64,000 nucleotides of DNA, taken from assembly GCF_900113955.1 (NCBI RefSeq), contig NZ_FORH01000007.1:1-64000 (forward strand), given 5' to 3'. Each line of letters opens with the position of its first letter. Position 1 is the stretch's first letter. Shown one piece after another: positions 1 through 64,000 of this stretch. Below the pieces are notes generated by a model that was given only the letters and a program-made list of their open reading frames with translations, did no database searches and had not been told where the DNA came from. This DNA comes from Celeribacter neptunius (lineage in GTDB: Bacteria > Pseudomonadota > Alphaproteobacteria > Rhodobacterales > Rhodobacteraceae). The position numbers and the translations under genes are program-made.

Positions 1-845
1 TAACCGCCGGAGCTGTGCACCACGCCCTTGGGTTTGCCGGTGGAGCCGGAGGTATAGAGGATGAACAGCGGGTCCTCGGCATTCATCGGCCGCGGTGGGC
101 AATCCGGGCTGGCGTGTTCCATCAGGTATTTGACATCGACGTCGCGGCCCTGGATCCAGGTGATCTGATCACCGGTGTGCTTGACCACGAGGCAGCGCAC
201 CTTGTCGGAACAGTGCAGCAGAGCGGCGTCGGTGTTGGCCTTCAGAGGCGTGCGACGACCGCCACGGGGTGCTGTGTCCGACGTGATGACCAGCTTGGCG
301 CCACAGTCGTTGATGCGGTTGGCCAGCGCGTCCGGCGAGAAGCCGGCGAAGACGATCGAATGGATCGCACCGATCCGGGCACAGGCCAGCATCGCGTAAG
401 CCGCCTCGGGGATCATCGGCAGGTAGATGACGACGCGGTCGCCGCGCATCACGCCCTGAGACAGGAGCACGTTGGCCATGCGGTTCACCTTGTCGGAGAG
501 CTCCTTGTAGGTGATGTGCTGGGCCTCGGCCTCCGGATCGTCGGGCTCGAAAATGATCGCGGTCTGCAAAGAGCGCTTCGCCAGATGGCGGTCGATACAG
601 TTGGCGGAGACATTGAGAACCCCGTCCTCGTACCATTTGATGTCGACGCGGCCGAAATCGAAACAGGTCTTCTTCACCTGCGTATAGGGTTCCATCCAGT
701 CGAGAATCTTCCCCTGTTCCGCCCAGAACGACACCGGATCAGAAACCGAACGCGCGTACATCTCTTCGTACCGTTCGGCGGAAATATGGGCCTTCGAGGC
801 AAAGGCCTCCGAAGGTGGGGTCATCAAAGTGCTGTCGTCAGACAT
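1..845 (-). CDS. acs: Acetyl-CoA synthetase, N-terminal part (cut by window edge)
   Basis: This is the N-terminal ~281 residues of an AMP-forming acetyl-CoA synthetase, which activates acetate to acetyl-CoA via acetyl-AMP in the cytosol. The ATG at 843-845 follows a GGGAGG ribosome site. The protein begins MSDDSTLMTPPSEAFASKAH and keeps the N-terminal acetyl-CoA synthetase region (FWAEQGKILDWMEPYTQVKK). It then enters the adenylation domain, and the phosphate-binding loop LYTSGSTGKPKGVVH lies next to the truncated end. A propionyl-CoA synthetase is possible, but the N-terminus reads better as Acs. The 490-bp upstream region carries several palindromes that could be regulatory. Confidence 0.92.
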   Translation of the reverse strand, partial: MSDDSTLMTPPSEAFASKAHISAERYEEMYARSVSDPVSFWAEQGKILDWMEPYTQVKKTCFDFGRVDIKWYEDGVLNVSANCIDRHLAKRSLQTAIIFEPDDPEAEAQHITYKELSDKVNRMANVLLSQGVMRGDRVVIYLPMIPEAAYAMLACARIGAIHSIVFAGFSPDALANRINDCGAKLVITSDTAPRGGRRTPLKANTDAALLHCSDKVRCLVVKHTGDQITWIQGRDVDVKYLMEHASPDCPPRPMNAEDPLFILYTSGSTGKPKGVVHSSGG

Positions 846-1339
846 GTCGCCTCCCTAAAGACTGAAATTCACGGCCCGTTTGCGCTCTCCTGGCGCGAAC
901 GAAGCTCCTCCTCAATTTCTGGTTTACAGCGTCTGAAGCGAAAAATCCCGTAACTTACGGGGCATTGGGTGGTGGTTTGTGAAGGGCTTCACGAAACTTT
1001 ACTGTAGTATGTAAATACGTTTACAGCGTTGCCGCGAGAACCTGTCTAAAGTCTATGATTTGTAAGCTGTTAGCCAATGTCATAGCGGCTGTGTTTGCCC
1101 GGGGCGCCTGAGCGCAGGAGGGCGGGGCGAGGCGGCCTTTACAGGCTTGCGGCGGTAAATCGTACAGGTGTCGGAGTGTGGGCGCCTTGCTTGCGACCAC
1201 AAGAAACATCGGCGCAGCTCCGCGAGTCGTGGAGCGTTCACTGCGGTCGGGGAGTGGCTCGCAGGCCACCCGTTGCAATGCGATCGCCCGGCATCCTTGC
1301 GGGCGCCGGGCGGGAGTGTGTCAGGCCGAACTGTCGCGC
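846..1339. promoter_or_regulatory. Intergenic region upstream of acs with a cluster of palindromes
   Basis: No gene is supported in these ~490 bp. The acs-proximal half holds a perfect palindrome at 947-961 (CCCGTAA-C-TTACGGG) and a TGTAAA-TACG-TTTACA inverted repeat at 1010-1025. A TTTAC/GTAAA pair overlaps it (998-1002 and 1011-1015), and a 10-bp direct repeat TTTACAGCGT occurs at 923-932 and 1020-1029. All lie upstream of the acs start, so they are candidate operators for it. The regulator cannot be named. The remainder, about 1040-1339, shows nothing I can support. Confidence 0.35.
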
Positions 1340-3268
1340 TCAGGAGGCGAGGCGGATGTCATCGTTGTCCTTGGTTGTTTTCAACTGCGCACTGTCACGT
1401 TCGAGCGCCGTGGCCTGAGCTTTCAGGGATTGCAGTGCCGCTGTGGTCTCTTCGAACATCGCGGCGTTGTGCTGGGTCACCTGATCGAGCTGGCTGACAG
1501 CTGTGGTGATCTCTGCGAGGCCGACCGACTGTTCGGAGGCCGAGGTGGCGATGCCGCTCATCAGGCTGTCCAAGTTTGAGACGAGCGTTTCGATTTCGCT
1601 CAGCGCCTCGCCGGACGCGTTCACGAGCTGCACGCCTTCGTCCACCTGTTTTCCGGATGTATCGATCAGCTTGGCGATTTCATTTGCAGCTTCCGAGCTG
1701 CGTTGCGCCAGGGCGCGTACTTCTGACGCCACAACGGCAAAGCCCCGCCCGGAATCGCCGGCTCGCGCCGCCTCGACGCCGGCGTTGAGCGCGAGAAGGT
1801 TGGTCTGGAAGGCGATGTCGTCGATCACGGACGTGATCTTCGAAATCTGCGACGAGCTTTCGGCAATGTCGCTCATGGCCTTTACGGTCCGCTCAACCAC
1901 TGTGCGACCGACCGAGGAGCGTTCCTTCGCCTGACCGACGGAGACGGCCGCGTCTTTCGCGCCTTTGGCCGAGTTGTCGACCGACGCGGCCAGCTCGGTG
2001 ATTGCCGCAGCGGTTTCCTCGAGCGAGGCGGCCTGTGTCTCGGTGCGGCGGCTCAGATCGACCGCTGCGCTGTTGAGATTGTCGGTCTCGCCGAGAATGG
2101 TCGCGGCACCTTCGACGATCGAACGGGCCAGTTGTGCAATGGTTTCCACGGCCTGGTTGAAGTCGTTCTGAAGCTTGACGTAGGCTGGCGGGAATTCACC
2201 CTCGATGCGAACGGTGAGATCCCCGCGCGACATCGCGCCGAGCGCCGTGGCGAGGCTTTCGACGACGCGCTGTTGCTCTTGCAGATTGCGTTCGCGTTCG
2301 CGTTCGGCGGCTTCACGGGCCTGTTCCTTCTCAAGCCGGGCCGTTTCCTGATCCTGACGGCGTTGTTCTTCGGCCTGTTCCTCGCGCAGTTTGACCTGAC
2401 GTTCGCGTTCGGCATTCTCTTCGCGTTCGTGTGCGAGCTCGGCATCCTTGGCGGCCTGAGCTTTTTCGAGCTCCTCGCGTTCGACAAGCGCCTGACGGAA
2501 CACTTCGAGCGTACGGGCGATCTCGCCGATCTCGCTTTGCGAATGGGTCATCGGCACGTCGCTTTCACGATCTCCATCGGCCATATCGGCCATGCGCGAC
2601 TTGATCGCGTTCAGCGGGTGGGTGACGGAGCGCACCAGCAGGGTGGAAATGGTCACCAGGATCAGCAGCGCGGCCAGAAGAATCCCGTTGCCGACAAGGC
2701 GCATATGGGCCAGATCTGCCTTGATGTCGGAGAGGTAGGAACCGGTGCCGACATACCAGCCCCAGGGTTCGAAACCTTTGACGTAGCTGATCTTCTCTTC
2801 ATCTCCATCGCCATCGGGTTTCGAGAAATAATAGGTCAGCGCACCGCTGCCCTGTGTTGCGACGATGTCTTTCATGGCGCCGAAGATCTTGGTGCCGCGG
2901 GTGTCGGCGTAACCGGATTGATCCTGACCGTTCATCTCCGGTTTCATCGGATGCGCCACCATGCGATTGTTCATGTCCAGCGCGAAGAAATATTCATTGC
3001 CATTGTAGCGCATGGCCATCAGCTCGTTTTGCCCGAGCATCATGGCGTGTTCGCGGGTGAGCTCGCCTTTCCGGACGTTCTCTTCCAGCAGTTCGAGGCT
3101 CGCGACAGCGGTATCCACAACGTCACTCAGGTGCTGTTTGCGCATGTCCAGAGCGGAATTATAGGCAATGTTGAGGATGAGTTGTGACAGGACGGCAATC
3201 ATGATCACAGCGACGGCAACGATGGCGTAGATGCGAACGGAGAGTTTGGATAGCAAAGAGCTCAGCAT
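1340..3268 (-). CDS. Methyl-accepting chemotaxis protein (Cache sensor, HAMP)
   Basis: This membrane chemoreceptor of ~642 residues signals to CheA/CheW. A first transmembrane helix (about residues 9-30) is followed by a periplasmic single-Cache (sCache_2-type) domain with the family signature around [20 protein letters not shown] and [15 protein letters not shown] second transmembrane helix ([16 protein letters not shown]) leads to HAMP, then a long Glu/Arg-rich coiled coil, a second HAMP-like segment and the signalling domain. The hairpin tip is intact ([20 protein letters not shown], then [15 protein letters not shown]). The frame is open to 3373, but the ATG at 3266-3268 has GAGG six bases upstream and directly precedes the membrane anchor; the ATG at 3278-3280 is an alternative. 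The ligand is unknown, though such Cache domains often bind small organic acids. Confidence 0.93.
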
Positions 3269-3869
3269 TGTCGACCTCATGTCTTTCGTCGAATGGACAG
3301 TGGTCTGCACAATGTGGGGAAACCCCTTAATTTTGGGTTTAGCTCTGAGAAATATGCAAATGTCAGGTCGCAATTCATCCGAGCCGATTTCCCATGACGC
3401 TTTGCCTCAAGGGGCTGTGGTCTAGGGTATCGGCGCCGCACAGATTTGGGCCTCCCTCAGGTCGGCTTTTTAGAGAAAGTATTCCAAATACCATATGTAT
3501 CATGAGGTTGGATGGAGGTTGATACATGCGAGGGAATGCGCTCGCCGCGACCGAAAGCCGCTCGGCCAAACCCGTTTTGGGGGCGCACTGGCTGTTTCGG
3601 TAAATGTGCATGCGGGATTGCGAAAGCCCGGGGAGGATGACCGGACGGTGCTAAGCCCTTGCAGCTGATTCTACATGTGAGACGGGCGCGCGATCGGGGC
3701 TGATCTTTTCTGTGACCACAGTGATCGGCGCTTCACGGAGCGGGAATGTCATGGGCAGAGGGCGTGAAATCGCTGCCCGATGTGACATGTCCATCGGGCA
3801 GCCAGAGACCGGCGGTTCTCGGGGATCTGGGGACCCGAGCCGCCGGGTGTTTCGCAGGAGCCGCGGCGA
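3269..3869. other. Non-coding gap; one 8-bp inverted repeat
   Basis: No coding region is supported between the chemoreceptor start and the TRAP binding-protein stop. An inverted repeat ATGTATCA-N17-TGATACAT (3495-3502 and 3520-3527) lies upstream of the chemoreceptor. It could be an operator, but nothing else supports that. Short open frames here have no ribosome site and no recognisable product. Confidence 0.3.
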
Positions 3870-4949
3870 TTACGTCTGTTGGCCCGCGTCCAGAAGCGCA
3901 TTGGCGCGGGCGAGGATGGCTGCACCGTCGAGCCCGCGATCGTTGAGCTTCTGGGTCCATTCCGCATAGACGGGTTCCGCCATGGCGCGCCAGCTTGCCA
4001 CCTCTTCGGCGGAAATCTCACCGATGGTGTTGCCCTGGGCGATCACCGCCTCCTTGCCTTTCTGCTCGAACGCGTCGAATTGACGACCGATGCGCTGCGA
4101 CAGCGCCATGCCGGAGGCGTCATCGATCACCTTGCGCAGATCGTCGGACAGGCCGTCATAGGCGCGCTGGTTCATGATCAGAGAAAACGTGTTGGCATAG
4201 AGGCCACGGGCCGCCGGTGCAGGGGCGGAGGTGAACTTGGTCAGCTCCTGCAGCTTGAAGGCGGGCACCACCTCATAGGGCAGGCAACAGCCGTCGATGA
4301 CACCGTTCGACAGACCCACGACCATTTCGGTCACCGGGAAGAACACGGTCTCCACCCCCATCATGTCGAGCATCTTTCCGACCGCCTGATTGGGCGCGCG
4401 CAGCTTTTGCCCCTTCAGGTCGGCGGCGGTCTGGATCAGCCCCTCGCGGGTGTGGAACTTGCCGCCATCATGGGTGTGAAAGGCGAGCGTCTTGGTGCCC
4501 GGGTATTCGCCCTGACCGAATTCGTCCATCAGCTTGTGCATGACGATCGAGGTCTTTTCGGCATTGGTCACCATGAACGGGAGCGCCAGGGTTTCGGCCA
4601 CCGGGAAGCGATCCGGTGAATAGACCGGCAGGGTCCAGCTGATGTCGCAAATGCCCTGACGCACCTGATCGGGGAGCTGGCCGGGTTTGCCGCCAAGCTG
4701 CATCGAGGGGTAGAGCTCGATATTGATCGCGCCTTCGGAGGCGGTGCGGATTTCCTCGATCCACGGCTCGAAGAATTGCGTGTTCATCGGCGCTGGCGCG
4801 GGCAGCATGGAATGCAGGCGCAGCGTCACCTCGGCGGCATTGGCACGCGTCAGGAAGGCCGGCGTCGCGAGCGCCGCGCCCATCCCGGCCAGAACGGTCC
4901 GGCGTGTCATGCCCGGCTTCACCGGGCCCGGTTTCATAGAATTCGTCAT
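3870..4949 (-). CDS. TRAP transporter substrate-binding protein (DctP family)
   Basis: This is a periplasmic solute-binding protein of ~359 residues for a TRAP transporter. The start ATG at 4947-4949 follows GGGAGGAAAGAC; the frame stays open upstream only because it shadows the reductase gene. Residues 15-40 form a Tat signal (TRRTVLAGMGAALATPAFLT, cleavage near ANA), which suggests export in folded form. The mature part has typical DctP features, including LHSMLPAPAPMNTQFFEPW and DLKGQKLRAPNQAVGKMLD. It is the last gene after P450-ferredoxin-reductase on the same strand, 89 bp downstream of the reductase. No membrane subunits accompany it. The nearest are the DctQ/DctM genes at 14.3-16.2 kb, which have their own binding protein. 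The ligand is unknown, but context points to the P450 substrate. Confidence 0.9.
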   Translation of the reverse strand: MTNSMKPGPVKPGMTRRTVLAGMGAALATPAFLTRANAAEVTLRLHSMLPAPAPMNTQFFEPWIEEIRTASEGAINIELYPSMQLGGKPGQLPDQVRQGICDISWTLPVYSPDRFPVAETLALPFMVTNAEKTSIVMHKLMDEFGQGEYPGTKTLAFHTHDGGKFHTREGLIQTAADLKGQKLRAPNQAVGKMLDMMGVETVFFPVTEMVVGLSNGVIDGCCLPYEVVPAFKLQELTKFTSAPAPAARGLYANTFSLIMNQRAYDGLSDDLRKVIDDASGMALSQRIGRQFDAFEQKGKEAVIAQGNTIGEISAEEVASWRAMAEPVYAEWTQKLNDRGLDGAAILARANALLDAGQQT

Positions 4950-5038
4950 GTCTTTCCTCCCTTTGGTCTCCGGCCTCCTCTGCCGGAGTTGCGTTTCGGG
5001 CCTTGTGGCCCTGTTGTCCGTCCTGCGCTGGCCGTTCC

Positions 5039-6211
5039 TCACCCGGCCAGCGCAGCGAAGTCTTCGAGCATCAGGGGAGTGCCCTGTCCCATGGCCTTGC
5101 GGCTTCTCATATGCACCTTGGCATTGTTGACGGTTTCCACCGCCGTCACCCGCTCGCCATCGAGGCGCAGCATGGTGCCGTCGGGCAGTTCCTCGGCGCG
5201 ATCTTCCGGCGCGGCGAGACCTGCGATCTGCAACTTCCAGTCGGCCTGATCGGACCAGAACCATGGTACGGCACGGTAGGGGGCTTGCGCGCCTTTGATC
5301 AGCCGTTTGGCGATATGGCGGGCGTGATCGGTGGCCGCTTGCACGCTTTCAAGCCGCACCAAGCGGCCGCTGAATGGATCGGGGAAGCTGGCGCAATCGC
5401 CAAGCGCCGAAATGGCGGGGTCCTCGGTCAGAAGCTGTGTATCGACCTTGATGCCATTCTCGATGCTGAGCCCGGCCTCGGCGGCCAGCTCGGTATTCGG
5501 TACGACGCCCGCCGACAGAAGCGCGAAATCGCAGGCGATGCTTTTGCCACTGGCGAGCGTGAGGCCCTTGGCGGAGATCTCCGCCACCGGGTCGGCGAGC
5601 CTGAGCATGGTGCCGAGCGCGCGGTGTTTCTCGGCGAAACGTTCCGACATCTGCGCGGAGACGGCGCGGGCCATCAGCCGCGGCGCGGCTTCCGCCACGC
5701 TCACCTCGAGCCCGGCGGCGCGGGCCACGGCGGCAAATTCCAAGCCGATGAAGCCGCCGCCGATCACACCGACGGAAGACGCGCCGGAGAGGGCCGCGCG
5801 CAGAGCCTTCGCATCGGAGAGGCTGCGCAGATCGAGGCAATGTTCAATCCCGGGCAGGGGCGGGCGCAGGTTGCGGGTGCCCGTGGCGAGGATCAGATGA
5901 TCATAGGCGACGGGCTCGTCGTCGACCATGACCCGCTGCACCGCCCGGTCGATCGCCTCGACGCGGCTTCCCATGCGCAGGGTGATGCCCTGAGCGTCGT
6001 AGAAGCTTTCAGGCCGCAGCGGCAAGATCGTCGCGTCGCCGGTTTTCATATAGGTTTTCGACAGCGGCGGGCGCTGATAGGGCAGCTCCGGCTCATCGCC
6101 GATCAGGACGATCTCGCCCGCGAAACCTTCCTGACGCAATGACGCGGCGGCCTGAAACCCGCCTTGCCCGGCGCCGATGATGACGATGCGTTTCAGCTCT
6201 GTCGCGGCCAT
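5039..6211 (-). CDS. FAD/NAD(H)-dependent ferredoxin reductase (putidaredoxin-reductase type)
   Basis: This ~390-residue flavoprotein should pass electrons from NADH to the adjacent [2Fe-2S] ferredoxin. It has an N-terminal FAD-binding GxGxxG (RIVIIGAGQGGFQAAASLR), the family motif PYQRPPLSKTYM, and a second dinucleotide fold (SVGVIGGGFIGLEFA) for NAD(H). A later FAD motif is near AISALGDCASFP, and the C-terminal reductase domain follows. The architecture matches CamA/ThcD/PuR-type P450 redox partners. The start is either ATG at 6209-6211, overlapping the ferredoxin stop as TGATG, or GTG at 6212-6214. It is co-transcribed with the ferredoxin and P450 on its 5' side. Confidence 0.93.
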   Translation of the reverse strand: MAATELKRIVIIGAGQGGFQAAASLRQEGFAGEIVLIGDEPELPYQRPPLSKTYMKTGDATILPLRPESFYDAQGITLRMGSRVEAIDRAVQRVMVDDEPVAYDHLILATGTRNLRPPLPGIEHCLDLRSLSDAKALRAALSGASSVGVIGGGFIGLEFAAVARAAGLEVSVAEAAPRLMARAVSAQMSERFAEKHRALGTMLRLADPVAEISAKGLTLASGKSIACDFALLSAGVVPNTELAAEAGLSIENGIKVDTQLLTEDPAISALGDCASFPDPFSGRLVRLESVQAATDHARHIAKRLIKGAQAPYRAVPWFWSDQADWKLQIAGLAAPEDRAEELPDGTMLRLDGERVTAVETVNNAKVHMRSRKAMGQGTPLMLEDFAALAG

Positions 6212-6525
6212 CACTCATCGGCCTCCGGCAGATGCACCACGAGCCCGTCGAGCGCCTCGCTGACCTTGATCTGACAGGTCAGCCGCGAGGTCGGGCGGAC
6301 CTCCGCCTCTGCACAGTCGAGCATGTCTTCTTCGCCCTCGCTGGCCGTGCCGGTGCGGTCGTCATCGACATAGCAATGGCAGGTGGCACACATCATCGCG
6401 CCGCCGCATTCGGCGAGGATGCCGTCGATGCCATGGGCCAGCGCAACCTGCATCACGCTTTTGCCCGTTTCTGCCTCGACGGTCTGGCGGCGCCCGTCGG
6501 GCTGGACGAAAGTAATCTTCGCCAT
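6211..6525 (-). CDS. [2Fe-2S] ferredoxin (adrenodoxin/putidaredoxin type)
   Basis: This 104-residue ferredoxin is the electron carrier between the neighbouring reductase and P450. The cluster ligands are C40, C46 and C49 (CGGAMMCATC) and C84, with the C-X5-C-X2-C-X34-C spacing of vertebrate-type ferredoxins. C51 and C71 are additional. It lies between P450 (26 bp upstream) and reductase (1-bp overlap), so all three are one transcript. A second ferredoxin of the same class lies at 9003. Confidence 0.95.
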   Translation of the reverse strand: MAKITFVQPDGRRQTVEAETGKSVMQVALAHGIDGILAECGGAMMCATCHCYVDDDRTGTASEGEEDMLDCAEAEVRPTSRLTCQIKVSEALDGLVVHLPEADE

Positions 6526-6551
6526 TGAGTCATGTCCTCTCGGTTTCAGGC

Positions 6552-7730
6552 TCAGTTCAGGGTAACCGGCAGGTTCAACGGGCCGCGGAAACCGAAGCCG
6601 CTCCAGATCACGCGTGCGGGATCTGCGAGTGTCATATTCGGAAAGCGGTCGAACAGGAGCGGCAGCATGATCTGGCCCAGGGTGCGCCGTGCCACCTGGG
6701 CGCCGGCGCAGTGATGCGGGCCGGAGCCGAAAGCCTGATGCGGGTGTTTGTCGCGGAACACGTTGTACTCTTCGCCATCCGCGCCATAGATCGCCTCGTC
6801 ACGGTTGGCGGAGGCCTGAATGGTCATCACCGTCTCACCAGGACCGATCAGATGGTCGCCGATCTGCACCTCCTGCGTGGTGCGCCGACCCGAGACCTGA
6901 ATCGGGGCGACCCAGCGCACGCCCTCCTCGAACGCATCGAGCCAGACGTCCTGACGTTTCACCTCGTCGAGCTGATCCGGGTTGGTCAGGAGCCCGTAGA
7001 CGATGGTGGCGAGCGCATCGCGGGGTTCGTTGATACCGCCGCCGATGGCGATCTTGATATTGGCATACATCTGGCTCATCGGGATCGGGTTGCGCCCGTT
7101 GAGCATCACCGAGAAGGCGGAGTTGTTGGGCTGCTCCGTGTGGCGCGGAATCACCCGTTCGAACAGGGCGTTCATCTCGGCATTGGCCTCGTCCGAGAGG
7201 CGGAACAGCTCCGGGTCCTCGCCGAAATTGCCGGCGCCGTCGATCAGACGTTGCGACCAGCGCTGCATCTCTTCGTCCGAGGCCTCTTCGAGCCCGAGCA
7301 TATGCGCCAGAATGCGCGCGGCGATCGGGCCGCAAAGATCCTTGAACAGATCCACGGTCTCGCCGCGCGGCAGGCGGGAGACATAGTCCTCGGCCAGTTT
7401 CGTATAGAGCTCGCCCCAGTCGGTGCGGATCACCTTGGGCGAGAATGACGGCTGCATCGCCATGCGTTCGGCGCGGTGTTCATCGCCATCCTTGCGCATC
7501 AGCGTATGGGCCTGAAATGCTGGTTTCATCGGTGTCATCGGATCGTCGGAGCTGAAAATCTCCGGCGTTTCCTTGATCCATTTGGTGTGTTCGGCACGGG
7601 TGACGAAAATCCGGTTGGTCTGGGCGACGCGGACCACCGGGGTCTCGGCGCGCATGCGTTTGTAAATCGGATAGGGGTCACGGGTCAGGTCGGCCAGGGT
7701 GACCGCCTCGTTCACGGGTAGATCGAGCAT
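6552..7730 (-). CDS. Cytochrome P450, class I, with atypical I-helix
   Basis: This soluble bacterial P450 has 392 residues. The heme-ligand loop is FGSGPHHCAG with C341 as thiolate ligand, and the K-helix ExxR is EEGVRW. The I-helix segment IAIGGGINEPRDA (residues 228-239) lacks the usual acid-Thr pair of the A/G-G-x-D/E-T-T motif, with Asn-Glu-Pro in its place. It heads the operon P450, ferredoxin, reductase, TRAP binding protein, and is divergent from a LysR gene across 135 bp containing nested palindromes. The substrate is unknown. The family number cannot be assigned from sequence reading, and it is only distantly like the second P450 at 11758. Confidence 0.94.
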   Translation of the reverse strand: MLDLPVNEAVTLADLTRDPYPIYKRMRAETPVVRVAQTNRIFVTRAEHTKWIKETPEIFSSDDPMTPMKPAFQAHTLMRKDGDEHRAERMAMQPSFSPKVIRTDWGELYTKLAEDYVSRLPRGETVDLFKDLCGPIAARILAHMLGLEEASDEEMQRWSQRLIDGAGNFGEDPELFRLSDEANAEMNALFERVIPRHTEQPNNSAFSVMLNGRNPIPMSQMYANIKIAIGGGINEPRDALATIVYGLLTNPDQLDEVKRQDVWLDAFEEGVRWVAPIQVSGRRTTQEVQIGDHLIGPGETVMTIQASANRDEAIYGADGEEYNVFRDKHPHQAFGSGPHHCAGAQVARRTLGQIMLPLLFDRFPNMTLADPARVIWSGFGFRGPLNLPVTLN

Positions 7731-7865
7731 CTACAGATCTCCTCCCAAAGCTGTAGTGGCCCGAGCTAATCAGTGTGGATTCCATCAATCAATACGATCA
7801 GATAGATTGTCAGGATCTGATTTTCAGATCGTAATGCGAGAGGCGTGCGCGCAAGGAGAGGGGCG
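7731..7865. promoter_or_regulatory. Divergent P450/LysR promoter region with nested palindromes
   Basis: These 135 bp separate the P450 operon from the divergent LysR gene. They carry a perfect GATCTGA-TTT-TCAGATC palindrome at 7814-7830. A wider pair, TACGATC (7793-7799) and GATCGTA (7827-7833), brackets an ATC-N-GAT-rich stretch. This arrangement is typical of a LysR protein binding beside its own gene and activating the divergent operon. AAGGAG at 7853-7858 is the LysR ribosome site. Confidence 0.55.
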
Positions 7866-8768
7866 ATGAACAAGGTCACGGACCCGATGGCGACGGACTT
7901 CCGGGCGCTGGATGTGCTGCTCCGGGTCTATCGGCTCGGATCGTTCACCCGGGCGGCGGAGGATCTGGAGATGAACCAGTCGGTGGTGAGCTACACGATC
8001 GACAAGCTTCGCGGCGTGTTCGACGATCCTTTGTTCGTGCGTGAGGCACGGCGCCTGATCGCCACGCCGCGTTGCGAAGAGGTGGTCACGGAAGCGGCAG
8101 AGCTGCTCGAACGGTTTTCGCAGCTGACGGCGACGCAGGATTTCGACCCGAAACAAAGCACCGAGACGGTGACGATCGCCTGCAACTATTATGAGCGTGA
8201 GCTGATCATCCCGCATCTCATACATGCAATCCGGGCCGAGGCGCCGAAGCTCAGGATCGAGATTGTCGATTCCTCCTATCTCGGCCATGACAAATTGCTG
8301 CGGATGGAGGCGGACCTGCTGATCGGTCCCTTCGTGCAGCTGGGCGCCGCCTTCTATGCCCGGGCGCTCTATGACGACCATTATGTCTGCATGATGGACC
8401 CGGCGCATCCGATGGCGAAAGCCGCGCTGAGCATGGAGGAATATCTGCCGCTCGATCATGTTTACATCACCTACGGCGGCAAGTGGAAATCGCGCTACAT
8501 GCAGGAGCTGGAGCGGCAGGGGCACGAGATCTCGATCGCCATTCGCACCCCGAGCCCGGCGGGGATTCAGACCCTGATCGCCGGGTCCGAGCTGGTCGCC
8601 ACAGTGCCGGAACGGCTGTCGCGCAAGCTTGGCCAAGGGCTGCACATTGCGCGCTGTCCCGTGCCGACCCCGGTCCAGATCCAGATGGTCTGGACCGCCC
8701 GGACCCATCGCTCGCAGATGCATCAATGGGTGCGGGATCTCGTCGTGCGCGCGACGCGCGGGGTCTGA
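7866..8768 (+). CDS. LysR-family transcriptional regulator
   Basis: This ~300-residue regulator begins MNKVTDPMATDFRALDVLLR. The start at 7866 is chosen because AAGGAG lies seven bases upstream; the upstream GTG at 7845 has no such site. The N-terminal winged helix is clear (GSFTRAAEDLEMNQSVVSYT, then DPLFVREARRLIATPR), and the rest is the LysR effector-binding domain. It has the look of the NodD/SyrM-like branch. It is divergent from the P450-ferredoxin-reductase-TRAP operon, which it most likely controls in response to the pathway substrate or a product. Confidence 0.9.
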   Translation: MNKVTDPMATDFRALDVLLRVYRLGSFTRAAEDLEMNQSVVSYTIDKLRGVFDDPLFVREARRLIATPRCEEVVTEAAELLERFSQLTATQDFDPKQSTETVTIACNYYERELIIPHLIHAIRAEAPKLRIEIVDSSYLGHDKLLRMEADLLIGPFVQLGAAFYARALYDDHYVCMMDPAHPMAKAALSMEEYLPLDHVYITYGGKWKSRYMQELERQGHEISIAIRTPSPAGIQTLIAGSELVATVPERLSRKLGQGLHIARCPVPTPVQIQMVWTARTHRSQMHQWVRDLVVRATRGV

Positions 8769-8949
8769 GGCGCAGGGGGGCATGTGCTTTCGGCCGGGCA
8801 TGTGCCGACGTTGATGCTGCCGTCTTCGTTGTAGGGATCTTCACAGATCTTCATGGAAAATAAGGGTTTGTCGGCTGCACGATCGGTCATCTGGGCCGGT
8901 CGCTGGCGCCGGGGCCGATCATTCGTGCTGTCTCGATTTCTGCAAATAC

Positions 8950-8981
8950 TGTTGATAATTAAATTAGTTGATATATAAACC
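8950..8981 (+). promoter_or_regulatory. Candidate promoter/operator of ferredoxin 2, matching the P450-2 promoter
   Basis: This is a 32-bp AT-rich element 53 bp ahead of the ferredoxin start. It contains a possible -35 (TTGATA, 8952-8957) and -10 (TATAAA, 8974-8979), 16 bp apart. A pseudo-palindrome TAATT-A-AATTA lies between them. By eye, 23 of 32 positions match the element at 11709-11740 ahead of the second P450, at nearly the same distance from the start codon. A repressor bound over the spacer is the simplest reading. Confidence 0.55.
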
Positions 8982-9002
8982 AAATAAAAGGGAGGAAGAA
9001 AG

Positions 9003-9326
9003 ATGGTCAAACTCATCTTCGAAACCGCACAGGGCCAGAGGCGCGAAGTTGACGCGCGGGCCGGCGACAACATCATGTTCACGGCGGTGAGCCATGGTGT
9101 CGATGGCATTGTCGGGGAATGTGGCGGTGCGGCCATGTGCGCGACCTGTCATGTCTATCTCGACCCGGCTTTCGCCGCGGTACTGACACCCAAGCAGGAG
9201 ATCGAGACCGAAATGCTCGACTGTGCCGCGGCCGAGGTGACCGGGGCAAGCCGTCTCGGCTGTCAGGTTCAGATCACACCGGAGATGGAGGGCATGGTGG
9301 TGCGCCTGCCGGAAGCGCAATACTGA
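9003..9326 (+). CDS. [2Fe-2S] ferredoxin, second copy in the P450 island
   Basis: This 107-residue vertebrate-type ferredoxin has ligands C40, C46 and C49 (CGGAAMCATC) and C87; C74 is extra. GGGAGG precedes the ATG at 9003. It stands alone as a plus-strand unit and has no reductase of its own. The shared promoter element suggests it is expressed with, and serves, the CYP199-like P450 at 11758. It resembles the palustrisredoxin class that supports CYP199A enzymes, and would have to be reduced by the enzyme encoded at 5039. Confidence 0.95.
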   Translation: MVKLIFETAQGQRREVDARAGDNIMFTAVSHGVDGIVGECGGAAMCATCHVYLDPAFAAVLTPKQEIETEMLDCAAAEVTGASRLGCQVQITPEMEGMVVRLPEAQY

Positions 9327-9341
9327 GGCTTGGGTCGCGGG

Positions 9342-9845
9342 TCAGTCGGTTTCCGTCGTCTTGTGCATCAGATCGCGGTCGAGTTTTTCGACCTTCGGCA
9401 GATTGTCGGCCAGCCGCTGCAACAGGTCAAACAGGGTCGCGCGCTGCGTCTCGTCCAAGCCGTCGAGCAGGGCCGCCTCGCGCCGATAGGCGATCTCGAT
9501 GATCTCGTCATGGACCTTGGCGCCCTGTTTGGTGAGCCACAACAGCCGCTTTCCGGTGACCAGGCGCGCGACGGCCAGCCCCTGTTCCTCAAGCTTGCGG
9601 GTCGAGCGGCTGACCACGGATTTGTTCATCGCGACCATTTCCGAGACCCGGAGCGCCTGGATGCCCGGTTCATTGCGCAAGGCCGACAGGATGCGCCATT
9701 CGTTGAGGCCGAGATCGAAGAGCGAGAGATAGAGCTGAGACGCGCCCCAGGACAGGCGGTTGTTGATCAGTGACAGGAAATAGGGGGCATAGCTTTCCGC
9801 CCGCACCGAGAGATCGCGTTCAGTGACAATTTCCGGTTCGGACAT
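9342..9845 (-). CDS. MarR-family transcriptional regulator
   Basis: This 167-residue winged-helix regulator starts at the ATG at 9843-9845, which follows AGGAG with seven bases spacing; the longer frame to 9959 has no ribosome site. The MarR fold is visible in LGLNEWRILSALRNEPGI, the recognition helix around VSEMVAMNKSVVSRSTRKLE and the wing near VTGKRLLWLTKQG. It is divergent from dhaK, with a 16-bp palindrome AGTTT-N6-AAACT at 9887-9902 in between. That palindrome, read on the other strand, resembles the promoter elements at 8950 and 11709, so this protein is the best candidate repressor of ferredoxin 2 and P450-2. Confidence 0.92.
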   Translation of the reverse strand: MSEPEIVTERDLSVRAESYAPYFLSLINNRLSWGASQLYLSLFDLGLNEWRILSALRNEPGIQALRVSEMVAMNKSVVSRSTRKLEEQGLAVARLVTGKRLLWLTKQGAKVHDEIIEIAYRREAALLDGLDETQRATLFDLLQRLADNLPKVEKLDRDLMHKTTETD

Positions 9846-9886
9846 GGCGGGGCTCCTGATTGTTCCGACATGGATAGCGAAGCCCG

Positions 9887-9902
9887 AGTTTAATTGCAAA
9901 CT
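9887..9902. promoter_or_regulatory. Palindrome between marR and dhaK
   Basis: The sequence AGTTT-AATTGC-AAACT is an inverted repeat in the 128-bp divergent region. Its reverse complement contains TTTGCAATTAAACT, close to GTTGCAAATTAAATT at 11710-11724. It is a plausible autoregulatory site for the MarR protein. This is inference from similarity only. Confidence 0.4.
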
Positions 9903-9973
9903 GCTCGAGGCCGATATGGCCCATAATAAAGAGACCGGGCGCACCGGCGCTGCGTTCAAGGGAGGAGAAACGC

Positions 9974-11665
9974 ATGAAGAAATTGATCAATGATGTGCCG
10001 GCCGTGGTGCCGGAGGCGCTAAAGGGGCTGGTGAGGTCTTCGGTCGGGCTCCGGCTGATCGAGGGCACGACCACGGTGGTGCGCGCCGATCTCGAGACGG
10101 TGCTTGCGGCGGGCAAGGTGGCGCTGATTTCCGGCGGCGGCTCCGGTCATGAGCCGGCCCATGCCGGCTATGTTGGGCCGGGCTTGTTGAGCGCGGCGGT
10201 GGCCGGCGACGTCTTTGCCTCGCCCTCGACCGATGCGGTGCTCACCGCGATCCGCGCTGTGGCCGGGTCGGGGGGCGTGCTTCTGATCGTCAAGAATTAC
10301 ACTGGCGACCGGCTGAATTTCGGTCTGGCGGCGGAAATCGCGCGCAGTGAAGGGGTCGAGGTCGATCTGGTGATCGTCGACGATGACAGCGCGCTGGGCA
10401 CGGCGGAGGAAACCGCGGGGCGGCGCGGCATCGCCGGCACGGTGTTCGTCCACAAGATCGCCGGTGCCGCCGCCGAAGCCGGATTGCCGTTGGCCGAGGT
10501 CAAGCGCCGGGCCGAAGCGGCGGTGGCGGCGACCGGTTCGATGGGCGTGGCGCTCTCCCCCTGTATCGTCCCGGCCGCCGGGACGCCGAATTTCGAACTC
10601 GGCGCCGGCGAGATCGAGATGGGTCTGGGCATTCATGGCGAGGCCGGGCTGGAACGCGGGCCGCTTTTGCCAGCGCGGGCGCTGGCCCATGCGCTGGTTG
10701 ACAAGATCGTCACGGATCGGGGGTTTGCCGCGGGTGAGCGGGTCGCGCTTCTGGTCAACAACCTCGGTGCAACGCCGCCGATGGAAGTGTCGATCATGGC
10801 CGGGGATGCACTCGATGCCTGCGCCGCCGCCGGGTTGGCGGTCGAGCGGATCTGGGCCGGGACCTTCCTGACCGCGATCGACATGGCCGGGGTGTCGCTG
10901 TCGCTGATGCGGCTCGACGCGGCGCGGCTCGATGCGCTTGACGCCATGGCCATGGCGCCGGCCTGGGCACTGCCCGGCCATCCGGGCGAGCCGGTCACGC
11001 TGCCTGTCTCGCTGCCGGGGCCGCAAACCCCCGTGGCGAAAATCTCGGCGGAGCAGGGCGATCTCGGCAGCGTCGCCGCGATCATGGCGGCTTGCCGGGC
11101 TCTGATCGCGACGGAACCGGAATTGACCCGTATGGATCAGATTGTCGGCGATGGCGATATCGGTCGTTCTCTGGCCGGTGGGGCGGAGGCGCTGATCGCG
11201 GCTGAGAGCGAGTTGAAGCCCCTCTCCGGAGCAACGCTTTGGCTGCGGGTGGGCGCGATCATCCGCGCCTCCACCGGCGGCACCTCCGGACCGCTCTATG
11301 CCATTCTGGCCACCGGCGCGGGCAATGCCCTGAACGCTGCCGGGCCGGAGCCATTGACGCAGCTCACCGACGCATTTGCCGCGGGTGTCGCCGCGTTGCG
11401 CGCCCTGGGCGGGGCCGTGCCGGGGGATCGCACCATGGTTGATGCCCTGGCCCCGGCCGTGAAAGCCATGCGACAGGCGCAGGATATCAAGAGTGCCCTG
11501 CGTCTTGCCTCTGAAGCGGCGGAGCTTGGCGCGGCGGCGACCGCCGAGATGGCGCCGCGACTTGGCCGGTCGAGCTATGTCGGGGCGCGGGTCCTGGGCC
11601 ATCGCGATCCCGGGGCGCAGGCGGTGGCGATCTGGCTTGCCGCAGCTGCCGAAGCCATGGCGTGA
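9974..11665 (+). CDS. dhaK: Dihydroxyacetone kinase, ATP-type, DhaK-DhaL fusion
   Basis: This 563-residue cytosolic kinase phosphorylates dihydroxyacetone, and usually glyceraldehyde, with ATP. The N-terminal DhaK half has SGGGSGHEPAHAGYVG and the substrate-binding His in GLGIHGEAGLERGP. The C-terminal DhaL half has the metal/ATP-binding acidic loop DQIVGDGDIGRSLAGG and STGGTSGPLYA. The single-chain layout is that of ATP-dependent enzymes such as Citrobacter DhaK, not the PTS-dependent split form. Start: GGGAGGAGAAACGC before ATG 9974. It sits between the MarR regulator and the second P450, which suggests that the pathway releases a triose. Confidence 0.95.
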   Translation: MKKLINDVPAVVPEALKGLVRSSVGLRLIEGTTTVVRADLETVLAAGKVALISGGGSGHEPAHAGYVGPGLLSAAVAGDVFASPSTDAVLTAIRAVAGSGGVLLIVKNYTGDRLNFGLAAEIARSEGVEVDLVIVDDDSALGTAEETAGRRGIAGTVFVHKIAGAAAEAGLPLAEVKRRAEAAVAATGSMGVALSPCIVPAAGTPNFELGAGEIEMGLGIHGEAGLERGPLLPARALAHALVDKIVTDRGFAAGERVALLVNNLGATPPMEVSIMAGDALDACAAAGLAVERIWAGTFLTAIDMAGVSLSLMRLDAARLDALDAMAMAPAWALPGHPGEPVTLPVSLPGPQTPVAKISAEQGDLGSVAAIMAACRALIATEPELTRMDQIVGDGDIGRSLAGGAEALIAAESELKPLSGATLWLRVGAIIRASTGGTSGPLYAILATGAGNALNAAGPEPLTQLTDAFAAGVAALRALGGAVPGDRTMVDALAPAVKAMRQAQDIKSALRLASEAAELGAAATAEMAPRLGRSSYVGARVLGHRDPGAQAVAIWLAAAAEAMA

Positions 11666-11708
11666 CAGAGGCTGGATCAGCCGTTCTGTCGAGCGGCTGC
11701 AAAATACA

Positions 11709-11740
11709 AGTTGCAAATTAAATTTGTTGAACATTAAACT
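11709..11740 (+). promoter_or_regulatory. Candidate promoter/operator of P450-2
   Basis: This element is 49 bp ahead of the P450 start. It has a possible -35 TTGCAA (11711-11716) and -10 ATTAAA (11733-11738) spaced 16 bp, with a 13-bp palindrome CAAATT-A-AATTTG between them. It matches the ferredoxin-2 element at 8950-8981 at 23 of 32 positions by eye. The palindrome inside the promoter spacer favours repression by a dimeric regulator such as the local MarR protein. Confidence 0.55.
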
Positions 11741-11757
11741 GAATTCGGGAGGAGCTC

Positions 11758-12981
11758 ATGCTCGAAACGCAGGACAATCAGGGGGGCATGCACGGCCGCC
11801 CGGTGTTGGACGTCGATCCGTTCAGCCAGGAGGCGCGTGACAATCCGGAGGCCTTCGACCGTGCGGTGCGCGCGGCGGGACCGGTGGCCTGGATTCCGAA
11901 ATACGGGGTCTGGATCACCGGGCAGGACGCGGTGGTGCGCGAGGTGTTTTCCGACTGGCGGCGGTTTTCCTCGGCCTATGGCACCGGCATGACCAATGTC
12001 ATCCGCGAGGAGCCATGGCGCAAGCCTTCGGTCATTCTCGAAGCCGATCCGCCGGTGCATACGCCGAACCGCAAGGTGCTGTCGCGGGTGCTTTCGGTGC
12101 CCGCGCTGCGCCGGCTCGAGGCGGATTTCAAACGCGAGGCGGAGCGCATGGTCGATGCGCTGGTGGAACGGCGCCGCTTTGATCTGGCGGAGGATCTGGC
12201 CTTTGCCTTCCCGTTCAAGGTCCTGCCCGATGCGGCGGGTTTGAGCCCCGACGGGCGGCATCATCTGATGCCCTATTCGACCCTGAATTTCAACGCGATG
12301 GGCCCCAAGAACGCGCTTTATCAAGAGGCCCGCCGGGTGGTCGAGGAACAGGGCACGTTCGAGTATGTCAGCGCCCAGATGCGCGAGGAAAACATCCGGC
12401 CGGGCAGTTTCGGAGCAGAGATCTACGCCGCCGCTCATGCAGGCGAGATCACCATGGAAGAGGCCGGCATGTTGGTGCGGGCGTTCATTTCGGCGGGGAT
12501 CGACACGACGGTGTTCGGCATCGGTATGACGCTGGTGGCTCTGCTGGAGCGGCCGGAACAATGGGACATGCTGCGGGCCGATCCGGAGCTGGCACGCCCG
12601 GCCTTTGAGGAAGGGTTGCGGTTCAACGCGCCGAGCCCGGTGATCGGGCGCACGACCTCGGGGCCGACCGAGCTGGCCGGGGTGCAGCTCGGCGGCGAGG
12701 AAAAGGTGCTGATGTGGCTCGCTGCGGCCAATCGCGATCCGGCGCGCTGGGAGCGCCCGGACGAATATGACATCACCCGCCGCCCGGTCGGGCATCTGGC
12801 CTTCGGTGTCGGTGTGCACGGCTGTGTCGGGCAGATGGTCGCCCGGCTCGAGGCCGAGGCGGTGCTGCGGGCGCTGGCGGCCCGGGTGAAACGCATCCAT
12901 CTGACCGGTGCGCCGGAAAAGGTGAATATCAACTGGCTCAGAGGGTATCATTCGATCCCGGTGGAGGTGGAGCCGGCGTAA
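11758..12981 (+). CDS. Cytochrome P450, CYP199-like (aromatic-acid oxidising family)
   Basis: This 407-residue P450 has a normal I-helix (SAGIDTTVFG; D249, T250, T251), the K-helix ExxR in FEEGLRFNAP and the heme loop FGVGVHGCVGQ with C356. Several stretches are very close to what I recall of CYP199A enzymes of Rhodopseudomonas: EKPWRxPSLILEADPP-like residues 84-99, NFNAMGP, GEKVLMxLxxANRDPxRW and HxCVGQxVARLEAE. Those enzymes demethylate or hydroxylate para-substituted benzoates with a [2Fe-2S] ferredoxin. The start has GGGAGGAG upstream. A TRAP transporter operon begins 91 bp downstream on the same strand. The actual substrate is an inference. Confidence 0.93.
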   Translation: MLETQDNQGGMHGRPVLDVDPFSQEARDNPEAFDRAVRAAGPVAWIPKYGVWITGQDAVVREVFSDWRRFSSAYGTGMTNVIREEPWRKPSVILEADPPVHTPNRKVLSRVLSVPALRRLEADFKREAERMVDALVERRRFDLAEDLAFAFPFKVLPDAAGLSPDGRHHLMPYSTLNFNAMGPKNALYQEARRVVEEQGTFEYVSAQMREENIRPGSFGAEIYAAAHAGEITMEEAGMLVRAFISAGIDTTVFGIGMTLVALLERPEQWDMLRADPELARPAFEEGLRFNAPSPVIGRTTSGPTELAGVQLGGEEKVLMWLAAANRDPARWERPDEYDITRRPVGHLAFGVGVHGCVGQMVARLEAEAVLRALAARVKRIHLTGAPEKVNINWLRGYHSIPVEVEPA

Positions 12982-13072
12982 TCAGAATCCCAAAAGGGAC
13001 ATGTAAAGGACTGAACTGAACCAAGCACATGCAAGCGCCGGAGGAGGGCGCGCGCAAGGGAGGAAACGCATC

Positions 13073-14194
13073 ATGAAACTGACAGTAGGATTCTGCGCCA
13101 TTGCAGGATTGGCGATCGGGGGGAACATCACCCCGGTCATGGCCGAAACGCCGATCTACGGGTCCTGGCCACCGGCCTCGGATTATCTCAACACCGATAC
13201 ATTGCCCGCGGCTTTTTCGATGATCGAAGAAGAGACCGGGGGCGATGTCACCTGGGATCTGATCGCCGGCGGGCAATTGGCGGATGGCCGTGGCTCTCTG
13301 GCCGCGGTGGGCGACGGGCTGATGCAGGGCGGGTTGCAGATCCCGGTCTATACGCCCGGGGCGATGCCCTCGCTGACGATGCTCTATTCCGTCGTGGTGC
13401 CGGGCAATGACCCGGTGGCTGTCGCCGGCGCGGTGAGCGAGACGCTGTTTCTCGACTGTGCCGAATGTTTGGCGGAGGAGAAGGAGAACAATGTCCTGCC
13501 GCTCGGGCCCTTCGCCTCGGCGTCCTATCGTCTGATGTGCACCGAACCGGTGGCATCGATGGCGGATCTGAAAGGCAAACGCATCCGCGCCACCGGCGGC
13601 TATGCGGAAATGGCGGCGATGGGCGGGGCGACGCCGATGGCGGTGACCCTGACCGAGGCGGTGAGCCTGTTGCAGCGTGGCGGGCTCGATTGCCTGATGG
13701 CGGCGCGCGAATGGCTTCAGACCTACGGCTATGGCGAATACGCGAAACAGGTGACCGACCTGCCTCTGGGCGTGGCCTCTCCTGCCGTCGGGCTTTTGAT
13801 GAACCGCGAGGCCTTCCTCGATATGTCGCCGGAGGCGCAGCAGGCGCATCTGCGCGCCTCGGCCTATGTGACCGCCAAGCATACGATCGGCAATTATGTC
13901 GAGCGCGATCAGGAAAGCTTTGCCCATCAGCAGGCCGAAATGGGGGTAGAGCTGGTCGCTCCGGGCGCAGATCTCACCGCGATGGTCGGCGGGTTCATCG
14001 AGGAGGACAAGGCGCGTCTGATCGAGAATGGCAAGGCGCTCGGCCTCAAGGACCCGGCCACCCTGATCGACAGCTATCTTGCCAATGTCGAGAAATGGCG
14101 CGGCTATTCGGCCGAGATCGACGGGGATGTCGAGGCTTTCGCGGCCAAGCTCTGGGATGAGGTCTATTCCAAGCTCGATCCGTCCAGCTTGTGA
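13073..14194 (+). CDS. dctP: TRAP transporter substrate-binding protein (DctP family), second copy
   Basis: This 373-residue periplasmic solute-binding protein has a Sec signal (MKLTVGFCAIAGLAIGG through PVMA). The mature part shows DctP-type features, including a conserved Arg region in MADLKGKRIRATGGYAEMAA and the late segment EWLQTYGYGEYAKQV. It precedes dctQ and dctM on the same strand, giving a complete three-part transporter. GGGAGGAAACGCATC lies upstream of the ATG. It is only distantly like the binding protein at 3870, so the two probably bind different or related ligands. The adjacent CYP199-like P450 suggests an aromatic acid. Confidence 0.92.
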   Translation: MKLTVGFCAIAGLAIGGNITPVMAETPIYGSWPPASDYLNTDTLPAAFSMIEEETGGDVTWDLIAGGQLADGRGSLAAVGDGLMQGGLQIPVYTPGAMPSLTMLYSVVVPGNDPVAVAGAVSETLFLDCAECLAEEKENNVLPLGPFASASYRLMCTEPVASMADLKGKRIRATGGYAEMAAMGGATPMAVTLTEAVSLLQRGGLDCLMAAREWLQTYGYGEYAKQVTDLPLGVASPAVGLLMNREAFLDMSPEAQQAHLRASAYVTAKHTIGNYVERDQESFAHQQAEMGVELVAPGADLTAMVGGFIEEDKARLIENGKALGLKDPATLIDSYLANVEKWRGYSAEIDGDVEAFAAKLWDEVYSKLDPSSL

Positions 14195-14300
14195 GACATG
14201 TCGAGACCATGTGTGTCTCGTGAGCTCGCGGGTCAGCGCATGTTGCTGGCCCGTTCCGATCTATCGTCGAAATATCCATAGTCGAAATACGAGGGCTTTG

Positions 14301-14846
14301 ATGAAACCTCTGCAGAAATTTGCGACGGGGCTGGCCGATCTGTTGTTCTGGATCGCGCTGGGCGCCGGGGCGCTGATGATGACCCATGTCACGGTCGATG
14401 TGATCTCGCGCACCCTGTTCAACCATCCGTTGCCGGGGACAGGCGAGATCACCGCCTCCTATTACATGATCGCCGTGGCCTTTCTGCCGCTGGCCTGGGT
14501 GAGCTGGCGCGATCAGCATGTGACAGCGGATCTTTTCGTCAGCCAGATGGGGCCGCGCCTGCAAAAGCTGGTGGCGCTGCTCACCGATCTTCTGGCCATC
14601 GCCTATGTCTCGACCTTCGTCTGGCAGACCTGGCTCTCGGCCCTCTCAAAGACCAGACGCGGCGAAGTCTGGGAGATTTTCGGGGGCTATCTGCCGATCT
14701 GGCCGACGCGCTGGCTTTTGCCGATCGGTGGTGCTGCAATGGTGCTTGTGCTGGTGATCAAGCTCCTGCTGCGCCTGTCCGGCGGGGATACGCCGCGACA
14801 GGCACCCGATGCCGCCCCGGATCTGCCCAGTTCGGAAGGGGTGTGA
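14301..14846 (+). CDS. dctQ: TRAP transporter small permease subunit (DctQ)
   Basis: This 181-residue inner-membrane protein has four predicted helices, including LADLLFWIALGAGALMMTHV, YYMIAVAFLPLAWVSW and LLPIGGAAMVLVLVIKLLL. The DctQ hallmark WRDQHVTADLF is present. The start ATG at 14301 has GAGG six bases upstream; the open frame to 14079 overlaps the binding-protein gene and is not credible. It lies 106 bp after dctP and is followed directly by dctM. Confidence 0.9.
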   Translation: MKPLQKFATGLADLLFWIALGAGALMMTHVTVDVISRTLFNHPLPGTGEITASYYMIAVAFLPLAWVSWRDQHVTADLFVSQMGPRLQKLVALLTDLLAIAYVSTFVWQTWLSALSKTRRGEVWEIFGGYLPIWPTRWLLPIGGAAMVLVLVIKLLLRLSGGDTPRQAPDAAPDLPSSEGV

Positions 14847-14847
14847 T

Positions 14848-16164
14848 ATGGAGACGCTCTATTTCGGGCTGGCGACGCTGGCGATCCTGTTGACCCTGAT
14901 CGGGCTGCGTGTGCCGATCGGCGTGGCGTTGGGCGTCGTCTCGCTCGGCGGGCTGGCCTATGTGCGCAACGTGCCGATTGCCCTGTCGATCCTGCGTGAA
15001 ACGCCGTTTTCCTTTGCCGCAAGCTGGGACCTGACCGCGATCCCGATGTTCCTGCTGATGGGGGCGATCGCCAACCAGTCGGGGATTTCCTCGGCGCTGT
15101 TCCGGGCGGCACGGCTGTGGTTCTCGGCCCTGCCCGGCGGGCTGGCGGTGGCGGCCAATATGGCCTCGGCCGGGTTTGCGGCGGCCTGCGGCTCTTCGTT
15201 GGCTTCGGCCGCCGCGATGGGCCGGCTGGCGATCCCGGAAATGCTGCGCGCGGGTTATGACAAGGGGTTGGCCACAGGTGTCGTGGCTTCTGCCGGCACC
15301 TTGTCGGCGCTGATCCCGCCCTCGATCCTGCTGGTGCTCTACGGCGTCTTTGCCGAGGTCTCGATCTCGCGCCTGCTGATCGCCGGTGTGATCCCGGGGC
15401 TTTTGACCGGGGCGGCCTATGTCGTGATGATCCTGATCCGATGCAAGCTCAACCCGGCACTGGCGCCGAAGCTCGATGCTGAAGACCTGGCCACGCTCAA
15501 ACGCGATCGCATGTCGTCGCTCAAGGAAACCTGGCCGCTCGCCGTGCTCATTCTCGGCATCATCGGCGGGCTTTACGGTGGCATCGTGACCCCGACCGAG
15601 GCCGGAGGTGCCGGTGCCGCCCTGGCGCTCGTGATCTCGCTGGTGCAGCGCCGGATGAGCCTGCGACGCTTCATCGAAGCGTTGAAAGAGGCGATGGCGG
15701 TGACGGCGCAGATCTTTTTTGTCGGCATGGGCGCGGTGATGTACACGCGGCTTTTGTCGCTGACCGGGGTCTCGGGGCTTCTGGTCGATATGATCGGCGG
15801 CTGGGCCGGCGATCCGCTGTTGATCGTCATCGCCCTGTCGGTGATCTATCTCGTCCTCGGCATGTTCCTCGATCCTCTCGGGATCATGCTGATCACCATG
15901 CCGGTTTTCCTGCCGATGATCGATACGCTCGGGCTGGATCTGATCTGGTTCGGCATCATCGTGGTGAAATATATCGAGATCGGCATGATCACACCGCCGA
16001 TGGGGATGAATGTTTTCGTGGTCAAATCCGTGGTCGGCGATCAGGTGCCGATCTGGACGATCTTTCGCGGCGTCGGCTGGTTCCTCGCCTGCGAGGTCGT
16101 GGTGATGGTGCTGCTGATCGCTTTCCCTTCGATCACTTTGTTCCTGCCGGATCTGATGCGTTGA
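14848..16164 (+). CDS. dctM: TRAP transporter large permease subunit (DctM)
   Basis: This 438-residue polytopic membrane protein forms the Na+-coupled transport channel of the TRAP system. Many hydrophobic helices and DctM signatures are visible (IPMFLLMGAIANQSG, ASAGTLSALIPPSILLVLYG, TPTEAGGAGAALALVISL). The start ATG at 14848 lies one base after the dctQ stop, so the two are translationally coupled; the frame opens earlier only within dctQ. It ends the plus-strand operon. Confidence 0.94.
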   Translation: METLYFGLATLAILLTLIGLRVPIGVALGVVSLGGLAYVRNVPIALSILRETPFSFAASWDLTAIPMFLLMGAIANQSGISSALFRAARLWFSALPGGLAVAANMASAGFAAACGSSLASAAAMGRLAIPEMLRAGYDKGLATGVVASAGTLSALIPPSILLVLYGVFAEVSISRLLIAGVIPGLLTGAAYVVMILIRCKLNPALAPKLDAEDLATLKRDRMSSLKETWPLAVLILGIIGGLYGGIVTPTEAGGAGAALALVISLVQRRMSLRRFIEALKEAMAVTAQIFFVGMGAVMYTRLLSLTGVSGLLVDMIGGWAGDPLLIVIALSVIYLVLGMFLDPLGIMLITMPVFLPMIDTLGLDLIWFGIIVVKYIEIGMITPPMGMNVFVVKSVVGDQVPIWTIFRGVGWFLACEVVVMVLLIAFPSITLFLPDLMR

Positions 16165-16241
16165 GACGCGTCGGGGCAACGGAGAGGGAAAAGTGGCGAG
16201 CGAAGCGCCCACCGCATTGCGGTGGGCGCCGGTTCGGGCGC

Positions 16242-18065
16242 TTATGGTTCGCCCCAGAGCTGCAGCGCCAGACGTCCGTTGGCGCCGATCGCGGAGGTCA
16301 GAAGATCCTCGGACTGCTGGCCCTCGACCGCCATGAGGCTCGGCGTGCTGTCGATCATCGGCGTGGTGTCTGAGCTGCTGTGGCGATGCCGGATGAAATT
16401 GTCGGAATCATCGGGCGCGCTCCAGGTGCTGACGATGATCCGGCCATTCTCCGAATAGCGGATGGCCGTTGCCAGCTGTTGCGAAAAGCCTTCGGTCACC
16501 GTGACGATATCCGGGCTGTGGCTCATCCGGGGTCCCTCGAGCCCGCTGTCGCCCATGCGGCGCGGCCGCGCCGGGTCGTCGACTTCGAAACAGGTGAGCC
16601 AGAGCCGTCCGGTCGCCTCATCGCGCGCGGCCGTCACCACGCGTCTCTGCTCGCGGCCGCGTGTGAGCGCCGCGATTCCGGGCCGTCCGGTGATCGTCCG
16701 ATCGGCGATGCCGCCCTGTCGCCGTACCTCGCGCCGTCCGAAATTGCCGGTCCAGAGATCCATGCTGAGCTGGCCTTCACGGGTCCGGAAGGCCGTGGCG
16801 ATCACCACCTCATTCGGAGCGTCTTCACCGGCAAGGCCGTAGATCTCATCCACCGGTGACACGAGACAGGCTCGGCCGTGGTCGTGGATCGGACCGCTGG
16901 TCTCGGCACTGCCGTAGCGGCGAAACCCGCTGGAAGAGCTGTATTCGACGAGATCGACCTTCATGCGGCCGTTCTTGATCTTGAAACAGACACACATCTG
17001 ACCGCCCCCCAGAGCGATGATATCGGGTTGCGAATAGACATCGCCGTAAATATCGCCGCTGTCGGCAATCCGTTCCGGCTGTTCGTTCTCGACCGACCAG
17101 GCGATCAGCTTCAGCCGTTTGCTGCCGGTGCCGCGCACGGCTGCGATCACCGTGCCATCGGGCAGGGTACAGCAGGCCGCCGGAAAGGATGTCTCGCCGG
17201 TCGCCCCATCCTGCGAGCGGCGGCGGATCGGTCGGGCGTCATATTCGAAAATCGCCGGGTAGATCTGGTGTCCGCTGCGCGCACGCAACGCGCAGAAGGC
17301 CAGATCTCGGCGCCCGCCCATGGTGGCCGGGGTGAGCACCGGTCGATCCGCCAGAAGGCCGGTGGCGTCGTCGGGCGCTTCGCTGATCAGCTTGAGCGGC
17401 GTGTCCAGCTTCTCGGCCCCGCTGGGCGCTTCAAGCCCCTCGTCGCGCCAGACCTGAAGCAGGAAATGTTCGAAATTCTCAGGGCTGCGCCGGGCCTTGC
17501 CGGGATCTTCGCGCGCCAACCGGCGGGCGAGGTCCTCGCCATAGACAGTCTGTCTGCCGATCTTCTGGTCCGACAACCATTCGTGCAGCAATTCATGCAC
17601 CAGGATGGCGGCGCGATCTTCGGCATCTTTCTTGGCCCATTCGGGGAAAAGCTGAAACCGGTTCGGTGACAGGAAATAGCCCGGATTGCGACCATTGGTT
17701 CCCGACCCCGCGTGACGCTGTTCGCGCATCCTGAGATGCAGCCGGTTGTCGCGCAACCGCCGGTGCGCGCGTTCCAACCGGTGCCGCGTCGAGCGGATCT
17801 GGACCACGGTGGAGGCCTTGCCGAAATAGAGCGGTGCGAGCGCATCGCGGCGCCAGCGGTCGAGTTTCCCGGCATTGCGATTGGCGCCCAGGATCGTGCG
17901 CAAATGTCTGAGCCCGGCCGCGGCCATGCGTTGTGCGCGGGCGACATCCTCTTTCAGGATGGCCTCGACATCGCCGCGATCGAGAGTACTGAATTCCGGA
18001 TGCATTTCAAATGCGGCGATGAATTCATCGGATGAATTCTCCCAGTCGATGGTTGGATTTTTCAT
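16242..18065 (-). CDS. M35-like (Lys-specific metalloendopeptidase) domain fused to beta-propeller-like repeats
   Basis: This ~607-residue protein has no signal peptide. Residues ~60-230 resemble the M35/lysine-specific metalloendopeptidase fold: a YFG segment, the zinc motif HELLHEW, then a YGEDLARRLAREDPGKA stretch and an ENFEHFL stretch like the family's conserved C-terminal helix. The usual GTxDxxYG loop, whose Asp is the third zinc ligand, reads IGRQTVYG, so that ligand is not obvious. Residues ~235-607 hold several ~45-60-residue repeats (DSG..., RPVLTPATMGGRRDLAFCAL, SQPDIIALGGG, HSPDIVTVTEG) suggestive of a beta-propeller. The start ATG at 18063-18065 has AAGGAC upstream; TTG at 18068 is possible. 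Function unknown; a toxin-like or contact-dependent protease is conceivable. Confidence 0.75.
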   Translation of the reverse strand: MKNPTIDWENSSDEFIAAFEMHPEFSTLDRGDVEAILKEDVARAQRMAAAGLRHLRTILGANRNAGKLDRWRRDALAPLYFGKASTVVQIRSTRHRLERAHRRLRDNRLHLRMREQRHAGSGTNGRNPGYFLSPNRFQLFPEWAKKDAEDRAAILVHELLHEWLSDQKIGRQTVYGEDLARRLAREDPGKARRSPENFEHFLLQVWRDEGLEAPSGAEKLDTPLKLISEAPDDATGLLADRPVLTPATMGGRRDLAFCALRARSGHQIYPAIFEYDARPIRRRSQDGATGETSFPAACCTLPDGTVIAAVRGTGSKRLKLIAWSVENEQPERIADSGDIYGDVYSQPDIIALGGGQMCVCFKIKNGRMKVDLVEYSSSSGFRRYGSAETSGPIHDHGRACLVSPVDEIYGLAGEDAPNEVVIATAFRTREGQLSMDLWTGNFGRREVRRQGGIADRTITGRPGIAALTRGREQRRVVTAARDEATGRLWLTCFEVDDPARPRRMGDSGLEGPRMSHSPDIVTVTEGFSQQLATAIRYSENGRIIVSTWSAPDDSDNFIRHRHSSSDTTPMIDSTPSLMAVEGQQSEDLLTSAIGANGRLALQLWGEP

Positions 18066-18284
18066 CAATTCGTCCTTTCACTAAACCTATCAACATCATT
18101 ACGCGCGCCAGGCCCGTTGATCGTGCGAGAGGCTGCTGGCGCTTTTCCGGCAAATTGTGAGGGAAGAGAGGCATGTTGTGACATGCGTATCGGGTCCCGA
18201 TGGCCGGCCCCATGAGCTTAGGGCGCGGGGACCGGGCCGGGATGCGTGGCGTCACCCGATTTTGATCGCTGAGCCACCCATTTT

Positions 18285-20927
18285 TCAGTCGGGTGTGCCC
18301 CCGTCTTTCGGCGTGGTCTGGGCTGCGAGGATGGAGGGTTCGCTCTTCACCCGGAGCAGCACCTCGATCCGGTTCTTGACCTGAAGCTTCGAGAGGATGG
18401 TCGAGATGTGATTTTCGACCGTGCGCCGCGAGCGGTTCATCGCCTCGGCGATTGCCGCGTTGCTGCGGCCCTCGACGAGATGGCCCAGAACGATCTGTTC
18501 CTTGGCGGTCAGCCCATAGGGATGCGCCCTTGCCGCGCGATAGGGGCCGCGTTCGATCGGCGGCAGGGCCTGGTGTTCCGCGCCCGGACGGTTACGAAGA
18601 AAGCGCCTGGCCGCGAGGGTTCCGAAGGTGCGAAAGGCCCGATCCGCTTCGGCCATCGCCCCGGGCCTGTCGCTGATCAGCCGGAGCCAGGCCGCCAGAT
18701 AGGCCGAGCCTTCGTCCAGCAGGGCGGTATGGGCGGCCTCGTCACGACCCTCGAGAAGATGCCGGAACGGCGCGGGCAGGGCGTCCGGCGCGGCGTTGCG
18801 CCCGCCGCGACCGGCAATATGCAGCCAGAACAGCACCTCGCCGCGCTTGCGCGGGCTCAATTGCGCGGGATCGATCCCGGCGAGACGCTGTTCCGCCACG
18901 CCGGTGCGATCCGGCGCGTTTGTGAGAATCGCACGTTCAATCTCCGCCACCAGCAAGGGCACGATATATTGCGGCTCCCCGATCCGCTCCGCCGCTTCCA
19001 GCGCTTCTGACAGCACCGTGTCGGCGGTGGCATCGCCCAGGCGGATCAGCGCCCGCGCCAGACAGATCAGCGCTGGCATGCGCATCAGAAGCGTCAGGTT
19101 CTCGCGCGCCAGAACGTCCCGGGCAATGCGGATGGTGTCCTCGTAACGGTCCTGTTCAAACCGCAGCTGCGCCTTGCGCCCGACCAAGTAATAGGTCCAG
19201 GAATCGAGATCGTGCCCCGAGTCAAAAGCGATCCCGGCCTCGATCAGCGCGTCGGCGCGTGCCAGCGCGCGCAGTTCGATCAGACATTCCGAGAGGTTGG
19301 TGTAGACCCGCGCGGCATCCTCGTGAAACCCGTGCTCCAGCGCCAGTGACAGGCTCTGACGCAGGAGCGCTTCGCCCTCCAGATCGCCGCGAAACAACAT
19401 CGCGGAGCCGGTGGTGTTGAGCGCATGGACGAGGATCTCATCATCGCCGATCTCACGCGCCAGCGCAATCGCGCGCTGCCCCCAGTCGATCGCCTCACCC
19501 ATATGGTCTTTCAGCATGAAATACTGCGCCCGCAAGGCGAAGGCCCAGGCTTTGGCCGGCGAGGGGCCTTCGGTGTTCAGGAGATCCAGCGCCTGGTGAA
19601 TGCGTTGCTCGGCCTTTTCGCTTTCGCCGCGATACCAGTGGATCCGCGACAGCCAGCGCAGGTTCTCGCCCGCCCGGTCGGTGCGGCCGAGCGCCTGCCA
19701 CAGGGCAAGCGCATGCTCGCGTGCGGCAATCACCTCTGTGTCCATGGCGCGTGACAGACCCGATTCATAAGCCCATCGCTCATGGATTTCGGCGGATATT
19801 TCCGGCTGCAGCTGCCCGGCCCGCTGCAGTGCATGGGCGAAGAAATCGGCCGCCTCGCGATGTGCCCCGAGCGTCGCGGCCTGCTCTGCCGCCTGTGGCG
19901 CATAGCGCAGGATCATCTCGTCGTTTTGCGCCCCCAATGCATGATGCAGGATCAGATCAAGGGAGCGCTCCGCCGTCGCATCTTCGGTCAGCCGTGCCAG
20001 GAAATGCCCATGGGCTTCGATGCGCCTTGGCGCCGGCAGCCGGTCGTAGATCGCCAGCCGTGCCAATTCGTGCCGAAAGGTCATGCCGCCCTTGGCCGGG
20101 ACCAGCAGCCCCTGTTCCACGGCCGCGCTCAGCACCGCCTGATCCTGTTGCAAGGACCAGTGTGGAATGGTGCGGGGCCAACAGGCCGCCTCTTCCAGCA
20201 GCCCGACCACCTCGGGCGGCATTCGGTTCAGACGAGCGTTGAACGCATCGGCAATCGAATGCGGGACGTCGCCGGGATCGTCGGCATGGGCGAGCATTTC
20301 GGTCAGAAAGAATGGGTTTCCGCCGGTGATCTCGAGCAGCCGATCGGCCGACAGCCCGCCGGTCTCGGCCATCTGCCGCACCGCATCCCGTGACAGGGGG
20401 GCGAGGTCCACCTGGGTCTTGCGGCGCGCCGGGATGCTGCCTAGCGCGGTGCGCAGCGGATGCGTGGCGTGCACTTCGGTATCGCGAAAGCTGCACAGGA
20501 TGAGAACCGGCAGCATGGTCAGCCGTCGGCCCATAAAGATCAGCCAGTCGAGCGTGCGCTCGTCCACCCAATGGAGGTCCTCCAACACCAGAATGAGCGG
20601 CCGTTTCGAGGTCAGGAATTCCGTTATCAGACCGTCGAAATACCACGTATCCTGCACATCGTGACGGTCGGGCGGACAAAGCGCAGCGGCGATGTCCCGA
20701 ACCGGTCCGAGCGGTCGCGGCGTGGCCAGCGGGTCGCAATAGCCGGTGGCCGTTGACCCTTGCCCGGCCAGCCTTGAGAGCGCCGCATCGATCAGGGTCG
20801 ATTTCCCCATGCCGGCCTCGCCGCAAATCTGCACCATCTGACCGCCGCCCTCCGGCACCGCCGCGAAAGCGGTCAGGATCGCCTGCAAATTCTCGTCGCG
20901 TTCGAACAGCACACCTGTCCCTTTCAT
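18285..20927 (-). CDS. Large ATPase-TPR-LuxR transcriptional regulator (LAL/MalT type)
   Basis: This cytosolic regulator of ~880 residues has an N-terminal AAA/STAND ATPase (Walker A GEAGMGKST, Walker B LILVLEDLHWVDE), a long helical TPR-like middle, and a C-terminal LuxR helix-turn-helix (LTAKEQIVLGHLVEGRSNAA, then TVENHISTILSKLQVKNRIE). Such proteins bind an effector and ATP, then activate transcription. The start is uncertain. ATG at 20925-20927 opens the conserved ATPase region (MKGTGVLFERDEN) but has only AAGG immediately upstream. The frame stays open to 21158 through sequence that looks promoter-like. Neither the metalloprotease gene downstream nor the small gene at 21225 is a proven target. 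Confidence 0.88.
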   Translation of the reverse strand: MKGTGVLFERDENLQAILTAFAAVPEGGGQMVQICGEAGMGKSTLIDAALSRLAGQGSTATGYCDPLATPRPLGPVRDIAAALCPPDRHDVQDTWYFDGLITEFLTSKRPLILVLEDLHWVDERTLDWLIFMGRRLTMLPVLILCSFRDTEVHATHPLRTALGSIPARRKTQVDLAPLSRDAVRQMAETGGLSADRLLEITGGNPFFLTEMLAHADDPGDVPHSIADAFNARLNRMPPEVVGLLEEAACWPRTIPHWSLQQDQAVLSAAVEQGLLVPAKGGMTFRHELARLAIYDRLPAPRRIEAHGHFLARLTEDATAERSLDLILHHALGAQNDEMILRYAPQAAEQAATLGAHREAADFFAHALQRAGQLQPEISAEIHERWAYESGLSRAMDTEVIAAREHALALWQALGRTDRAGENLRWLSRIHWYRGESEKAEQRIHQALDLLNTEGPSPAKAWAFALRAQYFMLKDHMGEAIDWGQRAIALAREIGDDEILVHALNTTGSAMLFRGDLEGEALLRQSLSLALEHGFHEDAARVYTNLSECLIELRALARADALIEAGIAFDSGHDLDSWTYYLVGRKAQLRFEQDRYEDTIRIARDVLARENLTLLMRMPALICLARALIRLGDATADTVLSEALEAAERIGEPQYIVPLLVAEIERAILTNAPDRTGVAEQRLAGIDPAQLSPRKRGEVLFWLHIAGRGGRNAAPDALPAPFRHLLEGRDEAAHTALLDEGSAYLAAWLRLISDRPGAMAEADRAFRTFGTLAARRFLRNRPGAEHQALPPIERGPYRAARAHPYGLTAKEQIVLGHLVEGRSNAAIAEAMNRSRRTVENHISTILSKLQVKNRIEVLLRVKSEPSILAAQTTPKDGGTPD

Positions 20928-21224
20928 CCTTGATGCAATCTTGACGCTGGGTAAGTGTGTCCGATCATCGAGGCTGTGAACAGTGATGGATCGCGTACCG
21001 GCGCGGAAGCGCCGACACCCGGCGTTGCCCGGAGAGAGCGAGGGATCGAAGCAGCGCGAAATCAAAAGGGGGGAGCGGTGCGGCCAGAAATCTCCGTCTT
21101 CCCGAAAACGCATCCGAAATCTGGGTAGGGACGGCGGGCGAAAAATAGGTGCAGGCACTCAGGTCGCGTCGCGGCTCCGCGCCTAGGCTATGCCCTATGA
21201 CAAGGCGTATCAGGAGGATCGCAC

Positions 21225-21566
21225 ATGGCTCTCAAAGGACATCACCATTCCGGCGCTCACTGGACCTCGGACGGGGAGCTCGTTCAGGGCTCGGACGAGT
21301 TCGTCTTCGCCGCTCGGGCACAGGCGCGAAATGCCGATCAGGGGGATCATGACCACAGGGACTGGACCATCATCCTGTCGCTGCCGCCGGAGACCGCGGC
21401 GGCCGGTCATGGCGACGACTGGATCCCGATCCTCTCCACCGGATCGGACGGTCAACGTGGCGCGATCGTTGTCTTTTCACCAGCGGAGCAGGCCCAGGGA
21501 CAGGGCCATGATCCGGGTGAGATCTGCGTCACCGATCTTGCGCTGCATGACGGGGGCTGGTGGTGA
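21225..21566 (+). CDS. Small His-rich hypothetical protein
   Basis: This 113-residue protein starts MALKGHHHSGAHWTSDGEL and has no recognised domain. AGGAGG at 21212-21217, seven bases before the ATG, makes it a credible gene. It is acidic and rich in His, Asp and Gly, with a His cluster at residues 6-8 and a GDHDHRDW segment, and it lacks a signal peptide and membrane helices. Metal binding is possible but unproven. It is divergent from the large LuxR regulator across ~300 bp, so that regulator may control it. Confidence 0.6.
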   Translation: MALKGHHHSGAHWTSDGELVQGSDEFVFAARAQARNADQGDHDHRDWTIILSLPPETAAAGHGDDWIPILSTGSDGQRGAIVVFSPAEQAQGQGHDPGEICVTDLALHDGGWW

Positions 21567-22142
21567 GCCGAAAGGCTGTCGCCATTTCCCTTTCCTGACC
21601 GCGGGCCATGCGCATGGCTGTCTCGCCCGCTCCCGGCCTCTCACGCGCTGCTCCTGTCTTGGCGTTGGACGCGGGAACACGCGCGGCCGCCGATCTATGG
21701 GAAATTCCAAGGGGGATCTGTGTCTTGCGGGGGGCGCAAAGGATAGGGCGCGACGTGACGGACACGTCCCGCCCCTCGAATTGGTTTGTGCCTCTATCGT
21801 TTTCTTGGTCTGCCTATGACACCCGATCACTGAGCGGCTGACATCCTCCGTACCGGGCTGTCTTTAATATCTCTGAGACATCCGGCCCGTTTGCCGGGAA
21901 GCCTCCCGCCTCCGCGTGGACCGTTTCGCTGCGCTCGACCCGGTCCAGAGCCGCGTCGTGCTCCGGCAAGCCGTGATCATTGGCACAGTGCTTTCGCGTG
22001 ACGGGGTTCGAGAGACGGGCACCCGCCCAGAGTGTCCGGATGTAGCTTGTGAGATCGTTTGTGAGACAGGTTTCCGTCCCGTGTCACATGCGGGATTTGG
22101 TCACCGGTTCGGATCTCGGCGCCATCGCATTTCTCAGGAAAG
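21567..22142. other. Gap with no supported gene
   Basis: These ~575 bp between the His-rich gene and tRNA-Gln show only short overlapping frames without ribosome sites or recognisable products. I see no RNA gene, repeat or strong terminator in it. Confidence 0.4.
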
Positions 22143-22217
22143 TGGCTGGGGTGGTAGGATTCGAACCTACGGTACACTGTACCAAAAACAGCTGCCTTAC
22201 CACTTGGCTACACCCCA
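22143..22217 (-). tRNA. tRNA-Gln (anticodon TTG)
   Basis: This is a 75-nt cloverleaf including an encoded CCA. The acceptor stem is TGGGGTG/CACCCCA with discriminator G. The anticodon loop TTTTGGT gives anticodon TTG (reads CAA), and the T-arm is GTAGG-TTCGAAT-CCTAC. All stems pair apart from one G-T at the top of the anticodon stem. Confidence 0.95.
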
Positions 22218-22385
22218 ACGTGGGGGGCTAATTAGTCGCTCCCTGCGGGCGGCGCAAGCCCTTTTTCGCGAAATCTGCGCAGAAATGTAAAAGACTTTCG
22301 ATGCAGGGGAGATCAAACCTGTCTGGCCTGCCCCGGACAGGTTTCGACCCGGGGCAGGAAGGTCGTCGGACCGCGCAGGCCCGGC

Positions 22386-22934
22386 TCAGGCGCCGAAGTC
22401 TTGCAGAGAGACGACGCCGTCGCGATTGCGATCCATGCGGGCAAACCATTGATTGCCATTGTCGATGAACTCTTCGCGGGTCACCACGCCATCGCCGTTC
22501 AGATCATTGGCCTTGCGGGTCATGGAATTCTGCACCTGATCGATCCCGGCGGCGAAACGCTGGCCGTTGCCGGGGCCTTTCTGAGATTGCTGCGCCTGGC
22601 GGGCAAAGCCCTGGCCCTGAGCTCCCGGGCCTCCCTGACCGCGCCCCAGCCCGGCGCCGGGGCCAGCGGAGATGCCATATTCCTCGAGATGCATCTCGCG
22701 ATCCATGGCACGGGTCTCGTCGAAAGTGGCATATTCCTCGTCATTGAGGCGGCCATCCTCATCGGCATCGAACATGTAGAACAGATCGCCGCGCCGTTCA
22801 CGCACTTCGGCGAGCGTCACCTGACCATTCTCATCGGTATCCCAGTTGGTCATGAACTCCGTGCCAATGCCCTGCGCGGACGCGGCCAGTGGCAGGGCGG
22901 CCATCAGGCCGATCGAAAATGCCAAGCGTTTCAT
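22386..22934 (-). CDS. Secreted EF-hand calcium-binding protein
   Basis: This 182-residue protein has a Sec signal (MKRLAFSIGLMAALPLAASA). Four EF-hand-like calcium loops are visible: DTDENGQVTLAE, DADEDGRLNDEE, DLNGDGVVTREE and DRNRDGVVSLQD. The two pairs are separated by a Gly/Gln-rich linker (GPGAGLGRGQGGPGAQGQGF). It is probably periplasmic and binds Ca2+; a partner is unknown. It lies between tRNA-Gln and the capsule-export genes and looks monocistronic. A hairpin at 22315-22344 may terminate it. Confidence 0.9.
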   Translation of the reverse strand: MKRLAFSIGLMAALPLAASAQGIGTEFMTNWDTDENGQVTLAEVRERRGDLFYMFDADEDGRLNDEEYATFDETRAMDREMHLEEYGISAGPGAGLGRGQGGPGAQGQGFARQAQQSQKGPGNGQRFAAGIDQVQNSMTRKANDLNGDGVVTREEFIDNGNQWFARMDRNRDGVVSLQDFGA

Positions 22935-23004
22935 TTTGTGATCCTTTCACATTCCATATCTCTTATGTGTGTGAAACGCGCGGGCAGGGGATTTCCGTTT
23001 CGAC

Positions 23005-23052
23005 AAAATGACGCAGCCCCACGCCCGGGGGCGAAGCCGGGCATGGGGCTGC
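23005..23052 (-). terminator. Rho-independent terminator of the kpsT-kpsE unit
   Basis: A 16-bp stem (23013-23028 pairing with 23037-23052, one G-T wobble) with an 8-nt loop lies just past the kpsE stop. On the minus strand it is followed by a T-rich stretch (GTCATTTTGTC). Confidence 0.75.
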
Positions 23053-23082
23053 AATGGGCCGGGACCGTCCTGGCGGGTCGGA

Positions 23083-24936
23083 TCAGCTAGAGACCTGTTC
23101 GCGCAGCACCGCGGCGGTCAGCGAAGCCATGAGATAGATGCCGGAGAAGATCAGCAGTGCCAGCAACGTATTCTCGAATTTGCGCGGATAGGTCGGCTCG
23201 TCCGGCGCCACGGGGCGCGAGGACATCGACAGGTAGCGGACCTGCCGGTTGGCTTCGATCCGGGCGGCTTCGAGCGACTGAAGCGCGGCAGAGGCCATAG
23301 CCTGACGAGTCGCGAGATCGACCTCGGCCATGCGCAGTTCCGCGGCAACACGGGCCAGTGATTCCGCGCCCTCGCTGGCCTGGGTCAGTTGCCCCCGCAG
23401 ATCGGCGATCAGAGCGTCGAGCCGGCGGATATCGCCCTGGGTCCCGTCAACACGGGCCTGGTTCGGACGTGGGTTGTCCAAGAGCTGCTGCAATTGCAGT
23501 TTCTTTTGCTGCAACTGGGTTTCGAAGCCAGAGATCTGCGACATGATCGCGGCGGTCTCCGCATCCGGTGAGACGATCCCGAGCTTTTCTTGCAGCGATA
23601 CGACCTTTTCCTGCGCGGCGGACATTTTGGTTTCCGCATCGGCAAGGCTCTCACGTGCGCCCTTCATCTGGTCTTCGCGCAGGCGTTGGGTGAGCTGGTC
23701 GACCTGTTCCTCGGCATAGTCCACGAGAAGATCGGAGAACTCCTGCGAGGTTTCCGGGTCGGCAGCGACCACTTCGAGACGCAGAAGGCCCTCGGTCGGA
23801 TCATAGCCGACCGAGACCCGGTCGAGATAGACCTTGTAGGTCGCTTCATTGGTCGGGTTTTCCGGCAGGCGCTGGATCGGGTCGATCGCCTCCGAGGAGA
23901 AATGCGCCTTGAACCCGGCATCGGCATCGAGCCGCAACATGGCATCGCGCGATGTCAGGTAATCCTGCACGGTGATCGAATCCTGCGATGTGGCGAGCGA
24001 GGTCCCGGACAGCAGCCCGCCCAGAGCGCCGCCACCGCCAGAGGGCGCCTCGGCCTGTTGAATGACAAAGGCCGATTGCGTCGCGTACATCGGCGTTGCC
24101 ATGGTGTAGAAATAAAACCCTGCCAGAAGCGTCGGAATACCGACGAAGACCGACAACCGTGCGGCGAGCAGCATCATCTTGCGTTGACGCCGTTTTGCGA
24201 TGTCACGCTGGATGTGGGAAATTTCGCCTTCACGGGTGAGCCGGTCGAGCACGTCCTTCGACGGCAGTCTCGGGGCGTTGTCCACGGTTTTGGGAAGCTT
24301 TGCCCCCGCGACCGTGGTCAGTTCACGCGACTGTCCGTCGCTCTCCGTGGCGACGAGATCGAGCATGGCGGCGCGCTGAAACGGGTCGATCCCCTGTTTG
24401 CGCAGCAACCGCACCGCGTCGAAATCCGACGTCGCGGCAACGCCGTGTTTCTGCGCCACGCGGCGCGCCATGCGCAATTGCCGGCCGGTCAGCCCCTCGC
24501 GACGGATGGCATCGATCTCGGCATCGATCGCGGTCTCGTCGGCGGGGGTGACTTCTCCGCTTCGTGCGGCATCGCCATCGGTGCCGTCTTCGGGTCCCGT
24601 CATGCCGAGCGAGCGCGCCACGGCGCCATGAGGGCGTTTGGAGCCAGTGGCTTGGGGGCCGGAAGGTTTGGGATCGGTGGGGTTGGCACCGCGATCTGCG
24701 GCGGCAGAGCCGGGGAAGGGGGCCTCGCCAAACCCGTCCGAACCGGCATCATTGTCAAACAGCCTGTCGTCGGCGGATTGCCTCGACTGTGCCGCGCTGC
24801 GGGCGGCATCGCCCCCGGCCTTGGCCAGATTTGTCTCCTCTGGCCGTTGCGCCGCGGCGCGTGGAGCCGGTGCCGGGGTGGCTGCGCGCGGCGTCCGGCG
24901 GACCCGGAATTTCTGGGCTTTAACCTTCGTAGTCAT
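23083..24936 (-). CDS. kpsE: Capsule polysaccharide export inner-membrane protein (KpsE/CtrB/RkpR-like)
   Basis: This 617-residue polysaccharide co-polymerase/export protein links the ABC exporter to the outer-membrane channel. A first membrane helix is near residues 255-275 (LSVFVGIPTLLAGFYFY). It is followed by the KpsE periplasmic region (ATPMYATQSAFVIQQAEAP) and a long coiled coil (DQLTQRLREDQMKGAR onward). A second helix lies at the C-terminus (TLLALLIFSGIYLMASL). The ~250-residue N-terminal cytoplasmic extension is Ala/Pro-rich and then helical (TGRQLRMARRVAQKHG), much longer than in enterobacterial KpsE. The start ATG at 24934-24936 overlaps the kpsT end by 17 bp. Confidence 0.88.
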   Translation of the reverse strand: MTTKVKAQKFRVRRTPRAATPAPAPRAAAQRPEETNLAKAGGDAARSAAQSRQSADDRLFDNDAGSDGFGEAPFPGSAAADRGANPTDPKPSGPQATGSKRPHGAVARSLGMTGPEDGTDGDAARSGEVTPADETAIDAEIDAIRREGLTGRQLRMARRVAQKHGVAATSDFDAVRLLRKQGIDPFQRAAMLDLVATESDGQSRELTTVAGAKLPKTVDNAPRLPSKDVLDRLTREGEISHIQRDIAKRRQRKMMLLAARLSVFVGIPTLLAGFYFYTMATPMYATQSAFVIQQAEAPSGGGGALGGLLSGTSLATSQDSITVQDYLTSRDAMLRLDADAGFKAHFSSEAIDPIQRLPENPTNEATYKVYLDRVSVGYDPTEGLLRLEVVAADPETSQEFSDLLVDYAEEQVDQLTQRLREDQMKGARESLADAETKMSAAQEKVVSLQEKLGIVSPDAETAAIMSQISGFETQLQQKKLQLQQLLDNPRPNQARVDGTQGDIRRLDALIADLRGQLTQASEGAESLARVAAELRMAEVDLATRQAMASAALQSLEAARIEANRQVRYLSMSSRPVAPDEPTYPRKFENTLLALLIFSGIYLMASLTAAVLREQVSS

Positions 24937-25573
24937 AGAGTGCCTTGGCCTCTTCCAGCGTGTCGAACATATGAAGTTTGCCATTGCGGAGCACCGCGGC
25001 AGATCGACAGAATTTTTCAAGAGTGGCGGCCTGGTGGGAGACCACGATGAGAGTGGCGCGTTCCAATCGCTCGCGCAGGATGCTGCCGGCCTTGCGGTTG
25101 AAGTTCACATCGGCGGTCGAGGGCATGCCCTCGTCGATCAGATAGATGTCGAAATCCAGCGCCAGCAGCAGCGCGAAGGACAGGCGCGAGCGCATCCCGG
25201 CCGAATAGGTTGCCACGGGCATCTCGAAATATTCATCGAGCTCACAGAGCCAGCGACAAAAGGCTTCGACATAATCGGGATCGAGATCGTAGAGCTCGGC
25301 GATGAAGCGGACGTTCTCGCGGGCCGTGTGTTTGCCGAGCAGGCCGCCCATGAACCCCAGAGGAAAGGAGATGCGGCAGCCACGGCGGATCTCGCCCTCA
25401 TCGGGCTTCTCCAGACCCGACATCATGTTGATGATCGTGGTCTTGCCGGTGCCATTGGGGGCGAGGATGCCGAGGCTGTTGCCCAGCTCGACTCGAAAAG
25501 AGGCGCGATCAAGGATCACCTTGCGCTGCTTGCCGGTCCAGAAGGACTTGCTGACATTGTCGAATTCGAGCAT
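24920..25573 (-). CDS. kpsT: Capsule polysaccharide ABC exporter, ATP-binding subunit (KpsT-like)
   Basis: This 217-residue ABC ATPase of the polysaccharide/teichoic-acid export class has the Walker A LGILAPNGTGKTTI, signature YSAGMRSRL, Walker B DIYLIDEGMP and switch His in VVSHQ. It powers capsule export and should pair with a KpsM permease, but none is next to it: upstream is nhaA and downstream is kpsE. The permease and outer-membrane channel must be encoded elsewhere. Confidence 0.9.
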   Translation of the reverse strand: MLEFDNVSKSFWTGKQRKVILDRASFRVELGNSLGILAPNGTGKTTIINMMSGLEKPDEGEIRRGCRISFPLGFMGGLLGKHTARENVRFIAELYDLDPDYVEAFCRWLCELDEYFEMPVATYSAGMRSRLSFALLLALDFDIYLIDEGMPSTADVNFNRKAGSILRERLERATLIVVSHQAATLEKFCRSAAVLRNGKLHMFDTLEEAKALYDYEG

Positions 25574-25777
25574 CGATACGCGCCCTGATACTACCTCAAC
25601 ACTCCAAACCCTTACTCGGGTTTTCTTAATGGAGTGTCTTAATCGGCCAATCCGGCCATATTATGTCCCCACCCCTGGGGCAAATCCATCTGTGACTGCT
25701 GAAATGTGGCAAGAATGAGGCCAAATCCAAAGATTTTGGCCTCAAGCCTGAAACAGTGGCGGAAAACCGCAGAGGGC

Positions 25778-27058
25778 TCACGCCGATTGTTTCTTCACCC
25801 GGCACAGTTTGCCGACGATGATCGAGACGATCGCGGCGGCAAAGGAGAACAGCGCGCCCATTTTGGCGGCGGCCTGCACCGGAGTTTCGCCGAGCATGGT
25901 GTCGGCATCGAAAGCCACCGAGGCGATGAACAGCGACACGGTGAAACCGATTGCGGCGACACAGCCGATCACCAGCAGGTCGATGGTGCGCATGCCTGCC
26001 GGAAGACCGAGCCGCAGCACATGTGCAGCCAGCGCGCCCATGATCAGAATGCCCACCGGCTTGCCGATCAGCAACCCGCCCAGCACCAACCAGGTCGGCT
26101 CGCCAATCGCGTTGAACTCGACGCCCGCGTTCAGCAGGCCGAAAAAGAACAGGATGACCTCGACCGGGGTTTTGAGCCGATGTTCGATGGCGTTCAACAG
26201 GTCGGTCAGGTGTTTCTCGGCCTCGGCAAAGATCCCGAAGGCGCGATCCGCATGCGGGATGGTCGGCACGATCGGCAACAGACCCAGCGCCGGGTGAATG
26301 CCGGCCCGCATGAAGCCGTACCAGGAGATGGCCGCGGCAATCAGATAGGGCCAATAGCTCAGGTTGCGGCGCACCCAGGTGGAATTGGGGCGGAGCTGAT
26401 TGCCCCTGTCCATCTTGCGCGGCAGCCAGTTGGCCAGCAGGAAGACGATCACCGCGGCGCCCAGAGACAGCATCAACCATTGCGGCGCCAATTCGGCGGT
26501 CGGGTAGAAGATCGCCAGGATCACCAGCCCGGCCGCGTCATCGGCGATGGCCAGCAGCAGCAGGAACCGCACCGCCGGGTGGCCGCCGCCAAAGACGACG
26601 CGGCCGACGAGATAGGAAAAGGCGATGTCGGTGGCGGTCGGCACGGCCCAGCCGTTCTTCACCGCATCGAATGTGTCAGAGCCAGAGATCATGGCGAGGC
26701 CGAGATAGACCGCGATCGGGCCGAGCATGCCGCCGGCGGTGGCAATCAGCGGCGTGGCGGCTTTCTTGCCGCGCAGGCTGCCCTGTTTGAGAATCACGGC
26801 CTCCCAGACCTCTTTTGCGGCGATGGCAAAGAAGAAGGCCATGAGCACATCGTTGAACAGGTAATGCATGGTCAGGGTGCGATGCACATGCCCGGTCTCA
26901 TCCACATGCGGGTGACCGATGAAGAAATTCTCGGCCAGCGGGTATTCCACGAAGGCGTGATAGGAGTGGCTGTCGACATTGGCCCAGATCAGCGCGAGCA
27001 CCGCCCCGATGACCAAAAGCAGCGAATAGTTGATAACGAAATTCCAGACGCGATACAT
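25778..27058 (-). CDS. nhaA: Na+/H+ antiporter NhaA
   Basis: This ~426-residue inner-membrane antiporter has about 12 helices. Key NhaA features are present: PTATDIAFS with the Asp of the discontinuous helix, and the ion-binding Asp pair in LAIADDAAGLVILAIFY. The start ATG at 27056-27058 follows GGAGG; the open frame to 27151 adds a basic segment without a ribosome site. There is a His-rich loop near HPHVDETGHVH. It exports Na+ or Li+ in exchange for protons, as expected for a halotolerant or marine bacterium. It appears monocistronic. Confidence 0.95.
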   Translation of the reverse strand: MYRVWNFVINYSLLLVIGAVLALIWANVDSHSYHAFVEYPLAENFFIGHPHVDETGHVHRTLTMHYLFNDVLMAFFFAIAAKEVWEAVILKQGSLRGKKAATPLIATAGGMLGPIAVYLGLAMISGSDTFDAVKNGWAVPTATDIAFSYLVGRVVFGGGHPAVRFLLLLAIADDAAGLVILAIFYPTAELAPQWLMLSLGAAVIVFLLANWLPRKMDRGNQLRPNSTWVRRNLSYWPYLIAAAISWYGFMRAGIHPALGLLPIVPTIPHADRAFGIFAEAEKHLTDLLNAIEHRLKTPVEVILFFFGLLNAGVEFNAIGEPTWLVLGGLLIGKPVGILIMGALAAHVLRLGLPAGMRTIDLLVIGCVAAIGFTVSLFIASVAFDADTMLGETPVQAAAKMGALFSFAAAIVSIIVGKLCRVKKQSA

Positions 27059-27185
27059 TCGCTGCCCCTCCGATCCCTTTTTGCCTTTGCGGAACGGGAT
27101 AATTGATGTGCGAGGGCAGGGCAAGCGCAGGCGGTGTCCGCGAGCGCTCACTTCTTGGTTTCTTTGGGAATTTTACCGGGCCTGC

Positions 27186-28211
27186 TCAGAAAAGCGACCA
27201 CAGGATCCCGGCCAGAACCGCGCCGATCAGGGCAAATCCGATATAGGCGGCAAAGACCCGCGGTTTCACCAGCGCCCAGACCGCCACAGCCGCCGGGATA
27301 CAGGAAATCCCGCCTGCGACCATGAAGGACATGGCCGCCCCCTGGGCCATGCCCTGCGAGATCAGCCCGGACATCAGCGGCACGGCGGCAAAGCCGTTGA
27401 GATAGGCCGGGGCCCCCACGAGCGCGCCGATCAGGATTGGTTGCAATCCGGTGCCGCCCATGACCGAGGCGATCATGTCGGCGGGCAGGTAGGACAGCAT
27501 CACGGATTCGAGCGCATAGGCCACGAGCATCCATTTGCCGAGGAACAAGAGGTTCTTGATGAAGCTCGACTTGAACGTCGCGATCCGATTGTCATCGCGC
27601 CAGAACCGCCATTCGGGCTTGCCGCGCAGACCGGATGTGGCGCAGCAGGACGGTTTGGTGAATTCCTTGAGCGGATCGGCAAAGAGTGCGGTGCCGCCCA
27701 GAAGCTTCACCCCGAACCCGCCCAGAAGGCCGATGCCGACGGCGGCGACGGTCTTGGCCACGGCGAAGTCCATGCCCAGCTCACCGGCGGTGACGAAGAA
27801 CATCGCCGGGTCCATCAGCGGCGAGGCGAGCCAGAAGGCCATGACCGCCGAAAGCGGCACGCCGACGGCCAGCGAGGCGGCGATGAAGGGGATCACCTGA
27901 CAGGAACAAAACGGTGAAATGCCGCCGACCACGGCGGCGACCATGATCATATGGACCTCGCGCCCTTCGAAGGCCTTGGACAGAAGCGTTTCGGCGCCCG
28001 AGGCCTGGACATAGGCGGTGGCGGAAATGGCAAAGAGCAGGAAGGGCGCGGTTTTCCACAGGGACGCCAAGGTGAATTGGAGTGTGGGAAGGAGGTTGCC
28101 GGGATCGAAAGCGGCGACGGCCAGAAGCATCAGCCCGGTGAACAGAAGCGCCTTGTCGAGTTTTTGCCAAAGCTGCGGCAGACGCGGCGGGGTTTGCGTG
28201 AGATCAGTCAT
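27186..28211 (-). CDS. Permease of the ArsP/DUF318 class, probable metalloid efflux
   Basis: This 341-residue polytopic membrane protein carries the family's cysteine motif in a helix (SPFCSCQVIPFIAA) and a second Cys pair in a loop (KPSCCATSG). Proteins of this class (ArsP and relatives) export methylarsenite or other thiol-reactive metalloids. Its start overlaps the stop of the ArsR regulator by 4 bp (ATGA), so the two are one operon. The exact ion is inferred from the regulator and cysteines. Confidence 0.85.
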   Translation of the reverse strand: MTDLTQTPPRLPQLWQKLDKALLFTGLMLLAVAAFDPGNLLPTLQFTLASLWKTAPFLLFAISATAYVQASGAETLLSKAFEGREVHMIMVAAVVGGISPFCSCQVIPFIAASLAVGVPLSAVMAFWLASPLMDPAMFFVTAGELGMDFAVAKTVAAVGIGLLGGFGVKLLGGTALFADPLKEFTKPSCCATSGLRGKPEWRFWRDDNRIATFKSSFIKNLLFLGKWMLVAYALESVMLSYLPADMIASVMGGTGLQPILIGALVGAPAYLNGFAAVPLMSGLISQGMAQGAAMSFMVAGGISCIPAAVAVWALVKPRVFAAYIGFALIGAVLAGILWSLF

Positions 28212-28573
28212 ATTGAGTCTCTTTCATGGCAATGGTCCTTCGGGGAACAAGCATCATTGGTGCAATCGGCACAGCATTCCCCCAGAAGCGCGGTAAGCTG
28301 GCCCTCAAGCTGTGGGTAATCGGCGGCGATGCAGATCACCGAGCGGCCCTGTTTTTCCTGTTTCACCACGCCGACGCCGGCGAGGGTTTTCATATGATGG
28401 GTCAAGGTGGCGCCGGTGATGCCGGTGCGATTGCCCAATTCGCCGATGGAGAGCCCGTTGGGGCCGGCGCGCAGCAGCGTGCGGAGCACCAAGAGCCGTT
28501 GTTCGGAGCCGAGTGCGGCAAACAGGCTCGCGGCTTCGGCGAGAGAAATGTCGTCAAAATGCGCAACGCTCAT
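28208..28573 (-). CDS. arsR: ArsR-family metal(loid)-responsive repressor
   Basis: This 121-residue winged-helix repressor has the helix-turn-helix LSIGELGNRTGITGATLTHH. The usual CxC sensor of classical ArsR helix 3 is absent. Instead, a cysteine-rich tail (GECCADCTNDACSPKDHCHE) could bind the inducer. It is autoregulated in all likelihood: a 30-bp imperfect palindrome lies 28 bp before its start. It heads the operon with the permease. Confidence 0.92.
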   Translation of the reverse strand: MSVAHFDDISLAEAASLFAALGSEQRLLVLRTLLRAGPNGLSIGELGNRTGITGATLTHHMKTLAGVGVVKQEKQGRSVICIAADYPQLEGQLTALLGECCADCTNDACSPKDHCHERDSI

Positions 28574-28600
28574 GGGGGTCCTTCCTGGCTATGTGTGATT

Positions 28601-28630
28601 CATTTCTATATTTCTAAAAATATCAAAATG
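28601..28630. promoter_or_regulatory. AT-rich palindromic operator upstream of arsR
   Basis: The inner arms are ATATTT-CTAA-AAATAT (28608-28623) and the outer arms CATTT/AAATG (28601-28605 and 28626-28630). Size, AT content and position 28 bp before the arsR start fit an ArsR-family operator. It also lies in the divergent region to the uracil-DNA-glycosylase gene. Confidence 0.6.
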
Positions 28631-28672
28631 AGTCAAGTGGTCTTTCGCCACGCGCCGCGTTAGATAGTCAGC

Positions 28673-29251
28673 ATGACCCTCGCCGATGACATAAGCGCCT
28701 GTCGCCTCTGCACTGCGCAGTTCCGCGCCACACGGACGGCGCATGAACCGCGCCCGGTGGTGTGGTTCCGTCCCTCGGCGCGTATCCTGATTGCCGGGCA
28801 GGCGCCCGGGGCGCGGGTGCATGAGAGCGGCCGGCCCTTTACCGATCCCTCGGGCGACCGGCTGCGCGATTGGCTCGGGATCGATGAGGCGGTTTTCTAC
28901 GACCGGGATCGTATCGCCATCGTGCCGATGGGGTTCTGCTTCCCGGGCTATGACGACAAGGGATCGGACATCCCGCCGCCGAAGCTTTGTCGCGAGACAT
29001 GGCATGACCGGGTGATGGAAGAACTTGCAGAGGTCGAGCTGATCCTGCCGGTGGGGCTGCATGCGATCCGCTATCATCTGCGCGTCAAGACCTCGCTCAC
29101 CGAGACCGTGCGCAATTGGCGCAGCCATGGTGCGCGCCACTTCCCCTTGCCTCATCCGTCCTGGCGCAATACGGCTTGGCTGAAGAAAAACCCGTGGTTC
29201 GAGGCCGAGCTCTTGCCGGAGCTGCGCGCCCGGGTAAAGGAGTTGCTATGA
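28673..29251 (+). CDS. Uracil-DNA glycosylase superfamily protein
   Basis: This 192-residue cytosolic protein has UDG-fold motifs: motif A GQAPGARVHESGRPFTDPSG and motif B LPHPSWRN. Early cysteines (ACRLC) resemble, in part, the iron-sulfur ligands of family 4/5 enzymes. Members remove uracil or related bases from DNA, but the subfamily here also includes proteins of unproven activity. Its stop overlaps the sseB start (ATGA), so the two are coupled. Confidence 0.85.
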   Translation: MTLADDISACRLCTAQFRATRTAHEPRPVVWFRPSARILIAGQAPGARVHESGRPFTDPSGDRLRDWLGIDEAVFYDRDRIAIVPMGFCFPGYDDKGSDIPPPKLCRETWHDRVMEELAEVELILPVGLHAIRYHLRVKTSLTETVRNWRSHGARHFPLPHPSWRNTAWLKKNPWFEAELLPELRARVKELL

Positions 29252-30039
29252 CGGAACAGACCCCGATCGATCTCGCCCATGCCGCGATGCAGGCGGCGCC
29301 CGAAGATGACAATGCGCGACTGCGCTATTTCGAACGGGTGGCCGATGGCGAATGGTTCCTGCTCCTGGAAGAGGAGCATGACGGTGAAGGGCCGATTTCG
29401 CCAAGGGTCTTTCCGGTGGAAGAAGACAGCTTTGTCCTCGCTTTCGACCGTGAACAGCGTCTGGCGGAATTTGCCGGGCATGCGCCCTATGTCGCCATGT
29501 CCGGTAGGGTGCTGGCGGAAATGCTGGCCGGCTCTGGATACGGGCTCGGGCTGAACCTGTCGGTGGCGCCGTCCGAGATGCTCCTGCCCGGGGCAGCGGT
29601 GGATTGGCTCCACGCCACATTGGGCACGGAAGTGACCGAGACCCATGGCAAGGCGGAGGAGATCTTTCCGCCCGCCGGTCTGCCGGAGACGCTGATCACC
29701 GCGCTTGACGCGAAGCTCGCACTGGCCGCAGGGCTGGCCAGGCTCACCTATCTCGCCGGGGTGAAATACGAAGACGGGGTGCGCTCGCACCTTTTGGTCT
29801 TTGTCGATCAGGTGCCCGGCGCAGAGGATGTTCTGGCGCGTCTGGTGTCGGAGGCGCTGATCTTCTCCGGTGTCGAAGCCGGCGCGCTCGATGTGGCGTT
29901 TTTCAAGTCTTCCGACCCGCTCTGCGCCCCGCTGGCGCGCTATGGTCTGCGCTTTGACCTGCCGGACCCCGAGCCGCTGGAGACTAATGGGCCGAAGGCA
30001 CCGGGTATGGATCCGGACGCGCCGCCGATCCTGCGCTGA
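29248..30039 (+). CDS. sseB: SseB family protein
   Basis: This 263-residue soluble protein resembles SseB (enhanced serine sensitivity). The start ATG at 29248 overlaps the previous stop, with AAAGGAG at 29236-29242. The N-terminal part (FLLLEEEHDGEG, VLAFDREQRLAEFAG, GYGLGLNLSVAPSEMLLP) matches the SseB N-terminal domain, and the C-terminal half is the second domain (LTYLAGVKYEDGVRSHLLVF). The molecular role is not established in the family. Confidence 0.82.
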   Translation: MTEQTPIDLAHAAMQAAPEDDNARLRYFERVADGEWFLLLEEEHDGEGPISPRVFPVEEDSFVLAFDREQRLAEFAGHAPYVAMSGRVLAEMLAGSGYGLGLNLSVAPSEMLLPGAAVDWLHATLGTEVTETHGKAEEIFPPAGLPETLITALDAKLALAAGLARLTYLAGVKYEDGVRSHLLVFVDQVPGAEDVLARLVSEALIFSGVEAGALDVAFFKSSDPLCAPLARYGLRFDLPDPEPLETNGPKAPGMDPDAPPILR

Positions 30040-30380
30040 GGACGGCATGAGAGCTCCCTTGAGCGTGAGACGATCGTCAGGTTTGAGCCCAAGGGTACAT
30101 TCGCACGTAGCACCTCGTGCGGAATCAAGGCCGCAGGCCGCCGCACATCGCTGACGCGTCCCGCGCGGCGGCGATTTCGTCAGGAAAGCACAATGTGTTG
30201 AACTTTTTCGGATTTGGCTGGGGTAAATCAAGAGGCTCATAGCTCAGGCTCGCCACCGCCCGCGTCATCGAGGAGCGGCTTGCACCAAGACAGCGAAAGT
30301 CCCCTCCGTCCCGCAAAGCTGACATATGAAGGCCCGAGCACAAGTCCCTGTTCCAGTTCGAACGCGCTGAGGTTTGACGG
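30040..30380. repeat. Gap holding copy A of a diverged intergenic repeat
   Basis: No gene is supported. The part at about 30165-30325 resembles 40820-40977. CGGATTTGGC at 30209-30218 and CTCCGTCCC at 30304-30312 are 86 bp apart in both places, followed by CAAAGC and GACAT. Both copies lie just past the 3' end of a minus-strand gene. This is probably the remnant of a dispersed element or of a duplicated short gene. Confidence 0.5.
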
Positions 30381-31313
30381 TTAGTATCCGGCCTGCCGAT
30401 CCACCAGATGCAAAAACGGCTCGCCCGCCTCGCCCCGGCGGATATTTTCCACGATCACGTCCGAGGCGGTCTCGGCCCGGGTCTCGGCGGCGATATGCGG
30501 GGTCACCGTGACATTGCCCTGGGCCCAATAGGGATGATCGGCCGGGAGCGGCTCCTGGCGGAACACATCCAATGTGGCATGGTCGATCTGGCCGCTGTTG
30601 AGCGCCTTGAGCAAGGCCGCGTCCTCGATCAGCGTGCCGCGTCCGGGGTTCACGATCCGCGCGCCCTTGGGCATGAGCGCGAGCGTCTCGCCATCGAGCG
30701 TGTTCTCGGTCGCGGGCGTGTTGGGCAGCAGGAGCACGAGGATCTCGGCCCGGCTCAGCGCCTCGCGCAAGCCGTCGGGGCCTGAGAGACAGGTGATGCC
30801 ATTGATTTGCTTTTGTCCGCGCGACCAGCCTGCGACGTCGAACCCGAGACCGGCAAGCGCCTCGGCACAGGTCCGGCCCAGCTCGCCCAGTCCCAGAACG
30901 GTCACTTTGCGGTCGCGGGCCAGAGGTGGGGTGGTCTGATCCCAGACACCGTTCAGCCCGCGAATATGCCGGTCCATGCCGAGGTGATAGCGCATCACAT
31001 GGCCGACGACATAGTCGCGCATCCCGAGCGCAAGCCCCGCGTCGACCATGCGGCAAAGCGGCTGGGTGAGGCTCGGATTTGGGGCGATCTTCTCGACCCC
31101 GGCCCAGAGGCTCAGCACCGCTTTCGCACGGGTGAACGGGGCAAAATCGCTCAGCGCCTCATTGGGTGCGTAGATGATGTAATCGACCTCTTCGGGCGCG
31201 GCTTCGCGGAGCAGTTCCGCCGCGATCCCGGCTTTTGCCAGAGCTTTCGGCAGGGATGTCTCATATTCGGGCCAGATCCGGTCGGGGGCGGAGAAGAGCA
31301 GGGTGAGGGGCAT
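30381..31313 (-). CDS. ghrA: Glyoxylate/hydroxypyruvate reductase A (D-2-hydroxyacid dehydrogenase family)
   Basis: This 310-residue NAD(P)H-dependent cytosolic reductase converts glyoxylate to glycolate or hydroxypyruvate to glycerate. The Rossmann motif VTVLGLGELGRTCAEAL is present. So are the family segments IVNPGRGTLIEDAALLKAL and DVFRQEPLPADHPYW, and the catalytic His region VTPHIAAETRAE. The length and the divergent N-terminal half fit GhrA better than PGDH or formate dehydrogenase. It lies 36 bp after rodA on the same strand and might be read through from the cell-shape operon. Confidence 0.88.
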   Translation of the reverse strand: MPLTLLFSAPDRIWPEYETSLPKALAKAGIAAELLREAAPEEVDYIIYAPNEALSDFAPFTRAKAVLSLWAGVEKIAPNPSLTQPLCRMVDAGLALGMRDYVVGHVMRYHLGMDRHIRGLNGVWDQTTPPLARDRKVTVLGLGELGRTCAEALAGLGFDVAGWSRGQKQINGITCLSGPDGLREALSRAEILVLLLPNTPATENTLDGETLALMPKGARIVNPGRGTLIEDAALLKALNSGQIDHATLDVFRQEPLPADHPYWAQGNVTVTPHIAAETRAETASDVIVENIRRGEAGEPFLHLVDRQAGY

Positions 31314-31349
31314 CGGGATCTCTCGTCGCGTGTCAGATGTCTGCCGCGT

Positions 31350-32498
31350 TTATCTCTTGCTGCGTGGGCGATGTACATGGGCGGATTGCACAATGCCGAA
31401 GGCCGCCAGCAGGACGAGCATGGCCGATCCGCCATAGGAGACGAGCGGCAAGGGCACGCCCACCACCGGCATCAGCCCCATCACCATCGACATGTTGACC
31501 GAGAAGAACAGGAAGAAGGTCGCAGTGATGCCGATGGTCACCAATGCGCCGAAACGGTCCCTGTTGTTCATCGCCGAGATGAGGCAGAAGATGATGATCC
31601 CGGCATAGAGCGCGAGCAGGGAAAACGCTCCGATGAAGCCGAATTCCTCGGCCAGCGTCGTGAAGATGAAATCGGTGTGTTTTTCCGGCAGGAAGTTCAG
31701 GCGCGATTGCGTGCCCTGCATGAAGCCACGCCCGGTCCAGCCGCCCGACCCAAGCGCGATCTTGGCCTGGGTGATGTGATAGCCGGCGCCCAGTGGATCG
31801 GCGGAAGGGTCGAGAAAGGTGTCGATCCGGCGATACTGGTAATCGTTGAGCAATTGCCAGCCGGTGCCGCGCGAGGCGAAGACGGCGGTGACCAACCCGG
31901 CGAAAAGCGCGATGACCGCGCCGAAATAGATCCAGCTGACGCCCGCCGCGAACATCACCAGCGCGCCGCCGGCGACCAGGAGGATCGAGGTGCCGAGATC
32001 GGGCTGCTTGAGCACGAGAAAGGTCGGCACAAGGATCAGCGCCACCGGGATCGCGACCCAGAGCGGGCGCGAGACTTTCTCTAGGGGCAGCCAGTCGTAA
32101 TAGGCAGCCAAGAGCATCACCAGTGCAATTTTCATCAGCTCGGAGGGCTGCAATTTCATGAAGCCCAGATCGATCCAGCGCTGCGCGCCCATTCCGACAT
32201 GGCCGAAAAATTCGACGAAAATCAGAAGTATGAACGAAATGATATAGGCCAGCCCGGCGATGTTGCGCCAGAACCAGATCGGCACCATGGCGATCATCAT
32301 CATGGCGATCATGCCGAGCGCAAACCGTTTCATCTGCGGTTCGGCCCAGGGCTGAAACGAGCCGCCGGCATTGGAATAGAGCATCAGAAACCCGACCGAA
32401 GCCACCGCCGAGAGAAGCAGCACCAGCGCCCAGTTGAGATAGAGCACTTTCGCGATGCCGGTGGGCACGGTCTTGAGCGTGCTTTCGAGATAGCTCAT
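31350..32498 (-). CDS. rodA: Rod shape-determining protein RodA (SEDS peptidoglycan polymerase)
   Basis: This ~382-residue polytopic membrane glycosyltransferase polymerises lipid II for sidewall growth together with PBP2. SEDS motifs are visible (AGALVMFAAGVSW region, GGWTGRGFMQGTQSRLNFLPE, KHTDFIFTTLAEEFGFIGA, GVPLPLVSYGGSAML). The start ATG at 32496-32498 has GAGG upstream; the frame opens at 32519. It follows the PBP2 gene with a 24-bp gap, the usual order. Confidence 0.95.
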   Translation of the reverse strand: MSYLESTLKTVPTGIAKVLYLNWALVLLLSAVASVGFLMLYSNAGGSFQPWAEPQMKRFALGMIAMMMIAMVPIWFWRNIAGLAYIISFILLIFVEFFGHVGMGAQRWIDLGFMKLQPSELMKIALVMLLAAYYDWLPLEKVSRPLWVAIPVALILVPTFLVLKQPDLGTSILLVAGGALVMFAAGVSWIYFGAVIALFAGLVTAVFASRGTGWQLLNDYQYRRIDTFLDPSADPLGAGYHITQAKIALGSGGWTGRGFMQGTQSRLNFLPEKHTDFIFTTLAEEFGFIGAFSLLALYAGIIIFCLISAMNNRDRFGALVTIGITATFFLFFSVNMSMVMGLMPVVGVPLPLVSYGGSAMLVLLAAFGIVQSAHVHRPRSKR

Positions 32499-32522
32499 GC
32501 CGCAATCCTCATACCACACCCC

Positions 32523-34442
32523 TCATGCCTGGCTCCTCTCGTCCGCCCCGGTCTCTCTGTCGATGAGCGGCAGGGTGCGGAAACGTTCCTGAATGGTGCC
32601 GCGCTGAGAGCTTGGATAGGCTTCGAGCGGCGGCACGGCGCCGTGCAGGGCAAAGAGCATGATGTCGCGGGCAATCGGCGCCGCGACGGAGGAGCCGCCA
32701 CCACCATGTTCGACCACGACCGAGACCGCATAGCGCGGCGCCTCGACCGGTGCGAAACTGACGAAAAGCGCATGGTCGCGCTGCTCCCAGGGCACGTTGT
32801 TGTTGTTGACCACGGCGGACCGCACCTGAGAGGTGCCGGTCTTGCCGGCCATGCGCATCGCCTCATCCGCGATCCGGGACCGAAACGCCGTGCCACGGTT
32901 CGAGTTCACCACTTCGAACATGCCCTGACGCACAGAGCGCAGCATGTTCTCGTTGAGCCCGAGCGGCCCGCCGCCCCGCACCGGCTGCTCCACCCCGTCG
33001 ATGGATTTCACCAGCCGCGGAATGACTTCGCGGTTGGTGGCCAGACGCGCGGTCATCACCGCCAGTTGCAGCGGCGTGGCAAGCACGAACCCCTGACCGA
33101 TGGCGGCGTTGAGACTGTCGCCGACGACCCATTCGGCGCCGCGATTGGCGAGTTTCCACTGCTTGTCCGGCATCAGCCCGGAGTTGATCCCCGACAGCGG
33201 CAGGTCATAGGTCTCGCCAAGCCCGAGCCGGCGGCCCATCTCGGCGATCTTTTCGATGCCCGCGCGCTGGGCCATCTCGTAATAGAACACATCACAGGAA
33301 TGACGCAGCGAGCCGACGAGGTTGAGATTGCCGTGCCCGGCACGTTTCCAGCAATGGAAACGCCGCCCGCCGACTTCCACATGGCCGAGACAGCGCACGG
33401 TTTCGTCGGGGGCCACTTCGCCCGCCTCGAGCGCGGCAAGGGCGGAGACCATTTTGAAGGTTGAGCCTGGGGGGTAGGAGCCCTGGACCGATTTCGCCGG
33501 CAGCGGTCTGTGGTCGTTTTCCAGAAGCGCGCTGTAATCCTTCGACGAAATCCCGCGCACGAAGAGGTTCGGATCAAACGCCGGGGTGGAGCCCGCGGCG
33601 ATGATATCGCCGGTCTCGACATCGATCACCACCGCAGAGGCACTCTCCCCGCCCAGGCGCGCCTGAATGAAATTCTGCACCTTGTGGTCGACGGTGAGCT
33701 GGATATTGGCGCCGGGTTGGCCCTCCTGCCGGTCGAGCTCGCGGATGATCCGCCCGTAGGCGTTCTGCTCGACCCGCCTCAGCCCGGCCTTGCCCTTGAG
33801 CGTGTCCTCGAGCTTGGCCTCGACGCCGAATTTGCCGAGCTGGAATTTCGGGATCTTATAAAGCGGATCGACGGTCTCCATTTTCGAAATGTCATACGAG
33901 GAGACCGGCCCGACATAGCCGACGAGATGGGCGAAATCGTTGTGCAGCGGATAGTAGCGCGACAGGCCGACTTCCGGGGTCACGCCGGGGAGCGCCGGAC
34001 CATTGGCGGAGACCGTGGAGAAGTCTTCCCAGCTCAGCCGGTCGGCGATGATCACCGGGGCCGAGGGACCGGCATCCTTGAGCTCCTTGCGTACCCTGGC
34101 CTGATCCTCGGGGGTGATACCGATCAGCTCTTCGAGCTTCAGCAGAACCGCGTCGAGTTCCGAGGAATCCTCCTTGCGGATCACCACGCGAAAGGTCTGT
34201 TCGTTCTCGGCCAGAACAGTCCCGCTGCGATCGTAGATCAAGCCACGGGCCGGAGCCAAAAGCGAATCCTTGATCCGGTTTTCCTCGGCCAGAAGCCGGA
34301 ACTTGTCGGCCTGATCCACCTGCAGATAGCGCATGCGGATGCCGAGAAGGCCCATGAAGGCAATCTGTGAACCGCCGAGGAACAGCGCCCTGCGGGTGAT
34401 GCGCTTGGCCGAGCTGGCGTTTTCGATCGGGGTGCGTTTCAT
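32523..34442 (-). CDS. mrdA: Penicillin-binding protein 2
   Basis: This 639-residue class B PBP (transpeptidase) of the elongasome is anchored by one N-terminal helix (LFLGGSQIAFMGLLGIRM). Dimerisation-domain segments are followed by the transpeptidase domain with the SxxK active site S327-T-F-K330 (PGSTFKMVSALAALE), an SCD motif in LRHSCDVFYYEMA and GKTGTSQV as the KTG box. Its start overlaps the mreD stop by 4 bp. It partners with RodA, encoded just downstream. Confidence 0.96.
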   Translation of the reverse strand: MKRTPIENASSAKRITRRALFLGGSQIAFMGLLGIRMRYLQVDQADKFRLLAEENRIKDSLLAPARGLIYDRSGTVLAENEQTFRVVIRKEDSSELDAVLLKLEELIGITPEDQARVRKELKDAGPSAPVIIADRLSWEDFSTVSANGPALPGVTPEVGLSRYYPLHNDFAHLVGYVGPVSSYDISKMETVDPLYKIPKFQLGKFGVEAKLEDTLKGKAGLRRVEQNAYGRIIRELDRQEGQPGANIQLTVDHKVQNFIQARLGGESASAVVIDVETGDIIAAGSTPAFDPNLFVRGISSKDYSALLENDHRPLPAKSVQGSYPPGSTFKMVSALAALEAGEVAPDETVRCLGHVEVGGRRFHCWKRAGHGNLNLVGSLRHSCDVFYYEMAQRAGIEKIAEMGRRLGLGETYDLPLSGINSGLMPDKQWKLANRGAEWVVGDSLNAAIGQGFVLATPLQLAVMTARLATNREVIPRLVKSIDGVEQPVRGGGPLGLNENMLRSVRQGMFEVVNSNRGTAFRSRIADEAMRMAGKTGTSQVRSAVVNNNNVPWEQRDHALFVSFAPVEAPRYAVSVVVEHGGGGSSVAAPIARDIMLFALHGAVPPLEAYPSSQRGTIQERFRTLPLIDRETGADERSQA

Positions 34443-34978
34443 CGGACATACCTCATCTCATCGGCTTCAGACGGGCTGATCTTGGCAATGCCAAGGCCGT
34501 AATGCGAAAGGGCGACCACCACCGGATAGCTCAGAAGCGTGGACATCTGGCCGAGAATTGCGAGGCCCAGCGAGGTCTGATCGACCATGAAGATGGCGAG
34601 GCACAGCCGGTACATCAGCGCCATGGCGAGCATGACGGCGCCGACCATGGCCCATTCGACGGCGAAGGGCATATCGCGCGAGGTGGGTTCGCGGCCGCGC
34701 AGGAATTCGAGCGCCACGACGGTGAGCGCGGCCCAGAGCCCGGGCGGGCGGAGGAAGATGAAATCCGCGATCAGCATCACCAGTGCCACCAGAAACACCG
34801 GCACGTAATCGGGCCGGCGCATCACCCAGGCAAAAGCAAAGGCCAGGATCAGGTCGGGGCCGGGCCAATGCCCGGAGCCGACCCGGAGCGGCAGCAGGTA
34901 GAAAAAGCTCGCCAGAATGGCGATGCCGAGAAAGCCTGCCCGAAACGACCAGAGACGAACGGTGCGCGGATCAACCAT
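34439..34978 (-). CDS. mreD: Rod shape-determining protein MreD
   Basis: This 179-residue integral membrane protein has five or six helices (LGIAILASFFYLLPL, VPVFLVALVMLIADFIF, MVGAVMLAMALMYRLCLAIF, LLSYPVVVALSHYGLG). The ATG at 34976-34978 is preferred, since it overlaps the mreC end by only 8 bp; the earlier frame lies inside mreC. Position between mreC and the PBP2 gene supports the call more than its weakly conserved sequence. Confidence 0.9.
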   Translation of the reverse strand: MVDPRTVRLWSFRAGFLGIAILASFFYLLPLRVGSGHWPGPDLILAFAFAWVMRRPDYVPVFLVALVMLIADFIFLRPPGLWAALTVVALEFLRGREPTSRDMPFAVEWAMVGAVMLAMALMYRLCLAIFMVDQTSLGLAILGQMSTLLSYPVVVALSHYGLGIAKISPSEADEMRYVR

Positions 34979-35915
34979 CGCCGCTCTCCGTGGTGTCGGG
35001 AGCGGCATCAGCTCCGGCCTCCGCCGCGTCGCTTTCGATCGCCATGGCCGCCGGATGTTCCGGCAGGATCAGGGCCCCCGGATCGGTGATCTGTTCGCTC
35101 ACATGGGTGCGCAGCACGCGCAGGTAATCGAGGCGCTCGTAATCTGCTGACAGGATCACCCGCAGGCGGCGGTCTGGGCTTTTCGCCACTTGCCCGATCA
35201 ACAGACCCGGCGGGAAGACCCCGCCATCGCCGGAGGATACCACCCGGTCGCCGGGGCGGACAAGTTCCGGGGTCTCGATGAAATCGAGCGAGGGACGGGT
35301 GGAATTGTCGCCCGACAGGATGGCGCGCTGGCCCGAGGGCTGGATGGTCACCGGCAGGCGCGAATTGCTGTCGGTCAAAAGAATCACCCGTGCGGTGTTC
35401 TGGCCGACGCCGGAAATGCGCCCGACGAGACCGATCCCGTCCATCGTCGCCCAGCCGTCCATGATGCCGTCGCGGGCGCCGACATTCAAAAGCACGGATT
35501 GCCGAAACGGCGAGCCGCTGTCGGCCATCACCACGCCGGTGACATAGGTGTATTTCGGATCGATCCGCACCTTGTTCAGATCCAGCAGCTTGGCATTCTT
35601 CTGCTCGAGCTGCAGCGCCGCCTCTTTCCAGGCCTGCATCTGGCGAAGCTCGTTCCTGAGTTCCTGGTTCTGGTCGTAAAGCCGTTGATAGCTTTGAAAA
35701 TTCTCGATCATGCCAATGGTCTTGGTGACCGGCACCAGAGCCCATTCCATCGAGGGAACAACCTTGTCGACAAGATTTGCGCGGAGCCGTTCGACCCGCG
35801 GGCTGTCGATGCGCCAGAGGATGAACAGACCGGTGAGACACAGAAGCAGGATGCCGATCAGCAAACGCCGGATCGGGCGGACATAGGTCTCCGCATTTCC
35901 CCTGTCTTTGGCCAC
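34971..35915 (-). CDS. mreC: Rod shape-determining protein MreC
   Basis: This 314-residue membrane-anchored periplasmic scaffold has one N-terminal helix (LLIGILLLCLTGLFILW), a coiled coil (residues ~70-110), and the two beta domains typical of MreC (VTGVVMADSGSPFRQSVLLN, DGWATMDGIGLVGRISGVG, RVVSSGDGGVFPPGLLIGQV). An acidic Ala-rich tail follows. It links MreB and PBP2/RodA. It is 73 bp downstream of mreB. Confidence 0.95.
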   Translation of the reverse strand: MAKDRGNAETYVRPIRRLLIGILLLCLTGLFILWRIDSPRVERLRANLVDKVVPSMEWALVPVTKTIGMIENFQSYQRLYDQNQELRNELRQMQAWKEAALQLEQKNAKLLDLNKVRIDPKYTYVTGVVMADSGSPFRQSVLLNVGARDGIMDGWATMDGIGLVGRISGVGQNTARVILLTDSNSRLPVTIQPSGQRAILSGDNSTRPSLDFIETPELVRPGDRVVSSGDGGVFPPGLLIGQVAKSPDRRLRVILSADYERLDYLRVLRTHVSEQITDPGALILPEHPAAMAIESDAAEAGADAAPDTTESGDG

Positions 35916-35988
35916 GGTGTCCTCCGGTCAGGCCGTCTGATAACCTGCCAGACGGCCCGCATGGGGCGCGCCACTCGGGCGCCGGCCC

Positions 35989-37347
<1,359 letters not shown>

Positions 37348-38925
37348 TTACACGGAATCCGTGTATTTCACGGTCTTCACATCCGAGTCCGGCGCCGATT
37401 TTTCGCGCCGCACCAACAGCCGGTTCAGCGCGTTGACATAGGCCTTGGCAGAGGCCACGACCGTGTCGGTGTCGGAGCTCTGACCGGTGACGATCTTGCC
37501 ATCTTCCTCGAGGCGAACGGAGACGGTGGCCTGGGCATCGGTGCCCTCGGTCACGGCATGGACCTGATAGAGCTGCAGCCGCGCGGTGGTCGGGAAGATC
37601 GATTTGATCGCCCGGAAAGTGGCATCCACCGGACCGTCGCCCTGACAGGTTTCCTGTTTCTCCTCGCCGTCGACTTCGAGGATCAGATCGGCAGACTGCG
37701 GTGCTTCGGTGCCGCAGATCACCCGCAGGAATTTGACCTTGATACGTTCGTTCTGCTCGGCGGCGCCGGCATCGCGCAACAGCGCCACCAGGTCGTCGTC
37801 AAAGACCTCTTTCTTGCGGTCGGCGAGATCCTTGAAGCGGACGAAGACGTCCTTGAGCTGGTTGTCGGCCATGGGATAGCCCATGTCGTCGAGCTTGGCG
37901 CGCAGCGCCGCCCGGCCGGAATGCTTGCCCAGGGGCAGCGAGGTGCCCGACAGACCGACGTCCTGCGGCCGCATGATCTCGAAGGTTTCCTTGTTCTTCA
38001 GCATGCCGTCCTGGTGGATGCCGCTTTCGTGGGCAAAGGCGTTCTTGCCGACGATGGCCTTGTTGAACTGTACCGGGAAGCCGGAGACCTGCGCCACGCG
38101 GCGCGAGATGTTCATGATCTTGGTGGTGTCGACGCCGGTGGTGTAGGGCATGATGTCGTGGCGGACCTTCAAGGCCATCACCACCTCTTCCAGCGCGGTG
38201 TTGCCGGCGCGTTCGCCCAGCCCGTTGATCGTGCATTCGATCTGACGGGCGCCCGCCTCGACCGCGGCCAGAGCGTTGGCCGTGGCCATGCCCAGATCGT
38301 TGTGACAATGGGTGGCAAAGACGATCTCATCGGCGCCCGGCACGCGTTCCAGCAGCATGCGGATGATATCGGCGCTTTCGCGCGGCGTCGTGTAACCCAC
38401 GGTGTCGGGGATGTTGATCGTGGTGGCGCCGGCCTTGATCGCGATCTCGACGACGCGGCAGAGGTAATCATGCTCGGTGCGGATCGCATCCATCGGCGAC
38501 CACTGCACATTGTCCGTCAGGTTGCGGGCGTGGGTCACGGTCTCATGGATCTGGTCGGCCATCTCATCCATCGACAGCGCGGTGATCTCGCGGTGCAGCG
38601 GCGAGGTGCCGATGAAGGTGTGGATGCGCGGGCGGGCGGCGAATTTCACCGCTTCCATGCAGCGGTCGATGTCGCGGGTGCTGGCGCGTGCCAGACCGCA
38701 GATCACCGAATTCTTGGAATTCTTGGCAATGTCGCGGACCGCTTCGAAATCGCCCTCGGAGGCGATCGGGAACCCGGCCTCGATGATGTCGACGCCCATC
38801 TCGTCGAGCAGGGCGGCAATCTCGAGCTTTTCGTCATGGCTCATGGTGGCGCCCGGGCTCTGTTCGCCGTCGCGCAGGGTCGTATCGAAAATCAGGACCC
38901 GGTCCTGTTTGGCTGTCTCGGTCAT
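37348..38925 (-). CDS. leuA: 2-isopropylmalate synthase
   Basis: This 525-residue cytosolic enzyme condenses acetyl-CoA with 2-oxoisovalerate, the first step of leucine synthesis. Motifs include the metal/substrate loop FDTTLRDGEQSPG, HCHNDLGMATANALAAVEAG and GLGERAGNTALEEV. The C-terminal LeuA regulatory domain (residues ~390-525) that senses leucine is present. A leucine-rich leader peptide and hairpin lie upstream (39019-39117), so expression is probably tuned by charged tRNA-Leu as well as by feedback on the enzyme. Confidence 0.97.
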   Translation of the reverse strand: MTETAKQDRVLIFDTTLRDGEQSPGATMSHDEKLEIAALLDEMGVDIIEAGFPIASEGDFEAVRDIAKNSKNSVICGLARASTRDIDRCMEAVKFAARPRIHTFIGTSPLHREITALSMDEMADQIHETVTHARNLTDNVQWSPMDAIRTEHDYLCRVVEIAIKAGATTINIPDTVGYTTPRESADIIRMLLERVPGADEIVFATHCHNDLGMATANALAAVEAGARQIECTINGLGERAGNTALEEVVMALKVRHDIMPYTTGVDTTKIMNISRRVAQVSGFPVQFNKAIVGKNAFAHESGIHQDGMLKNKETFEIMRPQDVGLSGTSLPLGKHSGRAALRAKLDDMGYPMADNQLKDVFVRFKDLADRKKEVFDDDLVALLRDAGAAEQNERIKVKFLRVICGTEAPQSADLILEVDGEEKQETCQGDGPVDATFRAIKSIFPTTARLQLYQVHAVTEGTDAQATVSVRLEEDGKIVTGQSSDTDTVVASAKAYVNALNRLLVRREKSAPDSDVKTVKYTDSV

Positions 38926-38988
38926 TTTGAAATCTCTCTTGGTGTTCTTAGCGGTTGTGTCTGCTGCGGTTTGATTCGGCGCATGCGG

Positions 38989-39024
38989 TCACCTCTGAGC
39001 CTCGCGCCGACGGCACGCTCAGAG
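38989..39024 (-). promoter_or_regulatory. Hairpin in the leuA leader (candidate attenuator)
   Basis: CCTCTGAGC and GCTCAGAGG (about 38992-39000 and 39018-39026 on the plus strand) form a 9-bp stem immediately overlapping the stop of the leader peptide. Ribosome stalling at the Leu codons would change its pairing. No T-run follows it, so it may be an antiterminator or pause stem and not the terminator itself. Confidence 0.45.
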
Positions 39025-39117
39025 GCAGCTAAGAAGGAGGAGGCCATGACGAAGCGGCGCAGCGTGCTGCGCGGGCTGGGCAGGAAAGGCTGCCGGAATA
39101 TGAGCCTTGGTCGTCAT
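39019..39117 (-). CDS. leuA leader peptide (Leu-rich, 32 codons)
   Basis: A 32-codon open frame from ATG 39115-39117 to TGA 39019-39021 begins MTTKAHIPAA and ends RHGLLLLSCL. Four Leu codons run in a row (CTC CTC CTT CTT) and a fifth sits two codons later, next to the stop. It is on the leuA strand, with its stop ~93 bp before the leuA start, and a 9-bp stem overlaps its end. This is the standard layout of transcription attenuation by leucine starvation. No strong ribosome site is visible before it. Confidence 0.65.
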   Translation of the reverse strand: MTTKAHIPAAFPAQPAQHAAPLRHGLLLLSCL

Positions 39118-39215
39118 GGTGACGGAATATACTCTCTCGAACGGTGTTGAAAACCCCAAATCTCGGGCCAGGGCAGCTTTCTTGCCCCTTGCGTCATGTC
39201 ACCACGTTGATTTTT

Positions 39216-39256
39216 GAATGCCATTATATTCACGAATGTGCATGCATTTGTATGCA
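39216..39256 (+). promoter_or_regulatory. Palindromic sites upstream of sqr
   Basis: GAAT-N8-ATTC (39216-39231) overlaps ATTC-N2-GAAT, and TGCAT-N8-ATGCA (39239-39256) follows. All lie in an AT-rich stretch 120-160 bp before the sqr start. They are candidate operators. A sulfide-responsive ArsR-type repressor (SqrR/BigR family) regulates sqr in related bacteria, but these sites are not an exact match to a motif I can vouch for. Confidence 0.35.
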
Positions 39257-39374
39257 AAGTCCGAAACGATCAAAATCAAATCGTTACTCGGAAAGCTGTG
39301 CTATGATCCGCGGAGGAGAGCTCGTGTTGGCGAATGCTCCAACGGAAGCGGGACAATTTTGAAGGGAGAAGACT

Positions 39375-40646
39375 ATGGCGCATATCGTTGTGCTCGGTGC
39401 CGGGCTCGGGGGAACCATTCAGGCATATGAGCTGAAGGATACGGTCGGCAAAGACGACAAGATTACGGTGATTTCCAACAAAAGCTATTTCCAGTTCACG
39501 CCGTCGAACCCCTGGGCCGGGGTTGGCTGGCGCAAGCAGGACGATCTGACCATCGAGCTCGAGCCGGTGATGAAGCGGCGCGGTATCGATTTCATCTGTG
39601 ATGGCGCGGTGAAGCTGGAGCCCGCCGAGAACAAGATCACCTTGGAATCGGGGCGCGAGGTCACCTACGATTATCTGGTGCTGGCCACCGGGCCGGATCT
39701 GGCCTTTGACGAGATCGAAGGCTTCGGTCCCGACAAATTCACCCATTCGGTCTGCCATGTCGAACATGCCGCCGTCTCGGGCGATAAATGGGAAGAGTTC
39801 TGCGCCAATCCCGGCCCGATCGTGGTCGGCGCGGTGCATGGGGCATCCTGTTTCGGTCCGGCCTATGAATATGCCATGACCATCGATACCGACCTGCGGC
39901 GGCGCAAGATCCGCGATCAGGTGCCGATGACCTTTGTCACGCCGGAACCTTATATCGGCCATCTCGGCCTCGGCGGTGTGGGGGATACCAAGGGCATGCT
40001 CGAGAGCATCATGCGCGAGCGGTCCATTCGCTGGATCACCAATGCCAAGACCAATAAGTTCGAAGAGGGCAAGATCTTTGTCACCGAACATGACGAGGAC
40101 GGCAATCCGAAGAAGGATCACGAGATCCCCTTCGCCTATTCCATGCTTTTGCCGGCCTTCCGCGGTATTCCGGCCCTGATGGGGATCGAAGGTCTGGTGA
40201 ACCCGCGCGGCTTTGTCATCGTCGATGAGTTTCAGCGCAACCCGACCTATCCCAACATCTTCGGTATCGGCGTCTGTATCGCCATCGCGCCGAAAGAACC
40301 CACCGTGGTGCCGACCGGCGTGCCGAAAACCGGTTTCATGATCGAGAGCATGGTGACCGCGACCGCGCATAACATCCCGCTGATCATGAAGGGCGAAGAG
40401 CCCAAGGAGCTGGCGACCTGGAACGCGCTCTGCCTTGCGGACTTCGGCGATGGCGGTGCCGCCTTCCTCGCCATGCCGCAGAACCCACCGCGCAACGTCA
40501 ACTGGGCGGGCCATGGCAAATGGGTGCATTGGGCCAAGCTCGGCTTTGAATGGTACTTCATGCGCAAGGTGAAAAAAGGCGTTTCCGAGCCGTTCTACGA
40601 GCGCATGGTCATGAAAATGATGAAGGTGAACAAGCTCAAGGGCTGA
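39375..40646 (+). CDS. sqr: Sulfide:quinone oxidoreductase (type I)
   Basis: This 423-residue membrane-associated flavoprotein oxidises sulfide and reduces quinone. The N-terminal FAD motif is VVLGAGLGGTIQAYEL. The three redox cysteines of SQR are all in place: C127 (THSVCHVEHA), C159 (GASCFGPAYEY) and C353 (ALCLADFGDGGAAF). C-terminal amphipathic segments (WVHWAKLGFEWYFMRKVKKG) fit membrane attachment. The N-terminal 130 residues closely resemble Rhodobacter capsulatus Sqr as I know it. AGGGAGAA precedes the ATG. It is monocistronic and ends at a clear terminator. Confidence 0.93.
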   Translation: MAHIVVLGAGLGGTIQAYELKDTVGKDDKITVISNKSYFQFTPSNPWAGVGWRKQDDLTIELEPVMKRRGIDFICDGAVKLEPAENKITLESGREVTYDYLVLATGPDLAFDEIEGFGPDKFTHSVCHVEHAAVSGDKWEEFCANPGPIVVGAVHGASCFGPAYEYAMTIDTDLRRRKIRDQVPMTFVTPEPYIGHLGLGGVGDTKGMLESIMRERSIRWITNAKTNKFEEGKIFVTEHDEDGNPKKDHEIPFAYSMLLPAFRGIPALMGIEGLVNPRGFVIVDEFQRNPTYPNIFGIGVCIAIAPKEPTVVPTGVPKTGFMIESMVTATAHNIPLIMKGEEPKELATWNALCLADFGDGGAAFLAMPQNPPRNVNWAGHGKWVHWAKLGFEWYFMRKVKKGVSEPFYERMVMKMMKVNKLKG

Positions 40647-40666
40647 GGGGCATCGCAGCGTATAGG

Positions 40667-40696
40667 AAAGGGCGGTCCAAAGCGGGCCGCCCTTTT
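40667..40696 (+). terminator. Rho-independent terminator after sqr
   Basis: The stem AAAGGGCGG/CCGCCCTTT (40667-40675 and 40687-40695) has an 11-nt loop and ends in TTTT. Confidence 0.8.
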
Positions 40697-40739
40697 GCTT
40701 GGTGGTGAGGTCACGAAGGGGAGTGGTGAGTTTGAGGCC

Positions 40740-40985
40740 TTAGGGGGCATTGGGGACTTCGTGCGACCGCCCGGAATAGCAACGCAGTTGCCCGGGCGTG
40801 CGCCGGACCGTCCCGGCGGTCAGGCGCATTTGTGGCAGCACGCAACGTTCTGATCTTTTCCGGATTTGGCAGGCATAAAGCGCAACGTTCAGTCGTTGCA
40901 GCGCCAGCCCACGGTCCGGCGCACGCCCTCACGTCAGTCCGGTGACCAATGTCCGCTCCGTCCCCCAAAGCGGACATCCCTCACC
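40740..40985. repeat. Copy B of a diverged intergenic repeat
   Basis: CGGATTTGGC at 40861-40870 and CTCCGTCCC at 40956-40964 recur with the same 86-bp spacing as at 30209-30312. CAAAG and GACAT follow in both. The block ends 15 bp before the MORN gene stop. No open frame of note. Confidence 0.5.
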
Positions 40986-40991
40986 CGCACC

Positions 40992-42482
40992 TCACTCCGA
41001 TGCCGCAGCAGGCGTTTCCGCTGTGTCATCTGCGGCTTCAGGGGCGGTATCCTCAGACACCAGCGCACCATCGACCCACTCGCCCGACACCACCTTGCCA
41101 TCGGCATAGGTGATCGTGCCGTGACCGTTGGACTTGCCGGCGACGAACATGCCTTCGTAGCTGTCGCCATTGGCATAGGTTGCCTTGCCCTGTCCCTGGA
41201 TCTCGCCGTCTTTCCATTCGCCGGTATAGGAAAAGCCCGAGGCCATGTGGATCGTGCCCACGCCGTCGCGCTTGCCGGCGACATAATCGCCCTCATAGGT
41301 GGTGCCATCGGCGTAGGAGGCCTTGCCCTTGCCCTGGCGCTGGCCATCGACCCAGTCGCCATCGTAGACGAACCCATCGGTATAGGTCATCTTGCCGCGC
41401 CCGTGGTTCTGGGCGTTCTTGAACTCGCCCTCATAGATGAGCCCGTTGGCATAGCGCGCCACGCCGGTGCCGTCGATCACGCCATATTTCCATTCGCCGT
41501 CATAGGTGGTGCCATTGGGGTAGGTGATCTTGCCCGTGCCATGGGACAGGTCGTCGAGGAATTCACCCACATAGACGGAGCCATCGGGATAGGTCACCTG
41601 ACCTTGCCCCTCGATCCGTCCGTCGACCCATTCGCCCTTGTAGATATAGCCGTCGGAGCCGGTGAAGCTTCCCTCGCCGTGGCGTTTGTCATCGTCAAAG
41701 GCCCCCTCATAAACGTCGCCATTGGCATAGGTCACCTTGCCCATGCCCTGACGTTTGCCACCGACCAGCTCGCCCTCAAAGACATCGCCATTGGGCTGGG
41801 TGATCGTGCCCGCGCCATTGCATTGATTGTCGACCCATTGGCAATCGAGTATGAGCCCCTCTTCGGTGGTCAGGATACCTTGGCCATGGCGCTGATCGCG
41901 GGCCATCTCGCCTTCGTAATGTGCGCCCTCGGGATAGCTGATTGTACCACGGCCTTCCTTGACGCCATTGACCCAGCCGCCTTCATAGACATAGCCCGTC
42001 GGGCTTTCCATCCGGCCCTGGCCATGATGTTTGGCGGCGAGAAATCCGCCCTCGTATTTCACCCCGTTGGCATAGGTGGCGACGCCCGACCCGGTGGCCT
42101 CGCCATCGACCCAGTCGCCCTCATAGGTGCCGCCATCGGCATAGGTGATCTTGCCGAACCCGCTCGGTTTGCCTTTCTCGAAAGCGCCCTCGTAGACCGA
42201 GCCGTCGGTGAAGCGCGCAAGGCCCTGGCCCTTGATCTCGCCCATCACCCATTCGCCGGTATATTCATATCCGTTGGGCAGGCTGTAGGTGCCGACCCCG
42301 TCCTGCAACCCGTCCTTGAACGTGCCCTCGTAGATGCCGCCCTCTTCGAATTGATGGGTTTCGACAGGCCGGTCGTCCTGCGCCAGGGCCATGAGAGGGG
42401 TAAACCCGATCAGGGTCGCCGCGGTGAGCGCGTTGCGCATCCGTGTCACTTGTTTGCGTGTCACTCTGTCAGTTCCATTCAC
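40992..42482 (-). CDS. Periplasmic MORN-repeat protein (19 repeats)
   Basis: This protein of up to 496 residues is built almost wholly of ~23-residue MORN repeats. I count 19 YxGxW/F-type units from IYEGTFKDG to VVSGEWVDG, each followed by a G-x-G-x-x-x-Y/D turn. One unit is degenerate (ILDCQWVDN with a Cys pair). The N-terminus has a signal peptide (MRNALTAATLIGFTPLMALA), so it is exported. The C-terminal tail is acidic and Ala-rich. The start could be ATG 42480-42482 or, more simply for the signal peptide, ATG 42438-42440; neither has a strong ribosome site. Role unknown; MORN arrays bind membranes or proteins. Confidence 0.85.
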   Translation of the reverse strand: MNGTDRVTRKQVTRMRNALTAATLIGFTPLMALAQDDRPVETHQFEEGGIYEGTFKDGLQDGVGTYSLPNGYEYTGEWVMGEIKGQGLARFTDGSVYEGAFEKGKPSGFGKITYADGGTYEGDWVDGEATGSGVATYANGVKYEGGFLAAKHHGQGRMESPTGYVYEGGWVNGVKEGRGTISYPEGAHYEGEMARDQRHGQGILTTEEGLILDCQWVDNQCNGAGTITQPNGDVFEGELVGGKRQGMGKVTYANGDVYEGAFDDDKRHGEGSFTGSDGYIYKGEWVDGRIEGQGQVTYPDGSVYVGEFLDDLSHGTGKITYPNGTTYDGEWKYGVIDGTGVARYANGLIYEGEFKNAQNHGRGKMTYTDGFVYDGDWVDGQRQGKGKASYADGTTYEGDYVAGKRDGVGTIHMASGFSYTGEWKDGEIQGQGKATYANGDSYEGMFVAGKSNGHGTITYADGKVVSGEWVDGALVSEDTAPEAADDTAETPAAASE

Positions 42483-42665
42483 GATATGTCAGTCCCGCCT
42501 TGCAGGCCGGTGCGGCGCACCGGGCAGAGGCTTTGCCCAAAAGGGCAGCGGTCGCTGGCCAGCCTAGGGGGTCACCGCGCGGGCTTCAAATGTTTTTGCC
42601 GTGATCGGCTTTTCCTCGCGTGTCTTTCTGCTAAACCCTGACTCAAGAGTTTAAGGACGCGCGCG

Positions 42666-44324
42666 ATGACCGACCATTTCCGCCTGACACTGGCCCAGCT
42701 CAACCCGACCGTGGGGGCGATTGACGCCAATGCGCAAAAGGTGCGGGACGCCTATGCCGAGGCCAAATCCGCCGGGGCCGATATGATCGCCTTTCCGGAG
42801 CTCTTTCTGATCGGCTATCAGCCGCAGGACCTGGTGATGAAACCGGCGCTGGTGAACATGGCCATGGCCATGGCAGAGGAGCTTGCGGCGATGACGCTCG
42901 ACGGGCCGGCGATCGGCCTCGGCGCGCCGTATTTCTACGGCGATGCGCTCTATAACGGCTATTGGATCTTGGCCGAGGGGCGGGTGAAACAGGTGCTGCG
43001 CAAACATCACCTGCCGAATTACAAGGTCTTCGACGAAAAACGCCTCTTTGCCTCCGGCCCGTTCGAAGGCCCCTATGCCATCGGGCCGCTCCGGATCGGC
43101 TCGCCGATCTGCGAGGATGCCTGGTTCGACGATGTGGCCGAGGCGCAGGTCGAAAGCGGCGCCGAGATCCTTCTGGTGCCCAATGGCTCGCCTTACTACC
43201 GCAACAAGTTCAACACCCGTCTGACCCATATGGTGTCGCGTGTGGTCGAAAACGATGTGCCGCTGGTCTATCTCAACATGGTCGGCGGTCAGGACGATCA
43301 GGTGTTCGACGGTGGCTCCTTCGTGCTCAATCGCCATGGCAAGCCGGCGCACACCCTGCCGGCCTTCGACGCTTGTCTGCGCCATGTGGATTTCGAGAAA
43401 CGCGACGGGCGCTGGTGGGCGCTCGATGGCGAGATCACCCATCAGCCCGATGAATGGGAACAGGATTACCGCGCCATGGTCGAGAGCCTGCGCGATTACC
43501 TCGGCAAGACCGGATTCAAAAGCGTGGTTCTGGGCCTGTCGGGCGGCATCGATTCGGCCATTGTGGCGACGATCGCCACCGACGCGCTGGGCGCCGAGAA
43601 CGTCCATTGCGTGATGCTGCCGTCGGAGTACACCTCGGAAGGCTCGCTCGAAGACGCGAAGGACATCGCCAACCGGCTGGGGTGTCGCTACGATTTCGTG
43701 CCGATTTCCCAAGGCCGCGATGCGATCACCGAAACGCTGGCGCCGATCTTCGGCGATCTGCCATTCGATACGACCGAGGAGAATATCCAGTCGCGTCTGC
43801 GCGGCCTGCTGCTGATGGCGCTGTCGAACAAGTTCGGCTCGATGCTCTTGACCACCGGCAACAAATCCGAGGTCGCGGTGGGCTATTGCACCATCTATGG
43901 CGACATGAACGGCGGCTATAACCCGATCAAGGATCTCTACAAGACCCGGGTGTTCGAGCAATGCCGCTGGCGCAACGCCAACCACCGTGACTGGATGAAG
44001 GGGCCCGAGGGCGAGGTCATCCCGGTCTCGATCATCGACAAGCCGCCCTCGGCCGAGCTGCGCCCGGATCAGAAGGACGAGGACAGCCTGCCGCCCTATG
44101 AGGTCTTGGACGCGATTCTCGAGGGGCTGGTGGATCGTGAGGAAAGCGTGTCCGATCTGGTTGCCGCGGGCTTCGAACGCGCCACGGTGAAGAAGATCGA
44201 GCACCTCTTGTACATCTCCGAATACAAGCGTTTCCAATCGGCGCCGGGGACACGCCTGACGCCGCGGGCCTTCTGGCTCGACCGGCGCTATCCGATCGCC
44301 AGCCGCTGGCGCGATCCCTCCTGA
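42666..44324 (+). CDS. nadE: Glutamine-dependent NAD+ synthetase
   Basis: This 552-residue enzyme makes NAD+ from deamido-NAD+, ATP and glutamine. The N-terminal nitrilase-fold amidase carries the catalytic triad E45 (FPELFLIGYQ), K113 (LRKHHLPNY) and C149 (SPICEDAW). The C-terminal synthetase has the ATP-pyrophosphatase loop LSGGIDSAIV (from residue 291) and LLTTGNKSEVAVGYCTIYGD. Length matches bacterial glutamine-dependent NadE. It is divergent from the MORN gene. Confidence 0.96.
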   Translation: MTDHFRLTLAQLNPTVGAIDANAQKVRDAYAEAKSAGADMIAFPELFLIGYQPQDLVMKPALVNMAMAMAEELAAMTLDGPAIGLGAPYFYGDALYNGYWILAEGRVKQVLRKHHLPNYKVFDEKRLFASGPFEGPYAIGPLRIGSPICEDAWFDDVAEAQVESGAEILLVPNGSPYYRNKFNTRLTHMVSRVVENDVPLVYLNMVGGQDDQVFDGGSFVLNRHGKPAHTLPAFDACLRHVDFEKRDGRWWALDGEITHQPDEWEQDYRAMVESLRDYLGKTGFKSVVLGLSGGIDSAIVATIATDALGAENVHCVMLPSEYTSEGSLEDAKDIANRLGCRYDFVPISQGRDAITETLAPIFGDLPFDTTEENIQSRLRGLLLMALSNKFGSMLLTTGNKSEVAVGYCTIYGDMNGGYNPIKDLYKTRVFEQCRWRNANHRDWMKGPEGEVIPVSIIDKPPSAELRPDQKDEDSLPPYEVLDAILEGLVDREESVSDLVAAGFERATVKKIEHLLYISEYKRFQSAPGTRLTPRAFWLDRRYPIASRWRDPS

Positions 44325-44401
44325 TTTTGCGGGGCTGATCTCTCTTGCGATGAGGCCCGTGGACGGTTAGACAGCGCGCTTTCTGATTAGGAGCGGGCGG
44401 T

Positions 44402-45637
44402 ATGGATCTTACGGTTGGCATTGATTTCGGCACCTCGAATTCCGCGCTGGGTCTCGCGGTCAACGGCAAGCCCTGGCTGGTGGAACTGGAACCCGGCGAA
44501 AAGACCCTGCCGACCGCGGTGTTCTTCGATCCGAAAGGCGCGATGCGGTTGGGGTCGGCGGCCAACCGGGCGCTGATCGATGGTGAAGAGGGCCGCTACA
44601 TGCGGGCGCTGAAATCCGTGCTGGGCACGCCGCTTCTGCGCGAAACCCGGCCGATCGGCGGCAAACGTCAAAGTTTGTTGGATGTCATCGCGCAATTCCT
44701 CGCCACGCTGAAAGCCCGCACCGAGGAACAGATTCGCCAGCCGGTGACCGGCGTGGTCTCCGGCCGTCCGGTGCATTTCCATTCGAAAGATGCCGGGATG
44801 GACGCGCAGGCCGAGCGCGATCTGCGCGAGGCCTATGAAATGGCCGGGTTTTCCCGCATCCGCTTTCTCGCCGAGCCGGAGGCGGCAGCGCTGGCGGCCA
44901 AGGATCTCAAACCCGATGAGATCGGGCTGGTGGTGGACATTGGCGGCGGCACCTCGGATTTCACCCTGTTCCGCAAGATGGGCGGCAAGGTCGAGGTGCT
45001 GGCCTCGCACGGGATCCGTCTGGGCGGCACGCATTTCGACCGCGCCCTGAGCCTCGCGCATGCCATGCCGCTCTTCGGTGCGGGCACGCAATTGCGCCGC
45101 ACTCTGGCGGACGGGCTTCTGCCGATGCCGACCGCCCTGTTCAACGATCTCGCCACCTGGCAGAAGATCCCCTTTCTCTACACCCGCGAAACACTCGCCA
45201 AGGTGCGCGATCTGCACGCCCATGCGGTCGAGCGAGAGAAGCTCGCACGGCTGGTCGAGGTGATCGAGGCCGAGCTCGGTCACGATGTCGCGTTTGCCGT
45301 CGAGGCAGCAAAGATTGGCGCCAATGGCGGTGCCGCGTCGGAGATCGAGCTGTCGCTGGTGGAAAAGGGTCTGTCGGCTGCTCTCACACCGGAAGATCTC
45401 GCCGTGGCACTCGCGGGCTATCAGGCCGAGCTGCGGGACGCGATCAAAGCCACGCTTGAGCTGGCCGGGCTCGCGGATGCGTCGGTGGGGGCGGTGGTCT
45501 ATGTTGGCGGTTCCAGCCTGATGCATGTGGTCGATGCCGCTTGTTCCGCCGAACTGCCACAGGCGCGCGCCATTCGCGAAGAGGCCTTTACCGCCGTGGT
45601 CGACGGGCTGGCGCTGGCCTCGTCCGATGGGGCGTAA
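44402..45637 (+). CDS. yegD: Hsp70-family protein, YegD-like
   Basis: This 411-residue actin-fold ATPase has phosphate loop 1 VGIDFGTSNSALGLAVNG, phosphate 2 [19 protein letters not shown] and adenosine motif VVYVGGSSLMHVVD. It lacks the C-terminal substrate-binding domain of DnaK, as is normal for YegD. A chaperone-like role is assumed, but the client is unknown. It follows nadE on the same strand by 78 bp and is convergent with the PfkB-type kinase gene. Confidence 0.88.
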   Translation: MDLTVGIDFGTSNSALGLAVNGKPWLVELEPGEKTLPTAVFFDPKGAMRLGSAANRALIDGEEGRYMRALKSVLGTPLLRETRPIGGKRQSLLDVIAQFLATLKARTEEQIRQPVTGVVSGRPVHFHSKDAGMDAQAERDLREAYEMAGFSRIRFLAEPEAAALAAKDLKPDEIGLVVDIGGGTSDFTLFRKMGGKVEVLASHGIRLGGTHFDRALSLAHAMPLFGAGTQLRRTLADGLLPMPTALFNDLATWQKIPFLYTRETLAKVRDLHAHAVEREKLARLVEVIEAELGHDVAFAVEAAKIGANGGAASEIELSLVEKGLSAALTPEDLAVALAGYQAELRDAIKATLELAGLADASVGAVVYVGGSSLMHVVDAACSAELPQARAIREEAFTAVVDGLALASSDGA

Positions 45638-45642
45638 ACAGC

Positions 45643-46596
45643 TTACAATTCGATCAGTTCGCAGCCGGGCAGCAGGCGCTCGACCTCTTCGAGACTGCAA
45701 AGCTGCGTGCCGGCGGTGAGCACGGCGGCGGAGGCTGCCGATGTGCCGAAGCACAGCGCCTCCTGCATCGTGTCACCGCGGGTGAGCGCCATCGAGAACG
45801 CACCGACGAAACTGTCGCCCGCGCCAACAGCGGAAATCACGTCCTCGGGATTGATCGCGCGCGAGGCGTGCCAGCGACCTTCCGCATTGGCGAGTGTCGA
45901 GCCATCGGCGCCGCGGGCGATGATGACATTCGCGGCCACGCCACGGGCGACAAGTTCGCTGGCGAAGTCCGCCGTGTCCTTGCGCGAGGGCAGTTTGCGC
46001 CCGGCGAGATCCTCGGCCTCCACATCATCCATGCGCAACACAAAGGGATTTGCCGGGTTCTTCATCAGCTCGTGCAGCGGCTTGCCCGAGGTGTCGACGA
46101 AAAGCTGCACGCTCTTGCGCACCAGATGCCGGGCGAGACGCGCCGGATAATCCAGCGGCACGCCGGGCGGTTGCGAACCGGAGAGCACCACCACCCCGTC
46201 GGCGGGCGCCGCCTGGGTGATCGCATTGATCGATTCGTCGACCATTTCGTGGTTCCAGTACGGCCCGGGCATGACGAAGCGATATTGTTTGCCGCTCTCC
46301 TGTTCCGTCACCGCTATGGATTGACGCGTGGCGCCACCGGTGACGGAAAATGCCGTGAAACGCACATGTTCCTGGGCCAGAAGACGCAGGAGATGTGCCC
46401 CGGTCTCGCCGCCAACGGCGGTAAAGGCCGTGCTGTCGCCCCCCAAGAACTTGATCGCGCGGGAGACATTGATGCCGCCGCCGCCGGGGTCCGCCTCGGG
46501 CGTGGAACAGCGCAGCTTCGGCCCGGCACTGACCGCGCTGGTGTTGGTGGACAGATCCACGGTCGGGTTCAGCGTAATTGTCAGAATCTGAGCCAT
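45643..46596 (-). CDS. PfkB-family hexose kinase (1-phosphofructokinase/tagatose-6-P kinase type)
   Basis: This 317-residue sugar kinase belongs to the ribokinase (PfkB) fold. Motif 1 is PGGGGINVSRAIKFLGG and motif 2 is ISAVGAGDSFVGAFSMAL, with the catalytic Asp in GAGDS. The LTITLNPTVDLST start is typical of FruK/PfkB/LacC-like enzymes acting on fructose-1-P, fructose-6-P or tagatose-6-P. The ATG at 46594-46596 is chosen because AGGAG lies six bases upstream; the ATG at 46602 abuts it. It has no PTS or fru genes nearby, so the substrate is open. Confidence 0.88.
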   Translation of the reverse strand: MAQILTITLNPTVDLSTNTSAVSAGPKLRCSTPEADPGGGGINVSRAIKFLGGDSTAFTAVGGETGAHLLRLLAQEHVRFTAFSVTGGATRQSIAVTEQESGKQYRFVMPGPYWNHEMVDESINAITQAAPADGVVVLSGSQPPGVPLDYPARLARHLVRKSVQLFVDTSGKPLHELMKNPANPFVLRMDDVEAEDLAGRKLPSRKDTADFASELVARGVAANVIIARGADGSTLANAEGRWHASRAINPEDVISAVGAGDSFVGAFSMALTRGDTMQEALCFGTSAASAAVLTAGTQLCSLEEVERLLPGCELIEL

Positions 46597-46661
46597 AAAC
46601 ATCTCCTAACCGCAAGCGAGTCAGCTCGAGAACTAACCTACATCTGATAGCGATAACAACT

Positions 46662-46675
46662 TTGATCGAGGTCAG
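46662..46675. promoter_or_regulatory. FNR/CRP-family-like site in divergent promoter
   Basis: TTGAT-CGAG-GTCAG differs at the last base from a perfect TTGAT-N4-GTCAA type dyad. It lies between the divergent PfkB-family gene and the 46805 gene. Suggestive only. Confidence 0.25.
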
Positions 46676-46804
46676 GGTAACACAATTTCTGACCGGCATT
46701 TTCTCAAACCGTCCAAAATTTAATCGTCGAGAAAGAAGTTCCGGGCAAAAAGCATTTCGAAACATGAAACCCGGAAAATGTGATCTACCATAAAGGAGAA
46801 GTAA

Positions 46805-47014
46805 ATGGTTCCTGCAGCGAACGACCCGCGTTGGCAGCGTGTTTTGACCTCGGACAGCGATCTGTCCGCAGCAAGCTTGGCGACCAAGATCTTGGTGACC
46901 CGCCTGCGCCGTGAGGCGAGAAGCGACCCGTCGAGCATCTCGGGGAAGATTTCCGAATTGCGTGCCTATTTTGAAAAGAACGCCTTTGCCCAGGCGGATA
47001 TTGCCGGTTTCTGA
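46805..47014 (+). CDS. Small hypothetical protein in an operon with 47026
   Basis: This 69-residue basic protein starts MVPAANDPRWQRVLTSDSD. AAGGAG six bases upstream makes it a convincing gene. It is predicted to be mostly helical (SLATKILVTRLRREARS, ISGKISELRAYFEKNAF), with no signal or membrane segment. It lies 11 bp before the next gene, with which it must be co-translated. Not recognised. Confidence 0.7.
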   Translation: MVPAANDPRWQRVLTSDSDLSAASLATKILVTRLRREARSDPSSISGKISELRAYFEKNAFAQADIAGF

Positions 47015-47025
47015 GGAGAACAGAC

Positions 47026-48024
47026 ATGAAAAACACCATGATGAGCGTGGCCGAGGCTGCCGAAAAGATCGAAGCCGGTGCGGTCCTATTGCTCGCTGGC
47101 TCCGAAGAGGCGCTGGGCCAATTGCCGAAGGGCAAATGGATTGGCGGGACCTCGGTTTACTTCGTCACCGAAACCGGCGGTCGGGTCGACCGTGAAAATG
47201 TTTTCGTGACCGAAATCGAGCGCGCAACCGATGCGCGTGCGGTGGTTTACGAGGGCGAGGATCTCCCGAACCTGACGATGAACCGGTTTGACAACGGGTT
47301 GTCGATGATTCTGATCCCGGCGTTTTCCAAGGCGCATTCCGAGTTCGCCATCAAAGGCGCGGAATTCCCGGGTCTTTTCGATCAGCCGCTGATGGGCTGG
47401 ATCACCGGCGTGCATCTCGAGGAGATCGGTGTGAAAACGCCGAAGGTCTTCGATGGCGCCACCGGCCAGGCGCATGAAGAGGGGGCCGCCGTATTGCATG
47501 TCGCGCTGAACGACGGTGCGGTTGCGGATCTCGATATCCTGAACCTGTTCGAACAGGACGTTGCCGCCGACAAGATCAGTTTTTCTGAGGACGGCTTTGG
47601 CGCCAAGACCGCCATGGTCAACGGCGAAGAGGTGGATTTCGCGGCCTATCTGACCGAGACCGGCGTCGACACGCAGCTTCCGCTCGTCGCCAACTATGCC
47701 GGCATGATGGTCAATGTGTCCTTCCAGTCCGTCGATGCGGACAAGGGTGTGGCTTTCTATGCGCCGGTTGTCGCAGGCGCCGAGTATCACATCGCCAAAC
47801 CGACCGGCGACTATGCCGCCACTTTCGCAGCGCGCGCCACGGGCGAAGGCGCTTCGGAGCTGTCCTGCAACTGTATCCTCAACTACCTCTACGGTGAGCT
47901 CGAGGGCAAGAAGACCGGCAATTTCACCGGTCCGGTGACCTTTGGCGAGATCGCTTACATCCTGTTGAACCAGACCATGGTGCGCCTGCATGTGAAGGCT
48001 GCCGAACAGGCTGCTGTCGCCTGA
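47026..48024 (+). CDS. Conserved protein of unknown function (possible FIST-like fold)
   Basis: This 332-residue soluble protein is preceded by GAGGAG. A striking segment LPKGKWIGGTSVYFVTETGG lies near residue 35, and CNCILNYLYGELEG near residue 280. The pattern of an early Gly-Gly-Thr strand and late Cys-containing segment recalls FIST sensory domains, but I cannot confirm it. No signal peptide, membrane segment or enzyme motif is seen. It is the second gene of a two-gene unit closed by a strong terminator. Confidence 0.7.
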   Translation: MKNTMMSVAEAAEKIEAGAVLLLAGSEEALGQLPKGKWIGGTSVYFVTETGGRVDRENVFVTEIERATDARAVVYEGEDLPNLTMNRFDNGLSMILIPAFSKAHSEFAIKGAEFPGLFDQPLMGWITGVHLEEIGVKTPKVFDGATGQAHEEGAAVLHVALNDGAVADLDILNLFEQDVAADKISFSEDGFGAKTAMVNGEEVDFAAYLTETGVDTQLPLVANYAGMMVNVSFQSVDADKGVAFYAPVVAGAEYHIAKPTGDYAATFAARATGEGASELSCNCILNYLYGELEGKKTGNFTGPVTFGEIAYILLNQTMVRLHVKAAEQAAVA

Positions 48025-48046
48025 TCAGCCTGGCGCAATACGCAAC

Positions 48047-48080
48047 AAAAACGGCCGCAGCACCACGCTGCGGCCGTTTT
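48047..48080. terminator. Strong bidirectional rho-independent terminator
   Basis: The stem CGGCCGCAGC/GCTGCGGCCG (48052-48061 and 48067-48076) has a 5-nt loop ACCAC, flanked by AAAAA and TTTT. It serves the plus-strand unit at 46805-48024 and probably also the convergent MBL gene. Confidence 0.92.
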
Positions 48081-48117
48081 CTTATCTCCCTTGTTTCGAC
48101 GTCTTTTGCGGCTTGCG

Positions 48118-49071
48118 TCAGCTTTCGATCATCATCTGATAGCTGGCCGGTACATAGGTGAACCCGTCATCCTTGGCCGCGACATAGCCCAGGGCCGGGA
48201 AGGGCATGTGATAGCCGATGAAGGGCAGGCGATCCGCCGCCATCATGTCGAGAAGCTTGCGCCGGCTTTGCGCCGCCATGGCTTTGTCGGTATCGTAGAG
48301 CACTTCCCAATCCGGGTAGGCCAGGGAATAGACAAAGTGGTTGGCGAAATCCGCCCCGAGGATCAATTGCTTGCCCTCGCTCTCGAGATGGAAGGCCATG
48401 TGTCCGGGCGTGTGGCCGAAAGCCTCCACCGCGGTGATGCCTGAGGTGACTTCCGATCCGCCTTCGAGCAGATCGAACTGTTCCTGAAGCGGTCGGATTT
48501 TCGCCTCGAACCCGTCATTGCCCGACATGTCCCAATGATCCATTTCGACCGAACCGGTGGAATAGGCGGCATTGGCAAAGGTCGGCGCGCCGTCATAGAT
48601 GCCGCCGATATGGTCGCCATGCATATGGGTGATCACCACGCGGTCGACCTGATCGGCGCTATAACCGGCGGCTTCGAGCGCGGTGGTGATGCCCGTCGGG
48701 TTGAGCCCGGTGTCGAACAGGATCAGCTCGGCGCCGGTGTTGACCAGCGTCGGGGTGAAAAAGAACTGCGCCGCATCTGCCGGGATGAAATTGGCCTCGG
48801 AGGCGGCGGCGAATTCCTCGTCCGAAGCATTGAGGCCAAAGATCGTGTGCGGGTCGGGCACGGTGCGGTTGCCGGCGAGCAGCGTGGTGACTTCGAAGGC
48901 GCCGAGCTGGAAACGGCGATAGGGGGCAAACCCCTGACCGAGCATCGGTGCCTCTGCCCTGGCCGCGAACGGCAGGCTCGAGGCGATGGGAAGGGCGGCT
49001 GCACCTAACAAAAGGTGGCGACGTGACAAGTAAGGTGAAAAAGGCGCGTTCTTTGCGTTCTGCGTTTTCAT
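48118..49071 (-). CDS. Tat-exported MBL-fold metallo-hydrolase
   Basis: This 317-residue metallo-beta-lactamase-fold hydrolase has a Tat signal (LSRRHLLLGAAALPIAS, cleavage near ARA). The zinc-binding motif THMHGDHIGG, a later metal-ligand His in GHTPGHMAFH and Asp in LILGADFAN are in place. The closest class is the AHL-lactonase/SdsA-like or quorum-quenching-type MBL hydrolases exported to the periplasm. The substrate cannot be told. It stands alone between a terminator and the small zincin gene. Confidence 0.87.
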   Translation of the reverse strand: MKTQNAKNAPFSPYLSRRHLLLGAAALPIASSLPFAARAEAPMLGQGFAPYRRFQLGAFEVTTLLAGNRTVPDPHTIFGLNASDEEFAAASEANFIPADAAQFFFTPTLVNTGAELILFDTGLNPTGITTALEAAGYSADQVDRVVITHMHGDHIGGIYDGAPTFANAAYSTGSVEMDHWDMSGNDGFEAKIRPLQEQFDLLEGGSEVTSGITAVEAFGHTPGHMAFHLESEGKQLILGADFANHFVYSLAYPDWEVLYDTDKAMAAQSRRKLLDMMAADRLPFIGYHMPFPALGYVAAKDDGFTYVPASYQMMIES

Positions 49072-49184
49072 GGGGGTATCCTCCCGGGCTAGGGTTTCTC
49101 TTTGGGAAACGATAGTCGTCGCGGGAGAATAGCACAGCGAGGAAAAGCGCGAATGACATTTGCGTCAACGGCCGTGAGCCGGGC

Positions 49185-49610
49185 TCAGTCGTATTCCCAC
49201 CATTTGTCGATCGTGGCGATGTCTTCGTCCGACCAGCCGAAATGATGCGCCAGCTCATGCACGGTGACATGGGCGACCATCTGCCCGAGCGTCACGTTCC
49301 CACGCATGCACCATTCGTCCAAGATCGGCCGGCGGAACAGCCAGATCGTATCCGGCGCCATGGGCTGATCCATGGTGGATTTCTCGGTCATCGGGATGCC
49401 GGTATAAAGCCCGGTCAGTTCGAACGGGTCCTCGATGCCGATTTCGGCCAGCAAGTCTTCGGGCGCGAAATCCATCACCGTGAGCGACACATTGGTGGCC
49501 AGCACTTTGAAAGCCGGCGGCAGGTCCGCCATGGTCTGGCGGGCGATCTGCTCGATCATGTCGAGATCCGGGGCGATCATGTCCGGGGCCTCAAGAAGCG
49601 GTGATGTCAT
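49185..49610 (-). CDS. Small zincin-like metallopeptidase family protein
   Basis: This 141-residue protein has a minimal zinc-protease motif VTVHELAHHFGWSDEDI (HExxH plus a downstream acidic residue). It matches the short "possible zinc metallopeptidase" family (Zincin_1) common in alphaproteobacteria and actinobacteria. The ATG at 49608-49610 has AAGGA eight bases upstream; the frame to 49724 overlaps the divergent gltX start. Biological role unknown. Confidence 0.85.
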   Translation of the reverse strand: MTSPLLEAPDMIAPDLDMIEQIARQTMADLPPAFKVLATNVSLTVMDFAPEDLLAEIGIEDPFELTGLYTGIPMTEKSTMDQPMAPDTIWLFRRPILDEWCMRGNVTLGQMVAHVTVHELAHHFGWSDEDIATIDKWWEYD

Positions 49611-49692
49611 CGCAGAATTCCTTTGTGAACCTGTGCCCGATATGGACTCTTTGGCCGCGATATGAAAGAGGAAGCGCAACAGGAGACCCACG

Positions 49693-51015
49693 ATGATCGT
49701 CACACGTTTCGCGCCTTCGCCCACGGGCTTTATTCATGTCGGCAACCTGCGCACCGCGCTGTTCAACTACCTGATCACCCGCAAGGCCGGGGGGCAGTTC
49801 ATTCTGCGTCTCGACGACACCGACCAGGAGCGCTCGAAACAGGAATATGCCGATGGCATCCTCGAGGATCTCGAATGGCTGGGCTTCACCTGGGACCGGC
49901 TGGAGAAACAGTCGACCCGGCTCGACCGCTATCACGCCGCCGCCGACGAGCTGCGCGAGAAGGGCCGGTTCTACGAAGCCTTCGAGACTCCGACCGAACT
50001 GGACCTGAAGCGCAAGAAGCTTTTGAACATGGGCAAGCCGCCGGTCTATGACCGTGCCGCGCTGGCGCTCTCCGAAGATGAGAAAGCCAAGCTGCGCGCC
50101 GAGCGCGGTGACGGTGTCTGGCGGTTCAAACTCGATCAGGAGCGGATCGACTGGCATGACGGCATTCTCGGCGATATCTCGATCGATGCGGCCTCGGTCT
50201 CCGATCCGGTGCTGATCCGCGCCGATGGTCAGTTCCTCTATACGCTCGCCTCGGTCTGCGATGACGTGGATTACGGTGTGACCCATATCGTGCGCGGTTC
50301 CGACCACGTCACCAACACCGCGACGCAGATCCAGATCATCGAGGCGCTGGGCGGCACGGTGCCGACATTTGCCCACCATTCGCTCCTGACCGGGCCGCAG
50401 GGCGAGGCGCTCTCGAAGCGTCTCGGCACGCTCAGCTTGCGTGATCTGCGGGCGCAGGGGGTGGAGCCGATGGCGCTTCTGTCGCTGATGGCGCGTCTTG
50501 GCTCGAACCAGCCGGTGGAACTCAGGACCTCGATGGAGGAGCTGATCGAAGGGTTCGACCTGTCGACATTCGGCGCGGCGCCGACCAAGTTCGACAGCCA
50601 GGACCTGTTCAGCCTGACGTCGCAGATCAACCACGCGCGCCCCTTTGCCGATGTGGCCTATGAGGTCGCCGGGCTGGGTGTGCCTGCCGAGATCGCCGAA
50701 CCGTTCTGGAATGTCGTGCGCGAGAACATCACCGTGAAAGCCGACATGGCGGGCTGGTGGGAACTGTTCCGTGATGGCGCGACACCGATGGTGGCCGATG
50801 AGGACAAGGACTTTATCACCGAGGCTTTCGAGATGTTGCCGGAACCGCCCTACACCTCTGAGAGCTGGAAAGACTGGACCGCGGCGGTGAAAGAGGCGAC
50901 GGGCCGCAAGGGCAAGGGGCTTTTCATGCCGCTGCGCAAGGCCGTGACCGGCATGGAGCGCGGGCCGGACATGTCCGATGTCATGCCGCTCATGCAGAAA
51001 AAGCCGTCTTTCTAA
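49693..51015 (+). CDS. gltX: Glutamyl-tRNA synthetase
   Basis: This 440-residue class I aminoacyl-tRNA synthetase has the HIGH motif variant H15-V-G-N18 (FAPSPTGFIHVGNLRTALFN) and the KMSKS region EALSKRLGTLSL. The C-terminal anticodon-binding half is complete, so it is not a GluQ-type paralogue. Many alphaproteobacteria carry two GltX enzymes; this shorter form may be the one charging tRNA-Glu or tRNA-Gln for the GatCAB route. AGGAG is seven bases before the ATG. A terminator follows. Confidence 0.95.
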   Translation: MIVTRFAPSPTGFIHVGNLRTALFNYLITRKAGGQFILRLDDTDQERSKQEYADGILEDLEWLGFTWDRLEKQSTRLDRYHAAADELREKGRFYEAFETPTELDLKRKKLLNMGKPPVYDRAALALSEDEKAKLRAERGDGVWRFKLDQERIDWHDGILGDISIDAASVSDPVLIRADGQFLYTLASVCDDVDYGVTHIVRGSDHVTNTATQIQIIEALGGTVPTFAHHSLLTGPQGEALSKRLGTLSLRDLRAQGVEPMALLSLMARLGSNQPVELRTSMEELIEGFDLSTFGAAPTKFDSQDLFSLTSQINHARPFADVAYEVAGLGVPAEIAEPFWNVVRENITVKADMAGWWELFRDGATPMVADEDKDFITEAFEMLPEPPYTSESWKDWTAAVKEATGRKGKGLFMPLRKAVTGMERGPDMSDVMPLMQKKPSF

Positions 51016-51042
51016 GCGGTTTTGTTCAAAATCAAACAGTAG

Positions 51043-51075
51043 GCCGCCATGGAGAACGCTCTGTGGCGGCTTTTT
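51043..51075 (+). terminator. Rho-independent terminator after gltX
   Basis: The stem GCCGCCA/TGGCGGC (51043-51049 and 51064-51070) has an inner GAG/CTC pairing and ends in TTTTT. It separates gltX from the glycine riboswitch. Confidence 0.85.
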
Positions 51076-51159
51076 ACTGTCTTTCTGTCGCAAGTTTCCT
51101 ATCGGAAACATTTCTCGCTTGCTCCGAATCCGGCCCTCGCATAGGGTCCGGCGCAACGC

Positions 51160-51320
51160 TGCATGTTGGGAGAACGGGTGACACCGTACCGAAGGAGCAA
51201 CCGCCCCGGGAAACTCTCAGGTAAACGGACCTTCATGCGGCCAAGACTCTGGAGAGAGGGGTGTTTCACCCCCGCCGAAGGGATAACGATCTCAGGCGCA
51301 AAGGACAGAGGGGGCATCGG
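51160..51320 (+). promoter_or_regulatory. Tandem glycine riboswitch upstream of gcvT
   Basis: Two glycine aptamers lie in series. The first (~51166-51232) has GGGAGAACG, CCGAAGGAGCAACC and ACTCTCAGGTAAACGGACC. The second (~51245-51315) has GGAGAGAGGG, GCCGAAGGGATAACG and ATCTCAGGCGCAAAGGAC. A ~12-nt linker joins them and gcvT starts about 110 bp downstream. High glycine is expected to turn on the cleavage operon. Confidence 0.93.
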
Positions 51321-51428
51321 GCGGGAAACCGTCATAGGTGCCGGGCGTATTCCGCCGGCTTAACAAGATCGCGACGCCATGTCAGAGTGGCCCAGACCGG
51401 GTCCGGTGCGCGTGCAGGAGAGGCTGAG

Positions 51429-52556
51429 ATGACGGAACTCAAACAGACGCCGCTATATGATTTTCACGTATCCCATGGGGCCAAGATGGTGCCTTTCGCC
51501 GGCTATGAAATGCCGGTGCAATATCCGCTGGGCGTGATGAAGGAACATCTGCACACGCGCGCGGCCGCGGGCCTGTTTGACGTGTCGCATATGGGGCAGG
51601 TGATGCTCACATCACCCTATGGCTATGACAAGCTCGCCCTGGCGCTCGAGAGCCTGGTGCCGGTGGATGTGCTTGGGCTGAAACCGGGACGTCAGCGCTA
51701 TGGCATCTTCACCAATGACACGGGCGGCATTCTCGACGATCTGATGATCTCGAACGCCGGCAACGGGTTGTTCCTGGTGGTCAATGCCGCCTGCAAGACC
51801 GAAGATATCGCCCATCTCAACGCCATGCTGCCGGATCATGTCGAGATCACCGAGATCACCGACCGGGCGCTTCTGGCGTTGCAGGGGCCGCTGGCTGAGA
51901 CTGCGCTCTCCCGCCTTGTGCCACAGGTCACCGAGCTGAAATTCATGGATTCCGTGCGGATCACCGTCGATGAGGTCGAATGGTGGATTTCACGCTCGGG
52001 GTACACCGGCGAAGACGGGTTCGAGATCTCGATCCCGGCCGGGATGGCCGTCGAGATCTCCGAAAAGCTTGTCGCCATGGAGGAGGTCGAGCTGATCGGG
52101 CTGGGCGCCCGCGACTCGCTCCGGCTCGAGGCCGGGCTCTGCCTTTACGGCCACGACATCGACACCTCCACCTCGCCGGTCGAGGGCAATATCGCCTGGG
52201 CGCTGCAAAAGGTCCGGCGCACGGGTGGCGCGCGCGAGGGGGGCTTCCCTGGCGCCGATCGCATTCTCTCGGAGCTGCACAACGGCGCCGAGCGCAAACG
52301 CGTCGGGCTTTTGCCGCAGGGCCGCGCGCCGATGCGCGAGGGCACGCCGCTTTTCGCCAGCGAGGACAGCTCGCGCCAGATCGGTGAGATCACCTCCGGC
52401 GGGTTCGGCCCCTCTGTCGAGGCGCCGGTCGCCATGGGCTACCTGCCGACCGAACTGTCCAAGGGCGGTACCGAGGTCTTCGCCGAACTCAGGGGCAAGC
52501 GCCGGCCGGTCACGGTCGCCCCGATGCCCTTCCGCAATTCCACTTACAAACGCTGA
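51429..52556 (+). CDS. gcvT: Glycine cleavage system T protein (aminomethyltransferase)
   Basis: This 375-residue folate-dependent enzyme transfers the methylene group from the H-protein to tetrahydrofolate. The sequence starts [20 protein letters not shown] after AGGAG at 51416-51420; the frame upstream to 51261 lies in the riboswitch. GcvT motifs include [10 protein letters not shown], the catalytic Asp region [11 protein letters not shown] and [20 protein letters not shown]. First gene of gcvT-gcvH-gcvP. Confidence 0.96.
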
Positions 52557-52579
52557 TACTTCTCAAAGGGACCACAGAT

Positions 52580-52951
52580 ATGGCCGCAGATATCAAATTC
52601 ACCGAAGAACACGAATGGCTCCGCGTCGAGGATGATCTCGTCGTCGTCGGCATCACCGAACATGCGGCCACGCAGCTGGGCGATGTGGTCTTCGTCGAAT
52701 TGCCGGAAGAGGGCACCACCGTGTCGAAGGACGATGAGGTCGTGGTGATCGAGAGCGTCAAGGCCGCCTCCGACATTCTGGCGCCCTTGGATGGCGAGAT
52801 TGTCGAGGTGAACGAACCGCTGGCGGAAGATCCCGGCAAGGTGAACGAAGACCCGCTGGGGGACGCCTGGTTCTTCAAGATGAAGATCGAAGACATGTCG
52901 GCCCTGGACGATTTCATGTCCGAGGCGGAGTACAAGGATTTCGTCGGCTGA
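52580..52951 (+). CDS. gcvH: Glycine cleavage system H protein
   Basis: This 123-residue lipoyl carrier shuttles the aminomethyl group between P, T and L proteins. The lipoylated lysine is K61 in [13 protein letters not shown]. The EEHEWLRV start and the C-terminal [12 protein letters not shown] are typical. It lies 23 bp after gcvT and 108 bp before gcvP. Confidence 0.97.
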
Positions 52952-53059
52952 GCCACGCCGCGCCCGCTTTCAAAAACGATACGTCGCGGGTCATGATCCG
53001 CGACGCCCGATCCGTCATGACACAAGCTTTCATGTTACAAGCTTTCAAGGAGCGACCCC

Positions 53060-55918
53060 GTGGCCTATACCCCGTCGAGTTACAACCCTTATGATTTCGC
53101 CAACCGCCGCCATATCGGCCCGTCGCCGGATGAAATGGCGCAGATGCTCGATGTGGTGGGCGCCAGCTCGCTCGATGCGCTGATCGACGAGACGGTGCCG
53201 ATGGCGATCCGCCAGATGTCGCCGCTCACCTGGGCGCCGATGACCGAACATGAGGTGCTGGGCCATATCCGCAAAGTGGCCAAGAAGAACCTGGTGATGA
53301 CCTCGCTCATTGGTCAGGGCTTCTATGGCACCGCCACGCCGCCGGCGATCCAGCGCAATATCCTCGAGAACCCGGCGTGGTACACGGCCTATACGCCCTA
53401 TCAGCCGGAGATCGCGCAGGGGCGCCTCGAAGCACTGTTGAATTTCCAGACGATGATCTCGGACATGACCGGCCTGCCAGTGGCCAATGCCTCGCTCCTC
53501 GATGAGGCGACGGCGTGCGCCGAGGCGATGACCATGGCGCAGCGTGTGGCGAAATCGAAGGCCAAGGCGTTTTTCGTCGACGAAAATTGCCACCCGCAGA
53601 ATATCGCGGTGATCGAGACCCGCGCCGCCCCTCTGGGCATCGAGATCGTGATCGGCGCCCCGGAGGATCTCATGCCTGCCGACGTGTTCGGTGCGATTTT
53701 CCAATACCCCGGCACCTATGGCGGGGTGACGGATTTCAGCACCCAGATCGCCGCGCTGCATGAGGCGAAAGCCGTGGCGGTCATGGCCTGTGACCTGATG
53801 GCGCTGACCATGCTGAAAGAACCTGGTGCGATGGATGCCGATATCGCCGTCGGCTCGGCCCAGCGTTTTGGCGTGCCCATGGGCTTCGGCGGTCCGCACG
53901 CCGCTTTCATGTCCTGCAAGGATGCGATGAAACGCTCGATGCCCGGTCGGATCGTCGGGGTCTCTGTCGATGCCTCCGGCAACCGCGCCTATCGGCTCAG
54001 CCTGCAGACCCGCGAACAGCATATTCGGCGCGAAAAAGCCACGTCGAACGTCTGCACCGCGCAGGCGCTTCTGGCGGTCATGGCCTCGTTCTACGCGGTG
54101 TTCCACGGGCCGACCGGGCTGCGCGCCATCGGCGAGCAGATCCACTTCAAAGCGGTGAAGCTGGCCGAGGGGCTGAAGGCCGCCGGGTTCAAAGTTGCGC
54201 CCGAGGCCTATTACGACACGATCACGGTCGAGGCCGGTGCGATGCAAGGGGTGATCCTGCGCTCGGCCCAGGCCGAAGGGATCAACCTGCGCCGTGTCGG
54301 GACGGACCGCATTGGTATCGCCGTCGATGAGATGGTCGACGATGAAACCCTCGCCAAGGTCTGGCGCGCTTTCGGTCATGAGGCGGAGGTGCCCGCGGGC
54401 TTCCCCGGGCTGGGCGTTCCGGAGACGATGCTGCGCGAGAGCGCCTATCTCGAGCATCCGATTTTCGGCATGAACCGCGCCGAGGGCGAGATGATGCGCT
54501 ACATGCGCCGTCTGGCGGACCGTGACCTGGCACTCGACCGGGCGATGATCCCGCTTGGATCGTGCACGATGAAACTGAACGCCGCCGTCGAGATGATGCC
54601 GATCACCTGGCCGGAGTTCAACGCCATCCACCCCTATGCGCCAGAGGATCAGTCCGACGGCTATCGTTTCATGATCGACGATCTCTCGGACAAGCTCTGT
54701 GAGATCACCGGCTATGACGCCATGTCGATGCAGCCGAACTCGGGCGCGCAGGGCGAATATGCCGGTCTCTTGACGATCATGGGCTATCACCGGGCGAACG
54801 GGCAGGGCGGGCGCAACATCTGTCTCATCCCGATGTCGGCCCATGGCACCAACCCGGCCTCCGCCCATATGGTCGGCCTCAAGGTCGTGGTGGTGAAAAC
54901 TGCAGAGAATGGCGATATCGATCTCGAGGATTTTCGCGCCAAGGCCGAAGCGGCGGGCGACAATCTCGCAGCCTGTATGATCACCTACCCCTCGACCCAT
55001 GGGGTGTTCGAGGAAACGGTCAAGGAGGTCTGCAACATCACCCATGAGTTTGGGGGGCAGGTCTATATGGATGGTGCCAACCTGAATGCGCTCGTCGGGC
55101 TGGCCAAACCCGGTGAGATCGGCTCCGACGTTTCGCATCTCAATCTGCACAAGACCTTCTGCATCCCGCATGGCGGCGGCGGTCCCGGCATGGGGCCGAT
55201 CGGCGTGAAAAAGCACCTGGCGCGGTTCCTGCCGGGATCGCCGCTGGGTGAGGACGATGGGTGTTCGGTGTCCGGCCCGGTCTCGGCCGCGCCCTATGGC
55301 TCCGCCTCGATCCTGCCGATCTCCTGGGCCTATTGCATGTTGATGGGCGGTGAGGGGCTGACGCAGGCCACGAAAGTGGCGATCCTCAACGCCAATTACA
55401 TTGCGGCCCGGTTGGATGCGGCCTTCTCGGTGCTCTACAAGGGCAAACAGGGGCGTGTGGCGCATGAATGCATCGTCGATCCGCGCGCCTTCGAGGACAC
55501 GACCGATGTCACCGTCGATGACATTGCCAAACGGCTGATGGACAGCGGGTTCCATGCGCCGACCATGTCCTTTCCGGTGCCGGGCACGTTGATGATAGAG
55601 CCGACCGAGAGTGAGACCAAGGCCGAGTTGGACCGGTTCTGCGAAGCCATGCTGTCGATCCGGGCGGAGATCGCCCAGATCGAGAAGGGCGAACTGCCGA
55701 AAGACATCAACCCGCTCAAACTGGCGCCGCATACGGTCAACGATCTGGTGGCGGATTGGGACCGGCCTTACCCGCGCGAACAGGGCTGTTTTCCGCCGGG
55801 CGCCTTCCGGGTCGACAAATACTGGCCGCCGATCGGTCGGGTCGACAATGCCTATGGCGATCGCAACCTGATCTGTCTCTGCCCGCCGCCCGAAAGCTAT
55901 GTCGAAGCGGCGGAGTGA
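53060..55918 (+). CDS. gcvP: Glycine dehydrogenase (decarboxylating), single-chain P protein
   Basis: This 952-residue PLP enzyme decarboxylates glycine and loads the H-protein. The start is GTG at 53060, with AAGGAG seven bases upstream. It is the fused (alpha plus beta) form. The PLP lysine is K698 in [18 protein letters not shown]. Other motifs are [20 protein letters not shown] and [16 protein letters not shown]. It completes the cleavage system; the L protein is not encoded here. Confidence 0.97.
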
Positions 55919-55929
55919 TCCCTGAAGGA

Positions 55930-56142
55930 TCAGCGCGCCATAGGGGCCTGATGCCTGGGCCGTAGGGTATCCATGGAAAATGTGATACCCTGCGGTTCGA
56001 GCCAGGCGTTGAAGCGGGCGATTTTCTCGTCCAGAGAACAGGTGTTCGCGTGACGCGCCATCTCGAGCGCATAGGCCGCGCGCAGGCGGGCCTGTTCCTC
56101 GGGCGTCAGACTGTCGAATTCTGTCAATTCGGGCGCTGTCAT
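55930..56142 (-). CDS. Small hypothetical protein
   Basis: This 70-residue protein begins MTAPELTEFDSLTPEEQARL. The start ATG at 56140-56142 has AGAGG six bases upstream. It is helical, charged, with one Cys (ANTCSLDEKI) and a W-containing C-terminal half (FNAWLEPQGITFSMD). It is convergent with gcvP (12 bp gap) and divergent from trxC across 73 bp. Not recognised; the ribosome site and codon pattern are the only support. Confidence 0.6.
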   Translation of the reverse strand: MTAPELTEFDSLTPEEQARLRAAYALEMARHANTCSLDEKIARFNAWLEPQGITFSMDTLRPRHQAPMAR

Positions 56143-56215
56143 TTTGACCTCTTGATCCGGGACTGTTTCGGGTACATATATTCCATAACATGAATGTGAA
56201 CGGGAGACCACGGCC

Positions 56216-56677
56216 ATGGCCGCGACGCTTGAAAAAACCGATGTGAAACTCGCCTGTCCGACCTGTGCCCAGGTCAACCGGGTGCCGGTGGGTAAGCTCT
56301 CTGCCGGGCCGAAATGCGGCACCTGTGGTGAACCGCTGATGTCCGGCAAGGTTTCGGAACTTGATCCGAAAACCCTGACCGCCCTGTCGAAAAAGGACGA
56401 CCTGCCGGTGATCGTCGATTTCTGGGCGCCTTGGTGTGGCCCTTGCCGGATGATGGCGCCGGAGTTTGCGAAGGCCGCACAGGAGCTCAAGGGCAAGGCG
56501 CGTTTTGCCAAGATCAACACCGAGGAACATCCGACCGTGTCGATGAAAAACGGCATCCGCGGTATTCCTGCCCTGATCCTCTATCAGGGTGGCAAGGAAA
56601 TCGCCCGCATCGCCGGTGCCCGCCCGGCCCGCGACATCATCGCTTTTGTCGAGCAGAACGGCAAATTGCCGGCATAA
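56216..56677 (+). CDS. trxC: Thioredoxin 2 (TrxC)
   Basis: This 153-residue cytosolic disulfide reductase has an N-terminal zinc finger with C14, C17, C34 and C37 (CPTC, CGTC) and the thioredoxin active site WCGPC (C74, C77) in DFWAPWCGPCRMMAPEFAKA. The cis-Pro segment RGIPALILYQGG is present. The zinc finger identifies it as TrxC, which in other bacteria is induced by oxidative stress. Confidence 0.95.
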   Translation: MAATLEKTDVKLACPTCAQVNRVPVGKLSAGPKCGTCGEPLMSGKVSELDPKTLTALSKKDDLPVIVDFWAPWCGPCRMMAPEFAKAAQELKGKARFAKINTEEHPTVSMKNGIRGIPALILYQGGKEIARIAGARPARDIIAFVEQNGKLPA

Positions 56678-56749
56678 GGTCGTGGCGTGAGGTTTCGGTT
56701 CCGGGCGGCTTGACTTTTTCGCCCGGAACGTCCAAATCAACGCTCACGT

Positions 56750-56825
<76 letters not shown>

Positions 56826-57245
56826 AATTCCCCTTCCGATCAGAAGCTTTTCACTTTGGTCCCAAGCTTAAATTGTATGGCGTCCTAAGATCGGCGAAGC
56901 TCACCGCGAAGCCTGTAAGCTGAAGTGCCAAAAAGCCGCGCAATAGCCGAGAGTGTGGTTTGGGGTTTGCATGCCTGGCGAAGGGCATCTTAAACCAATT
57001 CTCGATCAGGCGAGCAATTGCAGTCATCTTCGAGACCTTACCATCGCGCCGTCCTTCACCGCTCTCAATCGCCTCGACCGCAAAGGCTTCTCCGACCACA
57101 CCAAGCTCGCCCTGCAAGAGGCCAATATCGGGAAATCCTTTGCGGTTCTTGAAGGGCCATCGCTCAGCCCGTCGGCCTATTGCTTCTGGCAGAGAGCATG
57201 TTGGTTGGGGAGACCTGCTCAGACAGTACGGTCGGAAAGCATGCG
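56826..57245. other. Lower-GC scar after tRNA-Ala with a decayed open frame
   Basis: This stretch is visibly less GC-rich than its surroundings. On the minus strand an open frame covers 56851-57117 and continues in frame upstream without a good start (residues such as RWPFKNRKGFPDIG, then MTAIARLIENWFKMPFARH). It has no ribosome site and I do not recognise it. It is probably the remnant of a transferred gene broken by insertion or deletion. Confidence 0.4.
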
Positions 57246-57320
57246 TAATTGGGCTGACCCTGCTGTGAGGTCGAGCTCCCTATAGGATCACGGCAATGCT
57301 GTGAGAAAGGGAGACAGAGA

Positions 57321-58355
57321 ATGGAATACTTCGTTGGATTAGATGTGTCGCTTCGGTCATGCGCGCTTTGCGTGGTTGATGGCCGTGGCAAAGTTTTTAT
57401 GGAGCGCGAGCTGAGGTGCGAAGTTGACGATATCGCAGCTTGCTTGAAAGCATTCCCCCATCCAATCGAGCGGATCGGCTTTGAAGCAGGCGCGCTCAGC
57501 CAACACCTATTCTTCGGTCTACAAGACAAGGGGTTCGACATCGTCTGCATGGAAGCCAGGCAGGTGAGCGCTGCGCTGTCGGCCATGCGGAACAAAACGG
57601 ACAAGACTGACGCCAAGGGCATTGCTCAGATATTGCGTACTGGCTGGTTCAGCCCGGTGCATATGAAGAGCCGTGAAGCGCATGGTCTGCGTGCTTTGCT
57701 CAGCACCAGAAAGGCTCTGCTCAAAAAGACGATGGATCTGGCCAACGAGGTGCGCGGCCTGTTGAAGGTCTTTGGGGTTCGCCTGCCAAGAACCGTCAAG
57801 CACGGCAGTTTTGACGGGTTGGTCCGACCGATGATCGAGATGGATGAGGTGCTCGCGCATGCGATCATTCGCCTGCTCGACGCGCGTGCGGTTCTGTTCC
57901 AACACTATCTGGAGTTGGACCGACGCGTTAAACGGGCAGCTTCGCAGGACGAAGTGTGCATGCGAATGATGACAGTGCCAGGGGTTGGCCCGATCGCTGC
58001 GCTCACATTCAAGGCTGCAGTCGATGATCCCAGCCGGTTTAAACGTTCTCGGACTGTGGCTGCACATTTTGGATTGACGCCCAGGCGATTCCAATCCGGG
58101 GAACATGACAATCCAGGGCGCATCTCGAAGGCTGGAGATCGAGATGTCCGGGCTACCTTGTATGCTGCTGCAAATGCACTGCTCATGCGCACGATGGCGG
58201 GATCACAGATCAAGTCTTGGGGAATGCGCTTAATGCGCACCAAAGGCCGCCGTCGTGCCGTTGTCGCCGTCGCCCGTAAACTCGCCGTCCTTCTGCACAG
58301 GATGTGGATCGACGGCACAGAATTCCGTCAGGAACAAGTGGGAGGCAAGGCATGA
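57321..58355 (+). CDS. IS110-family transposase (DEDD recombinase)
   Basis: This 344-residue transposase has an N-terminal RuvC-like DEDD domain with D8 (FVGLDVSLRS), E55 (RIGFEAGALS), D94 and D97 (RNKTDKTDAKGIAQ). Its C-terminal Tnp_IS110 domain carries MTVPGVGPIAALTFKAAV and the serine-rich FKRSRTVAAHFGLTPRR region. GGGAGACAGAGA precedes the ATG. The frame is intact, so the element may still be active. Confidence 0.95.
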   Translation: MEYFVGLDVSLRSCALCVVDGRGKVFMERELRCEVDDIAACLKAFPHPIERIGFEAGALSQHLFFGLQDKGFDIVCMEARQVSAALSAMRNKTDKTDAKGIAQILRTGWFSPVHMKSREAHGLRALLSTRKALLKKTMDLANEVRGLLKVFGVRLPRTVKHGSFDGLVRPMIEMDEVLAHAIIRLLDARAVLFQHYLELDRRVKRAASQDEVCMRMMTVPGVGPIAALTFKAAVDDPSRFKRSRTVAAHFGLTPRRFQSGEHDNPGRISKAGDRDVRATLYAAANALLMRTMAGSQIKSWGMRLMRTKGRRRAVVAVARKLAVLLHRMWIDGTEFRQEQVGGKA

Positions 58356-58602
58356 CCCAATAGTCAACCACCAACCCTGACGGGATCGTCCAATCCGGAC
58401 GAGGTTTGTGGATGAAGCCGAAAATGTCTGCTGCGCAACTCGAAGCGCGCCGGAAAGCGGGGCTCTCCACTGCCAATCCGACACATGCATGCAGCGGCGC
58501 CCTTCGAACGCCAAACCAGACTGCGAAGAGAAGCGTGACCCGGATAGGCGATCCTCAGTCGTACAGAAGAAGGAAAATGAGCTTGACCCCGACACCCAAT
58601 TA
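58356..58602 (+). ncRNA. Possible guide (bridge/seek) RNA region of the IS element
   Basis: These ~245 bp between the transposase stop and the right inverted repeat have no convincing gene. In IS1111-type elements this interval encodes the structured RNA that pairs with donor and target DNA. A short hairpin-capable stretch (CGTCCAATCCGGACG near 58389-58403) is visible. RNA ends and loops cannot be fixed by eye. Confidence 0.35.
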
Positions 58603-58662
58603 GAGAAGCTGACTTTCGCGGCTGTATACATGAATGTCCGGAGGTGCGCAGGGAAACTGTCC

Positions 58663-59808
58663 TCAACGCAACCGCAGCATATCTGGTTTGAGATCTGACA
58701 CCTGCGTCACGCCCATCAGGCGCATGTCGCGGGTGATCTCAGCGGTCATCTGGGTCAACATCCGCTCGATCCCCGGCTGGCCCGCCGCCGCGAGCGCGTA
58801 GAGATAGGCGCGGCCCAGCCCCACGGCTTTCGCCCCGAGTGCCAGCGCCTTGAGCACATGCGTGCCGCGCTGGAAGCCGCCATCGACCATCACGTCGAGC
58901 TTGTCGCCCACGGCCTGAACGATCTCATCGAGCTGGTCGAAGCCGGAGCGGGACCCGTCCAACTGTCGACCGCCATGGTTTGACAAAATGATGCCTTTGC
59001 ATCCGATTTCTGCCGCTTTCTTTGCGTCATCGACGCTCATGATCCCTTTGAGACAGAACGGCCCGCCCCATTCGGCCACCATGCGCTCCACATCGTCCCA
59101 GTTCATCGACGGGTCGAGCATGTCGGTGAAATAGCGCCCGATGGTGAGCGTGTCGCCCTTCATGTCGATATGGGCGTCGAGCTGCGGCAGGCTGAATTTC
59201 TCATGGGTGACATAGTTGATGCCCCACATCGGCTTGATCGCGAATTGCACCATACCGCCGAGGGTCAGGCGAAAGGGGATCGAAAACCCGGTGCGCAGAT
59301 CGCGTTCGCGGTTGCCGCCGGTGATGCTGTCGACGGTGAGCATCATGACGTTGATGCCGCTCTCCTTGGCCTTTTGCATCATCGCGGAATTGAGGCCGCG
59401 ATCCTTGTGGAAATAGAATTGGTAGACCTGCGGTGTGTCGTGTTTTGCGGCCAATTCCGTCATCGAAACCGTGCCCAGAGACGAGACCCCGAACATCGTG
59501 CCGAATTTCGCCGCCGCTGCGGCCGTGGCGCGTTCGCCCTCGTGGTGGAACAGGCGTTGAAGCGCGGTTGGCGACAGGTAGACCGGCAGGGCGAGTTTCT
59601 GTCCCATGATCTCGGTCGAGAGATCGACATCGGTGACACCGCGCAGCACGTTGGGCACGAGATCGACGCTCTCGAACGCCTCCGTGTTCCGGCGCAGGGT
59701 CACCTCGTCATCGGCGCCGCCGTCGATGTAGTTGAAGATCGGCCCGGGCAGGCGGCGGAGGGCGAGACGACGGAAATCGTGGAAATTGTGACACTCGGTC
59801 AGGCGCAT
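58663..59808 (-). CDS. lldD: FMN-dependent alpha-hydroxy-acid dehydrogenase (L-lactate dehydrogenase type)
   Basis: This 381-residue FMN enzyme oxidises an L-2-hydroxy acid to the keto acid, feeding electrons to the quinone pool. Family markers are FNYIDGGADDEVTLRRN, the Arg/His active-site segment LSNHGGRQLDGSRSGFDQL, VMVDGGFQRGTHVLKALALG and the FMN-phosphate region AVGLGRAYLYALAA. It is the last gene of the rhamnose operon, overlapping rhaK by 10 bp. L-rhamnose breakdown yields L-lactaldehyde and then L-lactate, so L-lactate is the likely substrate. Confidence 0.92.
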   Translation of the reverse strand: MRLTECHNFHDFRRLALRRLPGPIFNYIDGGADDEVTLRRNTEAFESVDLVPNVLRGVTDVDLSTEIMGQKLALPVYLSPTALQRLFHHEGERATAAAAAKFGTMFGVSSLGTVSMTELAAKHDTPQVYQFYFHKDRGLNSAMMQKAKESGINVMMLTVDSITGGNRERDLRTGFSIPFRLTLGGMVQFAIKPMWGINYVTHEKFSLPQLDAHIDMKGDTLTIGRYFTDMLDPSMNWDDVERMVAEWGGPFCLKGIMSVDDAKKAAEIGCKGIILSNHGGRQLDGSRSGFDQLDEIVQAVGDKLDVMVDGGFQRGTHVLKALALGAKAVGLGRAYLYALAAAGQPGIERMLTQMTAEITRDMRLMGVTQVSDLKPDMLRLR

Positions 59809-61178
59809 GGTGTTTCCCCTTCAACTCTGGCCCGCCAGGCGGCGGCATAGGGCGTGAGCACCTCGCATTGCCGGGGCGTGACCCGATGGGTCTCCGGCGG
59901 CGAGGCGGTCTCGGCAAAAAGCATCGCCGCCCCGACGGAGGTGCCGGTGGCTGAGGCCGCGATCTCCACGCCATCCTTGTGCACCGTGGCCAGCATGTCG
60001 AGGTAGTCGCGGTTGCGGGCAAAGGGGCCTTCGACGATCACGGGGCCTTCTGCGCCGACGAGATCGAGGCAGGTCTTGGTCATCAGGGCGAGGTAGAACC
60101 CGAGCGCGACCATGCGCTGACCCTGTCCATCCGGCTCATGGGTCCACGTGGCCGCGCGTCCGCGAAACGGTCCCGATCCCGGCTCGACCGCAGGCAGGAG
60201 CATGATCTGGTCCGCGAGCACCTTGGCGCGGTCAACCTCCGTCCCCCCTGTGTCTCCGCCCGCGCGGATGATCTCGTATTCACGCCCGCCCATGAACCGG
60301 GCCGAGGGCACGGCGTGGCCCAGGGCGTTGACATTGACGAGCGTGTCACGGTCCGGATCGAGCGTGCTCACAGGCCCGCCGACCGACATGACGACGACCC
60401 AGGTGCCTGTGGACACGACAGAAAACGCGCCCTCTCGGCCCAAGACATGCGGCAGCAGAGAGGCGTTGGAATCGTGGATGCCGCAGACCACCCGCGTGTC
60501 TGGCGACAGGCCGGTGCGGGTGGCGACATCCTTGGTCACCGTGCCCAGAACATCGCCGGAAGGATGCGCGGGGGCGAGGCTGTCGGTGAGGCCGAGACGG
60601 GCGACCAGAGAGGAGAATTGGCCCTCCCAGGGGTTCCACAAATCGGTATGGCAGCCCAGAGAGGTGACATCCGTCGCCATACGACCAGTCAGGCGATAGC
60701 CCCAATATTGCGGATAGGTGAGCACATGGGCCACGCGGTCCTTAAGCGTCGGATCGGTCTGGAATTGCCAATAGAGCTGCGCCCCGAGGTTCAGGCCGAC
60801 GCCAAGGCGCGGTGAGCCAGTCTCCGAAAACGGCGGGCGGAGCGCATCATAATCCTCGGCCAATGCCTCCGGCCCACCATGCTCATAGTCGAGCATTGGC
60901 GCGGCGAGCCCGCCCGCCGCATCGAGCAAGACGGCAGAGGCCCCATGGGTGGTCACGGAGATCGCGTCGATCCCATGGCTTTCGTGGAAGCGCGTGAGGT
61001 GCTCAAGAAAGAACTCCCAATGCCCCTCAAGATCGAAATGCGGCCAGGGCGGCCCCGCCAGAACGGTGTTTGGACGGGTGACGACCGCGATTTCCGACAG
61101 GCTGGCGGCATCGACCAGCGCCAGCTTGGCATTGGTTTTCCCGACATCGAGAACAGCGATATGGCGCGGCATGGTCAT
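59799..61178 (-). CDS. rhaK: Rhamnose/rhamnulose kinase (FGGY family, RhaK-like)
   Basis: This 459-residue sugar kinase has the actin-like N-terminal phosphate loop [28 protein letters not shown], the central motif [12 protein letters not shown] and [18 protein letters not shown] kinases of Rhizobium rha operons phosphorylate the sugar and are also needed for uptake by the ABC transporter. The start ATG overlaps the mutarotase stop (ATGA); a second ATG two codons on is possible. The gene order matches Rhizobium leguminosarum rhaT-P-Q-U-K. Confidence 0.92.
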
Positions 61179-61489
61179 GGCAGGTGGAACACCGTTTCAA
61201 GCGGTTGTTCTATCGGACGATTGTCGGGATGGGTCTCCATGATGTCGGCCATATGCGCCCACCAACGTTGCATCACCGGATGGTCGGGCAGCGCCGCCAT
61301 GCCGTGATCCTCGCGCCGCCAGAGCACGCCGAACAGATGGCGGGTCTCTGGATCGTAATGGATCGAATAATCTTCGACACCCGCGTCTTTGAGCAGAGTA
61401 ACAAGCTCCGGCCAGATCTCGTCATGGCGTTTGCGATACTCGCCGAGGCAGCCCTCATTCAGGACCATGCGGAAGGCGTATTTTTCCAT
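61175..61489 (-). CDS. rhaM: L-rhamnose mutarotase
   Basis: This 104-residue enzyme interconverts alpha and beta anomers of L-rhamnose. The conserved His22 ([12 protein letters not shown]) and the segments [19 protein letters not shown] and [15 protein letters not shown] are diagnostic. It is called rhaU in Rhizobium. It overlaps rhaQ by 1 bp and rhaK by 4 bp, so it is translated from the same message. Confidence 0.96.
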
Positions 61490-62493
61490 TACGACCTCCG
61501 CAGGTTCTGGTAGATGCGCGGCAGGGCGATCACCCCGATCAGCAGCGCACCGACCACGATGGACATCACGATGCCCGGCACGTTCAAAAGGCCGAGGCCG
61601 AAGGTGACGAGCCCCATGACGAAGGCCGCGATTACGACGCCGGGGATGGAGCCAGAGCCGCCGAGGATGCTGACCCCGCCGAGCACGACCATGGTGACGA
61701 CTTCCAGTTCCATGCCAGAGGCGATGGAGGGCCGCGTCGAGCCAAGCCGGGAGGTGAGGCAGACCGAGGCCAGCCCCGCCATCAGGCCGGTCAAAAGGAA
61801 CAGGATGAATTTCACCCGTTCGACCCGGATGCCGGAAAAGGTCGCGGCGGTGGCATTGTTGCCGATGGCATAGACCGCGCGGCCGAAATTGGTCTTGTGC
61901 AACACCACGGCATAGATCACGGCGAGGATCGCAAAGATCGTCAGCTCAACGGTGATGACCCAGACCACATAGCCTTGACCGAACCAGGCAAACTCTGACG
62001 GGTAGCCACGAAACGCACCATCGCCGAGAACGATGTAGCTGATCCCGCGAAACAGGCTCATGGTGCCGATGGTCACAACAATGGAGGGCAGGCCCAGACG
62101 CGTCACCAGCACGCCGTTGAAGGCCCCGCACAAGAGCCCGGTCACAAGGCCCGTGGCAACAATCGCAGGTGTGCCAAAGCCGGCCTGCATCACCACCCCC
62201 ATCGCCGTGGATGACAGAGCGATGATGGAGGCGACGGAGAGATCGATCTCGCCGGCGATGATCAAAAGCGCCATGGCAAAGGCGATCATCGCCTTTTCCG
62301 TGAAGTTGAACGTCGCATCCGACAGGTTCCACGCATTCAGGAAGTAGGGCGAGGCAAAGCTGTTGAGGATGAAGATGCCGATCGCGACCAAGAGCAGCAG
62401 GCTTTCCCAGCTTTTGAACGTGCGCGCCAGCGGCGTGGTCAGCCGGTCGGGAATGTGACGGGCGGCGGTCTGTTGTGTCTCTGCAAGGCTCAT
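61489..62493 (-). CDS. rhaQ: Rhamnose ABC transporter permease RhaQ-like
   Basis: This 334-residue inner-membrane permease of the carbohydrate uptake CUT2 class has the conserved segment [39 protein letters not shown] and the ATPase-contact loop [17 protein letters not shown]. About nine or ten helices are predicted. It pairs with the second permease (RhaP-like), whose gene overlaps its start by 4 bp. Confidence 0.92.
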
Positions 62494-63467
62494 TGGGCAT
62501 GCTCCGCGGATTTGAGGATGACACGGCCTTTCGAGCGGCCAGCACGGGAATTGAAGGTCACGGCGATGATGATCGCGGCCCCGGAGATGGCGAGTTGCCA
62601 GAAGGGCGAGACGTCGATCACCGGCAGGGCGTTCTTGATGATGCCCAAGAACAGCGCGCCCAGGACGGCTCCGCCGACGGTGGCAATGCCGCCGGCGATG
62701 GAGACGCCGCCGATAACGCAGGCCGCGACCACATCGAGCTCGAAACCGCCGGCGATGTCGACATAGGCCACGGCATAGCGCGCCACCCAGAGATAGCCGG
62801 TGAGACCGGCCAGCATGCCGGAGATCACGAAGGCGAGGAACTGGGTCCGACCCACATTGATTCCGGTGTAGACGGCGGCATGCGGGTTGCCGCCCACGGC
62901 AAAGAAGGCGCGCCCCAGTGTCGTGCGGCTCATGACGAGCCCGAGGATCAGCGTGACGATCACGGCGATCCAGCCCAGAACCGGCAGGCCGAGGATGTTT
63001 TCACGCGGAAAGGCCTTGAACGCGGCGCTCATCTGGTGCGAGTTCACCCAGCTCCCGTTGGTCAGAAGAAAGATGACACCGCGGAAGATTGTCATCGTGC
63101 CGAGGGTCACGACGATGGGCGGGATCGTCAGTTTCCAGACCAGAAAGCCGTTGATCGCACCCATGAGCGCGCCGAGGCCAAGCGCCAGTGCGACCAGAAC
63201 CGGAACCGGCACTCCGGGGAAGGACACGTTGATCAAGGCGCAGACCATGCCCGTCAGCGCGAGGTTCGCGGCGACCGAGAGGTCGATGGAGCGGGTCAGG
63301 ATGACGACCATCTGCCCCAGCGCGAGGATGATCAGCGGCGCGGTGTCGGTGAACACCGCCACGAGGTTCGAGGGGGTCACGAAACCGGGAAAGCGGCTTG
63401 CGACCAGGGCGAGCAGAAGCAGGATGGCGCCCACAAGGATCGCCTCGCGGGATTTCAGCAGGGTCAT
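62490..63467 (-). CDS. rhaP: Rhamnose ABC transporter permease RhaP-like
   Basis: This 325-residue CUT2-class permease shows IPPIVVTLGTMTIFRGVIFLL, VVILTRSIDLSVAANLALTG and AFFAVGGNPHAAVYTGINVG. Its sequence is clearly paralogous to RhaQ. It overlaps rhaT upstream and rhaQ downstream by 4 bp each (ATGA), giving strict translational coupling. Confidence 0.92.
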   Translation of the reverse strand: MTLLKSREAILVGAILLLLALVASRFPGFVTPSNLVAVFTDTAPLIILALGQMVVILTRSIDLSVAANLALTGMVCALINVSFPGVPVPVLVALALGLGALMGAINGFLVWKLTIPPIVVTLGTMTIFRGVIFLLTNGSWVNSHQMSAAFKAFPRENILGLPVLGWIAVIVTLILGLVMSRTTLGRAFFAVGGNPHAAVYTGINVGRTQFLAFVISGMLAGLTGYLWVARYAVAYVDIAGGFELDVVAACVIGGVSIAGGIATVGGAVLGALFLGIIKNALPVIDVSPFWQLAISGAAIIIAVTFNSRAGRSKGRVILKSAEHAQ

Positions 63468-64000
63468 GCTGCTTCTCCTTTCGATGAAATGCCTGCCGCG
63501 TGGCGGACCAGGGTTTCGGGCGTCAGATCCTCGCCTTCCAACTCGGCGACCATCCGGCCTTCGCGCATGACGATCACGCGATCCGACATGCCGAGAATTT
63601 CGGGAATTTCGGAACTGACCATGATGACGGACAGCCCCTCGGAAGCCAGTTCCGACATGAAATCATGCACGGCCGCCTTGGAGCCGATGTCGATGCCCTT
63701 GGTCGGCTCGTCGAGAATGATGACGGTCGGTTGCGTGGCGAGCCATTTTGCGATGACCACCTTCTGCTGGTTGCCGCCAGAGAGACTCCCGACCGTGGTG
63801 TCGAGCGAGGCCGCGCGCAGATCGAGCCGTTCGGTATATTGACGTGCCAGTGCGAATTCCTCGGCCATCCGGGTGAACCCGTTCTTGGACAGGCGCGGCA
63901 GGGACGGCAGGGTGACATTCTGGAAAATCGGCATGTCGAGGATCGCCCCCTGTTTGCCGCGATCTTCGGGAACATAGACGATCCCTGCCGCGATGGCGTC
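63464..64000 (-). CDS. rhaT: Rhamnose ABC transporter ATP-binding protein, C-terminal part (cut by window edge)
   Basis: This is the last ~178 residues of a two-domain sugar ABC ATPase. The second nucleotide-binding domain shows YVPEDRGKQGAI, the signature LSGGNQQKVVIAKWLA, Walker B VIILDEPTKGIDIGSK and the switch region VIMVSSEIPEILGMSDRVIV. The frame runs open past 63934 to the window end, so the gene continues beyond. It energises uptake through RhaP/RhaQ; the binding protein (RhaS) and regulator are expected further out. Confidence 0.93.
   Translation of the reverse strand, partial: DAIAAGIVYVPEDRGKQGAILDMPIFQNVTLPSLPRLSKNGFTRMAEEFALARQYTERLDLRAASLDTTVGSLSGGNQQKVVIAKWLATQPTVIILDEPTKGIDIGSKAAVHDFMSELASEGLSVIMVSSEIPEILGMSDRVIVMREGRMVAELEGEDLTPETLVRHAAGISSKGEAA

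Follow-up and report, generated by a model that had tools for sequence, protein, structure and literature searches.

A putative tandem operator in the ferredoxin and CYP199-type P450 promoters of Celeribacter neptunius, with a local MarR-family protein as its candidate repressor

The window, a 64,000-nucleotide stretch of the Celeribacter neptunius genome, carries a cluster of genes for a cytochrome P450 system. A forward-strand gene for a [2Fe-2S] ferredoxin of the putidaredoxin/adrenodoxin type (Fer2; 9003..9326) is followed by a reverse-strand gene for a MarR-family regulator of 167 amino acids (9342..9845), the repressor proposed here, and then by a forward-strand gene for a fused Dak1-Dak2 dihydroxyacetone-kinase-family protein (dhaK; 9974..11665). 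Further along the forward strand come a CYP199-type P450 (11758..12981) and a TRAP transporter substrate-binding protein, DctP (13073..14194), which stands after the P450 in 12 of 14 P450 loci. The next two forward-strand genes, with starts set by homology, probably encode, to judge by their position, the DctQ-type (14301..14846) and DctM-type (14848..16164) TRAP subunits; the former follows DctP, and the latter is conserved, in 12/14 loci each. A comparison of DctP with solved TRAP binding proteins yielded only weak matches and pointed to no substrate, and none of the genes from 8950 to 16164 was identified as a reductase. Ferredoxin, marR, dhaK, CYP199 P450 and TRAP genes recur as a cassette in relatives.

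The 18 best PDB sequences for the P450 include CYP199A4 and CYP199 entries (E values of 6e-108 to 5e-103); 2fr7, 7tnf and 4dnz score 362-365 bits, and the next kind, CYP125MRCA, scores 177 bits. By these sequence matches it is placed in CYP199. The system known for comparison is CYP199A4-HaPux-HaPuR of Rhodopseudomonas palustris HaA2 (excerpts of PMC10825196), which likewise pairs a CYP199-type P450 with a [2Fe-2S] ferredoxin. In an alignment to CYP199A4 read by eye, three of four residues of the benzoate-carboxylate pocket (Arg92, Ser95 and Arg243) are kept and Ser244 is Ala; Phe182 is also kept and Phe185 is Met (residue roles as given in excerpts of PMC11854964). The arrangement here differs in that ferredoxin and P450 lie in separate units, together with Dak kinase and TRAP genes.

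Upstream of these two units lie two similar 32-bp stretches, 8950-8981 and 11709-11740. The original prediction gave 23 of 32 identical positions, left edges 53 bp (ferredoxin) and 49 bp (P450) from the ATGs, and a palindrome AGTTTAATTGCAAACT at 9887-9902 in the marR-dhaK gap, and all of these were confirmed. Between dinucleotide-shuffled copies of the two upstream regions (8931-9002 and 11696-11757), the best ungapped 32-mers shared 17.3 positions on average (sd 1.2), and 23 was reached in 1 of 2000 shuffles. Two further elements had been claimed for both stretches. The first, a -35/-10 pair with a 16-bp spacer, can be read at the ferredoxin site (TTGATA-N16-TATAAA) and is only TTGCAA-N16-ATTAAA at the P450 site. 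The second, an AATT-A-AATT palindrome between the hexamers, can be seen at both sites of the window; in relatives it occurs in 0/24 of the corresponding elements, and it was ruled out as the operator.

Comparison with relatives points to another unit, two tandem 14-bp boxes, GTTGCNNNNTAAAC, repeated with a 16-bp period. The putative operator, as read from this comparison, is thus a pair of tandem GTTGC-N4-TAAAC boxes, and not the palindrome between -35 and -10. On the forward strand of the window, the ferredoxin promoter carries the putative box 1 GTTGATAATTAAAT (8951..8964) and, 16 bp further, box 2 GTTGATATATAAAC (8967..8980); the P450 promoter carries box 1 GTTGCAAATTAAAT (11710..11723) and box 2 GTTGAACATTAAAC (11726..11739). 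All four boxes are conserved in relatives. In both window promoters the -35-like TTG falls within box 1, and the -10-like hexamer (TATAAA or ATTAAA) within box 2. The arms are GTT.../...AAC, and in most elements the tandem boxes are imperfect palindromes, with 2 to 7 of 7 positions complementary. The marR-dhaK gap holds a single palindromic putative operator, GTTTAATTGCAAAC (9888..9901, no strand assigned), 42 bp before marR. A period of 16 bp places two boxes on different faces of the helix, which is unusual for cooperative dimers.

The single box is not entirely alone. In 13 sequences, the marR side shows a degenerate second box at an offset of exactly 16 bp, first spotted by eye; its mean score of -12.1 compares with -35.1 +/- 2.9 in shuffled sequences and was reached in 0 of 5000 shuffles. 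This second box has decayed in the window (score -29.0), likewise in one relative (L027), and the initial GTT is missing in 5 of the 13 sequences.

Conservation in relatives had been named beforehand as a check, and the similarity is kept: 24 tandem elements were found in 13 relatives, all with one layout and a 2-bp gap, and positions 2, 3, 4, 12, 13, 18, 19, 26, 28 and 29 hold one base in 24/24. The element lies upstream of the ferredoxin gene in ten relatives and of the P450 gene in eleven; where the P450 comes directly after dhaK (L016 and L067), no box was found before it. Among the 12 relatives with a marR-dhaK gap, the single box stands 39-45 bp from marR in all, and GTTTAATTGCAAAC is identical in eight. 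A matrix built from relatives only (21 elements, one of them misplaced by 16 bp) ranks the window sites top, at 47.8 and 45.5, with -0.5 for the best non-overlapping place; with the L016 element rightly placed, they score 44.2 and 43.3.

The boxes also appear to be confined to the cassette. At up to three mismatches, the organism's own genome holds two tandem sites, those of the window, and no further one, and GTTTAATTGCAAAC at up to one mismatch occurs in a single place, so that a regulon reaching beyond the cassette was rejected at these thresholds. In 390 genomes of the order, six tandem sites were found in four genomes, the two of the window included, all in the cassette, and a reversed control motif gave no match. 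By their coordinates, the other three genomes are those of L016, L024 and L028, and no new relative was added. A set of 16 genomes, L017's not among them, gave 23 tandem sites in 13, each inside the cassette (control, 0); G222 and G303 have identical sites and coordinates and were taken as one genome, leaving 21 distinct sites. L004 and L036 are the same place, as are L003 and part of L024. These counts, and those for paralogues below, are not independent, because the same genera supplied many of the relatives and of the paralogues.

These data bear on the simplest account of the repeat, that it reflects no more than a pair of AT-rich sigma-70-like promoters, or that a promoter was duplicated without any common regulator. 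The repeats do contain TTG and TATAAA/ATTAAA hexamers, and both stretches stand out by their AT-richness from a genome rich in GC. However, the spacer between the presumed hexamers holds two conserved pieces, GTTG from box 2 and AAAY from box 1, which bare promoter sequence does not account for. Nor was the tandem motif found outside the cassette in the 390 genomes, neither promoter is picked up by a sigma-70 consensus scan of positions 8760-13080, and the third site, in the marR-dhaK gap, has one full box only. On these grounds plain promoter similarity was rejected as very improbable.

The candidate regulator for the boxes is the MarR protein. It matches Pfam MarR_2 and HTH_24 above cut-off and the model MarR below it (20.6 vs 24.6). 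Its AlphaFold2 model has a mean pLDDT of 89.3, and in a fold search with this model the best 50 matches listed are MarR-type regulators. Family matches and predicted structure agree on a winged-helix MarR domain and fold. Palindromic sites lie in its own and neighbouring promoters, with the graded palindromy of the tandem boxes given above. Of the 14 P450 loci, 13 contain marR. The gene families common to at least four of the 14 include no other recognised regulator; the two that had been unnamed at this level are transporters. In Pseudooceanicola marinus, one P450 cluster (L025) has marR and the boxes, and a second (L021) has neither in the 13 kb fetched.

It is also conceivable that some other protein binds the boxes. 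One example is the LysR encoded at 7866-8768 upstream of the ferredoxin promoter, whose gene stops roughly 180 bp short of the first element. But a close LysR homologue (76%) occurs in only 1 of 14 loci (L027) within 6-kb flanks, the match in L028 being only 22%, and the other box-bearing loci have boxes without a close LysR homologue in such flanks. The single box, moreover, is located in the divergent marR-dhaK gap, and no other regulator was recognised among the families shared by at least four loci. Because LysR does not accompany the boxes in these 6-kb flanks, it was rejected, and a different regulator is hardly to be expected. Thus the proposal of a local MarR repressor stands in its choice of protein, the sole recognised regulator travelling with the boxes, and not in its operator sub-anatomy, which was misread. 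The idea of one regulon is in turn favoured by an operator type common to both promoters, with a related single site in the marR-dhaK gap, in 13 relatives.

It is very probable, from this arrangement, that MarR is a repressor that binds the promoter-overlapping tandem operators and the gap box, with an aromatic acid as the predicted ligand that would release it. The two similar stretches would be copies of a promoter-embedded tandem operator, with a MarR dimer on each box and on the one box in the marR-dhaK gap. Bound MarR would block RNA polymerase at the ferredoxin, P450-TRAP and dhaK genes and at marR itself, and an aromatic acid imported by the TRAP transporter would release it. The whole pathway would then respond as a unit. 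MarR binding, repression, promoter positions and the ligand are all what we infer.

MexR of Pseudomonas aeruginosa offers a parallel. This MarR-family repressor, which is among the fold matches, binds inverted GTTGA arms at two promoter-overlapping sites, PI and PII, of mexAB-oprM (excerpts of PMC9892617), and GTTG-type arms and two sites at promoters are likewise seen here. The PII oligonucleotide given there is GTTG-N7-CAAC (15 bp), in contrast to 14 bp and a TAAAC right arm in the cassette, where two boxes at 16 bp stand before the genes of a P450 system and not before those of an efflux pump. MexR bears on the option that MarR binds the boxes but mainly activates, or is a dual regulator recruiting polymerase when ligand-bound. 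The P450 promoter, weak by consensus, would suit an activator; boxes overlapping both presumed hexamers, however, would be in the usual place for a repressor, as in MexR, and activation is judged unlikely. The phenolic-acid repressors PcaV and HosA share the fold of the proposed repressor, and their fold-match entry titles name a natural ligand for PcaV and a 4-hydroxybenzoate-type ligand for HosA. Their identity in the fold search is 19-25%; the likeness in setting is that MarR paralogues occur beside pobA.

Such paralogues (30-43% identity, one 54%) point to a related operator rule. GTTG-N6-CAAC, with the same arm spacing as the cassette box, was counted 28 times near them, in 20 of the 32 loci, where 1.25 would be expected; each of the remaining spacings between 0 and 20 yields 0-5 sites, and 1.3 are predicted from the genomic background of 414 in eight whole genomes (about 34.6 Mb). 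The 32 loci are 36 minus four duplicates, with the cassette-orthologue loci L003, L068, L069 and L070 excluded beforehand. Of 36 paralogue matches, six had no locus; one of these is L013, and the other five lie outside the count. Twelve of the 32 loci have no site, the closest paralogue (L095, 54%) has none within 1.5 kb, and only 11/32 have one in the 350 bp preceding the MarR match. The sites precede pobA in 4 of 10 wide regions and, in a same-genus genome, an operon of TRAP, CYP199-like, ferredoxin and MarR genes. GTTG-N6-CAAC is thus a simple candidate operator rule for this MarR subfamily around aromatic-acid genes and could be used for regulon prediction and, together with the Dak kinase, for guessing the natural substrate. 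For the conserved CYP199 P450 cassette, the tandem boxes are a concrete candidate operator. No paper on how this cassette is regulated was found in the open PubMed Central literature; nothing usable appeared there on the Dak-P450 pairing, on MarR with pobA in Roseobacter or on one paralogue operator string.

A wider reading is possible though rather doubtful. The cassette may be an undescribed aromatic-ether regulon, in which a subclade of MarR proteins, its wing shortened and its recognition helix altered, reads a 14-bp operator derived from the subfamily GTTG-N6-CAAC and couples uptake, ferredoxin, CYP199 P450 and dihydroxyacetone kinase. O-dealkylation of a carboxylated aryl glyceryl ether by the P450 is suggested because the kinase recurs in the cassette; if this is true, the triose released (dihydroxyacetone or glyceraldehyde) would be fed by the kinase into glycolysis. 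The recognition helix reads MNKSVVSRS in the cassette MarR and, for example, IDKAAVSRS in paralogues.

Sequence comparison indicates that the cassette is probably a conserved regulon of the MarR type and provides clear operator candidates for it. The cassette consists of genes for a [2Fe-2S] ferredoxin (9003-9326), a MarR-family protein (9342-9845, minus strand), a fused Dak1-Dak2 kinase (dhaK, 9974-11665) and a P450 typed as CYP199 by PDB sequence matches (11758-12981), with TRAP transporter genes 3′ of the P450. It had been proposed that the ferredoxin and P450 promoters share an operator. Indeed, 8950-8981 (site 1, ferredoxin) and 11709-11740 (site 2, P450) are identical at 23 of 32 positions as predicted, and at least 23 matches at any register were reached in 1 of 2000 dinucleotide-shuffled pairs of both upstream regions. 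As for the −35/−10 pairs proposed at both sites, TTGATA-N16-TATAAA at site 1 is plausible and TTGCAA-N16-ATTAAA at site 2 is poor, and a consensus promoter scan called neither.

When upstream regions of relatives were set side by side, the shared element was defined as two 14-bp boxes of the GTTGC-N4-TAAAC type, 2 bp apart. In total, 24 such tandem elements were found in 13 relatives: 5′ of the ferredoxin gene in 10, 5′ of the P450 gene in 11, and at the position of a missing ferredoxin gene in 3. Ten of the 30 columns (2, 3, 4, 12, 13, 18, 19, 26, 28 and 29) are invariant in all 24 elements. AATT-A-AATT, the operator originally suggested, occurs in none of them and is thus discarded. With a matrix built from relatives only (21 elements, one of them misplaced), the window sites ranked top in 64 kb (47.8 and 45.5), and the best place not overlapping them scored −0.5. 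In the corrected 24-element matrix they score 44.2 and 43.3, and the relatives' own elements 35-49. In three loci (L018, 5082-5111; L019, 3548-3577; L036, 1501-1530) tandem boxes lie just 3′ of marR with no ferredoxin gene after them; these look like relic ferredoxin promoters or drivers of a short transcript antisense to the marR end.

The palindrome predicted in the marR-dhaK gap (9887-9902) is present. GTTTAATTGCAAAC in this gap is identical in 8 of the 12 relatives having the gap, and the others keep 13 of its 14 bases (L023 and L028), 11 (L016) or 8 (genome G153). Its distance to marR is 39-45 bp in all 12. Toward marR, another box in degenerate form follows at an offset of exactly 16 bp, with a mean score of −12.1 over 13 sequences including the window vs −35.1 ± 2.9 for shuffled ones (0/5000 as good), the offset having been spotted by eye before this test. 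This box starts with GTT in 8 of the 13, the exceptions being the window, L017, L019, L027 and G153.

The motif is confined to the cassette in the genomes scanned. The 4.4-Mb genome of C. neptunius holds two tandem sites at ≤3 mismatches (reversed control, none) and one GTTTAATTGCAAAC at ≤1 mismatch. When 390 genomes of the order were scanned for the tandem pattern with at most 1 mismatch allowed, it turned up at 6 sites in 4 genomes, including the 2 sites of the window; the control had none. Of 16 genomes searched individually, 13 hold the pattern, at 23 sites (none in the control), or at 21 distinct sites when G222 and G303 are counted as one genome. The three genomes without a tandem site were G304 (Ramlibacter) and two in which only distant paralogues had been found earlier, G260 and G128. 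Every tandem site from both scans adjoins a cassette marR, dhaK, ferredoxin or P450 gene.

Genome contigs were searched with the P450, which yielded 14 loci; the 13 organisms they come from, Pseudooceanicola marinus contributing two loci, carry the titles Oceanicola, Pararhodobacter, Rhodobacter, Celeribacter, Aquibium, Aquamicrobium, Ramlibacter and others. All of the loci but L021 carry marR, at 65-88% identity in 12 and at 42% in Ramlibacter L026. TRAP genes are found in 12 loci, missing from L021 and L026. Full dhaK is likewise found in 12, whereas L021 matches it partly and L018 not at all. One more orthologue (52%) occurs in G153 (L004, L036, L067). The fused dihydroxyacetone-kinase-family gene that thus recurs with the P450 (12 of the 14 loci, L015-L028) is an unexpected CYP199 partner, and its recurrence suggests that the products may include a triose.

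Gene families common to 4 or more of the 14 loci were cassette genes, the antisense frames of these genes and two transporter families, with no recognised regulator besides marR. Of the two P. marinus clusters, L025 has marR and boxes; both are missing from the 13 kb retrieved for L021, where the best tandem score is −8.8. Ramlibacter, with its 42% MarR, carries GTTGCAAATGCAAC 5′ of the P450 gene. P450 genes directly after dhaK (L016, L067) have no box of their own. The comparative evidence supports the main guess of the original prediction, that both promoters, and perhaps the gap site, would be under the local MarR. LysR was also considered as regulator of the boxes and rejected, as within the 6-kb flanks retrieved a close lysR homologue is present in 1 of 14 loci.

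Independent support came from the loci of paralogous MarRs of the order, 30-43% identical to the window's except for one at 54% (L095). GTTG-N6-CAAC occurs 28 times in 20 of 32 paralogue loci (108 kb, duplicates removed) vs 1.25 expected, counts that are not independent since loci of one genus recur; 12 loci have none. Other spacings from 0 to 20 occur 0-5 times each in the same loci, and the background is 414 sites in eight whole genomes (~34.6 Mb), or 1.3 per 108 kb. In 11 of the 32 loci a palindrome is found in the 350 bp 5′ of the MarR match. Among ten wider regions (L057-L066), it is found 5′ of pobA in L060-L063. The pobA products of L060, L062 and L063, the three tested, exceed the NCBIfam cut-off for 4-hydroxybenzoate 3-monooxygenase, and that of L061 was assigned by sequence start only. 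In L064 and L066 the palindrome stands 5′ of genes for proteins that resemble the O-demethylases DesA/LigM while scoring below those models' cut-offs, and in L057 and L058 it stands 5′ of genes for TRAP-type binding proteins (L058 by sequence resemblance). G260, of the window's genus, has GTTGCTATAGCAAC 5′ of a TRAP/CYP199-like/ferredoxin/MarR operon. With palindromes near many members of one MarR subfamily (L057-L066, L071-L094), GTTG-N6-CAAC looks like a subfamily-wide operator rule. Paralogue recognition helices mostly read DKxxxSR vs NKSxVSR in cassette MarRs, and their wing is up to three residues longer. This difference, correlated by eye, may go with the TAAAC arm, but L026 has a short wing and a symmetric CAAC box. 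L095, a 54% paralogue with the same short wing in a genome (G528) that also has the cassette, lacks GTTG-N6-CAAC within 1.5 kb.

In the mechanism proposed here, MarR dimers bound to the boxes would overlie the two presumed hexamers and keep ferredoxin, dhaK, P450-TRAP and marR itself from being transcribed until an aromatic acid releases the dimers. The best of five AlphaFold2 models of MarR has a mean pLDDT of 89.3 (range, 62.5 to 89.3). The best 50 fold matches listed for this predicted structure are MarR-type regulators, among them PcaV and HosA entries whose titles describe ligand complexes. Among open papers, none on regulation of such a CYP199-MarR cassette was found; an excerpt of PMC10825196 deals with an engineered host in which the CYP199A4 system is used.

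The best three PDB matches of the P450 are all CYP199-like (362-365 bits; next kind, 177 bits). In an alignment read by eye, it retains three residues of the carboxylate pocket known from CYP199A4 (Arg92, Ser95 and Arg243), whereas Ser244 is replaced by Ala and Phe185 by Met (residue roles, PMC11854964). The substrate is therefore likely benzoate-like, perhaps other than 4-methoxybenzoate itself. A second P450 (6552-7730, minus strand), related to 6g71 and the aromatic O-demethylase GcoA, has its own ferredoxin (6211-6525), reductase (5039-6214) and divergent LysR (7866-8768). No reductase for the CYP199 system was identified nearby, and that of the second P450 may serve it as well.
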